This document shows, in pieces, positions 1 through 64,000 of a stretch of 64,000 nucleotides of DNA. Source of the stretch: Halomonas cerina (lineage in GTDB: Bacteria > Pseudomonadota > Gammaproteobacteria > Pseudomonadales > Halomonadaceae); contig NZ_JACHXP010000015.1 in assembly GCF_014192215.1 (NCBI RefSeq), positions 1 to 64,000 on the forward strand, in the 5' to 3' direction. Numbering within the stretch: the stretch's first letter is position 1; each line of letters begins with the position of its first letter. Position numbers and translations under genes: made by a program. Under the pieces are notes generated by a model. It saw only the letters and a list, made by a program, of their open reading frames with translations, was not told where the DNA came from and made no database searches.

Positions 1-747
1 GATCACCTTCGCTTCGTTCTTCAGCTTGTCGATCAGCTCATCCACCGAGCCCACCTTGACGCCGCCCTGGCGCTCGGCCGGCGGCTCGACCTTGAGCAGT
101 TTGAGCCGTGACGCCACCTCGACACCCAGCTCCTCCGGGGTCTTGGTGTCCAGCGGCTTCTTCTTGGCCTTCATGATGTCGGGGAGCTTGGCGTAGCGGG
201 GCTCGTTCAGGCGCAGGTCGGTGGTGACGATGGCCGGCAGGGTGAGCTCGACGGTCTGCAGGCCGCCGTCGATCTCGCGGGTCACCTTGAGCGTGCCGTC
301 CTCGACCACGACCTCGGAGGCGAAGGTGCCCTGGGGCCGGCCGGTCAGGGCGGCGAGCATCTGGCCGGTCTGGTTGTTGTCGCTGTCGATGGCCTGCTTG
401 CCCAGTATCACCAGGTCCGGCTGCTCTTCCTCGACCACCTTGGCCAGGGCCTTGGCGGCGCCCAGCGACTCGACGCGTTCGTCGGTCTGCACGTGGATGG
501 CCCGGTCGGCGCCCAATGCCAAGGCAGTACGCAGCTGTTCCTGGGCGGCCTTGGGCCCCACGGTGACGGCGACGACCTCGGTGGCCACCCCGCGCTCTTT
601 CAGGCGCACCGCCTCTTCCACGGCGATCTCGCAGAAGGGGTTCAGGGCCATCTTGACGTTGGTGAGGTCGACGTCGGAGTGGTCCGGCTTGACCCGGATC
701 TTGACGTTGTAATCGATGACGCGTTTGACCGCGACGAGTACCTTCAT
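1..747 (-). CDS. etfB: Electron transfer flavoprotein beta subunit (stop codon just outside window)
   Basis: Beta subunit of the soluble FAD/AMP-containing electron carrier that takes electrons from acyl-CoA and other dehydrogenases and passes them to ETF-ubiquinone oxidoreductase. The translation starts [20 protein letters not shown] and contains the family signatures [22 protein letters not shown] and [11 protein letters not shown]. It runs 249 codons to the window edge and ends KNEAKVI, the usual C-terminus, so only the stop codon appears to be missing. etfA presumably follows to the left. The gene is divergent from etfD, which encodes its redox partner. Confidence 0.97.
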
Positions 748-1029
748 AGTGTCCTCGCTTGGTTCACTCTCGGAACCTGATGGTTGGTGGGATGCACCCG
801 ACGCTGCCCAGCATCCTGCATCCTTATAACCAGCTGGCATGCTTCTAGATATTTCATGCAAGCGTTTGATAGGCGCCGCATCGAAAAAAACTTCGACAAT
901 GTGCCATACCCGGGTCCATGGCAACAATCCCCATGCCATGATGCCCCGTAAAAGGAGGATAATGCGATGCACCATCGCAGGGGATGACCCGTTGACGTTA
1001 TTATGCCTATCATGGGCTCAGGCTAGAAG

Positions 1030-1043
1030 CAAACGACCGTTTT
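1030..1043. promoter_or_regulatory. Candidate operator (PsrA-like inverted repeat) in the etfB/etfD intergenic region
   Basis: The 358-base gap between the divergent etfB and etfD genes contains no convincing gene. A small inverted repeat, AAACG-AC-CGTTT, sits about 65 bases before the etfD start. It fits the CAAAC(N4)GTTT-type half-site arrangement described for PsrA, a fatty-acid-responsive TetR regulator that controls etf genes in Pseudomonas. The site is short and assigned by eye. I could not settle on clear -35/-10 pairs for either gene in the rest of the gap. Confidence 0.3.
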
Positions 1044-1105
1044 AAATCCTACCGACGTTAGTGGTAGCCAGGCCATGGACGTCGGGGACAGCGAGGAGAA
1101 AACAG

Positions 1106-2776
1106 GTGGAAGAACAAGTCGAACGCGATTCCATGGATTTCGACGTGGTCATCGTCGGCGCCGGGCCTTCGGGCCTGGCCGCGGCGTGCCGGCTGATGCA
1201 GCAGGCCAGCGAGGCCGAACAGGAGCTGACGGTGTGCGTGGTCGAGAAGGGCTCCGAGGTGGGCGCCCATATCCTCTCCGGGGCCGTCTTCGAGCCCCGC
1301 GCCCTTCAGGAACTCTTCCCCGACTGGGAGGAACGCGGTGCCCCGCTGACCACACCGGCGACCCGTGACGAGCTCTACCTGCTCAAGGATGCCGAGAAGG
1401 CCCAGAAGTTGCCCAACGCCCTGGTGCCCAAGACCATGCATAACACCGGCGGTGACCAGACGCGCTACGTGATCAGCGCCGGCAACCTGTGCCGCTGGCT
1501 GGCCGAGCAGGCCGAGGCGCTGGGCGTGGAGGTCTTCCCCGGTTTCGCCGCCCAGGACGTGATCGTCGATGAGGACGAGGTGGTGCGGGGGATCCAGATC
1601 GGCGATATGGGCGTGGGCGCCGACGGCCAACCCAAGGACGGCTACATGCCGGGCATGGAGCTGCGTGCCAAGTACACCCTGTTCGCCGAGGGGGCCCGGG
1701 GGCATCTGGGCAAGCGCCTGATCGACCGATTCAAGCTCGATGAAGGCAAGGACCCCCAGCACTACGGCATCGGCCTGAAGGAGCTGTGGGACGTGCCCGC
1801 CGACCAGCACGAGCCCGGCCTGGTGCTGCACGGCTCCGGCTGGCCGCTGGATAAGCACACCCATGGCGGCTGGTTCCTCTACCATGCGGAAAATACGCAG
1901 GTGGTGGTGGGGCTGATCATGGACCTGTCCTACCAGAACCCCTATCTGTCGCCCTTCGACGAATTCCAGCGCATGAAGCACCATCCGGTGCTCAAGCAGT
2001 ATCTCGAGGGGGGCTCACGGGTCGCCTATGGCGCCCGGGCGATCGCCAAGGGCGGGCTCAACTGCCTGCCGAAGATGACCTTCCCCGGGGGGCTGTTGAT
2101 CGGCTGCGATGCCGGCACCCTGAACTTCGCCAAGATCAAGGGCCTGCACACCGCCATGAAGTCCGGCCTGGTGGCCGCCGAAGCGGTGTTCGAGGCCCTT
2201 GCCTCAGGCGATGAAGGCGGCCACGAGCTGACCGCCTTTACCCAGAAGTGGGAAGACAGCTGGGCCTACCGGGAACTCGACGCGACCCGCAGCTTCGGCC
2301 CGGCGATCCACAAGTACGGCACCGTGGGCGGTGGTGCCTACAATTTCCTCGACCAGCTCGTCGGCGGCAAGCTGCCGACCCTGCACGACACCACCCCGGA
2401 TCACGCCACCCTCAAGAAGGCGGCGGAGTGCGAGGCGATCGACTACCCCAAGCCCGACGGCAAGCTGTCCTTCGACAAGCCCTCCTCGGTGTTTTTGTCC
2501 AACACCAACCACGAGGAAGACCAGCCCTGTCACCTCAAGCTCACCGATCCGGAGCTGCCGATCCGCGACAACCTGCCGAACTACGCTGAGCCGGCGCAGC
2601 GCTACTGCCCGGTGGGGGTCTACGAGGTGGTCGAGGACGACGCCGGCAAGCCGAAGTTCCAGATCAATTTCCAGAACTGCATCCACTGCAAGACCTGCGA
2701 CATCAAGGACCCGGCACAGAACATCACCTGGGTGGCGCCGGAAGGCGGGGGTGGGCCGAACTATCCGAATATGTAG
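1106..2776 (+). CDS. etfD: Electron transfer flavoprotein-ubiquinone oxidoreductase
   Basis: Membrane-associated FAD and 4Fe-4S protein that oxidises reduced ETF and reduces ubiquinone. An N-terminal Rossmann FAD motif (VVIVGAGPSGLAAACRL) lies at about residues 13-29. The C-terminal iron-sulfur segment has the cysteines YCPVGVYE and NCIHCKTCDIKDP, and the protein ends in the usual GGGPNYPNM. I chose the GTG start at 1106 because GAGGAG lies 7 bases upstream; this gives 556 aa. An open frame continues back to 1061, and an internal ATG at 1133 (MDFDVVIVG) is an alternative. Heptad repeats begin with the last base of its TAG stop. Confidence 0.96.
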   Translation: MEEQVERDSMDFDVVIVGAGPSGLAAACRLMQQASEAEQELTVCVVEKGSEVGAHILSGAVFEPRALQELFPDWEERGAPLTTPATRDELYLLKDAEKAQKLPNALVPKTMHNTGGDQTRYVISAGNLCRWLAEQAEALGVEVFPGFAAQDVIVDEDEVVRGIQIGDMGVGADGQPKDGYMPGMELRAKYTLFAEGARGHLGKRLIDRFKLDEGKDPQHYGIGLKELWDVPADQHEPGLVLHGSGWPLDKHTHGGWFLYHAENTQVVVGLIMDLSYQNPYLSPFDEFQRMKHHPVLKQYLEGGSRVAYGARAIAKGGLNCLPKMTFPGGLLIGCDAGTLNFAKIKGLHTAMKSGLVAAEAVFEALASGDEGGHELTAFTQKWEDSWAYRELDATRSFGPAIHKYGTVGGGAYNFLDQLVGGKLPTLHDTTPDHATLKKAAECEAIDYPKPDGKLSFDKPSSVFLSNTNHEEDQPCHLKLTDPELPIRDNLPNYAEPAQRYCPVGVYEVVEDDAGKPKFQINFQNCIHCKTCDIKDPAQNITWVAPEGGGGPNYPNM

Positions 2777-2894
2777 GCTGCGGGCTGCGGGCTGCGGGCT
2801 GCGGGCTGCGGGCTGCGCCGGCAAGGTTAGCTCGTAGCCTGTCGCTCGAGGCTCGCAGCTGGCGCCAGGTGCCTGGGCTCGCCGCCCGAGGCCC
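2776..2894. repeat. Heptanucleotide tandem array filling the etfD/wbpE convergent gap
   Basis: Six perfect copies of GGCTGCG (2776-2817) start on the final G of the etfD stop codon. The remaining 77 bases to the wbpE stop divide exactly into 11 degenerate heptads. Read from the wbpE side they include GGGCCTC, GGGCGGC, GCTGCGA, GCCTCGA, GCGACAG and GCTACGA. The whole interval is therefore one array of 17 heptads in a single phase. I see no T-tailed hairpin terminator here. Confidence 0.85.
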
Positions 2895-5812
<2,918 letters not shown>

Positions 5813-5841
<29 letters not shown>

Positions 5842-8023
5842 GGTGTTCTCCTTCCAGCAGTTCGATGGGGGCCCGTCGAGCGATCAGTCGACGCCGACCG
5901 GCCTGACGAAAGCGGACCTCGATCACCGGGTTGGCCGGGTCGCCCTCCACCACGCTGATCTCGCCCTCGCCGAAGACCGCATGAGTCAGGCGCTGACCGA
6001 CGCGATAGTCGACCACCGGCACAGCAACGCCTGCCGGCAAGGCCGCGGCCTCGACGGACAGGGTCTCGCCCAGGGCCGCGAGATAGCGGCGCACCAGGTC
6101 GGGATAGGTCACCGGGATCGGGGTCGCGCCCTGTCCCGCCAGTCGGTCGGCGACCCGCTGGCTATCCTCCCAAGCGGTCTCGCCGATGAAGCGACTCGGT
6201 CGGTGGTCACCACCATCATGCAGTACCACCAGGCGTTCCCGGGCCCGGGTGATCGCCACATAGAAGAGCCGCCGCTCCTCTTCCAGCCGCGCCGTCGTCA
6301 AAGGGTTGTCACGGCTGTAGTGGGGAAAATCCTCCTCGTTGGCACCGGCGAGCAACACGAGCGGCCACTCCAGCCCCTTAGCCCCGTGGACCGTGGTGAT
6401 CAGCACCCCGTCGTCGCGATTCTGCACCGGCCGGCGCAGTAACTCGATAAAGGCCTCGAGGTCGCCTGTCTCCCCGGCCTGCTCGACCAGTACGTCGAGC
6501 AGGCGCACGTCCTCCTCGCCCTTGTCACGCCGCGCCGCTGCCCGCTTGAGCACCTTCTCGGCTTCCACGCTCTCGATCACGTGCTGGAGCAGTCGTGCCG
6601 GCGGCCAGGCGCTGAGGCGTGGCAGCTCACAGAGCAGCATCCAGCGACGCTTCAAGGTGCGTCGCTGGTGAGGCCTGAGTTCCGTCAGCAGGGGGACGTG
6701 GTGTTCCGGCCAGCGTTGGGTCTCGGCCAGATGCACGGCCAGCGCCGTCAGGCGCTCCCGGGCGACGAAAGGGGTGGGCTGGGCGAGCAGCATGAGCAGG
6801 TGACCGGGGTCCTGGAGCAGGCGAGGCTCCCTCGCCAGCATCAGGTAGCCGGCCAAGGCCTCCACCAGCGGCAGGCGGAACACGAAGCGATCCTCCCGGC
6901 TCAGCCTGAAGGGAATGCCCTCGCGCAACAAGGCCAGTTGAATGGGCACCGATAGCGCCCAACTGCGTACCAGCAGGCTGGCCTCGTCCAGGCGGCGTCC
7001 CTGCCGGCACCAGTCCCCCAGTTCGCCGATCAGCCCTTGGGTCCCCTGTGCCACCGATACCGTGGTCGCCGGATTCCGGGGTGCCGCCAGGCAGAGCTGG
7101 TCGGGGCGTCGCCGGTTGGCGGCGATGGCATGGTTGGCCACCAGGGCCAGGGCATGGCCATGCCGGAAGGTCGTTGAGAGGGGATAGTCCCGGGCAGCCC
7201 CAAAGGTGGCGGTGAAATTCTCGAGCATGGTATCGGGATGGGCGCCACGCCACTCGTAGATGCATTGGTTGGCATCCCCTACGGCCATGACGGCGGCCTC
7301 GCGACCAGCCAGCATCGCCAGCAGGTGCTGCTGGGCGACGTTGATGTCCTGATACTCGTCGATGATGACGTGATCGAGGAAGCCCTGCACCCGGGCATGC
7401 AACGCGGGCTCTGCCTCGAGCGCCCGCAGCGGACGATAGAGCAGGTCCGAGTAGGTCATCAGGCCCTGATCGGCCAGCAGGGTCTCGGCATGCTCGAAGG
7501 CCGCCACGAAGTGATCGGTCTCCTCGCCCAGGCCGAGCCGGGCATACAGCTCGGCCGGCGGCGCCATCTCCGCCTTCACCAGGCCGCAGAAATGCGCCAG
7601 CGTCTCCAGAGTATCGCTTTCCAGCGCCGAGTCGCGAGTCTCGGACGCACTCTCCAGCGCCTGAAGCGTGGCCTGGCGCAGCAGACGCTCGAGTTGCCAG
7701 TCGGCGGTGAGTAGCTCACGCGGCGCCAGCACGCCCCAGCGGGTCAGGGTGCCGGTGAGCCGGTGACCCAGGGAATGGAAGGTGCGCACATCGGGCAGCG
7801 CCTGACCGGAGGGCGCCATGGCCGCCAGTCGCGACTGGAAGTCTTCCCGGGCGGAGCGGTTGAACATCAGCACCAGCAGGCGTGCGGGTGGCACACCGCA
7901 CTCCAGCAGGTGCAACACGCGAGCCACCAGAGTGGTCGTCTTACCGGCACCGGCCACCGCCGCCACCCGCGCATGCCCCTCGCCGTGGGCTACCACGGCC
8001 TGCTGCTCGGCGGTCAACCGCAT
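5813..8023 (-). CDS. UvrD/Rep-family superfamily 1 DNA helicase
   Basis: ATP-dependent 3'-5' DNA helicase of 736 aa, near the length of UvrD. Motifs appear in order: Q/I motif MRLTAEQQAVV and Walker A AGAGKTTT near the N-terminus, Walker B IIDEYQDIN, motif III VGDANQCIYEWRG, motif V TVHGAKGLEWP, and motif VI VAITRARERL. A C-terminal Tudor-like segment (HAVFGEGEISVVEG) resembles the PcrA/UvrD tail that contacts RNA polymerase. AGAGKT and DEYQD differ from canonical UvrD (GSGKT, DEFQD), so this is probably a second, UvrD-like helicase and not UvrD itself. It overlaps the DUF1285 gene by 10 bases and sseA by 29. Confidence 0.88.
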
Positions 8024-8592
8024 GGGAACTCGTCATCGGGCAGTTGCCCGGCCTCCAGGCGCCCCAGGGGATGCCAGGCGCCTCCGCTGGTCAGGCCAAG
8101 TTCGTTGCCCCCCTCGTCGAGCTCACGTGACTCCGCCTGTTCCACCAGGCGATAATAGACGTTGCGTCCCAGGCGGGCGACGAGGCCGAAGCGCACCGGC
8201 ACCTCGGGGACGCTCTCGCCGGCCGGGGTCTCGCCCAGCGCCAGCCGATGACCGGCATCGAGCGGTACCCGGTCACCGACATTGGTGGTCAGCCACCAGC
8301 GGCCCTCCGACGCGGGTTCGGCATCGACGATGAGGAAGGGACAGTCCTCGACTCGAATACGCAGTTTCTCGGCCGGCGTCACCAGCACATGGCTGCCGTC
8401 GGCCTCACGGCGCAGCAGGGTAGAAAGCAGCCGTACCAGGCGTGGTCGGGTGATGGGCGAGCCCTCATGGATCCAGCGGCCATCGGCAGCGATCACCAGA
8501 TCCATTTCGCCCTGGTGGTCGGGATGCCAGCGATCCACCGGTGGGATCTCCCCCTCGGGGTCGATATGTGCCAGCAGCGCATCAAGGTTCAT
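8014..8592 (-). CDS. DUF1285 family protein
   Basis: A 192-aa cytoplasmic protein of the DUF1285 family, which has no firmly assigned function. Recognisable segments are the start MNLDALLAHI, the conserved core RWIHEGSPITRPRLVRLLSTLLRR in shortened form (WIHEGSPI, RLLSTLLRRE), and VTPAEKLRIRVEDCPFLI. No signal peptide or membrane segment is visible. It starts 35 bases after the tatD stop and overlaps the helicase start, so it looks like a middle gene in the tatD-to-wbpE transcript. Confidence 0.82.
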   Translation of the reverse strand: MNLDALLAHIDPEGEIPPVDRWHPDHQGEMDLVIAADGRWIHEGSPITRPRLVRLLSTLLRREADGSHVLVTPAEKLRIRVEDCPFLIVDAEPASEGRWWLTTNVGDRVPLDAGHRLALGETPAGESVPEVPVRFGLVARLGRNVYYRLVEQAESRELDEGGNELGLTSGGAWHPLGRLEAGQLPDDEFPCG

Positions 8593-8627
8593 CGCGGTGT
8601 CCTCCTAACCGGTCTTCTGCTATCAGC

Positions 8628-9470
8628 CTACACCAGGCCGGCGCTGGTCAGGGCCTCGCGCACGCCCTCCGGCGCCTCCGGGGCAGCTTCACGGAAGAGG
8701 TGGTAGAAGTTGGCCGTGGTCTGCATGGCCACCTCCGCCACGCTGATGCCTCGCTCGGCGGCGATGCATTCGGCCACCTCGACCACCCAGGCCGGTTCGT
8801 TGGGCCTGCCGCGATGGGGCACCGGGGCCAGGTAGGGGCTGTCGGTCTCGATCAGCAGCCGGTCCAGCGGCAACCGCCGGGCCAGCTCGCGGACCGACGC
8901 GGCATTGCGAAAGGTCACGATGCCCGACAGCGAGATGTAGAAACCGTGACGCACCGCCTCCCGGGCCATGTCCAGGTCCTCGGTGAAGCAGTGCAGCACG
9001 CCGCCCACCGCCGGGTCGGTGTGCTCGCGAATCAGCGCCAGGGTATCCTCACGGGCCTCCCGGGTATGGATGATCACCGGCAGCTCGAGCTCGCGGGCCG
9101 CGATCAGGTGGCGGCGGAAGCGTTCGTGCTGGACCTCGCGTGACACACAATCCGGAGCCTTCTCCAGATAATGGTAATCGAGACCGGTCTCGCCGATGGC
9201 CACGGCTCCGAATCGTTCGGCGCATTCCCTGATGGCCGCCACGCTCGGCTCCTCGAGCACCCGATGTAGGGGATGCACGCCGGCGGAGATCACCACATCG
9301 CCATGCTCGCGACTGAGGGTAGCCAGTCCCGGCACGTCCTCCAGGGTGACGGCGATGGCCAGAAACTGACGCACGTCCCGGCCCCGGGCGGCGTCGAGAG
9401 CGGCGGCCAGGTCGCCGCCATGGGTCGTCGCTGCCAGGCGATCGAGATGGCAATGGGAGTCGATAAACAT
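8628..9470 (-). CDS. tatD: TatD-family metal-dependent DNase
   Basis: A 280-aa TIM-barrel hydrolase of the TatD/YcfH family, which has 3'-5' exonuclease and DNA-repair-associated activity in studied members. Metal ligands are visible: FIDSHCHLDRL at the N-terminus (HxH), the glutamate in AIGETGLDYHY, histidine in PVIIHTREA, histidine in GVLHCFTED, and aspartate in LIETDSPYLAP. I chose ATG 9470 over an in-frame ATG at 9482 because the family starts MFIDSHCHLD. It follows pilZ after a short gap with a heptad array, in the common order tmk-holB-pilZ-tatD. Confidence 0.93.
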   Translation of the reverse strand: MFIDSHCHLDRLAATTHGGDLAAALDAARGRDVRQFLAIAVTLEDVPGLATLSREHGDVVISAGVHPLHRVLEEPSVAAIRECAERFGAVAIGETGLDYHYLEKAPDCVSREVQHERFRRHLIAARELELPVIIHTREAREDTLALIREHTDPAVGGVLHCFTEDLDMAREAVRHGFYISLSGIVTFRNAASVRELARRLPLDRLLIETDSPYLAPVPHRGRPNEPAWVVEVAECIAAERGISVAEVAMQTTANFYHLFREAAPEAPEGVREALTSAGLV

Positions 9471-9531
9471 ACGCGAAAACACCGATGGTAATGAATCAGA
9501 AGGCAGTGATGGGCCTCTCTCGATCGGCCCT

Positions 9532-9559
9532 GGGCGCTGGGCGCTGGGCGCTGGGCGCT
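9532..9559. repeat. Heptad array after pilZ (4 x GGGCGCT)
   Basis: Four perfect copies of GGGCGCT on the plus strand (AGCGCCC on the pilZ strand). They touch the pilZ TAA stop with no spacer and lie in the gap before tatD. Confidence 0.85.
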
Positions 9560-9895
9560 TTAAAGCGTATAGGTGGGGGTGCCCCTGTCGAGCTGGCCGG
9601 CCAGCAGGGTCTCGATCCGGTCACGCACGCCCTGGTCCTCGGCACTGAAATGGATACCGATGCCGGGCACGCGATACCCTGACACCCCCTCCGGCGAGAC
9701 CCAGACCACCCGGCCGGTCACCGGCAGACGCTCACTCTCCCCCGGCAGCATCAGCAGCAGGAAGACCTCCTGGCCGAGGTCGTAGCTTTCGCGGGTCGGC
9801 ACGAAGATGCCCCCGCGTTCGAGGACCGGCATATAGGCCGAGAGCAAGGTCGGGATGTCCTGAATGGTTAGGGACAGGGCTTTCTGTGCGGCCAT
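9560..9895 (-). CDS. pilZ: PilZ domain protein (type IV pilus/c-di-GMP-related)
   Basis: A 111-aa single-domain PilZ protein. The genomic place between holB and tatD is that of the founding PilZ of Pseudomonas, needed for type IV pilus assembly. The sequence has RGGIFVPT, VFLLLMLPGE and GRVVWVSPEGVSGY. The c-di-GMP-binding RxxxR and [D/N]xSxxG motifs are not evident, so like PilZ itself it probably acts by protein contact (for example with the pilus ATPase or a diguanylate enzyme). The gap to holB is 10 bases. Confidence 0.9.
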   Translation of the reverse strand: MAAQKALSLTIQDIPTLLSAYMPVLERGGIFVPTRESYDLGQEVFLLLMLPGESERLPVTGRVVWVSPEGVSGYRVPGIGIHFSAEDQGVRDRIETLLAGQLDRGTPTYTL

Positions 9896-9905
9896 GGGAC
9901 TCTCC

Positions 9906-12584
<2,679 letters not shown>

Positions 12585-12597
12585 ACGTCTTCCTCGT

Positions 12598-13452
12598 TCA
12601 ATGGTCTCTCACCTCTGGCACGGGATAGCCCAGCAACGCCTGGGCCTCGGCCTGCAGCCATCGATGCGGCGGTCCGAGTGACCAGCGGTGCTGTGCCCGG
12701 CCGTCAGGGTCATCCAGACGGGTCACCGGCCACAGTCCCTGGACGGAGTTGCCCAGCCAGAGTGCCTCGGCGTCGTTGAGCACCTCGGGACCGACGGCGA
12801 CCTCGTGAAGCGCGACACGCCCCTTCAGCGCCTCGCGCAGGGTGCCGGCCACGCCGCAATGATCGAGCCGGGGGGTTTCCAGACGCCCTCCTCGCTGCCA
12901 GAAGAGGTTCATGCCGGTGGCCTCTACCAGACGGCCCTCGCTGTCGCACAGCAGCCCCTCGGCCGTATCCGGATCCTGCCACTCGCGACGTGCCAGGACG
13001 TTCTCGAGCCGATTGAGGTGCTTGATGCCGGCCAGGACCGGCTGGATGCCCAGCCGTAGCCGGCAGTGACGGACCCGGACCCCCTCCCACCAGCGGTTCG
13101 GGGTCGGAGCGAAGGGCAACAGCTGCCAGCGCAGGCGAGGCTTGGGCGGGTCCGGGGCGAGATAGCCACGACCACCGCTGCCCCGTGTCACCATCAGCTT
13201 GAGGACGGCCAGGCCCTTGGGTGCCTTCGCCAGGGGTCGCTCGAGATCCGCCTGCCGAGGCGCCGGGAATCCCAGGACCTCGGCACCGCGAGCCAGGCGC
13301 GCCAGGTGGTAATCCCACAGCACCGGGAACCCGTTGCGCACCAGCACCGTCTCGAACACTCCGTCACCGTAGGCCAGCCCGCGATCATCGAAGGGCACCT
13401 CCTGCCCGGGCATCAGGCCCAGGGGGGCGCCGTCGTCGGCCGTGGTGCTCAC
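12598..13452 (-). CDS. pabC: Aminodeoxychorismate lyase
   Basis: PLP-dependent lyase of fold type IV that makes 4-aminobenzoate for folate; 284 aa. Visible signatures are [15 protein letters not shown], the PLP lysine at about residue 144 ([16 protein letters not shown]) and [21 protein letters not shown]. The GTG start at 13452 overlaps the fabF stop as GTGA. A branched-chain aminotransferase-like function is less likely given the size and the fabF-pabC-mltG context. Confidence 0.93.
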
Positions 13453-14687
13453 ACCTTGGTGAAGACCAGGGTGCCGTTGGTGCCACCGAAGCCGAAGGAA
13501 TTCGACAGGCTGATGTCGACCTTCATCTCGCGGGCGGCGTGGGGGACGTAGTCCAGCACGCAGCCTTCCTGGGGGTTGTCCAGGTTGATGGTCGGCGGGG
13601 CGACCTGGTCACGGATGGCCAGTATGCTGAAGATCGCCTCGACGGCGCCGGCGGCCCCCAGCAGGTGCCCGATCATCGACTTGGTGGAGCTCACCGCCAC
13701 ATGCCGGGAGGCCTCGCCCAAGACCCGCTCCACCGCCCGGCTCTCGGCCAGATCGCCGGCCGATGTCGAGGTGCCGTGGGCATTGATGTAGTCGACCGCT
13801 GCGGGATCGATGCCGGCATCACGGATGGCATTGGCCATCGACAGGGCGGCACCGCGGCCATCTTCCGGCGGTGCGGTCATGTGATAGGCGTCGTCGCTCA
13901 TGCCGAAGCCGGTCAACTCAGCGTAGATGGTGGCCCCGCGGGCCTTGGCATGTTCGTACGCCTCGAGCACGATCACGCCGGCCCCGTCGGAGAGCACGAA
14001 GCCGTCACGATCGCGGTCCCAGGGGCGGCTCGCGGCGGCCGGATCATCATTGCGCGTGGAGAGTGCCCGGGCGGCCGAGAAGCCGCCCAGGCCCAGCGGC
14101 GTAGTGGCCATCTCGGCGCCGCCGCAGATCATCACGTCGGCATCACCGTAGGCGATGGTACGGGCGCTATAGCCGATATTGTGAGTCCCGGTGGTGCAAG
14201 CCGTGGTGATGGCGATATTGGGGCCCTGGAAGCCATGCTGGATCGCCAGGTTGCCGGAGATCATGTTGATGATCGACCCGGGCACGAAGAACGGCGAGAT
14301 GCGCCGCGCGCCGCCCTTGAGCATCGCACTGTGATTGTGCTCGATCATCGGCAGCCCGCCGATCCCCGAGCCGATGGCGACCCCGATCCGACCGGCATTC
14401 TCCTCGGTGCACTCGATACCGGCATCGGTGATCGCCTGAGCGCCGGCCGCCATCCCGTACTGGATGAACAGGTCCATCTTCCTGGCATCCTTGGGATTGA
14501 GATAGGGGCTGATGTCGAAATTCTTCACCGAGCCACCGAACCGTGTGTTGAAGCCGCTGGGGTCGAAGTGCTCGATGGGGGCGATACCACTCTTGCCGGC
14601 CAGGATATTGGCCCAGCTCTCCTTCACGGTATTCCCCACTGGTGTGACCAGGCCGAGACCGGTCACCACTACCCTTCTGCGAGCCAT
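13449..14687 (-). CDS. fabF: 3-oxoacyl-[ACP] synthase II
   Basis: Condensing enzyme that elongates acyl-ACP with malonyl-ACP and is temperature-responsive in E. coli; 412 aa from the ATG at 14687, which is preceded by GGAGG. The Cys-His-His triad is visible in [23 protein letters not shown] and [12 protein letters not shown]. The N-terminus [16 protein letters not shown] is typical. A promoter-like TATAAT lies about 60 bases upstream, so fabF may be transcribed separately from acpP. The stop overlaps the pabC start. Confidence 0.97.
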
Positions 14688-14745
14688 CAGCTTTCCTCCA
14701 GACATCAATGGTGTCGCGCCCCCGCCGGGAGCCGTCATTGGGCAC

Positions 14746-14751
14746 ATTATA
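14746..14751 (-). promoter_or_regulatory. Putative -10 box for fabF
   Basis: A perfect TATAAT on the minus strand lies 58 bases before the fabF ATG, in the 194-base acpP-fabF gap. The -35 region 17 bases upstream (AAGGCA) is a poor match, so this is assigned mainly on the -10. Confidence 0.45.
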
Positions 14752-14800
14752 CCCGACTCTCTGCGTTGTGCCTTCCGCGAACCGGCGTCACCAATAGCGC

Positions 14801-14831
14801 GAGAGCCGCCCTGCATGACAGGACGGCTCTC
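14801..14831 (-). terminator. Strong hairpin after acpP (attenuator or U-less terminator)
   Basis: A 13-bp inverted repeat (14801-14813 with 14819-14831, one G-U pair, 5-base loop) lies between acpP and the fabF -10 box. A second GC hairpin of about 6 bp lies just upstream in transcript order (around 14832-14850). Neither is followed by a T run, so they may be 3'-end stabilisers of the abundant acpP transcript or partial terminators. Confidence 0.5.
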
Positions 14832-14881
14832 CTCGGGGGCCCCGCCCCCGGACACATCAGCAAGCGGTGCCGAACGCCCTG

Positions 14882-15115
14882 TTACTGGTGGGCGTTGACG
14901 TAGTCGATGGCTTCCTGAACGGTCGTGATCTTCTCGGCTTCCTCGTCGGGGATTTCGGTATCGAATTCCTCCTCGAGCGCCATCACCAGCTCGACGGTAT
15001 CCAGGGAATCAGCGCCCAGGTCTTCGGTGAAGGAAGAGGAGTTCTGGATATCTTCTTCCTTGACGTTCAGGCGCTCGGCCACAACCTTCTTCACGCGCTC
15101 TTCGATGGTGCTCAT
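14882..15115 (-). CDS. acpP: Acyl carrier protein
   Basis: A 77-aa acidic helical carrier whose serine receives 4'-phosphopantetheine and holds acyl chains in fatty-acid and lipid A synthesis. The attachment site is [10 protein letters not shown], with Ser at about residue 37. Start [12 protein letters not shown] and end [12 protein letters not shown] are typical. It lies between fabG and fabF, with its own promoter-like sequence upstream, as expected for one of the most abundant proteins of the cell. Confidence 0.99.
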
Positions 15116-15193
15116 TATGACGTACTCCAGTCGTTCACGTTAGCCGTTCTGATGATCAGCCGTTAAATCCGCAAGCCCAAAGCTGCGGGGTAG

Positions 15194-15220
15194 TTTATAG
15201 ACCGCTCTGGGTCGACGCAA
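15194..15220 (-). promoter_or_regulatory. Putative acpP promoter
   Basis: In the fabG-acpP gap the minus strand reads TTGCGT, 15 bases, TATAAA. An overlapping reading with TAAACT as -10 gives a 17-base spacer. The leader of about 70 bases that follows can fold an imperfect stem (CCGCA with TGCGG). Confidence 0.5.
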
Positions 15221-15238
15221 CAGGCGTAAGGCACGCCC

Positions 15239-15982
15239 TTAGCGCATGTTCATGCCACCATTGACATGCAGCGTTTCGCCGGTGATATAGCTTGCCGACT
15301 CCCCGGTCAGGAAGCCCACCGCCGCGGCAATCTCCTCCGGCTGACCGAGTCTGGCCAGAGGAATCTGGTCGAGCAGCAGTGTCTTCTGCTCCTCTGGAAG
15401 CGTGCTGGTCATGTCGGTGGCGATGAAGCCCGGCGCCACCACATTGACGGTGATGGCCCGGGAGGCGACCTCTCGGGCCAGCGCTCTCGTGAACCCCTCC
15501 ATGCCTGCCTTGGCGGCCGCATAGTTGGTCTGGCCAAGGTTACCCATGGTGGCCACCACCGAGCTGACCGAGACGATGCGCCCGAAACGGGCCCGGGTCA
15601 TGCCACGCAGGCACGCCTTGCTGACGCGATAGACCGACTTGAGATTGGTCTCCATGACCGCGTCCCACTCGTCCTCCTTCATGCGCATCAGGAGATTGTC
15701 ACGGGTGATGCCGGCGTTGTTGACCAGGATGGTCGGCGCACCGAACTCCTCGGTGATCGACTTCACCAGGGCGTCCACACTGGCCGGGTCGGTGACATCC
15801 AGGCGACGCCCTCCTCCCTCGATCCCTTGGGCCTTGAGGTCGGCCTCGATGCGCTCGGCACCGGCATCGCTGGTAGCGGTGCCGATCACGATCCGTCCCT
15901 GGCGTCCCAGCTCATGGGCGATGGCACGACCGATACCACGACTGGCACCGGTAATCAGGGCGACTCTACGCTCGATTGTCAT
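15239..15982 (-). CDS. fabG: 3-oxoacyl-[ACP] reductase
   Basis: NADPH-dependent short-chain dehydrogenase of the elongation cycle, 247 aa. It has the cofactor motif TGASRGIGRAIA, NNAGITRDNLL, catalytic Ser in VSVSSVV and the YxxxK pair in QTNYAAAKAGMEGF. The end YITGETLHVNGGMNMR is diagnostic. ATG 15982 (MTIERRVALITG) is preferred over an in-frame ATG at 16000 because a purine-rich GGAAGAG precedes it and the length fits the family. It starts 29 bases after fabD. Confidence 0.97.
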   Translation of the reverse strand: MTIERRVALITGASRGIGRAIAHELGRQGRIVIGTATSDAGAERIEADLKAQGIEGGGRRLDVTDPASVDALVKSITEEFGAPTILVNNAGITRDNLLMRMKEDEWDAVMETNLKSVYRVSKACLRGMTRARFGRIVSVSSVVATMGNLGQTNYAAAKAGMEGFTRALAREVASRAITVNVVAPGFIATDMTSTLPEEQKTLLLDQIPLARLGQPEEIAAAVGFLTGESASYITGETLHVNGGMNMR

Positions 15983-16011
15983 GCTCTCTTCCGTCTCCAT
16001 CCGGGGGTGAA

Positions 16012-16983
16012 TCAGCCATTGGCCGACGGTGCCTGGCCCGCCGTCTCGCGGGCCAGCTCGAGGGCGGCATCGAGGCTGTCCGGGTCATTGACCGCCAGCC
16101 CGCGACTGCCCCGCGCGATTCGCTTGTTGAGCCCGGTGAGCACCTTGCCCGGGCCGCACTCGATAAACACGTCCGCACCGTGGTCGATCAGCGCTTCGAC
16201 ACAGGCGGTCCAGCGCACCGGCTGATAGAGCTGCTCGATCAGGCGGGTACGCAGCGTAGCCACGTCGGCATGCGCCTGGGCGTCGACGTTCTGGAACACC
16301 GTATAGCGCGGCGCCCGCAGTTCGACCTCGTCCAGCGCCTCGGCCAGCCGCTCGGCGGCCGGACGCATCAGCTCGCAGTGCGACGGCACCGACACCGGCA
16401 GCGGCATGGCACGCTTGGCTCCGGCCTCCTGGCATGCCGCGATGGCCCGCTCCACGGCCGCCTTGCTGCCGGCGATCACCACCTGGCCCGGCGCATTGTA
16501 GTTGACGGCGGCGACCACGTCGCCCTCGGCGGCCCGGGCACAGGCTGCCTCTACCTCGCCATCGTCGAGCCCGAGAATCGCCGCCATGCCTCCCTCACCC
16601 GCGGGCACGGCGGCCTGCATGGCCTCGCCCCGCAACCTGACGAGCCGTACGCCCTGAGCAAAAGGCAGCGTACCGGCACACACCATGGCGCTGTATTCGC
16701 CCAGGCTGTGGCCGGCCATGGCCAGGGGACGCGGCCCTTCGAGCTCCTGCCAGACACGCCAGATAGCCACACTGGCCGTCAGCAGTGCCGGCTGCGTGCA
16801 GGCGGTAGCATTGAGTCTCTCGGCCGGGCCTTCCTGGACCACCTGCCAGAGATCGTATCCCAAGGCATCGGCGGCCTCCTCGAAGGTAGTCCGCACCACG
16901 CTGTAGCGCTCTGCCAGCTCGCGCAGCATACCGATCTGCTGGGAGCCCTGCCCGGGGAAGACGAGGGCAAGGGGTTGGGTCAT
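16012..16983 (-). CDS. fabD: Malonyl-CoA:ACP transacylase
   Basis: Transfers malonyl groups from CoA to ACP; 323 aa. It starts MTQPLALVFPGQGSQ, has the nucleophilic serine in MAGHSLGEYSAMV (about residue 92) and the histidine region SVPSHCELM. The start lies 5 bases after the plsX stop. It forms the standard plsX-fabD-fabG-acpP series; fabH is not between plsX and fabD, unlike in E. coli. Confidence 0.97.
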   Translation of the reverse strand: MTQPLALVFPGQGSQQIGMLRELAERYSVVRTTFEEAADALGYDLWQVVQEGPAERLNATACTQPALLTASVAIWRVWQELEGPRPLAMAGHSLGEYSAMVCAGTLPFAQGVRLVRLRGEAMQAAVPAGEGGMAAILGLDDGEVEAACARAAEGDVVAAVNYNAPGQVVIAGSKAAVERAIAACQEAGAKRAMPLPVSVPSHCELMRPAAERLAEALDEVELRAPRYTVFQNVDAQAHADVATLRTRLIEQLYQPVRWTACVEALIDHGADVFIECGPGKVLTGLNKRIARGSRGLAVNDPDSLDAALELARETAGQAPSANG

Positions 16984-16988
16984 GTCGA

Positions 16989-18104
16989 TCACCTTTGCTC
17001 TTGTTGGCGATCGCCGACAGCGGTCGTGGAGACCGGTGCCGGCGCATGGTGCCGGGGTCCTTTCCCGGCGGATACCACCCCGGCAGCACCGGGGCGGCAA
17101 TGAACCAGTTCGGCGGCCAGTCGGCGCGGCAGGTCGTGCCTCACCTCCTGTACCGCCCGCCCCACCGCATAATGGAAGCCAGTGGCATCGGCACTGCCGT
17201 GACTCTTGATGACGATGCCATCCAGCCCCAGCAGGCTCGCCCCATTGTAGCGCACGGGATCGAGTTCGTTTTTGAGGCGCCTGAGCGCCGGTCTCGCCAG
17301 CAACCCGACCAGACGGCCGCTCCAGTGCGCCCCGAAGGCCGACTGCACGCGCTGCACCAGCATTCTCGCCAGCCCCTCGCTAGCCTTGAGCACGACATTA
17401 CCGACGAAGCCGTCACACACCACCACGTCGGCCTCGCCGGAAAAGATCCCATCGCCCTCGATGAAGCCGAGGTAGTTCAGGTCCGGCAACCGGCGCAGGA
17501 GTTCGTCGGCCTGCTGGACGCTGACGGTCCCTTTGGTGCCCTCGACGCCCACATTGATCAGGGCCAATCGCGGCGATGGCAAGCCATCGATGTGGCGCGC
17601 CATGGCCTCGCCCATTAGTGCGAAGTCGACCAGTCGATCGGCGGAGGCCTCCACATTCGCCCCCAGATCCAGCAGATAGCAACGCCCCTCACGGCGCGTC
17701 GGGATCGCCGTACTGATGGCGGGGCGCGGAATACCGGCCACCGTACCCAGCGCCCGGCGCGACAGGGCCATCAGTGCCCCGGTATTGCCGGCGCTGACCC
17801 CGGCCTCGGCCTCGCCCTTGGCCAGGTCGCCGAGCATCCTCGCCATGCTGGTGTTAGCACCATGGCGCAACACGTCGGATGGACGTTGGTCCTGACGGAT
17901 CACGTCGGGGGCATCGCTGACCTGTAGACGCGAGGCCGCCGCGGCGAGATGCCGCGGCAGTCGGGAGATCTCGTCTTCCAGTCGGCCAGCCGGGCCGTAC
18001 AGTCGAAGTTCGAGATGCGGATCGGCGACGACCGCACTGGCCGCCCCCGCCACGGTGGCCAGGGGACCAAGATCCCCGCCCATGGCATCGACGGCGATAC
18101 GCAC
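16989..18104 (-). CDS. plsX: Phosphate acyltransferase
   Basis: Makes acyl-phosphate from acyl-ACP for phospholipid synthesis by PlsY; peripheral membrane enzyme. It is 371 aa from a GTG start ([14 protein letters not shown]). Family segments include [19 protein letters not shown] with [36 protein letters not shown] and [11 protein letters not shown]. The C-terminus is about 30 residues longer than usual and rich in Pro, Ala and His, apparently a low-conservation tail. It is co-transcribed with yceD-rpmF upstream and fabD downstream. Confidence 0.95.
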
Positions 18105-18142
18105 GTCAGTCGCCGGGCATCACCGCAAGCGTCGCCGTCACC

Positions 18143-18313
18143 TCAGGCCTCGACGACCTTGCGACCCCGATAGAAGCCATCGGGGGCCACGTGGTGACGA
18201 CGGTGGGTGGTACCGGTCTCCTTGTCCTGGGACAGGGCCGGGGCCGCGAGGGCGTCGTGGCTGCGGCGCATGCCGCGCTTGGAACGGGTCTTGCGGTTCT
18301 GTTGAACTGCCAT
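18143..18313 (-). CDS. rpmF: 50S ribosomal protein L32
   Basis: A 56-aa basic protein, short enough to be missed by length cut-offs. The translation begins [20 protein letters not shown] and ends [17 protein letters not shown], which is L32. The N-terminal Lys/Arg-rich segment inserts into 23S rRNA. It lies between yceD and plsX, the widespread yceD-rpmF-plsX arrangement that links ribosome and lipid synthesis. Confidence 0.98.
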
Positions 18314-18341
18314 GGGATGTCACTCCAGAGTGAACGTTGAA

Positions 18342-18869
18342 TCAAGATTTGCCCTTGAGGTGCCTGAGCACGTCGAAGGGGCTGTCGGCGGGCGCCTCAG
18401 AGGTCTCGGCAGGCGCCGTGCTGTTCAGCTGCTCGGGCGAGACCTGGCACTCGGCCTCGTCGTGGTAAACCACCTGGGGCAGGCTGAGGATGAGCTCATC
18501 CTCCACCACTGCCAGCAGGTTCAGCTGTTCGTCCTCCACCAGCACCGGCTCGTGGGTACTCGGCAGTTCGGCGGCCAGGGCATCGCTGGTCACCATGCCG
18601 AGCAGGAAATCGCTCTCGACGCGCTGGGGCATCGGCGCGAGACAACGCCGGCAGGCCAGCAGCAGGTCGGCTTCCAGCCGCCCGCTGATCACCCGACGCC
18701 CCTGGGCATCGATGGTGAAATCCAGCCATACCCGGGCGTCCCCCGCCTGCTCCCCGATCGCCTCGGTGAGGCGCGCCAGTTCAGCGAGGGCGACAAGGCC
18801 TTCCAGGTGTTCGTCATGGGCAGCGAGCCGATAGGGCTCGACCCTGCCAGGGAGTCGTGAGGTCAACAT
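18342..18869 (-). CDS. yceD: YceD/DUF177 family protein (23S rRNA accumulation protein)
   Basis: A 175-aa DUF177 protein; E. coli YceD is needed for normal 23S rRNA levels. The start MLTSRLPGRVEPYRLA aligns with the E. coli N-terminus as I recall it. A putative structural metal pair, CRRC, sits in LLLACRRCLAPM at about residue 75, and the end (DVLRHLKG) is typical. A near-consensus promoter ends only 9 bases before the ATG, so the message may be leaderless or nearly so. It heads the yceD-rpmF-plsX-fabDG operon. Confidence 0.93.
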   Translation of the reverse strand: MLTSRLPGRVEPYRLAAHDEHLEGLVALAELARLTEAIGEQAGDARVWLDFTIDAQGRRVISGRLEADLLLACRRCLAPMPQRVESDFLLGMVTSDALAAELPSTHEPVLVEDEQLNLLAVVEDELILSLPQVVYHDEAECQVSPEQLNSTAPAETSEAPADSPFDVLRHLKGKS

Positions 18870-18878
18870 AGGCGCGCA

Positions 18879-18907
18879 ATGATAGGCACTCCCCCAGCCC
18901 CTGTCAA
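18879..18907 (-). promoter_or_regulatory. Strong sigma-70 promoter of the yceD-rpmF-plsX-fab operon
   Basis: The minus strand reads TTGACA (18902-18907), 17 bases, TATCAT (18879-18884), the best promoter match in the window. Transcription would begin around 18869-18873, at or within a few bases of the yceD ATG. A weaker rightward -10 (TACACT, 18927-18932) may serve maf. Confidence 0.8.
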
Positions 18908-18958
18908 AGCCGCCATCGCCAGGGGGTACACTGCCCCTTTGCCCAAGGAGAAACCATC

Positions 18959-19546
18959 ATGTCACGCCTGGTACTCGCCTCCGGATCCCGCTTCCGCCGA
19001 CGGTTGCTGGATCGACTGGAATTGCCCTATGTCTGGCAGAGCCCGGACATCGACGAAACCCCGCATCCCGGGGAGTCCCCCGAAGCTCTGACCCAACGCC
19101 TGGCGCTGGCTAAGGCCGATCGGCTGGCCGAGGCCTGGCCGGATCACCTGATCATCGGCGCCGATCAGGTGGCCGTCTTCGATGGCGAGATCCTCGGCAA
19201 GCCCGGCGACGAAGCCACAGCGAGGCGGCAGCTGTGCCGTTTCTCGGGCCGGCGCGTGCGCTTCCTCACCGGGCTGGCACTGATCGACACCCGCCGCCTG
19301 CATCATCGCGTCTGCCACGAGACCTACGACGTGGTGTTTCGACCGCTTAGCGAGGCGGAGATCGCCCGCTACGTGGCGCAGGAACGCCCCCTGGACAGCG
19401 CCGGCAGCTTTCGCATGGAGGGCCTGGGCATCGCCCTGTTCGAGCGTCTGGAGGGGGATGACCCCAATACCCTGATCGGCCTGCCGCTGATCCGGCTCTG
19501 CGCGATGCTACGCGAGGCCGGGCTCGACCCCCTCGGCGGGCGCTAA
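18959..19546 (+). CDS. yceF: Maf-family nucleotide pyrophosphatase (YceF type)
   Basis: House-cleaning pyrophosphatase of 195 aa that hydrolyses modified nucleoside triphosphates; the YceF branch prefers m7GTP. Signatures are LVLASGSRFRRRLLDRL, the catalytic aspartate in IIGADQVAVFDGEILGKPG, and GSFRMEGLGIALFERL. A clear AAGGAG lies 8 bases upstream of the ATG. It is divergent from yceD and convergent with sppA, a common arrangement. Heptad repeats start right after its TAA. Confidence 0.93.
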   Translation: MSRLVLASGSRFRRRLLDRLELPYVWQSPDIDETPHPGESPEALTQRLALAKADRLAEAWPDHLIIGADQVAVFDGEILGKPGDEATARRQLCRFSGRRVRFLTGLALIDTRRLHHRVCHETYDVVFRPLSEAEIARYVAQERPLDSAGSFRMEGLGIALFERLEGDDPNTLIGLPLIRLCAMLREAGLDPLGGR

Positions 19547-19617
19547 GCTGCGGGCTGCGGGCTGCGGGCTGCCAGCCAACCATCAACTGCCCGACGCTCG
19601 TAGCCCGAGGCCCGTGG
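19547..19617. repeat. Heptad arrays in the maf/sppA convergent gap
   Basis: Three copies of GCTGCGG plus a partial one follow the maf TAA without spacer. On the other strand, four heptads of the form CNWCGRG (CCACGGG, CCTCGGG, CTACGAG, CGTCGGG; 19590-19617) follow the sppA TAG, also without spacer. No T-tailed terminator is visible. Confidence 0.85.
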
Positions 19618-20709
19618 CTAATAGAGCTGATAGCGCAGCGGCGCGACGGCTCTGGGCAGGCCGAGCCACTCGGCGGCGACGCGACCGAACTGCCGGGAGA
19701 GTCGTTCGAGAGGATCCAGGCTGGGCGTATAGTCCCGCACACGCGGTGCCTCGAGACGCTCGAGGGCAAGGCTGTCGAGAGTGCCGAGGGTGTCGACCAG
19801 CCCCAGTCCCATGGCTTGCTCGCCGGTCCAGAGCAGACCACTGAACAACCGCTCATCCTCGGTCAGGCGCCCGGTTCGGCCGGCTTTTACGTCCTCGATA
19901 AACTGCCGATGAGTGGTCTCGAGCACCCCTTTCCAGAAGTCGCGCTGTTCGGGGGAAATGTCCCGGAAGGGATCGAGGAAGGCCTTGTTGTCTCCCGCGG
20001 TGAAGATACGTCGCTCCACGCCGAGCCGGTCGATTGCCTCCTCGAAGCCGAAACCGGCATGAATCACCCCGATCGACCCCACCAGGCTGGCCGGCGCGGC
20101 GACGATCTGGTCCGCCGCAGCGGCGATATAGTAGGCACCACTCGCCCCGATGTCCTCGATCACCGCAATAACCGGCTTGTCGCCGGCCTCGCGCAGGCGC
20201 ATCACCTCGTCATATATACGCTGCGACTGCACCGGACTGCCACCAGGGCTATCGATGTGCAGCACCACCGCCTCGGCATCCGGCACCTCCCAGGCGCGCC
20301 TCAGCCCTTCGATGATGCGCTCGGCACTGGCCTTGGCATCACCATCAATCACGCCCTCGACCTTCACTACGCCAAGGTGGGGGCCCTCCATGACGCTGCG
20401 CCCCGGGGCCAGGAAGAGCCCATACAGGGTGGTGATCAGCGAGGCCAGGATCAAGGCGGCGAAGAAGAAACGGAAAAACAGCTTCCAGCGCCGCGAGCGG
20501 CGCTGTTCCGCCACGACGCCACCGATCCAGCGATCGAGCATCTGCAGCTCGGCCAATCGCCGGCGCTCCCGGAGCGTCTCGATGTCCTCCTCTGGGGCCG
20601 CGGCATCCGCCTCATGGCGCCCGTCACGGACCTTGCGCGCGTCCCGCGCCTCCTCGGGCGACAGCTCCGGCCCCGAGGTCCAGCGGTCGTCCTGATGATT
20701 GTCGCTCAT
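19618..20709 (-). CDS. sppA: Signal peptide peptidase SppA, 36 kDa type
   Basis: Membrane-bound serine protease that degrades cleaved signal peptides in the periplasm; 363 aa. A charged N-terminal tail (residues 1-74) precedes one membrane segment (FFRFFFAALILASLITTLYG, about 78-97). The Ser/Lys dyad is visible at about Ser190 (IGASGAYYIAA) and Lys242 (AGDNKAF). HIDSPGGSP is the conserved oxyanion segment. It is the short, single-domain form and not the tandem-domain 67 kDa E. coli form. Confidence 0.94.
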   Translation of the reverse strand: MSDNHQDDRWTSGPELSPEEARDARKVRDGRHEADAAAPEEDIETLRERRRLAELQMLDRWIGGVVAEQRRSRRWKLFFRFFFAALILASLITTLYGLFLAPGRSVMEGPHLGVVKVEGVIDGDAKASAERIIEGLRRAWEVPDAEAVVLHIDSPGGSPVQSQRIYDEVMRLREAGDKPVIAVIEDIGASGAYYIAAAADQIVAAPASLVGSIGVIHAGFGFEEAIDRLGVERRIFTAGDNKAFLDPFRDISPEQRDFWKGVLETTHRQFIEDVKAGRTGRLTEDERLFSGLLWTGEQAMGLGLVDTLGTLDSLALERLEAPRVRDYTPSLDPLERLSRQFGRVAAEWLGLPRAVAPLRYQLY

Positions 20710-20743
20710 GCTCTCTCCTTGATCGAGGCCCGATGACCCAGCA

Positions 20744-21394
20744 TCAGGCGTGCAGCCAGTCGAAGAGATCGGCGGCGCGCTCGGCGGTGAAGACCGGACG
20801 GCTGATGGCGAGACGCTGCGGGGCGTGCACGCCGTAGGTCACCGCCACCCGGTCCATACCCAGGGCACGGGCCATCTCCATGTCGTATTCGGTATCACCG
20901 ACCATGACCGCCTCGGCGACCCCGATATCCAGCTCGGCCAGCAATTCCTCGAGCATCCGCGGGTGCGGCTTGGAGCGAGTCTCGTCGGCGGTACGGCTGG
21001 CATGAAACCAGCGCCCGCTGTTGCTCTCGCGGAAGATGCGCTCAAGCCCGCGGCGACTCTTGCCGGTGGCGACCGCCAGACGAAGGGTCGGGTTGGCTCG
21101 CAACCGTTCGAGCCCCTCTTCCACGCCAGGATAGAAGCGCATGGGGGTTACATCCCCTTCGACGAAGTGATAGGCATAACGTGCCCGCAGCAGCTCGGCA
21201 CGCTCGGTATCGATGCCGGGACAGAGCGTGGCGATCGCCTCGGGCAGTCCGAGGCCGATGATATTGCGTACCGCCGCATCCTCCAGCTCGCCCCAGCCCG
21301 CCTCCCGGGAGGCGGCCTGCATGCAGGAGACGATACGGGCCACGGAGTCCATCAGGGTGCCGTCCCAGTCGAAGATCATCAGTCGATAGCGCAT
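20744..21394 (-). CDS. HAD-superfamily hydrolase, phosphoglycolate phosphatase-like
   Basis: A 216-aa HAD phosphatase. Motif I is FDWDGTLMDS at residues 8-17, motif II LAVATGKSRRG, motif III Lys in SKPHPRML, and motif IV VGDTEYDMEMA. The cap between motifs I and II is helical, as in Gph/PpaX enzymes. The substrate is not deducible. It lies 14 bases after rluC, the conserved rluC-HAD-sppA order, where homologues are usually annotated only as putative phosphatase. Confidence 0.9.
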   Translation of the reverse strand: MRYRLMIFDWDGTLMDSVARIVSCMQAASREAGWGELEDAAVRNIIGLGLPEAIATLCPGIDTERAELLRARYAYHFVEGDVTPMRFYPGVEEGLERLRANPTLRLAVATGKSRRGLERIFRESNSGRWFHASRTADETRSKPHPRMLEELLAELDIGVAEAVMVGDTEYDMEMARALGMDRVAVTYGVHAPQRLAISRPVFTAERAADLFDWLHA

Positions 21395-21408
21395 GGTGGC
21401 TCCTGGTA

Positions 21409-22356
21409 TCAGCGGAAAGGACGGGCGCGCTCGAGCACTCCCTCGAGTGCCTCGCCCAGCGGGGCCCGGATCTGTACCGGACGACCGCTGGTGGGCTCGG
21501 GAAAACTCAGTGAGGCGGCATGCAGGAAGAGCCGTGACAGGTCCAGCCGGGCGGCCAGTCGCTCACCCTCGCGGGTGCCGTACTTGTCGTCACCCAGCAA
21601 GGGATGGCCGGCATAGGCGGCATGCACGCGGATCTGGTGGGTGCGCCCGGTGATGGGCTCCGCCTCGACCAGGGTAACGCCGGCGAAGGTCTCGCGCACC
21701 GCGAAGCGCGTCCGGGCCACCTTGCCGGCCGGGTCCACCCGTACCCGGCGCTCGCCGTTGCCGGCGTCGAAGCGATCCAGCCGCGCGCTGACGATGTCGC
21801 GCCGCGCCGGCCAGCGTCCGGCCACCAGCGCCAGGTACTGCTTGGTCATTTCGTGTCGCTTGAGGGCAGTGTTCAGGGTCAACAGAGCCGGACGCGACTT
21901 GGCCAGGAGCAGGCATCCCGAGGTATCGCGATCCAGGCGGTGGACCAGCTCGAGGAAGTCCAGGTCCTCGCGGACCTGGCGCAGGGCCTCGATCAGGCCG
22001 ATCTTGACTCCGCTGCCGCCGTGCACGGCGAGCCCCGAAGGCTTGTTGATCACCAGCCAATCGCGGCCTTCCAGCAGCACGCTACCGGCCAGCAGGTTGC
22101 GCAGGTTGTCGCTGACCTCGCGCACCGCCTCCCGGGGGGCTAGCCGCAGCGGCGGAATGCGCACCATGTCCCCCGCCACCAGCCGGGTATCGGCCTTGAC
22201 GCGCTTCTTGTTCACACGCACCTCGCCCTTGCGCACGATGCGATAGACCAGGGCGCGTGGCGCCCCCTTGAGGCGGCTCATGAGGAAATTATCGACCCGC
22301 TGCCCCGCCTGGCCCTCGGTCACTTCCACCCACTTTACGTCGCGGCCTTCGGCCAT
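21409..22356 (-). CDS. rluC: 23S rRNA pseudouridine(955/2504/2580) synthase
   Basis: Isomerises uridines of 23S rRNA near the peptidyl transferase centre; 315 aa. It has an N-terminal S4 RNA-binding domain (about residues 18-75, QRVDNFLMSRLKG and GEVRVNKKRVK), then the catalytic domain with Asp144 in HRLDRDTSGCLLL, the same number as in E. coli RluC. The gene is divergent from rne, as in many gammaproteobacteria. Confidence 0.95.
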   Translation of the reverse strand: MAEGRDVKWVEVTEGQAGQRVDNFLMSRLKGAPRALVYRIVRKGEVRVNKKRVKADTRLVAGDMVRIPPLRLAPREAVREVSDNLRNLLAGSVLLEGRDWLVINKPSGLAVHGGSGVKIGLIEALRQVREDLDFLELVHRLDRDTSGCLLLAKSRPALLTLNTALKRHEMTKQYLALVAGRWPARRDIVSARLDRFDAGNGERRVRVDPAGKVARTRFAVRETFAGVTLVEAEPITGRTHQIRVHAAYAGHPLLGDDKYGTREGERLAARLDLSRLFLHAASLSFPEPTSGRPVQIRAPLGEALEGVLERARPFR

Positions 22357-22423
22357 GCCGGCACTCCACTGGAAACCTGCGGAAAACGCGTATTCTATCG
22401 CAGAGCGGGCCCTCCTGCGCCAA

Positions 22424-22452
22424 TTGCCGGTACCCGGCCTTTACTGTTATAT
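22424..22452 (+). promoter_or_regulatory. Putative rne promoter
   Basis: TTGCCG (22424-22429), a 17-base spacer and TTATAT (22447-22452) form a fair sigma-70 promoter in the rluC-rne gap. Transcription would begin near 22459. Confidence 0.55.
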
Positions 22453-22458
22453 TGTCGG

Positions 22459-22923
22459 CTCGCTCCAGTGGGCCACCTGTGCCACGCCGAGCGCCTGCAC
22501 GACAGACACGCAGGCCGGAGCGAAAAGATCAGGCCGCGACGACTCTCGCCACACCGAGGTCCCGCCGCCGAACAGCAAGCATGCAACGCCACGCTCGGCT
22601 CCCTGGAAGGCTCCACAGGACCAACGGGGACCCGGGATACGTATAACAACGTGCCGGAGGCCGGCGTCGGCGAATCGATGAATGCCAGGTGTTGGCGGTG
22701 ACCGCAGGGCCGGATGGGCGATGTTCCACCGAGACATGTTCTGCCTCCGCCACGTACTCAACATGATCATGCCGGCACGGGGCCTCTCGTCGAGGCGTCC
22801 CGGGGTCGGACGGGCGCAGTACCGCATCCGCGACATGCGCTGAGCACAAGCACGCTGCACCCAGCGGTTCGCCGACGTCGACGCCCATGGGCGCCCACCG
22901 GCGCGTCCATTTTGCGAGACAAC
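22459..22923 (+). promoter_or_regulatory. Long rne mRNA leader (likely autoregulatory)
   Basis: About 465 bases separate the predicted start site from the rne ATG. Short open frames cross it in several phases but none has a recognisable product, so I read it as untranslated. In E. coli a 361-base rne leader folds into hairpins that RNase E senses to control its own mRNA. The length and position here suggest the same job. I could not identify the equivalent hairpins by eye. Confidence 0.5.
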
Positions 22924-25812
22924 ATGAAACGGATGCTCATCAACGCGACCCAGCCCGAAGAGCTGCGCGTCGCCTTGGTCGATGGACAACGCCTCTACGA
23001 CCTGGACATCGAATCCGGTGCCCGGGAACAGAAGAAAGCCAATATCTATCGCGGCAAGATCACCCGCGTGGAACCCTCTCTCGAAGCCGCCTTCGTCGAC
23101 TTCGGCGCCGAGCGCCACGGCTTCCTCCCCCTCAAGGAGATCTCCCGGGAATACTTCCTGAAGGAGCCCTCCGGGCGCCCCAGCATCAAGGAGGTGCTCA
23201 AGGAAGGCCAGGAAGTCATCGTCCAGGTCGACAAGGAGGAGCGCGGCAACAAGGGCGCGGCCCTGACCACCTTCATCAGCCTGGCCGGTCGCTTCCTGGT
23301 GCTGATGCCCAACAACGCCCGGGCCGGCGGCATCTCCCGGCGTATCGAGGGCGAAGAGCGCAGCCAGCTCAAGGAAGCCATGGGCCAGCTGACCGTGCCC
23401 GACAAGATGGGACTGATCGTGCGCACCGCCGGTATCGGCCGCTCCACCGAGGAGCTGCAGTGGGACCTCGACTACCTGATGCAGGTCTGGGAGTCGATCA
23501 CCGAGGAGGCCGGCAAGCGCTCCGCCCCCTTCCTGATCTACCGGGAATCCAACGTCATCATCCGCGCCATGCGCGACTACCTGCGCCAGGATATCGGCGA
23601 GGTGCTGATCGACAGCGAGCAGGTGCATCAGGAAGCCCTGGCCTTCATCCGCCAGGTGATGCCTTCCTACCAGCAGAAGATTAAGCTCTACGCCGACGAG
23701 GTACCGCTGTTCTCGCGCTTCCAGATCGAGTCGCAGATCGAAACCGCCTACGAGCGCGAGGTCAAGCTGCCCTCCGGTGGCTCCATCGTCATCGACCACA
23801 CCGAGGCACTGGTCTCCATCGACATCAACTCGGCCCGCGCCACCCGTGGCAGCGACATCGAGGAGACGGCACTGCAGACCAACACGGAGGCCGCCGACGA
23901 GATTGCCCGCCAGCTGCGCCTGCGTGACATTGGTGGCCTAGTGGTCATCGACTTCATCGACATGAGTCCGGCACGCAACCAGCGTGAGGTCGAGAACCGC
24001 ATGCGCGATGCGCTCAAGCTCGACCGCGCCCGGGTCCAGATCGGCCGCATCTCGCGCTTCGGGCTGATGGAGATGTCCCGCCAGCGCCTGCGGCCCTCGT
24101 TGGGCGAGACCAGCGGCGTGGTTTGCCCGCGCTGTGATGGCCAGGGCACCATCCGTGACGTGCGCTCGATCTCGCTGTCCATCATGCGCCTGATCGAGGA
24201 AGAGGCCATGAAGGAACGCAGCGCACAGATCCGTGCCATCGTACCCGTGCCGGTGGCCACCTACCTGCTCAACGAGAAGCGCAACGTATTGGCCGACATC
24301 GAGCGCCGCCAGGGCGTCAGGGTGGTGGTGCTGCCGAGTGCCGACATGGACACCCCGCACTACGACGTCCAGCGCCTGCGCGATGACCATGTCGAGGAAG
24401 AGGGCACGACAAGCCAGTCAAGCTTCGAGCTTTCTACCGAGACCGAGATCGGCAAGGAGCCCGAGTCTGCCTTCGGCAAGCCGGTCCAGCGGGCCGAAGC
24501 CGCCGTCAAGACGGTCATCCACCACGAACCCGCCCCCGTCTCGCTGCAGCAGGAGGAACCCGCCCGGCCCACCGCAGCTGTCGCCGCCCCGCCGACGCCT
24601 CAGCCCCAGGCCGGTGTACTGGGACGCCTGGTCAAGGGGCTGGCCAGGCTGCTGGGCAGCGAGGAAGAGGCCAACAAGGCTCCCGAGTCGCCCACGGCTC
24701 GGGAGCAAGAGGAGCATCAGGCCCCTCCATCTCGTCCGGCCAGCGGCCCCCGTAGTCGTGACGACCAGCGCAGCGACAAGGCCGCTGGCGGCAACGGGCG
24801 ACCGCGTAACCGCCGTGGCCCGCGCCAAGAGCGCGGCGAGACCGGCCGCGATGACACTCGCACGTCCAAGGCCCAGCGTCAGGGCGAGGCCAAGGCGGAG
24901 CAACCCGAAGGGCGCGGAGGTCGCGGACGTCGTCAGGACGATGGCCGTCAGGCGCCGGAATCCCGCAAGGCTCAGGAGGAGGCTCGTGGCCAGCCTCGCG
25001 AGACCCGCAAGCCCCAGGAAGCGGATGCCGAGCGCGGCAAGAGCGAGCTCCGTGCCCCGCTGCAGAAAGGCGAAGCGCCGGCGGAGGCCAGCGCGGCCGA
25101 TACCACACCCAAGCGCACCCGCAACAACCCGCGCCAACGGCGTCGCCAGCATGCCATCAACCCGAAGGCTCTTGAGGAGCAGGAAAGGCTCCAGGCCGAG
25201 GCCGCCCGGGTCGCTACCGCAGAGGCGGAGGTCCAGCCGGCGGAGGACAAGGTGAGTCAGAAGCCGGCGCCCCAGGCCACGCAGCAGCCGGAAGCCCAGG
25301 CCGAGCCAGCGCCCGACGTCAAGAAGGCCGAGCCGACGCCTGACGCCAAGGCCGAGCCAGCGCCCGACGCCAAGAAGGCCGAGCCGACGCCTGACGCCAA
25401 GAAGGCCAAGCCGACGCCCGACGCCAAGAAGGCCAAGCCAGCGCCCGACGTCAAGAAGGCCGAGCCGACGCCTGACGCCAAGGCCGAGCCAGCGCCCGAC
25501 GTCAAGAAGGCCGAGCCGACGCCCGACGCCAAGGCCGAGCCAGCGCCCGACGTCAAGGCCGAGCCAAAACCCGACGCCAAGGCCGAGCCAGCGCCCGACG
25601 TCAAGGCCGAGCCAAAACCCGACGCCAAGGCCGAGCCAGCGCCCGACGTCAAGAAGGCCGAGCCGACGCCTGACGCCAAGGCCGAGCCGAAACCCGACGC
25701 CAAGGCCGAGAGGCCGGCCAGCCGGCGTCGCCGCCGCCGTGCCCACAACGACCCGCGGGAGATCCGCCGTCGTGAGCAGGAGGCCAAGCGTCAGGAGGGC
25801 AACCAGGGCTGA
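22924..25812 (+). CDS. rne: Ribonuclease E
   Basis: Essential endoribonuclease and degradosome scaffold; 962 aa from ATG 22924 ([20 protein letters not shown]). The catalytic half (about 1-520) has the S1 domain near residues 37-120, metal-binding Asp300 ([11 protein letters not shown]) and Asp343 ([10 protein letters not shown]), and the Zn-link cysteines at about 401/404 ([10 protein letters not shown]). The C-terminal half is disordered: an Arg-rich RNA-binding stretch (about 670-750) is followed by a long tandem Pro/Lys/Glu/Ala repeat. It ends with [19 protein letters not shown]. An open frame extends 70 codons upstream but looks noncoding. A strong terminator follows. Confidence 0.97.
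25294..25710 (+). repeat. Tandem coding repeat in the RNase E C-terminus
   Basis: About 139 codons made of short units of the type AEPAPDVKK and AEPTPDAK(K), repeated with near-identical DNA (aaggccgagcc, agcgcccgacgtc and variants). Adjacent copies are so similar that recent slippage or recombination is likely. The segment is acidic-basic alternating and Pro-rich, with no predicted fold. Confidence 0.9.
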
Positions 25813-25850
25813 GTCCGGCTCACCCCGCTAGACGCGCCCTGTTAACTAGA

Positions 25851-25876
25851 ACGCCCGTGGCCACGGGCGTTTTTGG
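25851..25876 (+). terminator. Rho-independent terminator of rne
   Basis: A perfect 20-base palindrome (ACGCCCGTGG/CCACGGGCGT) is followed by a T run, 38 bases after the rne stop. On the opposite strand there is no T run, so it mainly serves rne. Confidence 0.9.
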
Positions 25877-25897
25877 TCTCGGTGCGGGAAAACTGCG

Positions 25898-26926
25898 CTA
25901 ACCACCCCTGACCTTTCCGGCGAGGCGCGGTTCACGTTCCAACTCGACCCCGAAGCGGCGGCGCACCTCCCCCGCCACACGATCGGCAAAGGCCAGCAGT
26001 TCCATCGCGCTGCCACCACCATGATGCACCAGCACCAGGGCCTGGCGATCATGGACCCCGAAATGCCCCTCCCGCCAACCCTTGAAGCCGCAGCGTTCGA
26101 TCAGCCAGCCGGCGGCCAGCTTGATACGCCCCCCCGGCTGGGGAAAGCCGGGCATGTCGGGATAGGCCGCACGCAGGGCCTCGGCTTGAATCGCCGGCAC
26201 CAGAGGGTTCTGAAAGAAGCTGCCGGCATTGCCCAGCACCTCGGGATCCGGAAGCTTTTCGCGGCGGATCGCACAGACCGCCTCGGCCACCTCCAGCGGT
26301 GTAGGCGTGGCACCGATCCGGCTTGCCAGATCGCCGTAGCCAAGCCGGGGATGCGGCCGGCGCGAGAGGCGCAGGACCAGCCGGGTGATCACCACCCGGC
26401 CATCCAGCCCCCGCTTGAAGATGCTGTCGCGATAGCCGAAGGCACAATCGTCGACGCCAAGCACCACCTCGCGGCCATCGTCAAGATGCAGCAGGTGCAC
26501 CGTCTCGAGGACCTCGGCAAGCTCCACACCATAGGCGCCGATATTCTGGATCGGAGCGGCTCCGCAGGTGCCGGGGATCAGCGCCAGGTTCTCCAGGCCC
26601 CAGAAGCCGTGGCGGGCTAGGGCCATCACCAGTTCGTGCCAGACCACCCCGGCCTCGACATGGACCCGGACGGCCTCGCCGGCCGTTTCCTCCAGCCACC
26701 AGTCGGTCATGGCGGGCTGCATCACCAGTCCGGGCAGGCGCTCGGGGAGGATCAGGTTGCTGCCACCACCCAGCACGGTCAACGGCCACCCATACTGTCG
26801 CACCCAGACCAGCACCTCGCGAAGCTGGCCAACCGTTCTCGGTGCCACGAAGCGTTCGGCCCGGCTAGGCAGGCTCAGGGTATTGGCCGAGGAGAGATCA
26901 TGATCGTACAGGATAGCCAGGCTCAA
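25898..26926 (-). CDS. murB: UDP-N-acetylenolpyruvoylglucosamine reductase
   Basis: FAD-dependent reductase giving UDP-MurNAc; 342 aa, the type I (E. coli-like) form. FAD-binding GGGSNLILPE is near residue 55, and conserved segments are GLENLALIPGTCGAAPIQNIGAYG, in shortened form LIPGTCGAAP and QNIGAYGVE, and LGNAGSFFQNP with the catalytic serine. The start is TTG at 26926, overlapping the ptp stop as TTGA; no in-frame ATG lies close enough to keep the conserved N-terminus (ANTLSLPSRAERF). Confidence 0.95.
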   Translation of the reverse strand: MSLAILYDHDLSSANTLSLPSRAERFVAPRTVGQLREVLVWVRQYGWPLTVLGGGSNLILPERLPGLVMQPAMTDWWLEETAGEAVRVHVEAGVVWHELVMALARHGFWGLENLALIPGTCGAAPIQNIGAYGVELAEVLETVHLLHLDDGREVVLGVDDCAFGYRDSIFKRGLDGRVVITRLVLRLSRRPHPRLGYGDLASRIGATPTPLEVAEAVCAIRREKLPDPEVLGNAGSFFQNPLVPAIQAEALRAAYPDMPGFPQPGGRIKLAAGWLIERCGFKGWREGHFGVHDRQALVLVHHGGGSAMELLAFADRVAGEVRRRFGVELEREPRLAGKVRGG

Positions 26927-27399
26927 GCGTCGGCCTCCAGGCGCCGACGCAACTCCTCCACCAGACCGCGGGAGGCAGCCTCGACGAGGTCGAGCACTTC
27001 CTCGAAGCCCTGGTCACCCCCGTAGTAGGGGTCCGGCACGGCACGACCACGGTGGCCGGCGAAGTCGAGCAAGAGCCCGACATGCGCCTGGCAGCCCACC
27101 GGCCGACACTCCTCGAGGACCACCAGGTTATCGTGATCCATGGCCAGCAGATAGTCGAAGCGTGAAAAGTCGGCAGCGTCGAGTTGACGGGCCCGCAGCG
27201 CGGATAGATCGAGTCCTCGGGAGGCGGCCGCCGCGCGAGCCCGGGCGTCGGGCGCCTTGCCCACATGCCAGGCGCCGATGCCACAGGAGTCGACCACGAC
27301 ACGCTCGGCGAGCCCGGCCTCCTCGAGGTGACGACGGAGCATTCCCTCGGCGGTGGGGGATCGACAGATATTGCCCAGGCAGATGAAAAGCACGCGCAT
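26923..27399 (-). CDS. Low-molecular-weight protein-tyrosine phosphatase
   Basis: A 158-aa arginine-tyrosine phosphatase-fold enzyme. The active-site loop is CLGNICRS (Cys7, Arg13), and the general-acid region is DPYYGGDQGFEE. ATG 27399 overlaps the kdsB stop by one base (TGATG). Related enzymes (Wzb, PtpA) dephosphorylate tyrosine kinases of polysaccharide export, but no kinase gene is nearby. The place between kdsB and murB is conserved in Pseudomonas. Confidence 0.92.
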   Translation of the reverse strand: MRVLFICLGNICRSPTAEGMLRRHLEEAGLAERVVVDSCGIGAWHVGKAPDARARAAAASRGLDLSALRARQLDAADFSRFDYLLAMDHDNLVVLEECRPVGCQAHVGLLLDFAGHRGRAVPDPYYGGDQGFEEVLDLVEAASRGLVEELRRRLEADA

Positions 27400-28187
27400 C
27401 ACCGCCCTCCTCCTTCGCGATTCAGTAACTCGCGGACCCGCGCGAGATCCTCGGCGGTGTCCACGCCGGCAGGGTGTGGCTGGCTGGCCAGGGCCACCTG
27501 GATGGCATGTCCATGGTGCAGGGCCCTAAGCTGCTCGAGTTGCTCCAGCTGTTCCAGCGGTGAGGGGGCCCAATCGCCGTACTCGGCCAGGAAGCTCGCC
27601 CGATAGGCGTAGAGACCGATATGGCGTAGCCAGACATCGCTCTCGAGACGCTCGGGTCGGATGGCGAAGGCGTCTCGATCCCAGGCTTCTCGATCCCAGG
27701 GAATAGGGGCCCGGGAAAAGTACAATGCCCGTCCCGACAGCGCCCGCACCACCTTGACCACATTAGGGTTGAACAGGGTATCGATGTCGCCGATGGGCTC
27801 GGCGAGGGTGGCGATGGCGGCGCCGGGATCGTCGAATAGCCGCGCCGCCACCTGGTCGATCAAGGCCGCGGGAATCAGCGGCTCGTCACCCTGGACATTG
27901 ACCAGCACGGCCTCATCGGCCAGCCCGAGCCGCTCGGCCACCTCGGCCAGGCGGTCGGTGCCCGACGGATGATCTTTTCGGGTCATGACCACCTCGGCCC
28001 CGAGCGGTTCGAGCGCCGTGCGGATGCGCACATCATCGGTGGCCACCACCACGCGGGCGGCGCCACTCTCGCCGGCCCGTCGCCATACATGGGCGATCAT
28101 GGGCTCGCCGGCGATCTCGAGCAGGGGCTTGCCGGGCAGTCGCGTCGAGGCGAAGCGCGCCGGGATCACCGCGATGAACTCGCTCAT
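27399..28187 (-). CDS. kdsB: CMP-KDO synthetase
   Basis: 3-deoxy-manno-octulosonate cytidylyltransferase, which activates KDO for the lipopolysaccharide inner core; 262 aa from ATG 28187, behind GGGAAGGG. Motifs are [15 protein letters not shown] at the N-terminus, [19 protein letters not shown] and YFSRAPIPW. Two tiny in-frame duplications are visible: WDREAWDRD (a 15-bp DNA repeat near 27678-27707) and [10 protein letters not shown]. Neither breaks the frame. An upstream in-frame start at 28202 is less likely. Confidence 0.96.
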
Positions 28188-28198
28188 GGTCCCTTCCC

Positions 28199-28408
28199 TC
28201 ACGCCTTGCCACCGCGCCCGGGAGAGCTCGGTAGCTTCTCGTCCACCGTCATGACCCTGGCCTCCTCGGGCAGCATCACCGGGATGCCGTCGCGCACCGG
28301 ATAGGCCAGGCCATCATAGTGACAGCGCAACTCCCCCGCCTCCCGGTCATACTTCAGCTTGCCCTTGCACAGCGGGCAGACCAGCATCGCCAGTAGTTCC
28401 TTGTCCAT
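28199..28408 (-). CDS. ycaR: Trm112-family zinc-ribbon-like protein
   Basis: A 69-aa protein of the Trm112/YcaR family. It starts [18 protein letters not shown], with one CxxC pair, followed by [19 protein letters not shown]. Eukaryotic Trm112 activates methyltransferases; the bacterial role is unclear. It lies in the conserved lpxK-ycaR-kdsB order, 11 bases upstream of kdsB. Confidence 0.94.
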
Positions 28409-28461
28409 CGTTACGCCTCCGTGATCAGCAACGGCGCTGCGCCTGGGCAGCGCCTACATGT

Positions 28462-29460
28462 TCAAAGCGTCGCCAGGCGATCCTCCAGCCAAGCGATGAA
28501 GCCGGGATCGGGCTGCGCCTCTACCTCCAGTACCCAAGCCTCCCCCGGGACCAGGCCACGGCACTTGACCGCGTCCTTGGCGGTCATCACCACGGGACGA
28601 TCATCCCCGAACGCCAGGTCCGCTGCTCGGTAGCGGTGGTGGTCGGCGAAGGGATGCGGAAGCACTTCGAGGCCGAGCTCTTCCAGAGTCTCGAAGAAGC
28701 GAGCGGGGCGACCGATGCCGGCCACAGCATGCACCGACCCCACGAAGGGCGGTGGCCTCAGTGGTCGACGCGGCCCGCACGCCAGCGGCCGCCAGCCCAC
28801 CGGCGCCAGCGACATGCGGTGGCTGCCTGCCGGTACCGAAAAGCTCGCCTCTCCGTTGACCACCACCGCATCCACCGCGGCGAGCCTTGAGAGCGGTTCG
28901 CGCAGGGGGCCGGCAGGCAGGCAGCGGCCGTTGCCGAACCCACGCCGACCGTCTACCACTATCAGCGCCAGGTCACGCCCCAGCGCCAGGTGCTGGAGAC
29001 CGTCATCACTGATCAGGATATCGCAGCCCGCCTCGATCAGCCGCCTGGCCCCGCGTGGACGCTCCGGGTCGACCACCACCGGTCGGCCGGTCTGGTCGGC
29101 CAGCATCCGTGGCTCGTCGCCGCTCTCGGTCACCGGTGTCGCCGGCTCGAGCAGCAGTGGATAATGCCGCGACCTGCCGCCATAGCCCCGGGAGAGGATC
29201 CCCGGCCGCCACCCCCGTGCCGCGAGATAACGGGCCAGCCAGGTCACCAGTGGTGACTTGCCGGTCCCTCCCAGGGTGATATTGCCCACCACGATCACCG
29301 GGACCGGGACGTGCCAGACCGCACGACGCCCGCTGGCATAGGCCGCGGCTCGTCGCCGGAGCGCCGCCCGGTAGAGTCCCTCGAGGGGGCGCAGCAGTCC
29401 AAGCCAGCCGGCCCCGCGATAGGCGGCCTCCAGCCAGCGATCACCCAGCGACCGCGTCAT
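28462..29460 (-). CDS. lpxK: Tetraacyldisaccharide 4'-kinase
   Basis: Inner-membrane kinase that phosphorylates the lipid A disaccharide to lipid IVA; 332 aa. Walker A is VVGNITLGGTGKSPLV at about residues 58-73, followed by ILSRGYGGRS, ISDDGLQHLALGRD and the Walker B-like LIVVDGRRGFGNG. The ATG overlaps the msbA stop by 4 bases, coupling lipid A synthesis to its flippase. Confidence 0.96.
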   Translation of the reverse strand: MTRSLGDRWLEAAYRGAGWLGLLRPLEGLYRAALRRRAAAYASGRRAVWHVPVPVIVVGNITLGGTGKSPLVTWLARYLAARGWRPGILSRGYGGRSRHYPLLLEPATPVTESGDEPRMLADQTGRPVVVDPERPRGARRLIEAGCDILISDDGLQHLALGRDLALIVVDGRRGFGNGRCLPAGPLREPLSRLAAVDAVVVNGEASFSVPAGSHRMSLAPVGWRPLACGPRRPLRPPPFVGSVHAVAGIGRPARFFETLEELGLEVLPHPFADHHRYRAADLAFGDDRPVVMTAKDAVKCRGLVPGEAWVLEVEAQPDPGFIAWLEDRLATL

Positions 29461-31202
29461 GAGACCGGGGCCTCCTGGAACTGCAGGCGATGCAGCGCCG
29501 CATAGGCGCCATCCCGGGCCAGCAGCTCGGCATGGCTGCCCTGCTCGACGATCTCGCCCTGCTCCATGACCAGGATGCGATCGGCCCGCTCGATGGTCGA
29601 GAGGCGGTGGGCGATGACTAGAGTGGTCCGTCCTCGACAGACCTCCTCCAGGGCTGCCTGGATATGGCGCTCCGACTCGGTGTCCAGCGCCGAGGTGGCC
29701 TCATCGAGGATCAGGATCGGCGCGTTCTTGAAGATCGCCCGGGCGATCGCCAGACGCTGGCGCTGCCCGCCGGAGAGCATGACGCCGTTGTCCCCGACCA
29801 CGGTGGCATAGCCTCCCGGCAGGCGCTCGATGAACTCGTGAGCATGGGCGGCCCGGGCGGCGGCCTCGATCGCCGCCGGGTCGGCCTGGGGCTCGCCGTA
29901 GGCAATGTTGTCGGCGATGCTGGCGTTGAACAGGGTCACCTGCTGAGAAACCAGTGCCATCTGCCGGCGCAGGGGGGCCAGGCGATACTCCTCCACGGGT
30001 ACCTCGTCGATCAGGACGCGTCCGGCGGTGGGCCGATAGAAGCGCGGCAGCAGGCTAACCAGGGTCGACTTGCCGCTGCCGGAACGGCCGACGATGGCCA
30101 CCATCTCGCCCCGGTCCACCGCCAGATCGATGCCCTTGAGCACCTCGGGCTGGTCCTCCCCATAGGCAAAGCGCACGTCCTCGAAGCGGAGGTATCCCTC
30201 GAGCCGGCCGGGCTCCCGGGTGCCCACGTCGGGCTCGGTCGGCGCCTCCAGCAGGCCGAAAAGCTCACCGGCGGCGGCGATCCCCTTCTGGATCTCGCTG
30301 TTGATCTCGGTGAGCTGGCGTACCGGCTTGGCCATCAGCGAGGCCGCGGTGATGAAGGCCACGAACTCCCCGGCCGTCATATCGGCCATCAGCGCCGGTG
30401 CCATGGCCAGCCATACCAGCACCGCCAGCGACAGGGCCACCAGCAGTTGGATCACCGGCGTGCTGGTGGCCTTGGTCAGCGCCTCCTTCATGCTCTGGCG
30501 TCGATTGGCCTCACTGGCCGCGGCGAAGCGCGCCTTCTCATAGCCTTCCGCCCCGTGGGTGCGCACCACCCGGTAGCCGGAGAGGGCCTCCGAGGCGACA
30601 TGGGTCACGTCCCCCATGGAGCGCTGGATGCGCCGGGAGATGCGCCGAAAGCGCTTGCTGGTATAGCGGACCACGCCGCCGATCAGCGGCGTCACCGCCA
30701 GAAACAGCAGGGTCAGCATCCAGTTGGTCCACAACAGGTAACCCACGAGCCCGATCACGAACAGGCCTTCGCGCAGCAGGATGGTGATGGCCCTGGTGGC
30801 CGCCCCGGTGACCTGCTCGACATGGTAAGTGACCCGCGAGATCAGATGGCCGGTGGAGTGGGTATCGAAGAAACGCCCCGGCAGGTGCAGCATGTGATTG
30901 AAGACGTCGCAGCGCAGGGCGTGCACCAGGTTGCGCGCCACGGTGCTCATGAAATAGGTGCCGAGGAAGGTGCCGAGGCCACGGGCGGCAAACATGCCCA
31001 CCACGAACAGCGGCAGGAAGAGTCGGAAGGCGGCATCAGGCTCCTGGATGCCATCGATCAGGCGCTTCATCATCTCGGCCAGCGCCGTGCTCGAGGCGGC
31101 ATAGATGACATAGCCAACAAGGGCTAGGGCGAAGGCACGCCAGTGGGGCCTGACATAGCCCAGCAGGCGCCGGTAGAGGGTCCAGCCGGAGTGTTCGATC
31201 AC
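29457..31202 (-). CDS. msbA: Lipid A flippase, ABC transporter
   Basis: Homodimeric ABC exporter of 581 aa that flips lipid A-core across the inner membrane. The N-terminal half carries six membrane helices (about residues 20-310). The ATPase half shows Walker A GRSGSGKSTLV, Q-loop LVSQQVTLFN, signature LSGGQRQRLAIARAI, Walker B ILILDEATSALD and the switch histidine in VIAHRLST. It overlaps both exbD upstream and lpxK downstream by 4 bases. Confidence 0.96.
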   Translation of the reverse strand: MIEHSGWTLYRRLLGYVRPHWRAFALALVGYVIYAASSTALAEMMKRLIDGIQEPDAAFRLFLPLFVVGMFAARGLGTFLGTYFMSTVARNLVHALRCDVFNHMLHLPGRFFDTHSTGHLISRVTYHVEQVTGAATRAITILLREGLFVIGLVGYLLWTNWMLTLLFLAVTPLIGGVVRYTSKRFRRISRRIQRSMGDVTHVASEALSGYRVVRTHGAEGYEKARFAAASEANRRQSMKEALTKATSTPVIQLLVALSLAVLVWLAMAPALMADMTAGEFVAFITAASLMAKPVRQLTEINSEIQKGIAAAGELFGLLEAPTEPDVGTREPGRLEGYLRFEDVRFAYGEDQPEVLKGIDLAVDRGEMVAIVGRSGSGKSTLVSLLPRFYRPTAGRVLIDEVPVEEYRLAPLRRQMALVSQQVTLFNASIADNIAYGEPQADPAAIEAAARAAHAHEFIERLPGGYATVVGDNGVMLSGGQRQRLAIARAIFKNAPILILDEATSALDTESERHIQAALEEVCRGRTTLVIAHRLSTIERADRILVMEQGEIVEQGSHAELLARDGAYAALHRLQFQEAPVS

Positions 31203-31621
31203 GGTGTCTCCGCTTGTGTGGATGTCTGAGCGCGGGTGGCGATGCGCACGCGCTCGATGCCGAGTCCGCCGGCCCGATCCAGTACCCGTACCACATCGGC
31301 ATGGGCGGCTCGGGCATCGGCTTCCACCACCAGGCCATGGGCCCGGGCGCGCTCGACCTGCCTGGCCAGGGCCTCGGTCAGGGCGGCCTCGCCAAGGGTC
31401 CGCTCGCCGACACGGTACTCCCCTTGTGCCGTGACCACCACGGTCAGCGGCGAGACCGGCAGCGCGCCTCCGGCACGGCTCTCCGGCAATGCGAGCTCCA
31501 GGGCCTGGCGGGTCTCGAAGGTGGTCGAGACCATGAAGAAGATCAGCAGCAGGAAGACCACATCGATCAGCGGCGTGAGGTTCACCTCCACCGGGTCCCG
31601 ACGCGTGCGGGGAAACTTCAC
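31199..31621 (-). CDS. exbD: ExbD/TolR-family biopolymer transport protein
   Basis: A 140-aa protein with a short cytoplasmic N-terminus, one membrane helix (IDVVFLLLIFFMV, about residues 18-32) carrying the proton-path aspartate in NLTPLIDVVF, and a periplasmic domain. It works with the adjacent ExbB-like subunit as a proton-driven motor. No tonB or tol-pal genes are nearby, and the tie to msbA-lpxK suggests a role in envelope lipid or lipopolysaccharide traffic, which is inference. Confidence 0.92.
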   Translation of the reverse strand: MKFPRTRRDPVEVNLTPLIDVVFLLLIFFMVSTTFETRQALELALPESRAGGALPVSPLTVVVTAQGEYRVGERTLGEAALTEALARQVERARAHGLVVEADARAAHADVVRVLDRAGGLGIERVRIATRAQTSTQAETP

Positions 31622-32319
31622 GGCTGCTTCACCCGGGAAGCGGCATGCCCGTCGGCGGCCAGTGGATCACGCGCTGGATGGCCTTGGTCATGCCGCTCGG
31701 CCAGGGTCAGCTCACCCGGATAATGGGCCAGGAACTCGACTACCTGACCGGCCTGCTCCTCCATGCGCACCGTGATATCCTCGACGCGGCGCTGGAAGTA
31801 GCGGTGGAACATCAGCGCGGGAATCGCCACGGTCAGGCCCGCCGCCGTGGTGACCAGAGCCCGGGAGATCCCCCCCGCGAGATCGGCGGTCCGGTTGGCC
31901 CCGTCACCGGCGACGATGACCGAGAACACCTCGATCATGCCCACCACGGTGCCCAGCAGGCCGATCAGTGGCGTGATGGCGGCGATGGTGCCCAGGGGGC
32001 TCAGGAAGCGCTCCATATCGTGGATCACCGCGCCGGCGGCCTCCTCGAGGCGAAAGCGGACCTGCTCGTGACCGAGCCGGGCATTGCGCAGCCCGGCCGC
32101 CAGCACTCCCCCCAGCGGGGAGTGGCTCTCCAGCCAGTAGAGGTTGACCTGTCCCCGGGCCACCAGACCACAGACCTCCTGCCCGAGTCCACGGGGGGCG
32201 ATGCGGCCCGCGCGCAGCGACCACAGGCGCTCGATGATGATCGCCGTGGCCGCGAGCGAGCAACCCAGCAGGGGAAGCATCAGCCAGCCTCCGGCGATCA
32301 GTGCATCCAGCATGTTCAT
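31618..32319 (-). CDS. exbB: ExbB/TolQ-family proton channel protein
   Basis: A 233-aa MotA/TolQ/ExbB-domain protein. Three membrane segments are visible: near residues 8-28 (GGWLMLPLLGCSLAATAII), 108-135 (LGTIAAITPLIGLLGTVVGM) and 150-175 (LVTTAAGLTVAIPALMF). The conserved channel residues TPLIGLLGTVVGMI and TTAAGLTVAIPA are present. The stop overlaps the exbD start by 4 bases. Another ATG two codons in is possible. Confidence 0.92.
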   Translation of the reverse strand: MNMLDALIAGGWLMLPLLGCSLAATAIIIERLWSLRAGRIAPRGLGQEVCGLVARGQVNLYWLESHSPLGGVLAAGLRNARLGHEQVRFRLEEAAGAVIHDMERFLSPLGTIAAITPLIGLLGTVVGMIEVFSVIVAGDGANRTADLAGGISRALVTTAAGLTVAIPALMFHRYFQRRVEDITVRMEEQAGQVVEFLAHYPGELTLAERHDQGHPARDPLAADGHAASRVKQP

Positions 32320-32341
32320 GGCAGTCGACTCCCTGGCACGG

Positions 32342-34678
32342 TCACCGGATCGCCCGGTCGGTAGCGGGCGATTCTAACGCAAGGCAGCCGCCTTCGACAC
32401 CGCCTGCCCGCCAGGGGGCGGTGCGCTCGGCCCGCACCCGGGACGAGGCGGGGCCTCCGAGGTACAGGGTCACGGCGCCATCGCGCCCCGTGAACCACAG
32501 GCAGCTTCCCACTTCCCGGAAGCGGCGAACCACCCGCTCGGCCGGATGACCGAAGGGATTGTACCGGGCCGCGCTGAAGATCGCATGGCGGGGCGCCAGG
32601 CGCCTGACCAACTGCACGCCGGAGCTGGTGTGGCTGCCGTGATGGCCCACCACCAGCACCGTCACCGGACCGTCGATGCGTTCCAGGAAGGCGCGCTCGA
32701 CCTGCCGGCCGGCATCCCCGGTCACGACCAAGCGGTGGGAACCGGCCCGTACCTCGAGCACGCAGGAGCGGTCGTTGGAGGTCAGGGGACCGGCCTGCAC
32801 CGGGGGCCAGAGCGCCCGGAATTCCACGCCGTCCCGCCGCCAGGCGAGACCCGCGACACAGTGCTGGATCGGTACCGCTACCGGTGCCCCCGGGGGTGCC
32901 AGCCAGCGGTCGACCCGATGTGCGGCGAGCAGGGCCGGCACCCCACCGGCATGATCCAGATCGGCATGGCTGACGATGACATCGTCGAAACGCTGCCCCG
33001 GCCCCCACAGCGATGCCAGCGGCATGAAGCCGGAGCCGAAGCGCGGACCGGTATCGACCAGCGCCCGATAGCCGGCAGTACGCAGCTCCACCAGCTGGCC
33101 CTGGCCGACATCGTGCACCCGCACGCGCAGTACCCCGGGCATCAGGGTCGGCGACGTGGCGAGCAGAGGGATCAGGACCAGCAGCACGCTGCCGGCCAGG
33201 CGCAACCGCCGCTCGAGTCCCGGCAGGGCCCACAGCAGGCTGATCGCTCCCAGGGCCAGCGCCAGCGGCAGGAGGCGATCGGGGGCCGGCACCCGGAGGG
33301 GCAGCCATGCCACGGTTACCTCGAGCACCGCGGCCAGCACCGTCACCAACCCGCCGAACAGCCACCAGCAGAGGTCCGACAGGGGCGACAGCCAGGCCAG
33401 CAGCCAGCCGAGCAGCCCCAGTGGCACCATCAGGCTGCTGACCAGCGGAACGGCGATCAGGTTGACCAGCGGGGCGGCCGGGGCGACGCGTGAGAAGGCC
33501 AGCAGCCCGGCCGCCGCCATCAAGGGCGCCAGCAGCAGTTGGGAACGCACTAGGGCGAGGACCCAGCCCCGCACGCCTCGGGGCCGAGGGCGCCCTTGCC
33601 AGACCAGGATCAACAGAGCCACCGCGACGAAGGAGAGCCACAGGCCGGGACGCCAGGCCGAGAGAGGGTCCAGCAGCAACACCATGGCCAGGGCCAACCA
33701 CCAGGCCTGCCAGGGGCCCGGCGCATGACGCCCGCTGGCAACCCACAGCCCGACCAGGGTCATGACCATGGCGCGCAGTGCCGGGGGTTCCAGCCCCGCC
33801 AGCCAGGCGTAGCCAACCGCTGCAGCCCCGGCGAGCCACCAGGGCCAGACGGCCAGGCGCCAGACACCGGGCGTGACGCACCGGGCCAGGCCCCGGCAGA
33901 GCCCCAGCATGCAGGTGGCCACCAGCCCCACATGCAGGCCCGAGATCACCATCAGGTGCGTGGTGCCGCTGGCATTGAGCAGGTCCCAGTCCTCGCGGGT
34001 CAGCCGCTCGCTGGCCCCCAGCGTCAGGGCGGCCAGCCAGCGTGCGCTACGCGCCTCGAGATCATGGCTGGCCAGATGCTCGAGCGCCGCCTGTCGCAGC
34101 CGGACCCCGGAGGTGGCCAGCCGTTCGGGGGCCGGGTCCCGGCGCACATAGCCGGTGGCCTGGATGCCTTCCCGCCACAGCCAGGCCCGATAGTCGAACG
34201 CATGAGGATTAGCGAAGCCCGTGGGAGGGCGCAACCGGACCATCAGGCGCCAGCGCTCGCCGACCGCCATGTCCGGCGCTTCGAAGGCGCTTAACCGCAC
34301 TCGCTTGAGCCTTTCGCACGAGGGAAGCCCCGCGTCCAGGGGACGACAGGCCTCGATCTCGAGGCGCAGGCGTGACAGCCGGGCCTCCCGACTCACCGCG
34401 ACCAGACGTCCCTCCAGTACCAGGTCCTGGCGGGTCAGGCCCTCGGCAAGCTCGCCACCCCGTACCATCAGTAGCTGGCCGGCGAGGCTCAGCACCACCA
34501 GCGTGAGCAGCATGCCGAACCACTGCCTCGCGGCCAGCAGAACCAGCAGCCAGAGCCCGAGCCCCTGGAGCAGCGCGGCGCTGGCAAGATGGCCCGTCAG
34601 TACGCCCCCTAGGGTGGCGAGGGCCAGGGGAATGGCGATCCCGCCGCATCGCATGACATCATCCCTGATCGGCGCCAT
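32342..34678 (-). CDS. comEC: DNA internalisation competence protein ComEC/Rec2
   Basis: Polytopic channel that carries single-stranded DNA across the inner membrane during natural transformation; 778 aa. An N-terminal DUF4131-like region (about 1-190) is followed by the Competence domain with many membrane helices (from LMVISGLHVGLVA, about 235-510). A C-terminal metallo-beta-lactamase domain has VSHADLDHAGGVPALL and VGHHGSHTSSGVQL. Start could also be the ATG at 34654. It is in the same strand order as ycaI-msbA-lpxK of E. coli. Confidence 0.94.
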   Translation of the reverse strand: MAPIRDDVMRCGGIAIPLALATLGGVLTGHLASAALLQGLGLWLLVLLAARQWFGMLLTLVVLSLAGQLLMVRGGELAEGLTRQDLVLEGRLVAVSREARLSRLRLEIEACRPLDAGLPSCERLKRVRLSAFEAPDMAVGERWRLMVRLRPPTGFANPHAFDYRAWLWREGIQATGYVRRDPAPERLATSGVRLRQAALEHLASHDLEARSARWLAALTLGASERLTREDWDLLNASGTTHLMVISGLHVGLVATCMLGLCRGLARCVTPGVWRLAVWPWWLAGAAAVGYAWLAGLEPPALRAMVMTLVGLWVASGRHAPGPWQAWWLALAMVLLLDPLSAWRPGLWLSFVAVALLILVWQGRPRPRGVRGWVLALVRSQLLLAPLMAAAGLLAFSRVAPAAPLVNLIAVPLVSSLMVPLGLLGWLLAWLSPLSDLCWWLFGGLVTVLAAVLEVTVAWLPLRVPAPDRLLPLALALGAISLLWALPGLERRLRLAGSVLLVLIPLLATSPTLMPGVLRVRVHDVGQGQLVELRTAGYRALVDTGPRFGSGFMPLASLWGPGQRFDDVIVSHADLDHAGGVPALLAAHRVDRWLAPPGAPVAVPIQHCVAGLAWRRDGVEFRALWPPVQAGPLTSNDRSCVLEVRAGSHRLVVTGDAGRQVERAFLERIDGPVTVLVVGHHGSHTSSGVQLVRRLAPRHAIFSAARYNPFGHPAERVVRRFREVGSCLWFTGRDGAVTLYLGGPASSRVRAERTAPWRAGGVEGGCLALESPATDRAIR

Positions 34679-34784
34679 GGCCTTTGCCTGGCGCCCCTAC
34701 GGAAAGCACGCCAGCGGCCATCATGGCGAGACACTCAGCTAGTATGGATAATAGCTCAGGTCCCGAAGCCGCGAGCCCGTCGAC

Positions 34785-35351
34785 ATGCCGCGCCGACTCC
34801 TGCAGCGCTATCTGCCTCACCCCGAGACCCTCCGGCGCCAGCGTTCACTGCGCTGCGTGAGTCACCTGACCGACACCCCCTCCCTGTGGCTCCTGTCGCG
34901 GCGAAGCGTCGCCAATGCCTGCTTCGTGGGACTGTTCAGCGCCCTGCTGCCGATCCCCTTCCAGATGCTGGTGGCGGCCGGTGGTGCCTGGCTGGTGCGC
35001 TGCAACCTGCCGCTCTCGGTGGGCCTGGTATGGATCACCAATCCCCTGACCATGCCGCTGATCTACTACGGTAACTACCGGCTCGGCGCCTGGCTGCTCG
35101 ATGCGCCGGTGCGGGCGGCTCCGGAGCGGCTCAGTACCCAGTGGGTGGCCGAGCAGCTGCTGGACATCCTCCCCGCCCTGATGACGGGCTCGGTGGTCGC
35201 GGCGGTGGTCGTCGGCTTGGCCGGCAACCTGATCATCCGGCTGCTGTGGCGCTGGCAGGTCTCACGCAGCTGGAAGCGGCGCGCGCGGCGCCGCCGGCAG
35301 CGTCACGCCAGCCGGGACGAGGCCCGCGGCTCCGACCCGGAGCGTGCCTGA
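34785..35351 (+). CDS. DUF2062 membrane protein
   Basis: A 188-aa protein with a DUF2062 domain. It has an N-terminal basic region (PRRLLQRYLPHPETLRRQ), a hydrophobic core with about three membrane segments (VANACFVGLFSALLPIPFQM; PLSVGLVWITNPLTMPLIYY; ALMTGSVVAAVVVGLAGNLI) and a very basic tail. The function is unknown; similar domains are found next to glycosyltransferases. The only rightward gene in this stretch, divergent from comEC and convergent with lolD. Confidence 0.88.
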   Translation: MPRRLLQRYLPHPETLRRQRSLRCVSHLTDTPSLWLLSRRSVANACFVGLFSALLPIPFQMLVAAGGAWLVRCNLPLSVGLVWITNPLTMPLIYYGNYRLGAWLLDAPVRAAPERLSTQWVAEQLLDILPALMTGSVVAAVVVGLAGNLIIRLLWRWQVSRSWKRRARRRRQRHASRDEARGSDPERA

Positions 35352-35389
35352 GGTCGGCGGGGAGGTCCTCGCGGCAGCGACGTTGGACG

Positions 35390-36127
35390 CTAGGCGTGAC
35401 GGGCCTGTTCGGCGAGACGCCCGCCATCGAGCCTCAGGACCCGGTCCTGATGGGCGGCCAAGGCGGGATCGTGGGTGACGATGACGAAGGCACAGGCCGC
35501 CGTGACGGCGAGTCCATCCATCAGCGCCAGGATGCTGGCGGCCGTGGCCTGGTCGAGATTGCCGGTGGGCTCGTCCATCAGCACCAGGCTGGGATCGGTG
35601 ACCAGCGCCCGGGCGATGGCCACCCGTTGACGTTCCCCCCCGGAGAGCTCACCGGGCTTGTGATCCGCCCGCTCCTGCATGCCCACCTTGTCCAGCAGTT
35701 CACGGGCCAAAGCCTCGGCGGCCTTCTTGCGCTGTCCGCGCACAATCAGCGGTAGGGCGGCGTTCTCCAGGGCGGTAAACTCCGAGAGCAGGTGGTGGAA
35801 CTGGTAGACGAAGCCGATGTGGCGATTGCGGAAACGCCCCAGGGCGGCTTCCCCCAGCGAGAGCAGCGACTCCCCGGCGATCCGCACCTCCCCACGGGTG
35901 GGACGGTCCAGCCCACCGAGCAGGTTGAGCAGAGTCGTCTTGCCGGACCCGGAACTGCCCACGACCGCAACGCGCTCGCCGGCCCGCACCCGCAGCTCGA
36001 GACCATCCAGCACCGTCACGTCGCGCGGGCCCTCCCGATAGACCCGGGTCAGGTCGCGGCACTCGAGCATCACCTCGCGTATGGCGGGGGCGGTCTCCGA
36101 CTGACGTGTCATGGCCGTCTCATTCAT
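35390..36127 (-). CDS. lolD: Lipoprotein-releasing ABC transporter ATP-binding subunit
   Basis: ATPase that powers release of outer-membrane lipoproteins to the carrier LolA; 245 aa. It has Walker A VGSSGSGKTTLLN, the LolD-type Q-loop FVYQFHHLLSEFTALEN, signature LSGGERQRVAIARAL and Walker B LVLMDEPTGNLD. The start at 36127 overlaps the lolC stop by 8 bases; MTRQ at 36112 is an alternative. No lolE follows. Confidence 0.95.
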   Translation of the reverse strand: MNETAMTRQSETAPAIREVMLECRDLTRVYREGPRDVTVLDGLELRVRAGERVAVVGSSGSGKTTLLNLLGGLDRPTRGEVRIAGESLLSLGEAALGRFRNRHIGFVYQFHHLLSEFTALENAALPLIVRGQRKKAAEALARELLDKVGMQERADHKPGELSGGERQRVAIARALVTDPSLVLMDEPTGNLDQATAASILALMDGLAVTAACAFVIVTHDPALAAHQDRVLRLDGGRLAEQARHA

Positions 36128-37361
36128 AGCGCAGCACCTCGGCAGGCTGGACCCGTGCCGCCTTCCAGGCGGGGTACAGGGTTGACAGGAAGGTCAGGAC
36201 GAAGGCCGCCGCGACGATGTTGCGCACATCTGTCCAGTTCAGGCGCGACGGCAGGTCGCTGATGAAGTAGACCCCGGCATCGAGGAACTGGATGCCCAGG
36301 ACCGTCTCCAGGAAGGCGATGACATCGGCGATGGTCAGGGCCAGCAGGACTCCGAGGCCCACCCCCACCAGGATGCCGATCACCCCGATCGCCACGCCCT
36401 GGACCATGAAGATGCCCATGATCGACCGCGGGGTGGCGCCGATGGTGCGCAGGATGGCGATGTCGGCATGCTTGTCGGTGACCACCATCACCAGGGTGGA
36501 GACGATGTTGAAGGCCGCCACGGCGATGATCACCGTTAGCAGCAGGGCGATCATGCGCTTCTCCATCTGGATCGCCTGGAAGAGGTTGCCGTAGGAGTAG
36601 GTCCAGTCGAAGCCGCGATAGCCCGGTCCCAGGTCATCGATGATCGCCCGGGTGACGCTGCCGGCCTGGAACAAATCCTCCAGCTCGAGGCGCAGCCCCC
36701 CCACCGCATTACCCAGGCGGGCTAGGGTCTGCATGTCCTCCAGGTGGGCATAGGCCATGCTGGCATCGAGGTCCGCCCCGACACTGAAGATGCCGCTTAC
36801 GGTAAACCGCTTCAGGCGCGGGAAGACCCCCGCTGGCGTGATCGAGGCCTCGGGGACCAGCAGGGTCACCTGGTCGCCCACCGTTACCCCCAGGCGGCGG
36901 GCCAGGATCGCGCCCAGTACGATGTTCCACTCCCCCGGCGCCAGGTCATCGAGACGCCCTCGGGACATGTTCTCGTCGATGATCGATACCCGCTGTTCCC
37001 ACGCCGGCTCGATGCCATTGACCATGGCACCCTCGTTGCGCCCCCCCACCGAAAACATACCCTGCTGCTGCACATAGGGGGCCGCCCCGATGACCTGATC
37101 CCGCTGCGTCAGGCGCTCGGCCAAGGGCTGCCAGTCGGTGAGGCCGCCTGGGGCCTCGATTCGGGTATGCGGCACCATGCCCAGCACCCGGGTGCGCAGC
37201 TCGTGGTCGAAGCCATTCATTACCGACAGCACCAGGATGAGCACGGCGACGCCGAGCATCAGGCCCAACATGGAGGTCAGGGAGATGAAGGAGATGAAAT
37301 GGTTGCGACGCTTGGCGCGCACATAGCGCAACCCGATCAGCAAAGGCAGACGGTCGAGCAT
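36120..37361 (-). CDS. lolC: LolC/LolE-family lipoprotein-releasing permease
   Basis: Inner-membrane subunit of 413 aa with four membrane segments: one N-terminal (MLGLMLGVAVLILVLSVMNGF, about 30-50) and three C-terminal (about 270-400). A large periplasmic domain lies between them. The start MLDRLPLLIGLRYVRAKRRNHFIS and FDWTYSYGNLFQAIQMEK are LolC-like. Because only one permease gene accompanies lolD, it may form a homodimer as in LolDF-type systems; lolE could lie elsewhere. Confidence 0.92.
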   Translation of the reverse strand: MLDRLPLLIGLRYVRAKRRNHFISFISLTSMLGLMLGVAVLILVLSVMNGFDHELRTRVLGMVPHTRIEAPGGLTDWQPLAERLTQRDQVIGAAPYVQQQGMFSVGGRNEGAMVNGIEPAWEQRVSIIDENMSRGRLDDLAPGEWNIVLGAILARRLGVTVGDQVTLLVPEASITPAGVFPRLKRFTVSGIFSVGADLDASMAYAHLEDMQTLARLGNAVGGLRLELEDLFQAGSVTRAIIDDLGPGYRGFDWTYSYGNLFQAIQMEKRMIALLLTVIIAVAAFNIVSTLVMVVTDKHADIAILRTIGATPRSIMGIFMVQGVAIGVIGILVGVGLGVLLALTIADVIAFLETVLGIQFLDAGVYFISDLPSRLNWTDVRNIVAAAFVLTFLSTLYPAWKAARVQPAEVLRYE

Positions 37362-37527
37362 GGGATCGTTCCTTGTCGGCGGGCGCCCATGGTACGGCTT
37401 TTCGATCGCCCCTGCATCGCCGTCAGGCGCGATTTGCGCGATCCTTGCATCATGGAAGACATCGCCCTACATTCGCCGACGCGGCCTGTCGCCGCCCTGT
37501 TGACCGCTTCGCAAGAGATCCCGCTCC

Positions 37528-38598
37528 ATGGCCAACCGCCTGCTACCCGAATGGACTCCCCAGGACGCCGTGCTGCTGACCTGGCCAGGCCCCGACAGTG
37601 ACTGGGCTCCCCTGCTCGAGCGCATCGAGGCCACTCTCGAGGCCATGGTCGTGGCCATCACCCGCTACCAGTCCGTGCTGATCGCCGTGCCGGACGCCGC
37701 GACCCGCACCCACCTGACCAAGCGCTTTGGCTGGCTCGGGGTCCCGGACCATCGCCTGCGACTGGTCGTCGCACCGGCCGACGACACCTGGACCCGGGAC
37801 CATGGCCCGCTGGCCGTGTCGCAGGATGGTACCTCGCGACTGCTCGACTATGTGTTCACAGGCTGGGGCGGCAAGTACGCGGCGACCCTCGACAATACCC
37901 TGACCCGTCGCCTCGCCGAGGCCGGCCTGTTCGCCTGTCCGGTGGAGGCCCGCGAGCTGGTACTCGAAGGGGGAGCCCTCGAGACCGATGGCGAAGGCAC
38001 GCTGCTGACCACCGAGGCCTGTCTGCTCAACCCCAATCGCAATCCCCAGCTCGACCGGACCGCCTTGGAGGCGCGACTAAAGACCGAGCTGGGGGTCTCG
38101 CGGATTCTGTGGCTCGCCCACGGGCACCTGGAAGGCGACGACACCGACAGTCACGTGGACACCCTGGTACGCTTCTGCGACCCCGCGACCCTCGCCTATG
38201 TGCGCTGCGACGATCTGGCCGACCCGCACTTTCCGGCGCTGGCCGCGCTGGAGGAGGAGCTACGTGCCCTGCGTCGCGCCGACGGTGAGCCCTACCGCCT
38301 GATCCCGCTGCCCTGGCCCTCGGCCTGCTACGACCCGGTGGACGGTCATCGCCTGCCGGCGACCTACGCGAACTTCCTGATCATCAACGGCGCCGTGCTG
38401 GTGCCGATGTACGGCGATGCCGCCGACAGCCGGGCCCTGGCCGCCCTCGGCGAGGCCTTCCCGAAACGGGACATCATCCCCATCGACTGCCTCAGCGTGA
38501 TCCGCCAGCACGGCAGCCTCCACTGCCTGACGATGCAACTGCCCACGGGCTGTCTGAGCCCCGTCACCCCGCAGCCCCCTCAAGGAGAGTTCCCATGA
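37528..38598 (+). CDS. aguA: Agmatine deiminase
   Basis: Hydrolyses agmatine to N-carbamoylputrescine and ammonia; cytoplasmic, 356 aa, pentein fold. Active-site segments are TWTRDHGPLAV (Asp), VLEGGALETDGEGTLLTTE, GHLEGDDTDSHVDTLVRF (His/Asp) and the nucleophilic cysteine at about residue 333 in HGSLHCLTMQLP. It overlaps aguB as ATGA, so the two steps to putrescine are translationally coupled. Confidence 0.95.
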   Translation: MANRLLPEWTPQDAVLLTWPGPDSDWAPLLERIEATLEAMVVAITRYQSVLIAVPDAATRTHLTKRFGWLGVPDHRLRLVVAPADDTWTRDHGPLAVSQDGTSRLLDYVFTGWGGKYAATLDNTLTRRLAEAGLFACPVEARELVLEGGALETDGEGTLLTTEACLLNPNRNPQLDRTALEARLKTELGVSRILWLAHGHLEGDDTDSHVDTLVRFCDPATLAYVRCDDLADPHFPALAALEEELRALRRADGEPYRLIPLPWPSACYDPVDGHRLPATYANFLIINGAVLVPMYGDAADSRALAALGEAFPKRDIIPIDCLSVIRQHGSLHCLTMQLPTGCLSPVTPQPPQGEFP

Positions 38599-39497
38599 CC
38601 CGTACCCTCAAGGCCGGCCTGGTCCAGCAACCCGCCTGGCCCGACAAGCAGCGCAGCCTGGACGAGAGCGAGGCCGGGATCCGCGAGCTGGCCGCGGCCG
38701 GGGCCGAGCTAGTACTGCTGCAGGAGCTGCACGCCACCCACTACTTCTGCCAGTACGAGGACACCGAGCTGTTCGACCTGGCCGAGCCCCTGGACGGTCC
38801 GAGCGGTCGCCGCCTGGCGGCCCTGGCGGCCGAGCTCGGCATCGTGCTGGTGGGCTCGCTGTTCGAGCGCCGGGCCCCCGGTCTCTATCACAATACCGCA
38901 GTGGTCTACGATGGCGACCGGGGTCGCGTCGGGCACTATCGCAAGATGCACATTCCCGACGACCCGGGCTTCTACGAGAAGTTCTACTTCACACCCGGCG
39001 ATCACGATGCAGCACGCGCCCAGGGCTTTACGCCCATCGACACCTCGGTGGGCCGGCTCGGGGTGCTGGTCTGCTGGGATCAGTGGTATCCCGAGGCCGC
39101 GCGGCTGATGGCCCTGGCCGGGGCGGAGCTGCTGCTCTATCCTACCGCCATCGGCTGGCATCCCCCCGACGACGAGGACGAGAAAGCCCGCCAGAAGGAT
39201 GCCTGGACCCTCATCCAGCGCGGTCACGGTGTCGCCAACGGCCTGCCGGTGATCGTCGCCAACCGGGTGGGACATGAGCCGGATCACTCGGGTGTCAGTC
39301 CGGGCATCGACTTCTGGGGCGGCAGCTTCATCTGCGGTCCCCAGGGCGAACTGCTGGCCCATGCCGGGCAGCAGGCCGAACGGCTGCTGGTGACCCTGGA
39401 CATGACGCGCGGTGAGGAGGTACGACGGATCTGGCCCTACCTGCGGGACCGGCGCATCGACGCCTATGGGGACCTGACGCGGCGCTATCGGGATTGA
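38595..39497 (+). CDS. aguB: N-carbamoylputrescine amidase
   Basis: Nitrilase-superfamily enzyme of 300 aa producing putrescine, CO2 and ammonia. The Glu-Lys-Cys triad is visible in LLQELHATHYF, YRKMHIPDDPGFYEKFYF and VLVCWDQWYPE. The end is the typical RRIWPYLRDRRIDAYGDL. Heptad repeats start two bases after its stop, followed by a bidirectional terminator. Confidence 0.95.
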   Translation: MTRTLKAGLVQQPAWPDKQRSLDESEAGIRELAAAGAELVLLQELHATHYFCQYEDTELFDLAEPLDGPSGRRLAALAAELGIVLVGSLFERRAPGLYHNTAVVYDGDRGRVGHYRKMHIPDDPGFYEKFYFTPGDHDAARAQGFTPIDTSVGRLGVLVCWDQWYPEAARLMALAGAELLLYPTAIGWHPPDDEDEKARQKDAWTLIQRGHGVANGLPVIVANRVGHEPDHSGVSPGIDFWGGSFICGPQGELLAHAGQQAERLLVTLDMTRGEEVRRIWPYLRDRRIDAYGDLTRRYRD

Positions 39498-39499
39498 GC

Positions 39500-39569
39500 G
39501 CGCCGAGCGCCGAGCGCCGAGCGCCGAGCGCCGAGCGCCGAGCGCCGAGCGCCGAGCAGGATGATGCCA
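39500..39569. repeat. Heptad array after aguB (8 x GCGCCGA plus two variants)
   Basis: Eight perfect copies of GCGCCGA (39500-39555) continue in phase into GCAGGAT and GATGCCA. The latter pair also occurs, in the same order and phase, in the secA-argJ array. Reading frames through this array give runs such as SALGARR, which are easily mistaken for proteins. Confidence 0.88.
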
Positions 39570-39592
39570 CCGGCAATGCTGGCATCAACGAA

Positions 39593-39627
39593 GAAACCCC
39601 GCCGGACTCGACATCCGGCGGGGTTTC
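39593..39627. terminator. Bidirectional terminator between aguB and the MutT/ThiE gene
   Basis: A perfect 14-bp stem (GAAACCCCGCCGGA with its complement) and a 7-base loop. A/T-rich ends on both sides allow termination in both directions. Confidence 0.88.
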
Positions 39628-39661
39628 TCATGGACTTCTTCGATACCGGCTGCTCGTCACA

Positions 39662-39689
39662 GAGCAGCTCGGCGCTTGCAGCTTGGCGC
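39662..39689. repeat. Heptads after the MutT/ThiE gene
   Basis: Four heptads on the minus strand (AGCGCCA, AGCTGCA, AGCGCCG, AGCTGCT) follow the TAA stop with no spacer. Confidence 0.75.
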
Positions 39690-40646
39690 TTACTTCCAGA
39701 AATCCCGGATCGAGGCGATGCCCTGAGCGCCCACGGCGCGGGCATGGTTGGCATCATGCCGGGTCATGCCGCCCAGGGCGAAGACCGGCATACCGGCATG
39801 CTCGACCAGCTGCTGGAAGTCATGCCAGCCGATGGGCGCCACCTCCGGATGCGACGGGGTGGTACGCAGTGGCGACAGGGTCACGAAGTCACAGCCGATG
39901 CGATGGGCCCGAGCGAGCTGCGCGCGATCATGGGTGGAGGCAGACAGCCACTTACCCTCGGCCAGGGGGCGGCGCTCCAGACTCATCAGCCGCTCGCTGG
40001 TGAGGTGGAGGCCGTCGGCGTCCACCGCTTCCAGCAGCGACGGCTCCCCGTTCAGCACCAGGCGCGCGCCATACCGTCGGCACAGCGCCAGGGCGCTGTC
40101 CGCCCGGGCCAGATAGGCGGTTTCCTCGAGAGCCTTGTCACGCAGTTGTACCAGGCGAACCCGGTCTTCCGCGAGGGCCCGCTCCAGCCGCTCCAGGAAA
40201 CGCGTCTCATCGGCCTCCTCGCCGGTGATCAAAAACTCGGTCGGCAGCATCACGGCGCGCAGGATCGGCAGGTTCGCCGCCGGGAAAGGATACTTGCCCA
40301 ACTCGTCCATGGACACCCAGCGCACCGCCTGGCCTTCGCGCCCGAAGGGCTCGCCGGCGAACTCGTGGACCTGCCACACATCCAGCAGGATGTGCTTGTC
40401 GGAATACTCGTGATGGATCCGGATCAGCGGCTGGGCGCGGCGGATCTCCACGCCGAGTTCCTCATGCAACTCGCGCTTGAGGGCCTCGAGCCCCGTCTCG
40501 TAGGGTGCCAGCTTGCCCCCGGGAAACTCCCAGAGACCGCCATGGTCCACGTTGGACGGCCGCCGGGCGATGAGCACCTCGCGACCGTCGGCACTGATGA
40601 TGGCGGCGGCCGCCACATGCACCCTTCTCTTCACCATTGCGTTCAT
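39690..40646 (-). CDS. Nudix (MutT) hydrolase fused to a ThiE/TenI-like domain
   Basis: A 318-aa two-domain protein. The N-terminal MutT domain (about 1-135) carries the Nudix box GGKLAPYETGLEALKRELHEELG (in parts: GGKLAPYETG and RELHEELGVEI), suggesting 8-oxo-dGTP or related hydrolysis. The C-terminal domain (about 140-318) is a thiamine-phosphate-synthase-like barrel with LVQLRDKALE, LHLTSERLM, HDRAQLARA and FALGGMTRHDANHARAVGAQGIA in parts. This fusion is common next to argJ-secA in gammaproteobacteria; the thiamine activity of the barrel is uncertain. An alternative ATG lies at 40637. Confidence 0.9.
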   Translation of the reverse strand: MNAMVKRRVHVAAAAIISADGREVLIARRPSNVDHGGLWEFPGGKLAPYETGLEALKRELHEELGVEIRRAQPLIRIHHEYSDKHILLDVWQVHEFAGEPFGREGQAVRWVSMDELGKYPFPAANLPILRAVMLPTEFLITGEEADETRFLERLERALAEDRVRLVQLRDKALEETAYLARADSALALCRRYGARLVLNGEPSLLEAVDADGLHLTSERLMSLERRPLAEGKWLSASTHDRAQLARAHRIGCDFVTLSPLRTTPSHPEVAPIGWHDFQQLVEHAGMPVFALGGMTRHDANHARAVGAQGIASIRDFWK

Positions 40647-40722
40647 TCACCTTTCCAACTTGTCCGCGGCGTGTCAGCCGTCATGGAATCTGAGTCTGGC
40701 TGGCGGCCGCCATCGACGCCCG

Positions 40723-41952
40723 TCAGCTACGATAGTCGGCATTGATCGAGACGTAGTCATGGGACAGGTCCGACGTCCAGACCGTCGCCGCCTGTCCGCC
40801 ACGCCCCAGGTCGATGCGAATGCAGATCTCCTCCCGGCCCATCACCGCACTACCGGCCTCCTCGGTATAGCCTGGTGCCCGTCCCCCCGCCTCGACCAGG
40901 CGCACCTCGCCCAGGTCAATGATCACCCGGGAAACATCGAAGGCCTCCACCGGGGCTCGCCCGATCGCGGCCAGGATGCGCCCCCAGTTGGCGTCACTGG
41001 CGTACAGCGCGGTCTTGACCAGCGGCGAGTGGGCCACGGTGAAGGCCACGTCCAGCGCCTCGCGGCGCGAGACGGCACCCTCCACCTGCAGGGTGACGAA
41101 CTTGGTCGCCCCCTCGGCGTCACGAATGATCGCCTGGGCAAGCTCGGTCATGACCCGCTGCAGGCCATCGCGAAAGCCCCTGACCGCCTCCTCGCTCGCC
41201 ACTTCGGCCCCACGCCCGGTGGCGATCAGCATGCAGGCATCGTTGGTGGAGGTATCGCTATCCACGGTGATGCAGTTGAAGGTGCGATCGACGGTCTCGC
41301 GCAGCAGCGCGTCGAGCAGTGACTGCTCGACGGCGGCATCGGTGGCCACGAAGGCCAGCATGGTCGCCATGTCGGGCTTGATCATGCCCGAGCCCTTGGC
41401 GATACCGTTGATCGTCACGCTGTCATCGCCCAAGGGGACGATCACGCTGGCGCCCTTGGGTCGGGTGTCGGTGGTCAGGATCCCCTCGCCTGCTTCGTGC
41501 CAGCCGACGGGGCCGTCGTCGAGCCCCTGCAGCGCTGCCGGTAGGCCGGCCAGCAGACGCTCCATCGGCAGCGGCTCGCCGATCACGCCGGTGGAGAACG
41601 GCAGCACGGCCTCCGCGTGCGTGCCGGCCAATCGAGCCAACTCGGCACAGGTGGCCCGGGCATCGCGAAGCCCGATCTCGCCGGTCCCGGCATTGGCATT
41701 GCCGGTGTTGATCACCAGGTAGCGCGGCCCCTGACCACGAACGCTGCAGATTGCCAAGTGCTCCTTGGCGACGATCACCGGCGCCGCGCAGAAGGCATTA
41801 CGGGTGAAGGTCCCGGCCACACGCGCGCCGTCGGGAATCTCGATCACCACCAGGTCACGGTGGCTGGGCTGCTTGATGCCGGCCCGTGCGGTGCCCAGCC
41901 GCAGCCCCTCGATCACCGGCATGGCCGGAAAGCTGGCTTCGCCCACTGCCAT
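40723..41952 (-). CDS. argJ: Bifunctional glutamate N-acetyltransferase/amino-acid N-acetyltransferase
   Basis: Ornithine acetyltransferase of 409 aa that recycles the acetyl group in arginine synthesis. It is made as one chain and autocleaved at the nucleophile threonine, about residue 197 in KGSGMIKPDMATMLAF. Other segments are PFSTGVIGEPLP, NTGNANAGTG and CITVDSDTSTND. The C-terminus NADYRS is typical. It lies downstream of secA across a heptad array, behind a GACAGGAGAC ribosome-binding region. Confidence 0.95.
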   Translation of the reverse strand: MAVGEASFPAMPVIEGLRLGTARAGIKQPSHRDLVVIEIPDGARVAGTFTRNAFCAAPVIVAKEHLAICSVRGQGPRYLVINTGNANAGTGEIGLRDARATCAELARLAGTHAEAVLPFSTGVIGEPLPMERLLAGLPAALQGLDDGPVGWHEAGEGILTTDTRPKGASVIVPLGDDSVTINGIAKGSGMIKPDMATMLAFVATDAAVEQSLLDALLRETVDRTFNCITVDSDTSTNDACMLIATGRGAEVASEEAVRGFRDGLQRVMTELAQAIIRDAEGATKFVTLQVEGAVSRREALDVAFTVAHSPLVKTALYASDANWGRILAAIGRAPVEAFDVSRVIIDLGEVRLVEAGGRAPGYTEEAGSAVMGREEICIRIDLGRGGQAATVWTSDLSHDYVSINADYRS

Positions 41953-41980
41953 CGTCTCGTCTCCTGTCTGAATTTACCTC

Positions 41981-42078
41981 GAGCGTCGAGCGTCGAGCTT
42001 CGAGCTTCGAGCTTCGAGCTTCGAGCAGGATGATGCCCTGCGCCTCGCGGCTCGCGGCTCGCAAGCCCGTAGCCCAGC
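41981..42078. repeat. Heptad array filling the secA-argJ gap
   Basis: Fourteen heptads in one phase run from the secA TGA. From the secA side (minus strand): GCTGGGC, TACGGGC, TTGCGAG, CCGCGAG twice, GCGCAGG, GCATCAT, CCTGCTC, then GAAGCTC-type units. On the plus strand this end is two GCGTCGA and four GCTTCGA copies (41983-42024). Confidence 0.85.
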
Positions 42079-44811
<2,733 letters not shown>

Positions 44812-44812
44812 G

Positions 44813-44887
44813 ACGCATCCAGTAACTGCGTGTGGCATGCGGCCGCCGGACGCGGCCGCGCTCGAGTATCCGGGTCACGCCACACGC
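44813..44887 (-). promoter_or_regulatory. RNA structure linking the upstream ORF's last codons to the secA leader
   Basis: In the mRNA, the arm 44876-44887 (last Pro base, Arg, Val, Ala codons and the first two bases of the stop) pairs with 44828-44839 in a 12-bp stem containing one G-U pair. Inside it is an 8-bp GCGGCCGC hairpin (44852-44859 with 44839-44846, 5-base loop; it shares base 44839 with the outer stem). An alternative 5-bp hairpin (44827-44831 with 44813-44817) has the weak secA GGA in its loop and excludes the outer stem. A ribosome halted on the two prolines would cover the first arm. Confidence 0.7.
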
Positions 44888-45249
44888 GGCGGGCCGCGTC
44901 GCGTCAGCACGTCCTGAGCCGCCACGGCGCGCCGCAAGGGGGCCGAGAGACGGCGTGGCTCGAGACCATGTTGCCCGACGCGCGGCACGCGGCGGTGATC
45001 CCGGCGCAGGGCGCACCGCCGCGCCCGAAGGTGCGTACGCGCACGAATCAACGCCGGTGCCAGGATGCAGATCTGGGCGAGACGCTCGGCGGGACGCAGG
45101 TGCTCGACCTGGGCCAGTCCTGCCGGCAGCAGACAGCCGACCAGCAGACCCGCCCACCACCAGCGGGCCGGACGGCGCTCCGGCGGCCGGCGCTCGCCCC
45201 GTGAAGGCGCCACGGCTGGCGAACGGATATCGGCGGTGAGGGTCGGCAT
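44875..45249 (-). CDS. Small secreted ORF upstream of secA; candidate SecM-like arrest peptide
   Basis: A 124-aa ORF with no homologue that I recognise. The start is ATG 45249 (MPTLTADIRSPAVAPS), with GGGAG rather far upstream. Residues 1-30 are rich in Arg and Pro, then WWWAGLLVGCLLPAGLA (about 30-46) forms a signal-peptide-like core with a possible cleavage after GLA; LVGC also fits a lipobox. The rest is Arg-rich. It ends in Thr-Arg-Arg-Gly-Pro-Pro-Arg-Val-Ala-stop, like the C-terminal RAGP of E. coli SecM and the RAPP-type arrest motifs. The codons are strongly G/C-ending, as in neighbouring genes. It lies 63 bases before secA on the same strand. Arrest function is inference. Confidence 0.6.
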   Translation of the reverse strand: MPTLTADIRSPAVAPSRGERRPPERRPARWWWAGLLVGCLLPAGLAQVEHLRPAERLAQICILAPALIRARTHLRARRCALRRDHRRVPRVGQHGLEPRRLSAPLRRAVAAQDVLTRRGPPRVA

Positions 45250-45373
45250 GGCTGTCGAGGAACTCCCGTTACGTGCTAGGCTTTCGCGGTTCTTCCTTGG
45301 TGATGCCTGGCCGTCGTGGTGAAATGTGTCCCACGGCAGGCGACACCCGGGGCCCTCCCCGAGAATCAAGCTG

Positions 45374-45835
45374 ATGAGTATAAAGGTTAAGCGGTTCCGC
45401 GCACAGCCCATGTCCCGCCTCCTGGAGGGCCGGGGCGAGCTAGGGCCCCTGATGCGCACGGCGAACCTGATCGAGACGGCACAACGCCACCTGCGTGATC
45501 ACCTGCCCGAGGAGATGCGCGCGCATGTCTTCGTGGGCGGTTACCGCCAGGGACGCCTGACATTGATCACCGACCGGGCCGTCTGGCTGACTTGGCTCCG
45601 TTACGAGCAGCCACGCCTTCTGGCCGTGCTGCATGAACTGTCGGGCTTCGAGGCGGTCGCGTCCTTCACCCTGAAGGTTCGCCCGGTGCGCCCACCCACT
45701 CCCCCCTTGCGGCAGACACGCCACCTCCCGGCCCGGGCAGCCGACGAACTCTCGAGCTGCGCCGCCGAGGTGGACGACCCGCGCCTCCGGCGCGCCCTGG
45801 AACGCCTCGCCTCACACGCCGAACGCGAGCCGTAA
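45374..45835 (+). CDS. dciA: Replicative helicase loader DciA (DUF721)
   Basis: A 153-aa DUF721 protein, the ancestral bacterial loader of DnaB helicase. The N-terminal KH-like domain (about residues 1-105) shows LIETAQRHLRDHLPEEMRAHV and RLTLITDRAVWLTWLRYEQP in parts; the C-terminal tail is disordered and basic/acidic. ATG 45374 gives MSIKVKRFRAQPMSRLLEG. It is divergent from the secA-side ORF and convergent with lpxC, as in Pseudomonas, and ends at a strong bidirectional terminator. Confidence 0.88.
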   Translation: MSIKVKRFRAQPMSRLLEGRGELGPLMRTANLIETAQRHLRDHLPEEMRAHVFVGGYRQGRLTLITDRAVWLTWLRYEQPRLLAVLHELSGFEAVASFTLKVRPVRPPTPPLRQTRHLPARAADELSSCAAEVDDPRLRRALERLASHAEREP

Positions 45836-45867
45836 GCCCGAAGCCCGCATTATCCCAGCCTGATATG

Positions 45868-45902
45868 AAACAACCCCGCTGGCAGGCCCAGCGGGGTTGT
45901 TT
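45868..45902. terminator. Bidirectional terminator between dciA and lpxC
   Basis: A 15-bp perfect stem (AAACAACCCCGCTGG with its complement) and a 5-base loop, with A- and T-rich flanks. It lies between the convergent dciA and lpxC genes. Two heptads (GCCCGAA, GCCCGCA) follow the dciA stop directly. Confidence 0.9.
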
Positions 45903-45966
45903 GTCTTCAAGCTTCCGGCCACGAAGCGGCGCTCTTCCCACTTACAGCTGCCGGCGAAGCCGGGGC

Positions 45967-46878
45967 TCAGGCCATGGCGGGTGCCGCATAGGAGATCGGT
46001 GACGCCTGGGCCTCATCCTCGAAGGTCACGACCTCCCAGGCCTCGGGCTGTGCCAACAGAGCGCGGCACAGCTCGTTGTTGAGGGCATGACCGGACTTCA
46101 CACCGCGAAACTCACCGATCAGGCTGTGCCCCAGCTGATAGAGGTCACCGATAGCATCCAGCACCTTGTGCTTGACGAACTCGTCGTCGTAGCGCAGCCC
46201 CCCCTCGTTCACGATGCGATAGTCATCGACCACGATGGCATTGTCGAGGCTCCCCCCCAGCGCCAGGTTATGGGAGCGCAGGTACTCGAGATCGCGCATG
46301 AAGCCGAAGGTCCGTGCGCGCGACACCTCCTTGACGAAGGAGGTGGTGGAGAAATCCACCATGGCAGTCTGCTTCTGGTCTTCGAAGACGGGATGATCGA
46401 AGTTGATGGCGAACGAGACCTTGAAGCCCTGATGGGGAAGGAAGATCGCCTCCTTGTCACCCTCACGCACCACGATCTCGCGCTTGATGCGAATAAACTT
46501 CTTCGCCGCCCCCTGCTCGGCGATCCCGGCCGACTGAATCAGGAACACGAAGGGCCCGGCGCTGCCATCCATGATCGGCACCTCGGGGGCGCTGACATCG
46601 ACATAGGCATTGTCGATGCCCAGGCCGGCGAAGGCCGACATCAGGTGCTCCACGGTAGCCACCTTCGCCCCGTCGGCGGAAAGCGCTGTGCACAGGGTCG
46701 TATCGGTGACGTTCTCGGCGCGAGCCGGGATCTGCACCTCGGGTTCCAGATCGGTGCGCACGAAGACGATACCGGTGTCGACCGGTGCCGGCCGCAAGGT
46801 CAGGTAGACCTTCTTGCCGGAGTGCAGGCCGACACCGGTGGCGCGGATGACATTCTTGAGAGTGCGTTGTCTGATCAT
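45967..46878 (-). CDS. lpxC: UDP-3-O-acyl-N-acetylglucosamine deacetylase
   Basis: Zinc-dependent deacetylase, the committed step of lipid A synthesis; 303 aa from ATG 46878 ([21 protein letters not shown]). Zinc ligands are His78 in TVEHLMSA, and His and Asp in the C-terminal [20 protein letters not shown] region. The final AAPAMA tail recalls the C-terminus recognised by FtsH in E. coli, but the match is not exact. It has its own promoter and also lies at the end of the dcw cluster. Confidence 0.97.
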
Positions 46879-46917
46879 GGGCAGTCGCCGAGCAGTGTTG
46901 GTTATCAAACACCGTTC

Positions 46918-46946
46918 ACTATAGCACCAAACACGCGTTTCAACAA
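46918..46946 (-). promoter_or_regulatory. lpxC promoter
   Basis: TTGTTG (46941-46946), 17 bases, TATAGT (46918-46923) on the minus strand, in the ftsZ-lpxC gap. The leader would be about 33 bases. Confidence 0.7.
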
Positions 46947-46989
46947 AAGTCTGCGCACCCTCCATCGACTATGTCATCGATAGACCGGC

Positions 46990-48159
46990 TTAATCGGCCT
47001 GACGCCTCAGGAAGGCCGGGATATCCAGATAGTCATCGAGCTCCTGGGCCTTGCGCTTCTCGGCCTGTTGACGGGGTGCCTCCTGGGGTTCCGCCTTGGT
47101 GGCAGTCGACGGCGTGCGGCCAGCGACGGCCTGCTGGCGGCGGTACTCGGGATTGGGGCGACGCATGGTCTCCCGGGGGGCCGCTTTCTGGCGCTTCTGC
47201 TGGCCGTCCAAGCCGGCGGCCACCACGGTGACGCGCAGTTCGTCGGTCATCTCCATGTCGATGGAAGTACCGACCACGATGGTGGCATCCTGGGAGGCAA
47301 ACTCCTGGACGGTGGCCCCCACGTCGTTGAACTCACCGATGGACAGGTCCGGGCCGGCGGTGATGTTCACCAGGATCCCGCGGGCACCGTGAAGGTCGAT
47401 GTCTTCGAGCAGCGGGCTGCGGATCGCCTTCTCGGCGGCTTCCCGGGCGCGATTCTCGCCGATGGCGCCGCCGGTGCCCATCATCGCCATGCCCATCTCG
47501 GACATCACGGTACGCACATCGGCAAAGTCGACGTTGATGATGCCGGGACTGGTGATCAGCTCGGCGATCCCCTGTACGGCCCCCAGCAGCACATCGTTGG
47601 CGGCACTGAAGGCCGTGAGCAGGGTCGCGCTCTTGCCCAGCACCGAGAGCAGCTTCTCGTTGGGAATGGTGATCAGGGAGTCGACATGCTCGGAGAGCTC
47701 TTTCATGCCCTCCTCGGCCGCGCGCATGCGCTTGGGCCCTTCGAAGGGGAAGGGGCGGGTGACCACCGCCACGGTGAGAATCCCTAGCTCCTTGGCGACC
47801 TGGGCCACCACGGGCGCCCCGCCGGTGCCGGTCCCCCCGCCCATGCCGGCGGTGATGAACACCATGTCGGCCCCGGCGAGCAGCTCGGCGATGCGCTCAC
47901 GATCCTCCATGGCCGCCTGGCGACCGACATCGGGATCGGCACCGGCACCCAGTCCCTTGGTGATCTCGCTACCGAGCTGAAGGACGGTCTTGGCCGCGAC
48001 CCGCTTCAGTGCCTGGGCATCGGTGTTGGCGCAGATGAACTCGACGCCTTCGATGCTGCTTTCGACCATGTGATTGACGGCATTGCCGCCACCGCCACCG
48101 ACCCCGATGACCTTAATGACCGCACTGCTTGAGGGTGCGCTATCTACCAGTTCGAACAT
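46990..48159 (-). CDS. ftsZ: Cell division protein FtsZ
   Basis: Tubulin-like GTPase that forms the Z ring; 389 aa from ATG 48159 ([21 protein letters not shown]). The GTP-binding loop [15 protein letters not shown] is at about residues 105-119, and the T7 loop [15 protein letters not shown] is present. A disordered linker (about 320-375) leads to the conserved tail [13 protein letters not shown] that binds FtsA and ZipA. It lies 34 bases after ftsA. Confidence 0.98.
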
Positions 48160-48193
48160 TTGCCCCGTCTCCTGGACCGTGTGCACGGCCCTG

Positions 48194-49468
48194 TCAGAAA
48201 TTTCCTTTCAACCAGCCCTTGAACCTTGCCAGCGCCGGTATCCCGCCCCCGGATCCGCGCCGGGTGACGTCCTCGCGTCTTGACTGTGCCGTGATCGCTC
48301 CACCCTGCCCCTGACGGGCCTCCGATAGAGCGTACTGTAGCAAACCGACACCCGTCGAATAAATCGGGTTGCGCACCACATCGGCCAGCCCCCGGACATT
48401 CTGAGGACAGGCGATCCGCACCGGCATATGGAAGATCTCCTCGGCCAGTTCCACGACCCCTTCCATGCGCGAGGTCCCCCCGGTCAGGACCACGCCGGCG
48501 GCGACCATGTCCTCATAGCCACTGCGCCGCAGCTCGTCGCGTACCAGGGTGAACAGCTCCTCGTAGCGCGGCTCGACCACCTCGGCCAGGGACTGCCGGG
48601 ACAGGTCCCGGGCGGGTCGATCCCCGACGCTGGGCACCTTGATCATTTCATCGCTGGCGGCCAGCTGAGTCAGCGCGCAGGCATACTTGACCTTGATCTC
48701 CTCGGCATGCTGGGTCGGGGTACGCAGCGCCATGGCGATGTCGTTGGTGACCTGGTCGCCGGCGATGGGAATCACCGCGGTATGGCGGATGGCCCCTTCG
48801 GTGAACACCGCGATGTCGGTGGTCCCGCCGCCGATGTCCACCATGCACACGCCGAGCTCGCGCTCGTCCTCGGTCAGCACGGCATGACTGGACGCCAGTT
48901 GCTCGAGAATGATGTCATCCACCTCGAGGCCACAGCGGCGTACACACTTTTCGATGTTCTGTACCGCATTCAGCGCCGCGGTCACCAGGTGAACGCGCGC
49001 CTCGAGACGCACCCCCGACATGCCCAGCGGTTCGCGAATGCCGCCCTGGGTATCGATGGCGAACTCCTGAGGAAGCACATGCAGGACGCGCTGTCCCTCC
49101 GAGATCGCACGTGCGCGGGCGGAGTCGATCACCCGGTCGATATCGGAGGAGGCCACCTCGCGCTCCCGGATGGCGACCACGCCGTCGGAGTTCATGGAGC
49201 TGATGTGACTGCCGGCGATACCCACATAAACCGAGTGGATGTCACAGCCGGCCATGAGCTCGGCCTCCTCGACGGCACGCTGGATCGACTGCACCGTGGA
49301 CTCGATGTTGATCACCACGCCCTTCTTCATGCCACGTGAGGGATGAGAGCCGATACCGGCAATCTCGATCCCGCCGTCATCGGTGGGCTGGCCCACGATC
49401 GCCACGACCTTGGATGTTCCGATATCCAGCCCGACTACCATATTGGACGCATTGGAGGGACCTGCCAT
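48194..49468 (-). CDS. ftsA: Cell division protein FtsA
   Basis: Actin-like membrane tether of the Z ring; 424 aa from ATG 49468, behind GAGGAG. The phosphate loop [16 protein letters not shown] is near residue 12, [13 protein letters not shown] near residue 205, and [12 protein letters not shown] near 335. The C-terminal amphipathic helix ([13 protein letters not shown]) is the membrane anchor. The 190-base gap to ftsQ holds a promoter-like TATAAT. Confidence 0.96.
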
Positions 49469-49536
49469 GAGTCGGGAATTCTCCTCGAACCTGACCCGCT
49501 GCGGGGAAATTCGCTGAAACGTGAGCTTGGTCACTG

Positions 49537-49542
49537 ATTATA
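49537..49542 (-). promoter_or_regulatory. Putative -10 box for ftsA-ftsZ
   Basis: A perfect TATAAT on the minus strand lies 68 bases upstream of the ftsA start, in the ftsQ-ftsA gap (49469-49658). The -35 region is weak (GGTGGA at 17 bases). A separate promoter would give the extra ftsAZ expression seen in other bacteria. Confidence 0.45.
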
Positions 49543-49658
49543 GGAACAAGCCTCCCTGCTCCACCAGCCCACGATGAAAGACCATTCACCATACGGCGAT
49601 TTGCAGGCGAAAGAAACACCGCGGGGCATGACCAGAAGCCCTCCCGGGCCCCGCTCCA

Positions 49659-50384
49659 TCATCCCCCCTCGCCGTTGTCCTCTCCTGCCGGTTCGCGCTC
49701 GCCGTGCCAGGCGACGGCCACGCCGTTGGGATATCGCAGATCGATGTAGCGGATATGCGACGCCAGGCTACCGAGCTCGCGCTGCCAGGCGGCAGCGAAA
49801 CGCCCCAGACGCACCTCGCGGTCATTGCGCCCGAGCATCACCCAGATCCCGCTGTTCAGCTGCAAGCGCCAGGCCCCGCGCGGCTCGAGTCGCAACTGCT
49901 CGGGGGTGAGCCCCAGGGGCATCAGCTGCCGTGACAGCGCATCATGGTAAGCCAGCACCTCGGCCCCGCTGCCGGCAGGGCCGGCCAGGTCCGGCAAGTC
50001 GCCGGGCGGCGACAGGGGGGCAAAGTCGAAGGGCTCGCCCCGCGGGTTGAGGAGACGATCGTCGTTCCAGCGTGCCACCGGCACCTCCTCGACCAGTTGG
50101 AAGGTCAGGGCATTGGGCCACTCGCGCCGCACCCGGACCTCATTTAGCCAGCCGATGTCCCGCGCCCGGTCACGCAGGGTCTCCAGATCCACCGACAGCC
50201 AGGTGCGACCCTGCAGCAGAGGGGCCAGCCGGGCGCGAAGGTAGTCGGCGCTGACATGCTCGAGTTGCCCCCGGATCGACACGCGCTCGATCGGGCGGTC
50301 GAGCCACAGCCACAGCGCCCGGCCCCCCGCGCCCAGCACCAGGGCCAGCAGCAGCAGCCCGACCCACGTTCCTCGCCTCGCCAT
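49659..50384 (-). CDS. ftsQ: Cell division protein FtsQ
   Basis: Bitopic divisome protein of 241 aa that joins with FtsB and FtsL. A short basic N-terminus and membrane segment (WVGLLLLALVLGAGGRALWLW, about 7-27) are followed by a POTRA domain (IERVSIRGQLEHVSADYLRARL) and the beta domain (ALTFQLVEEVPVARWND). It begins 3 bases after the ddl stop. Confidence 0.95.
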   Translation of the reverse strand: MARRGTWVGLLLLALVLGAGGRALWLWLDRPIERVSIRGQLEHVSADYLRARLAPLLQGRTWLSVDLETLRDRARDIGWLNEVRVRREWPNALTFQLVEEVPVARWNDDRLLNPRGEPFDFAPLSPPGDLPDLAGPAGSGAEVLAYHDALSRQLMPLGLTPEQLRLEPRGAWRLQLNSGIWVMLGRNDREVRLGRFAAAWQRELGSLASHIRYIDLRYPNGVAVAWHGEREPAGEDNGEGG

Positions 50385-50387
50385 GGA

Positions 50388-51311
50388 CTAGCGTGACTCC
50401 CCAACGGTCTCGAGAATCTGCAAGACTAGGGCATCGAAGTCGATGCCGGCATGGGCCGCCGCCTGCGGTACCAGGCTATGATCGGTCATCCCCGGGACGG
50501 TATTGACCTCCAGTAGCCAGAAGCGACCGTCGGCGTCGCGGATCACGTCCACACGGCCCCAGCCGCTGGCGCCGATGGCCTCGAATGCCTCCCGGCTGAG
50601 CGTGGCCAGCAACGCCTCGTCCTCGCCGGACAGCCCGCAGGGCAGATGGTAGCGGGTGTCGTTGGACATGTACTTGGCCTGATAGTCATAGAAGCCACCG
50701 GGCACCTCCACGCGGATCGCCGGCAACGCCCTGTCGCCAAGCAGCGACAGCGTATACTCCTCGCCATGTACGAAGCGCTCGGCCATCACCCGGGTGTCGA
50801 AGCGCGCCGCGTCGCGATAGGCCGCCTCCAGGGTATCGCGACTGTCGACGATGCTGATGCCCAGGGTCGATCCCTCGTGGACCGGCTTGACGATCAACGG
50901 CAGCCCCAGGCGCTCGACCACTCTGGCCCAGTCGGCATCCGGGCCGAGCATCACGCTCTCCGGGGTCGGCAGGCCCAGGGCCTGCCACACCAGTTTGGTA
51001 CGCTGCTTATCCATGCCCAGCGCCGAAGCGAGTACGCCGCTGCCGGTGTAGGGAATGCCGAGCAGCTCCAGCGCGCCCTGCAGGGTGCCGTCCTCTCCAC
51101 CGCGGCCATGCAGGGCGATGAAGACCCGGTCCGGCGCCAGCGCCTCGAGGCCCGCCAGGCCGCGTTCGGCGGGATCATAGCCGACGACATCCACGCCACC
51201 GCGCTCGAGCGCCGCGAGCACCGCCGCGCCGCTCTTGAGCGAAACCTCCCGCTCGGCGGAGCGGCCGCCGAACAGCACCACTACCCGGCCGAGCTTCGTC
51301 ATCTCGGTCAT
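50388..51311 (-). CDS. ddl: D-alanine--D-alanine ligase
   Basis: ATP-grasp ligase making D-Ala-D-Ala for the peptidoglycan stem; 307 aa, DdlB type. Segments are LFGGRSAEREVSLKSG, ALHGRGGEDGTLQGALEL, LPLIVKPVHEGSTLGIS and WLLEVNTVPGMTDHSL. ATG 51311 overlaps the murC stop by one base (TGATG); a GTG one codon upstream and an ATG at 51302 are alternatives. Confidence 0.96.
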   Translation of the reverse strand: MTEMTKLGRVVVLFGGRSAEREVSLKSGAAVLAALERGGVDVVGYDPAERGLAGLEALAPDRVFIALHGRGGEDGTLQGALELLGIPYTGSGVLASALGMDKQRTKLVWQALGLPTPESVMLGPDADWARVVERLGLPLIVKPVHEGSTLGISIVDSRDTLEAAYRDAARFDTRVMAERFVHGEEYTLSLLGDRALPAIRVEVPGGFYDYQAKYMSNDTRYHLPCGLSGEDEALLATLSREAFEAIGASGWGRVDVIRDADGRFWLLEVNTVPGMTDHSLVPQAAAHAGIDFDALVLQILETVGESR

Positions 51312-52792
51312 CACAATGCCACCTCGTCGAGCTCCAGCGACGCCTCTGCCAGGCGCAGGGCAATGCCCCCTACGTCCCCGGCCCCCTGGGTGATCAGGAT
51401 ATCACCGGGGCGCAGCACCTTGGCCAGCAGCCCCGGCAGTTCGCTCTTGTCCTGGACGAAGATCGGGTCTACCTCGCCACGCTGGCGAATGGAACCGGCC
51501 AGAGTGCGCCCGTCGGCGCCGGGAATCGGCGATTCACCGGCACTGTAGACATCAAGCAACAGCAACACATCGACCCCGGCCAGGACGCGCACGAAGTCTT
51601 CATAGAGATCCCGGGTCCGGGAAAAGCGATGCGGCTGGTAGACCATCACCAGGCGTCGGTCAGGCCAGCCGTCCCGCACCGCCTGGATCACCACTTCCAC
51701 CTCGCGGGGATGGTGGCCGTAGTCGTCGACTAGCATGACCTCGCCAGCGCCACCCGGTGCCGCGTAGGTCCCCTGAACCTGAAAGCGGCGACCGACCCCG
51801 GCGAAGTTCGCCAGGCCACGCAGGATCGCGTCGTCCTCGAGACCAGCGTCACTGGCCACGGCGATCGCGGCCAAGGCATTGAGGGCATTGTGACGCCCGG
51901 GCATGGCCAGACGCACCGACAGCGGTGCCAGGCCATCCGGCCGCAGCGCCGTGAAGTGGACCTCGCCGCCCTGCTGCTCGAAGCCCTGGATCCGGTAGTC
52001 GGCATCCTCGCTGAACCCGTAGGTCACGAACTGCCGGTGGACTCGACCCAACAAGCCGCGCACGTTGGCATCATCCAGGCACAGGATGGCCAGGCCATAG
52101 AACGGCAGGTTGTGCAGGAATTCGACGAAGGTACTCTTGAGCCGCTCGAAATCCCCCCCGTAGGTGGTCATGTGATCGGCATCGATGTTGGTGACGATGG
52201 CCACCATAGGCTGCAGGTGAAGGAAGGAAGCATCCGACTCGTCGGCCTCGGCGACCAGGTAGTCCCCCTCCCCCAGACGGGCATTGGTGCCGGCACTGGT
52301 GAGCCGGCCGCCAATCACGAAGGTGGGATCGAGCCCGCCCTCGCCAAGCAGGGTGGCCGTCAGGCTGGTCGTGGTCGTCTTGCCATGGGTGCCGGCCACG
52401 GCGATCCCATGGCGAAAGCGCATCAGTTCGGCGAGCATCTCGGCGCGGCGCACCACCGGCACACGACGTTCATGGGCCTCGTGAATCTCCGGGTTGGCCT
52501 CATCCACCGCGGTGGAGACCACCACCACGTCGGCGTCACGAGCATTCTCGGCGGCATGTCCGATCGTCACCCGGATGCCGCAACTGCGCAGCCGCGCCAC
52601 CACGGAGGACTCCTTCAGGTCGCTCCCGCTGACAACATAGCCCTGATTGGCCAGCACTTCGGCAATACCGCACATGCCGGCCCCCCCGATGCCCACGAAA
52701 TGGATCCTCCGGGTACGCCGCATGCCCAGGCCCCGGCCGTGGCGCGGGGCAATGGCCTGACCGGGAACCGGTCCAAGAGTGTCATCGCTCAA
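51311..52792 (-). CDS. murC: UDP-N-acetylmuramate--L-alanine ligase
   Basis: Adds the first stem residue, L-Ala; 493 aa. UDP-binding [18 protein letters not shown] is near residue 27, the P-loop [12 protein letters not shown] near 130, and [13 protein letters not shown] is in the C-terminal domain. I chose the TTG at 52792 because GGAG lies 7 bases upstream and no ribosome binding site precedes the next ATG (52723, MRRTRRIHF). The start is inside the last codons of murG. Confidence 0.95.
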
Positions 52793-53870
52793 AACCTGTC
52801 TCCATGCAACCGGCCACCAGGCGCTCGACGGCCTCGAGGTGTGCACCCCACCGGGCCTGCACCGCCATGGTGGCGAGAGTGTCGGGGTCGAGCAGCGCCT
52901 CGAGCCGGTCGGCCAGTGACGCTGCGGTCATGTCATGCTGTGGCAGTAGCTGCGCACCACCGGCCTCCACCATCGCCTGGGCATTGGCCGTCTGGTGATC
53001 ATCCACCGCATGGGGGTAGGGCACGAAGAGCGCCGGCTTGGCCGCCGCGGCCAGCTCGGCCACGGTCAGAGCTCCCGCCCGGCATACCACCAGGTCCGCC
53101 CACTCATAGGCCTCGGCCATGTCGTCGATAAAGGCGGATACGTCCGCGTCGACGCCATGACGATGATATCCCTCACGGGTCGCCGCCTCCTTGTCGCGGC
53201 CAGCCTGGTGATGCACCTGAGGCCGGCGGTCGTCGGGCAGGCGGGCCAGTGCCTCGGGCAAGGTGTTATTGAGAGCCAGCGCCCCCAGCGACCCGCCGAC
53301 CACCAGCAGGCGCAGTGGGCGCGCTATCATCTCGTCAGCACCCCGGGGGCGCTCGCCGAGGGCGGCGATCTCGCCGCGCACCGGGTTACCGATCACCTCG
53401 GCACGGCCCGGGAAGGCCTGGGGAAAGGCGGCGTAGCGGCGCCGGGCGAGGCGCGCCAGCAGGCGATTGGTCAGCCCGGCCACGGCGTTCTGTTCGTGGA
53501 TCACCAGCGGCCGGCGCATCAGCCAGGCGGCCAGCCCGCCGGGGCCGCTGGCGAAGCCCCCGAGCCCCACCACCAGACCGGGATCGACAGCGCGGATCAC
53601 CCGGTGAGCCTGCCAGACGGCCCGCACCAGGTTCAGCGGTGCCTTGAGCCAGCCCGCCAGACCATTGCCGCGCAGCCCGCTCACGGCGATGCGGTGCAGG
53701 GGAAGGCCGGCCTCCGGGACCAGGCGGTTCTCGATGCCGCGTGGGCTGCCCAGCCACTCCACCTCGACACCGGCCGCGGCGAGGCCCCTCGCCAGCGACA
53801 GCGCCGGAATGACATGCCCCCCCGTGCCGCCGGCCATGATCAGGGCGCGGCGTTCCTCGCCTATCTTCAT
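52782..53870 (-). CDS. murG: Undecaprenyldiphospho-muramoylpentapeptide beta-GlcNAc transferase
   Basis: GT-B glycosyltransferase at the inner membrane that converts lipid I to lipid II; 362 aa. Glycine-rich loops [16 protein letters not shown] (about 12-27) and [12 protein letters not shown] (about 193-204) bind the donor and membrane lipid, and [11 protein letters not shown] is the donor signature. ATG 53870 overlaps the ftsW stop as ATGA. The open frame extends much further upstream but only as a shadow of ftsW. Confidence 0.96.
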
Positions 53871-55075
53871 CCCTTGGCTCCCTGCTCGGTCATGGGTCGG
53901 GCGGCGCGTGATGCCTCGGGTGAAGTGCGTCGTTGCCGCCGGCGCGTCTCGACATCGGCCCGCAGCAGCAAGGCCATCATCATGGCACTGATCACCAGAC
54001 TCGAGCCGCCATAGCTGAGCAGCGGCAGGGTCAGGCCCTTGGTCGGCAGCATGCCGGTGTTCACGGCGATGTTGATGAAGGCCTGCGCGCCGATGACCAG
54101 GGCGATGCCGTAGCTCAGGTAGGCGGCGAAGACCAGGCCGGCCAGCTCGGCCCGACGCCCCACGGCCATGGCTCGCCAGACCAGCAGCGCGAAGAGGCCA
54201 ATCACCGCGATGGCCCCTACCAGCCCCAGTTCCTCGGCCAGCACCGCGAAGACGAAGTCGGTATGGGCCTCGGGCAGGTAGAAGAGCTTCTGGACGCTGT
54301 TGCCGAGTCCCACCCCCAACCAGTGTCCCCGGCCGAAGGCGATGAGCGCCTGAGTCAGTTGATAGCCGCTGGCGAACTGGTCGGCCCAGGGGTCGGCGAA
54401 GCTGGTGAGGCGGGCCAGGCGATAGGGTTCGGCGATGGCGGCCACGGCCCCGAGCGCCCCCACCAGCAGCATCAGCAGCAAGAAGCGTCCCCAGGGGGCG
54501 CCCGCCATCAGCAGCATGCCCATCACGCAAGCGGTCATCACCACCACCGCCCCGTAGTCGGGCTCGAGGATCAGCAAGAGCGCCATCAGAGCCATCACCG
54601 CCAAGGGGCGCAGGAAGGCGCCCCACTCCCGGCGCACCTGGGGCAGGAAGCGCTCTAGGTAACCGGCCAGGTAGACGATCAGACAGAGCTTGGCGACCTC
54701 CGAGGCCTGCAGGTTGAACGGCACCCCCGGCACGGAGAGCCAGCGCCGACTACCGTTCACCTCATGCCCCACCACCAGCACCAGGGCCAGCAGCGCCAGG
54801 CCAAGCAGCAGCAGCAGCGGCCCGTTGACCTTCCACCAGGCCAGCGGCACCTGCAGGACCAGCAGCGCCACCCCCAGGGAGCCCGCCACGAAGACCCCAT
54901 GGCGCAGGCTGAAGTGCCAGGCGTTGCCGGTAAGGCTAGAGGCCACCTCGGTGGAGGCCGAGGTGACCATGACCCAGCCCATCAGCAACAGCGCCAGTGC
55001 CGCCACCGCCAACCAGCCGTCGAAGGGCTGCTCGGCGGTGGACAGGCGCCGACGGAGGCGAGACAGTCGACTCAT
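53867..55075 (-). CDS. ftsW: Septal peptidoglycan polymerase FtsW
   Basis: SEDS-family glycosyltransferase of the divisome; 402 aa with about ten membrane segments. Conserved segments include GSRRWLSVPGVPFNLQASEVAKL (in parts: RWLSVPG, QASEVAKL), ILEPDYGAVVV, GHWLGVGLGNSVQKLFYLPEAHTDF (in parts: GVGLGNS, LPEAHTDF) and LLSYGGSSL. It overlaps murD by 4 bases and murG by 4, and partners with FtsI encoded upstream. Confidence 0.96.
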   Translation of the reverse strand: MSRLSRLRRRLSTAEQPFDGWLAVAALALLLMGWVMVTSASTEVASSLTGNAWHFSLRHGVFVAGSLGVALLVLQVPLAWWKVNGPLLLLLGLALLALVLVVGHEVNGSRRWLSVPGVPFNLQASEVAKLCLIVYLAGYLERFLPQVRREWGAFLRPLAVMALMALLLILEPDYGAVVVMTACVMGMLLMAGAPWGRFLLLMLLVGALGAVAAIAEPYRLARLTSFADPWADQFASGYQLTQALIAFGRGHWLGVGLGNSVQKLFYLPEAHTDFVFAVLAEELGLVGAIAVIGLFALLVWRAMAVGRRAELAGLVFAAYLSYGIALVIGAQAFINIAVNTGMLPTKGLTLPLLSYGGSSLVISAMMMALLLRADVETRRRQRRTSPEASRAARPMTEQGAKG

Positions 55076-56460
55076 GCTGGTCTCCCGCTCGCCAGGCGCG
55101 AGACCCCGCGGCGGAAGGCCTCGCCACGCGCCTGATAGTCGCGGAACTGATCGAGACTGGCACAGGCTGGCGAAAGCAGCACACAGTCTCCGGGACGGGC
55201 GATCGCCGCGGCCCGGGCCATGGCCTGCGCAAGATCCGTCACTCGGGTCACGGCCACCTGGCCCCTCAGCGCCGCCTCGAGACGAGCGGCATCCCGGCCG
55301 AAGAGCACCGCCTCGCGGCCGTGGCGAGCCAGCGGCTCGGCCAACGGGGAGAAGTCGGCGCCCTTGCCCACGCCCCCGGCCAACAGGATCAGCCGGCCGG
55401 CGAGTGTCGGCCCCAGTCCGGCGATGGCCGCCAGGGTCGCCCCCACGTTGGTCCCCTTGGAGTCGTTGATCCAGCGCACGCCATCGCGCTCGGCCACCAG
55501 CTCACCGCGGTGGGGCAGGCCGGCGAAACGCGTGAGCACGCGACGCATGGCGGGAAGCCCAAGCCCCAGGCGATGGCCCATGGCCAGGGCCGCCAAGGCA
55601 TTGGCCTGGTTATGGCGACCCGGCAGGCGTACCGCCTCGGCCGGCATCAGCGGGCGTGTGCCGTGCATCAGCCAGGCCTTGGGGCCCTCGCCGCCGTCAT
55701 GGTCGGCGATCCCCCACTCTTCCCCTTTCGGGGCCCGGGTCGTGAAGCGGTCCAGGGCCGGCAGCGGCTCGGCCGGCCAGGTGGCCGGGTCGTCGGCATT
55801 GACCACGCCGTGCCGTGCGCCCCGGAAGATGCCCAGCTTGGCGGCGCGATAGCCGGCCATGTTCCCATGACGGTCGAGATGATCCTCGGACAGGTTGAGG
55901 AAGGCGCCGGTCTCGGCCCCCAGCCAGGGGGTGGTCTCGAGCTGAAAGCTCGACAGCTCGAGCACGAAGAGCTCGGCGTCGGGCTGCTCGGCGAGCAGGT
56001 CCAGGGCAGGGGTGCCGAGGTTGCCGCCCACCGCCACGCGCAGGCCGGCTTCGCGAGCCATCTCGCCGAGCAGGGTGGTCACGGTGGACTTGGCGTTGGC
56101 CCCGGTGATCGCCGCAATCGGTGCCTGGGCCGCCCGGATGAAGAGCGCGATCTCGCCCACCAGGCGCGGCTCGTCGTTCTCGCCAGTATGCCCGGCCAGG
56201 GTGTCGAGTCCCGGCGTACGCGGATCCACCCCGGGACTCACCACCACCTCCCGGGCCTCGCTGAGGTCGAGGTCGGTAAGCGAGCCCCCATGCACCGCGA
56301 TGTCGGGATAGGCGGCACGGAAGTCGGCCAGCCCCGGGGGCTCGATCCGGGTATCGGCGACCATGAAGGGCTGGCCGAGTCGGCTCAGGTGGCGACAGAT
56401 CGCCCGCCCCGATACCCCGAGGCCGACCACCAGCGTGACTCCCTTCGGCACCTTGATCAT
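55072..56460 (-). CDS. murD: UDP-N-acetylmuramoyl-L-alanine--D-glutamate ligase
   Basis: Adds D-Glu to UDP-MurNAc-L-Ala; 462 aa. N-terminal TLVVGLGVSGRAICRHL binds the nucleotide sugar. The P-loop reads ITGANAKSTVTTL, with Asn-Ala-Lys in place of the more usual Asn-Gly-Lys, a variant I recall also from Pseudomonas MurD. NLSEDHLDRHG and WINDSKGTNVGAT are typical. It starts 28 bases after mraY. Confidence 0.96.
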   Translation of the reverse strand: MIKVPKGVTLVVGLGVSGRAICRHLSRLGQPFMVADTRIEPPGLADFRAAYPDIAVHGGSLTDLDLSEAREVVVSPGVDPRTPGLDTLAGHTGENDEPRLVGEIALFIRAAQAPIAAITGANAKSTVTTLLGEMAREAGLRVAVGGNLGTPALDLLAEQPDAELFVLELSSFQLETTPWLGAETGAFLNLSEDHLDRHGNMAGYRAAKLGIFRGARHGVVNADDPATWPAEPLPALDRFTTRAPKGEEWGIADHDGGEGPKAWLMHGTRPLMPAEAVRLPGRHNQANALAALAMGHRLGLGLPAMRRVLTRFAGLPHRGELVAERDGVRWINDSKGTNVGATLAAIAGLGPTLAGRLILLAGGVGKGADFSPLAEPLARHGREAVLFGRDAARLEAALRGQVAVTRVTDLAQAMARAAAIARPGDCVLLSPACASLDQFRDYQARGEAFRRGVSRLASGRPA

Positions 56461-56488
56461 GGCGGCTCCTTGCGTAGGTGGCGTGGTA

Positions 56489-57571
56489 TCAGCGGACCTT
56501 GAGCGTGGCCAGGCCGATCAGCACCAGCACCACGGTAATGATCCAGAAGCGCACGATGACTCGCGGCTCCGGCCAGCCCTTGAGCTCGTAGTGGTGGTGC
56601 AGCGGCGCCATGCGGAAGATGCGTCGGCCGGTCAGCTTGTAGGAGCCCACCTGCAGGATCACCGACACGGTCTCCATGACGAAGATGCCACCCATGATGA
56701 ACAGCACGATCTCCTGGCGTACGATCACCGCTACCACGCCCAGCGCCGCGCCCAGGGCCAGGGCCCCGACATCGCCCATGAAGACCTGGGCGGGATAGGT
56801 GTTGAACCACAAAAAGCCGAGCCCCGCCCCGGCAATGGTGGCACAGAATACCGCCAGTTCACCGGCCCCGACGACCAGGGGAATCTGCAGGTAGTCGGCG
56901 AAGACCACGTTGCCGCTGGCGTAGGCGAACACCGCCAGCCCCATGGCCACTAGCACGGTGGGCATGATGGCCAGGCCATCGAGGCCGTCGGTCAAGTTCA
57001 CCGCGTTGGAGCTGCCGACGATCACGAAGTAGCTGAGCACGATGTAGAAGACCCCCAGTGGCAGCACGAACTCCTTGAACAGCGGTACGATCAGGCTGGT
57101 CTCCACCGGGGATGCCGCGGTGACATACAGCACCCCGGCCGCTGCCAGGCCGATCACCGATTGCCAGAAATACTTCCAGCGGGCGGGCAGGCCGCGCGGG
57201 TTCTTCTCCACCACCTTGCGATAGTCGTCGACCCAGCCGATGGCGCCGAAGCCCAGGGTCACCGCCAGCACCACCCACACATAGTGGTTGGTCAAGTCCC
57301 CCCACAGCAGGGTGCTGACCGCGATGGCCATGAGGATCATCGCCCCGCCCATGGTTGGGGTCCCCGCCTTGGAAAGGTGCGACTGCGGGCCGTCGTCGCG
57401 CACGGCCTGGCCGATCTGGCGCTCCACCAGGCGGCGGATCACCACCGGCCCCAGCCACAGGCAGAGCACCAGGGACGTCAGGGTCCCGAGGATCATCCTC
57501 AGGGTGAGATAGTCGAAGACACGAAAGGCGCTCTGGAACTGCGCCAGGAAATCAGCCAGAAAAAGCAGCAT
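56489..57571 (-). CDS. mraY: Phospho-N-acetylmuramoyl-pentapeptide transferase
   Basis: Polytopic enzyme (about ten helices) that links phospho-MurNAc-pentapeptide to undecaprenyl phosphate, forming lipid I; 360 aa, the E. coli length. Signatures are [46 protein letters not shown] with the metal-binding Asp, and [19 protein letters not shown] chose ATG 57571 ([13 protein letters not shown]), 8 bases after the murF stop. Confidence 0.97.
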
Positions 57572-57579
57572 GTAGTGCG

Positions 57580-58947
57580 TTACCTTGATGCAGCCGGGCG
57601 CAGTGCCGCCACCACGGCTTCCATGCCGGCACTGCGCGAGCCTTTGACCAGCACGCTGGTTCCCGGCGGCAGATGATGGAGGACGTGGCGCATCAGCGCT
57701 TCCCGATCGTCGAAATGGCACCCGGATCCGCCGAAGGCGCGGCTGGCCGGCCGGGCCGGCTCGCCGAAGGTGCCGAGAAAGTCGATGCCCAGTTCCCGTG
57801 CATAATGCCCGACCTCGGCATGCAGCCGCGCGGACGCCTCACCCAGTTCGCCCATGGCCCCCAGCAGGCACCAGCGTGGCCCCGGCAACGAGGCCAGCAC
57901 CTCGAGCGCCGCCTTCACCGCACCAGGATTGGCGTTATAGCTATCGTCCAGCAGGCGGGTTCCGTGGCGGCCATCCACCAGGCTGAGGCGCCCCGGCATC
58001 GCCGCGACCGTCTCGAGCCCGGCCAGCACGTCCGCCGTGTCGAGCCCCATGGCCAGCGCCGCCCCTGCCGCGGCCAGGGCATTGGCCACGTTGTGACGTC
58101 CGAGCAGGGCCAACTGGACACGCCCGAGCGCTCGGCCGTCCAGGACAAGCCTGAAAGCATAGCGCCCGACGCCGTCGCCGACCAGTGTCTCGGCGCGCAG
58201 ACGGGCCTCACGGGCGAAGCCGAAATCGAGTACCTGCCGGGGCGCGGCAAGGCGCGCCCAGCTGGCGAAATAGCGATCGTCGCGATTGAGCACCGCCACC
58301 CCGTCGTCGGGCAGCGATGCCAGGATCTCTGCCTTGGCCTGGGCGATCCGACCCGGGCTCCCAAACTCCCCGACATGCGCCCCGGTGACATTGGTGATCA
58401 CTGCGACCTGCGGCTCGGCCAGCGCCGCGGTCCAGGCGATCTCGCCGAGATGGTTGGCCCCGAGCTCCACCACCGCCTGGCGATGGTGGGCCGCCAACTC
58501 GAGCAGGGTGAGCGGCGCGCCGATATCGTTGTTGAGGTTGCCTCGGGTGGCCAGCGTCGCCCCACGGCGGGCCAGCAGCGTGGCCAGCATCTGCTTGACC
58601 GTGGTCTTGCCGCTGTTGCCGGTGACGGCCACCAGGGGCCCGCCCCAGGCACGCCGCCGCGCCCGGCCCAGCAGGCCCAGCGCCAGCCGGGTATCGGTCA
58701 CTTTGAGCTGGGGCAGCGGATCCTCCACGCGGCGCTCCACCAGCGCCGCCACGGCGCCCGCCTCCCGGGCCTGGGCGATGAAGTCGTGGGCATCGAAACG
58801 CGTCCCTGCCAGGGCCACGAACAACGCCCCCGGAGAGAGCCGGCGGGTATCGGTGACGATCTCCCCCACCGGCGCGTCGATGACCGGAGCGGCCACGCCC
58901 AGCGCCCTTGCCACCTCGGCCAGCGAGTCCAGGCCGACAACGCTCAT
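57580..58947 (-). CDS. murF: UDP-N-acetylmuramoyl-tripeptide--D-alanyl-D-alanine ligase
   Basis: Adds D-Ala-D-Ala to complete the pentapeptide; 455 aa. The P-loop is [14 protein letters not shown] at about residue 107; [27 protein letters not shown] and [17 protein letters not shown] are family segments. It overlaps murE as ATGA. Confidence 0.96.
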
Positions 58948-60452
58948 GGGGCACTCCCCGTCGCCCGCGCCGCCAGGGCGGCCTCGGCCTCGGCGCGGTC
59001 CGAGAAGGGATGGCGCCTACCATCGATTTCCTGATAGGTCTCATGCCCCTTGCCGGCGATGAGGATAATGTCGTCAGCCTTGGCCTCCCGAATGGCCTCA
59101 TGGATCGCCCTCGCCCTACCCTCGGCGTCGACGGCCGATGCCCGGGCGGCCTCGGAGAGCCCGGCCAGGATCTGCTCGCGGATCGCCGCCGGCGCCTCGC
59201 CGCGGGGGTTGTCATCGGTGACCACCAGGCAATCGGCATGGCGCTCGGCGACCGCGGCCATCAACGGCCGCTTGCCGCGGTCGCGATCGCCGCCGCAGCC
59301 GAACAGGCACCATAGGCGACCACTGCCGGACCGGTGGGCCTTCAGGGCGACAAGGGCGTTCTCCAACGCATCCGGCGTATGGGCATAGTCGATGACCACC
59401 GTGGGCCCCGCCCCGGCGGCCAGGGCCTGCATGCGCCCGGGCACCGGGGCGAGCTTGGCCGCGGCGACGAATAGCGCCTCGAGGTCGGCACCGAGGCCGT
59501 AGAGGGTCGCCATGGCCAACAGCACATTGGTGAGGTTGAAGCGCCCCATCAGCGGCAGCTCGAGCACCCGCTCCCCCTCCGGGGTCGCGACCAGCGCGCG
59601 TTGGCCTTCGGCATGGGGCACCCAGTCGACCACCCGCAGGGTCACGGCCTCGCCCTCGCCCACCGCGAGCACGCGGACATCGGCCGTCAGGCCGGCCAGC
59701 ATCAGTCGGGCCAGGGGATCATCAGCATTGACCACCGCCAGATCCAGCTCCGGACGACGGAAGAGACGCGCCTTGGCCGCGGCATAGGCCGCCATGCTGC
59801 CGTGGTAGTCGAGGTGGTCGCGACTCAGGTTGGTGAAGACGGCGGCCTGGAGCCGGCAACCGTCGAGCCGGCCCTGCTCCAGGGCATGGGACGAGACCTC
59901 CATGGCCACCCGGGTGATCCCCTCATTGGCCAGTGCGCCGAGCGAAGCCTGCAGCGCCAGCGGCCCGGGGGTGGTCAGCTCCCCCGGGTGCAGGGCCCCC
60001 GGCCGCCCGTGGCCGAGGGTACCGACCATGCCGGCATCCCGGCCCAGTGCCTGGCTGAGCGCCGCGATATAGTGGGTCACCGAGCTCTTGCCGTTGGTGC
60101 CGGTGACGCCGATCAGCTCCAGCCCTTCCGACACCGCGAAGGCCCGGTGTCCCAGCTCACCGAGCCGCTCGCGCAGGGCCGGCAACCAGCATACTCGGGC
60201 GTCATCGACCGTACGCGGCCCTTCGTCGTGGGCCAGCACCAAGGCCGCCCCCGCCGCCAGTGCGGCAGGGATGAAGGCCCGCCCGTCGCTCGCCACGCCC
60301 GGCACGGCCACGAACACAGCCCCGGCGGCCACCCGGCGACTGTCGACGACGAGCCGGACGGGGTCATCGAGGGTCACCTCCAGCGGCGAGACGGCGAAGC
60401 CGGGCCAGAGTGCAGCCAGGGCGGCCTGGAGTCGTGAGGGGCTCAGCAGCAT
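58944..60452 (-). CDS. murE: UDP-N-acetylmuramoyl-tripeptide synthetase (meso-diaminopimelate adding)
   Basis: Adds the third stem residue. DNPR in VVTDDNPRGEAP is the motif that marks meso-diaminopimelate specificity. The P-loop is VTGTNGKSSVTHYI and the carbamylated-lysine region DHLDYHGSMAAYAAAKARLF is present in part (DHLDYHG). I chose ATG 60452 (502 aa), which has AGG 7 bases upstream. A GTG at 60497 overlaps the ftsI stop but its Shine-Dalgarno lies only 2 bases away. Confidence 0.95.
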   Translation of the reverse strand: MLLSPSRLQAALAALWPGFAVSPLEVTLDDPVRLVVDSRRVAAGAVFVAVPGVASDGRAFIPAALAAGAALVLAHDEGPRTVDDARVCWLPALRERLGELGHRAFAVSEGLELIGVTGTNGKSSVTHYIAALSQALGRDAGMVGTLGHGRPGALHPGELTTPGPLALQASLGALANEGITRVAMEVSSHALEQGRLDGCRLQAAVFTNLSRDHLDYHGSMAAYAAAKARLFRRPELDLAVVNADDPLARLMLAGLTADVRVLAVGEGEAVTLRVVDWVPHAEGQRALVATPEGERVLELPLMGRFNLTNVLLAMATLYGLGADLEALFVAAAKLAPVPGRMQALAAGAGPTVVIDYAHTPDALENALVALKAHRSGSGRLWCLFGCGGDRDRGKRPLMAAVAERHADCLVVTDDNPRGEAPAAIREQILAGLSEAARASAVDAEGRARAIHEAIREAKADDIILIAGKGHETYQEIDGRRHPFSDRAEAEAALAARATGSAP

Positions 60453-60493
60453 GATGGCACCTGTGGTAGATGGCGATGACGTCGTCGCATGGC

Positions 60494-62206
60494 TCACTTC
60501 TCCCGCCGGTCCGGGGGCACATCCAGCAAGCGCAGGGCATTGCCGGCGACTCGCGAGAACACCGGCGCGGCCACGGCGCCTCCATAGTAATCATCGCCGC
60601 GGGGCCGGTCGATCATCACCACCGTCACGATGCGCGGGTTGGACACCGGCACGATCCCCACGAACAGGCTGCGATAGGCGCGCTCCCGGTAGCCGCCACC
60701 GGCGGAGGTCTTGCGCACGGTGCCGGTCTTGCCGGCGACGCTGTAGCCAGGCACTTCGGCCCGACGCGCGCCCGTCTCCGGCCCCACCACCTGGTCCATC
60801 ATCTCGAGCACCCGGTCGGCGACTGCGGGCCGGATCACGGTATCACCGGCGGGCACCCGATCGAGCTTGAGCAGCGACGGGGGCAAGCGCCGCCCCTGGT
60901 TGGCGATGGCGGTATAGGCACTGGCCAGCTGCAGGGCCGAGACGGACAGGCCGTAGCCGTAGGAGAGCGCCGCCCATTGGCTACTCGACCAGCGCACCGG
61001 CGCCGGCAGGCTGCCGGCCGCCTCGCCGGGAAAGCCCAGCCCCGGGGCCTGGCCCAGTCCCAACTCACGATAGGTGGCCGGAATGATCGGGTCGTCGAGG
61101 CGCAGCGCCAGCTTGGACATGCCGATGTTGGAGGACTTCTCGAGGATGCCGGCCAGGCTGAGCTCACCGTAGTTGCGAATATCCTTGATGGTGAAGCGGT
61201 CGATGACCATCCAGCCCGGCGAGGTGTCGACCACGGTACCGAGCGGCAGCTCACCGGTCTCGAGCATGGCGGCCATGGCCAGCGGCTTCACCACCGACCC
61301 CGGCTCGTAGACATCGACGATGGCACGGTTGCGCAACCCGGCCGGATCGAGGCCCGCCCGGTCATTGGGGTTGTAGGAGGGCTGGTTGGCCATCGCCAGC
61401 ACCTCGCCGGTGCGGGCATCCATCATCACCAGCACCCCACCATCGGCATCATGCTCGGCCACCGCGGCCTTGAGCTCACGGTAGGCCATGAACTGCAGGC
61501 GCTGGTCCAGCGCCAAGGTGAGATCCCCGCCAGGCTGCGCCTCGCGCAGCAGGGCCAGCTCGCGTACCAGGCGTCCGCGGCGGTCCTTGAGCACGCGGCG
61601 CTGACCGAGGGTGCCGGCCAGATAGGACTGATAGGCCAGCTCCAGGCCTTCCTGTCCCTGGTCATCGACGTTGGTCACCCCGATCAACTGCGCCGATACC
61701 TCACCCGCCGGGTAGTAGCGCTTGTACTCCTCCTGGACGTGGACGCCGGGGATGCGCAGGTCGAGCACCTCCCGGGCCGCTTTCGGCGTCATGCGGCGGC
61801 GCAAGTACATGAATTCACGCTCGGCATAGCGCGCAATGCGTGCATTGAGCGCCTCCAGCTCCTGGCCCAGCGCGCGGGCCAGCATCAGGCGCTGGATGTC
61901 ATCCTGGGGGAGGTCCTGGGGATTGGCCCAGAGGGTCATCACCGGCGTCGAGATCGCCAGTGGCTCGCCATGGCGATCGGTGATCATGCCGCGGTGGGCG
62001 GGAATCGGATCGACGCGCAGGGTCCGGGCATCGCCCTGGCCCTGGAGAAAGGAACGATCGAAGACATGCAGGTCGACGATGCGTCCCGCCAGCAGGGTCA
62101 GGCCGCCCACCACCAGCGCCATCATGACCACGTAGCGGGCACGCCCCATGGGCGTGGCGGGGCGTGCACGACGCGAGGTCACCCCACTGCGGGAACCGGT
62201 GCTCAT
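60494..62206 (-). CDS. ftsI: Septal peptidoglycan transpeptidase FtsI (PBP3)
   Basis: Class B penicillin-binding protein of the divisome; 570 aa from ATG 62206, overlapping the ftsL stop as ATGA. One N-terminal membrane helix (about 24-46) is followed by the pedestal domain. Penicillin-binding motifs are Ser304 in EPGSVVKPLAM, SSN at about 358-360 and KTG at about 493-495 (VAGKTGTVRK). Confidence 0.97.
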   Translation of the reverse strand: MSTGSRSGVTSRRARPATPMGRARYVVMMALVVGGLTLLAGRIVDLHVFDRSFLQGQGDARTLRVDPIPAHRGMITDRHGEPLAISTPVMTLWANPQDLPQDDIQRLMLARALGQELEALNARIARYAEREFMYLRRRMTPKAAREVLDLRIPGVHVQEEYKRYYPAGEVSAQLIGVTNVDDQGQEGLELAYQSYLAGTLGQRRVLKDRRGRLVRELALLREAQPGGDLTLALDQRLQFMAYRELKAAVAEHDADGGVLVMMDARTGEVLAMANQPSYNPNDRAGLDPAGLRNRAIVDVYEPGSVVKPLAMAAMLETGELPLGTVVDTSPGWMVIDRFTIKDIRNYGELSLAGILEKSSNIGMSKLALRLDDPIIPATYRELGLGQAPGLGFPGEAAGSLPAPVRWSSSQWAALSYGYGLSVSALQLASAYTAIANQGRRLPPSLLKLDRVPAGDTVIRPAVADRVLEMMDQVVGPETGARRAEVPGYSVAGKTGTVRKTSAGGGYRERAYRSLFVGIVPVSNPRIVTVVMIDRPRGDDYYGGAVAAPVFSRVAGNALRLLDVPPDRREK

Positions 62207-62529
62207 GGGCGAACCACCTCGACTTCCTCGATGTCCGGCAGGCGCATCTCGAGACGTTCGGCCGCCAGGCGCTCGATGCGGGCGGGCGCGGCCCAGGCAC
62301 TCTCCTCCAGCAGCAGCTGTCCCCATTCGGTCTGGAGTTGCTGATGCTCGGTCTGCAACTGCTGCAGCTGCGCATACTGGTTGCGCACCTGGTGGCTGGT
62401 GGCGATGACGGCCAGCGCCGAACCCAGGCACAGCAGCAGCAGCACGCCGTTGCCTAACAGTGCCAGGCGGAGGCGCCGACGCACCGGCCAGCCGACATCA
62501 GCAGTGGAGGTGTTTCGTCCCTGAACCAT
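62203..62529 (-). CDS. ftsL: Cell division protein FtsL
   Basis: Bitopic 108-aa divisome protein. A basic N-terminus precedes a membrane helix (LALLGNGVLLLLCLGSALAVIA, residues about 22-43) and a coiled coil (NQYAQLQQLQTEHQQLQTEW in heptad pattern). It pairs with FtsB and activates FtsWI. It lies between rsmH and ftsI, with an 8-base gap and a 4-base overlap. Confidence 0.94.
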   Translation of the reverse strand: MVQGRNTSTADVGWPVRRRLRLALLGNGVLLLLCLGSALAVIATSHQVRNQYAQLQQLQTEHQQLQTEWGQLLLEESAWAAPARIERLAAERLEMRLPDIEEVEVVRP

Positions 62530-62537
62530 GGCGGGCC

Positions 62538-63494
62538 TCAGTAGCGCTTGCGTGCCGCGCGCATCACCGCGCTGCGAGCGCGGGGATTGGCCTCGACCTC
62601 TGTCGCTCCGGGACGGCGCGCCTTGCCCAGGGCCTCGAGGCGACGCAGGATCTGGTCGTCGCGCAGCGGCACCCCACGTGGTACCTGGGTATCGCCGCGC
62701 ACGTGGTCGCGGATGAATCGCTTGACACGGCGATCCTCCAGGGAATGGAAGCTGATCACCACCAGGTGCCCACCCGGGGCCAGGGCCTCGAGGGCCGCCT
62801 CGAGCGCCGCACCCAGCTGCTCCAGCTCGCCGTTAACCTGGATGCGCAGCGCCTGGAAGGCCCGGGTCGCCGGGTGCTTGCCCTTCTCCCAGGCGGGATG
62901 GGCGGCCTTGATCACCTCGGCGAGGTCCGCGGTGCGGGTGAAGGGCCGCTCGCCGCGGCGCGCGACGATGGCCCTCGCCAGCCGGCGGGCGAAGCGTTCC
63001 TCGCCATAGGCCTTGAAGACCCGGGCGATCTCTCCCTCGTCGGCGCGGGCTAGCCAGGCGGCGGCACTCTCGCCTCGGGTCGGGTCCATGCGCATGTCCA
63101 GCGGGCCGTCGCGCAGGAAGCTGAAGCCGCGCGCCGGGTCGTCCAGTTGCGGTGAAGAAACGCCGACGTCCAGCAGCACCCCGGCGAGACGGCCGTGGAG
63201 GCCGTGATCGCGGGCGATATCGCCCAGCCGGGCGAAGTCGCCCTGCTCGATGGCGAAGCGAGGATCGGTGATGGTCGCCGCCGCGGCGATGGCCTGGGGA
63301 TCGCGGTCGATGGCCAGCAGGCGTCCCTCGCGGGTCAGGCGCGCGAGGATGGCCCGGGAGTGGCCGCCGCGGCCGAAGGTGCCGTCGAGGTAGGCCCCGG
63401 CCCGATCATGCACCAGAGCATCGACCGCGCCGTCGAGCAGCACGCTGGCATGGCGAAAACCGCGGGGGGCGTGTTGAGTAGCGGATGTCGGCAT
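62538..63494 (-). CDS. rsmH: 16S rRNA (cytosine(1402)-N4)-methyltransferase
   Basis: Methylates C1402 in the ribosomal P site; 318 aa from ATG 63494 ([20 protein letters not shown]). The SAM-binding loop is [14 protein letters not shown], and [20 protein letters not shown] and [16 protein letters not shown] are diagnostic. It is the first gene of the dcw cluster here: mraZ, which usually precedes it, is absent, and rnpB lies 70 bases upstream. Confidence 0.96.
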
Positions 63495-63564
63495 GCACGT
63501 CTCGTCGGCGGCCAAGGGGCCGTGTCATGGAGGGTGGAGGTACCGTGAAAACGGCGATGAAAAA

Positions 63565-63929
<365 letters not shown>

Positions 63930-63935
63930 GACGCA

Positions 63936-63964
63936 AGCATACCAGCGCCCCGCGCGCCCCTCAA
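63936..63964 (-). promoter_or_regulatory. rnpB promoter
   Basis: TTGAGG (63959-63964), 17 bases, TATGCT (63936-63941) on the minus strand, 6 bases before the RNA 5' end. The -35 overlaps the stop codon of the upstream gene. Confidence 0.8.
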
Positions 63965-64000
63965 TCGCCATGCCCGTCCTTGAGTGCCTGGGCCTTGGCA
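63961..64000 (-). CDS. C-terminal fragment, probably 16S rRNA (cytidine-2'-O)-methyltransferase RsmI
   Basis: Only the last 12 residues are in the window (AKAQALKDGHGD, then TGA). The reading frame and strand are clear, but the product is inferred from position: rsmI commonly lies just upstream of rnpB in Pseudomonas-like genomes, and its C-terminus often ends in ALKDG-type sequence. Confidence 0.4.
   Translation of the reverse strand, partial: AKAQALKDGHGD

Follow-up and report, generated by a model that had tools for sequence, protein, structure and literature searches.

The 124-codon open reading frame (uORF) directly upstream of secA in Halomonas cerina very probably encodes a protein that jams its own ribosome at an Arg-Gly-Pro-Pro sequence, sensing export capacity and switching on secA. 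We put the probability that it is a Sec-monitoring arrest peptide of the RAPP-like (RQH) class, with stalling at RGPP, opening of an RNA helix, raised secA expression and release by export, at about 0.88. Coordinates below are those of the window (i.e., the whole 64,000-nucleotide stretch that was analysed), and all features of the locus lie on its minus strand.

The uORF (45249..44875) starts with ATG, stops with TGA and encodes 124 residues (MPTLTADIRSPAVAPSRGERRPPERRPARWWWAGLLVGCLLPAGLAQVEHLRPAERLAQICILAPALIRARTHLRARRCALRRDHRRVPRVGQHGLEPRRLSAPLRRAVAAQDVLTRRGPPRVA) that end in ...DVLTRRGPPRVA-stop. The predicted target gene, secA (42079..44811, 910 aa), begins at 44811 after a gap of 63 nt, and a putative Shine-Dalgarno sequence of the uORF, GGGAG at 45263..45267, can be read from the sequence 13 nt before the ATG. 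The N-terminus is Arg-rich and leads into a hydrophobic core (residues 29–46, RWWWAGLLVGCLLPAGLA; 45112..45165), and close to the other end an arrest block (residues 113–121, DVLTRRGPP; 44887..44913) closes with R118-G119-P120-P121, leaving three more residues before the stop. The first-pass annotation had thus read the frame, its strand, its distance from secA, its signal-like N-terminus and its terminal motif correctly. By position and by that annotation's reading, the divergent gene starting near 45374 is taken as dciA. Neither an intrinsic terminator nor a sigma-70 consensus promoter was found in 44700–45500; a minus-strand TATACT box within 45360–45400, which overlaps the beginning of the divergent gene, is a candidate promoter for a peptide-secA operon. 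The leader matches no known RNA family above threshold.

A protein-level search found relatives of the uORF in 133 of 151 Halomonadaceae genomes, representing 20 of the 24 genera; they share at most 65% identity with it and nearly all lie in open frames. Scanning named genomes gave 166 relatives, 80 of which were kept as named loci (in Halomonas, Billgrantia, Vreelandella, Chromohalobacter, Litchfieldella and Onishia), and secA lies close downstream in every one of the 80. As a guard against circularity, a profile was made from N-terminal parts alone, stopping eight residues short of the motif. It retrieved 77 homologues, and each of them has R-G/A-P-P close to its C-terminal end (RGPP in 76, RAPP in 1), as do all 80 named loci (79 RGPP and 1 RAPP). 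Across 139 distinct loci the motif is written with all six Arg codons, all four Gly codons and, at each Pro, all four Pro codons, the residues after RGPP vary freely, and the tail beyond the motif is variable, with a length of 1–16 residues. An invariant motif combined with synonymous codon variation and a variable tail fits a stall site rather than a structural C-terminus. As judged by these comparisons, the uORF is a real, conserved gene and its RGPP is not a product of chance. The first-pass annotation had proposed an alignment across the Halomonadaceae, and the alignment indeed has R-G-P-P near the stop, a variable middle and a conserved signal sequence. In one genome (G071, locus L139) the frame of the arrest peptide reaches secA without a stop codon (...DVLSRRGPPAVFAPPLD...EHAMLNSMLRKMVGSKND), such that a ribosome passing RGPP would yield a peptide-SecA fusion; in its relatives the stop is present and an in-frame gap of 84 nt comes after it, and a sequencing error in this single genome is possible.

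The signal-like part is itself strongly conserved. Within the core WWLAGLLVGCLLP, residues L35, L36, C39, L40 and P42 are invariant among 22 diverse members, and to judge from this alignment the core is kept far beyond the needs of a signal peptide. An AxA-like signal peptidase I site follows just after the core in 95 of 136 homologues. Cys39 (codon 39, 45133–45135) stands in the sequence L-V-G-C and is invariant in all aligned homologues; L-V-G-C resembles a lipobox, yet more hydrophobic residues and the signal-peptidase-I-like site come after it. Cys39 and the predicted P-site residue lie 77–84 residues apart in 139 of 139 homologues (sd 1.64), with a mean pairwise identity of only 46% in the intervening segment; the shorter N-terminal part varies more in length (sd 3.56, a value that changes with the choice of start codon). 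A second conserved block (residues 52–78, 45016..45096; consensus RxxERxVQICxLAPAxIRAxSRRxAR) is kept except in a divergent clade (L037, L039 and L175), where it is replaced. Members of this clade retain the signal core, the spacing and RGPP, so the second block appears dispensable for the basic layout. An apparent compensation between sub-lengths of the spacer (correlation −0.73) was set aside, because the middle anchor was sometimes misplaced by the pattern used to find it.

These features are those of a described class. RAPP-like "RQH" arrest peptides, including groups encoded upstream of secA, were reported by Fujiwara et al. 2024 (PMC10987492). The class is recognised by a small ORF with no assigned function, directly upstream of secA, secDF or yidC on the same strand, an N-terminal secretion signal or membrane segment, a spacer of more than 30 residues from signal to motif, and a conserved (R/Q/H)(A/G/D)(P/G/S)(P/G) sequence near the C-terminus; the uORF occupies the first of these positions, its hydrophobic core and AxA-like site supply the second element, its spacer from Cys39 is well over the required length, and its motif recurs throughout both homologue sets. 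At RAPP-type motifs, Pro-tRNA enters the A site and peptide-bond formation is blocked (PMC10951233), the third motif residue was in the P site in the toeprints of all tested RQH peptides (PMC10987492), and among RAPP-like motifs RGPP reportedly combines the greatest strength with the greatest tolerance of context (PMC12992588). By analogy with the tested peptides, the stalled ribosome is predicted to hold codon P120 (44890..44892) in its P site, where R118-G119-P120 would block peptide-bond formation with Pro-tRNA at codon 121; the first-pass annotation had placed the stall on the second Pro codon, which in this class is instead the A-site codon (PMC10987492).

The RNA downstream of this codon can pair with the region preceding secA. 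An 11-nt stretch that opens with the last base of the second Pro codon (44887–44877, P+5 to P+15, counted from the first nucleotide of the P120 codon) is complementary to 44838–44828, placing the 3′ arm of an 11-bp helix 17–27 nt before the secA start (−27 to −17). The helix is indicated both by the predicted fold and by the swap comparison described below, and it encloses a second, GC-rich 8-bp hairpin (44839..44859) that still forms with the 5′ arm removed. A ribosome with P120 in its P site would cover the entire 5′ arm, which lies inside the expected footprint. A Shine-Dalgarno-like TGGA stands at −10 to −7 of secA (44818..44821), and most relatives have GGA at about the same spacing. The arms of relatives differ in sequence yet remain complementary, as in CGTGTGG/CCACACG, GGGTGC/GCACCC, CTGCGTGG/CCACACGCAG and CGTGTTC/GAACACG. 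Duplex energies were calculated over a grid of positions, with no fold assumed, for each genome's own two segments and for segments swapped with GC-matched genomes. The own-versus-swapped signal peaks sharply where P+5..P+20 meets −30..−5 of secA (−2.31 kcal/mol, t −7.5), fades to little or nothing when the segment is moved upstream or downstream, and almost vanishes for targets in the secA coding region. It should be noted that the t values on the grid are inflated by relatedness and that the dereplicated tests are those to rely on: own pairing was recovered with 40 representatives below 65% identity (permutation p ∼1e-4) and with 23 representatives below 55% identity (p 0.0014). Pairing between P+5..P+20 and the secA region is thus well supported by comparison among genomes, and the co-varying arms are supporting evidence for a putative SecM-style unmasking of secA.

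How far the helix would mask secA is a separate matter, and here masking is weakly predicted by the folding model. The predicted probability that the Shine-Dalgarno sequence is unpaired rises, as a family mean, from 0.438 with the own arm to 0.473 with a foreign arm and 0.493 once the arm is deleted; for the window itself no rise is predicted (0.68 to 0.61). The whole leader in the window is not more stable than its shuffled counterparts (z −1.04), and pairing is weak in some relatives (e.g., L013, L181 and L204).

Taken together, the expected course of events is as follows. The nascent chain would carry its N-terminal signal sequence out of the ribosome and stop at codon 120, as the tested relatives suggest; the ribosome halted over P+5 to P+15 would melt the 11-bp helix adjoining the secA ribosome-binding site, and secA translation would go up. 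With export active, the translocon would pull on the signal-bearing chain, freeing the ribosome, letting the helix re-form and bringing secA down. Release by pulling and the induction of secA are drawn from SecM, whose arrest gives way when the nascent chain is pulled (PMC10951299). Because each required part is present in the Halomonas gene, we infer that the same logic is the best explanation.

By sequence, the peptide is nonetheless independent of SecM. The SecM profile PF06558 matched neither the Halomonas genome nor 18 relatives while matching the E. coli control, which rules out SecM membership and agrees with the first-pass annotation, where an independent or highly diverged sensor had been proposed. 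The two share a position before secA, a signal sequence, R-x-x-P near the C-terminus and, as predicted here, a helix spanning the stall footprint and the secA initiation region; the Halomonas peptide differs in its lack of homology, in having RGPP rather than RAGP, in its near-fixed spacer and in the absence of FxxxxWIxxxxGI, the full arrest sequence FxxxxWIxxxxGIRAGP being missing from the uORF protein. ApdA and ApdP have the RAPP motif and are proposed to share the chemistry by which the peptidyl-transferase centre is blocked (PMC10951233), but belong to actinobacteria and alphaproteobacteria and are not the peptides found upstream of secA in Halomonadaceae. In Alteromonas naphthalenivorans, uDF_RQH_Enterobacterales likewise has RGPP, and its stalled ribosome has been shown to open a stem over the downstream Shine-Dalgarno sequence; its target, however, is secDF2, and RQH groups are not reported to resemble each other in overall sequence.

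GTDB places the Halomonadaceae within the Pseudomonadales. In a sample of this order comprising 114 genomes with secA from ∼47 families, with the upstream region readable for most, a RAPP-like uORF before secA was seen only in Halomonadaceae. The published group uA_RQH_Pseudomonadales is encoded upstream of secA, has R109GPP and stalls E. coli and B. subtilis ribosomes (fAP > 0.9; PMC10987492); it resembles the present family in its position, its N-terminal localization signal, its C-terminal RGPP and its order, and several Halomonas homologues, such as that of Halomonas cupida (L197), have Arg at exactly position 109. From R109GPP and the lack of other candidates in the sampled order, the published group is, with high probability, the Halomonadaceae family, and the Halomonas peptide probably belongs to the very group already tested. 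It is therefore not the new type of arrest peptide that the first-pass annotation took it for, but very probably a true gene for an arrest peptide of the SecM-like kind, with a sequence independent of SecM, in a class known since 2024. The main text of that study describes no RNA structure for uA_RQH_Pseudomonadales (PMC10987492); what the present analysis adds is the co-variation of the RNA arms, a spacer of nearly fixed length and conservation of the peptide across the family.

Other explanations have to be weighed against Sec monitoring, against which we count the near-fixed spacer, the modest change in accessibility, the unexceptional stability of the leader and the weak pairing in some relatives. 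Sec-monitoring arrest peptides typically have spacers of variable length, whereas that of the YidC-monitoring MifM is narrow. It is thus conceivable, if unlikely, that the near-fixed ∼80-residue spacer from the near-invariant core to the stall site makes the peptide a length-tuned sensor of one defined stage of translocation (or of YidC or lipoprotein processing), and not, in the manner of SecM, a monitor of Sec pulling in general whose spacer is free to vary. Slightly less likely again is that arrest is released by a narrower step, either insertion of the hydrophobic segment by YidC/SRP or processing as a lipoprotein at Cys39. The MifM-like constancy of the spacer, the invariance of C39 and P42 and the lipobox-like L-V-G-C would suit such a step, but shared ancestry can also give narrow spacing, divergent members have no lipobox (LFGC, LLSC and LVTC), the core is followed by a signal-peptidase-I-like site in most homologues, and the downstream gene is secA at every locus examined.

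The peptide could also be an ordinary small secreted protein with RGPP as part of a functional C-terminus and no stalling, which we consider improbable. Of the proteins with RAPP-like motifs that have been tested from E. coli and B. subtilis, most did not stall, and the conserved block at 52–78 suggests a role for the protein itself. Against this, RGPP is invariant while its distance from the C-terminus varies, as suits a stall site, the co-varying RNA arms begin right behind it, and the position upstream of secA is shared with peptides of the same architecture that have been confirmed experimentally. The caution that the motif might have arisen by chance, in an Arg/Pro-rich frame that is no gene but GC-rich intergenic DNA, can be dispelled. 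Given the composition of this ORF, R[AG]PP would occur within the last ∼25 residues with a probability of ∼1%, so that RGPP alone could be luck, and among 22 members the peptide has no Pfam or NCBIfam family beyond weak, scattered matches. Conservation removes this doubt: protein-level conservation over 20 genera, synonymous variation at the invariant motif and the recurrence of the motif in both homologue sets refute a chance origin, to which we assign next to no weight.

Members of the family that have no arrest peptide (L033, L034, L035, L041, L042, L044 and L045) have, immediately upstream of secA, a gene for an M23 peptidase; the genera concerned are g3, g5 and g24, and among eight genomes tested an orthologue of this peptidase was found only in those without the peptide. 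In this small sample, arrest peptide and M23 peptidase seem to be alternatives at the site upstream of secA. Derivation of the peptide from the M23 peptidase gene was considered and rejected, the N-termini being unlike. With its 139 distinct homologous loci, invariant motif, spacer rule and co-varying arms, the peptide can be argued from sequence, and for a whole bacterial family, to be a secA arrest peptide that has no sequence relationship to SecM; the protein family it represents, for which no Pfam or NCBIfam entry was found, is missed by annotation pipelines. It offers a good system in which to ask how independent arrest peptides converge on the logic of RNA unmasking and whether spacer length matters in force sensing.
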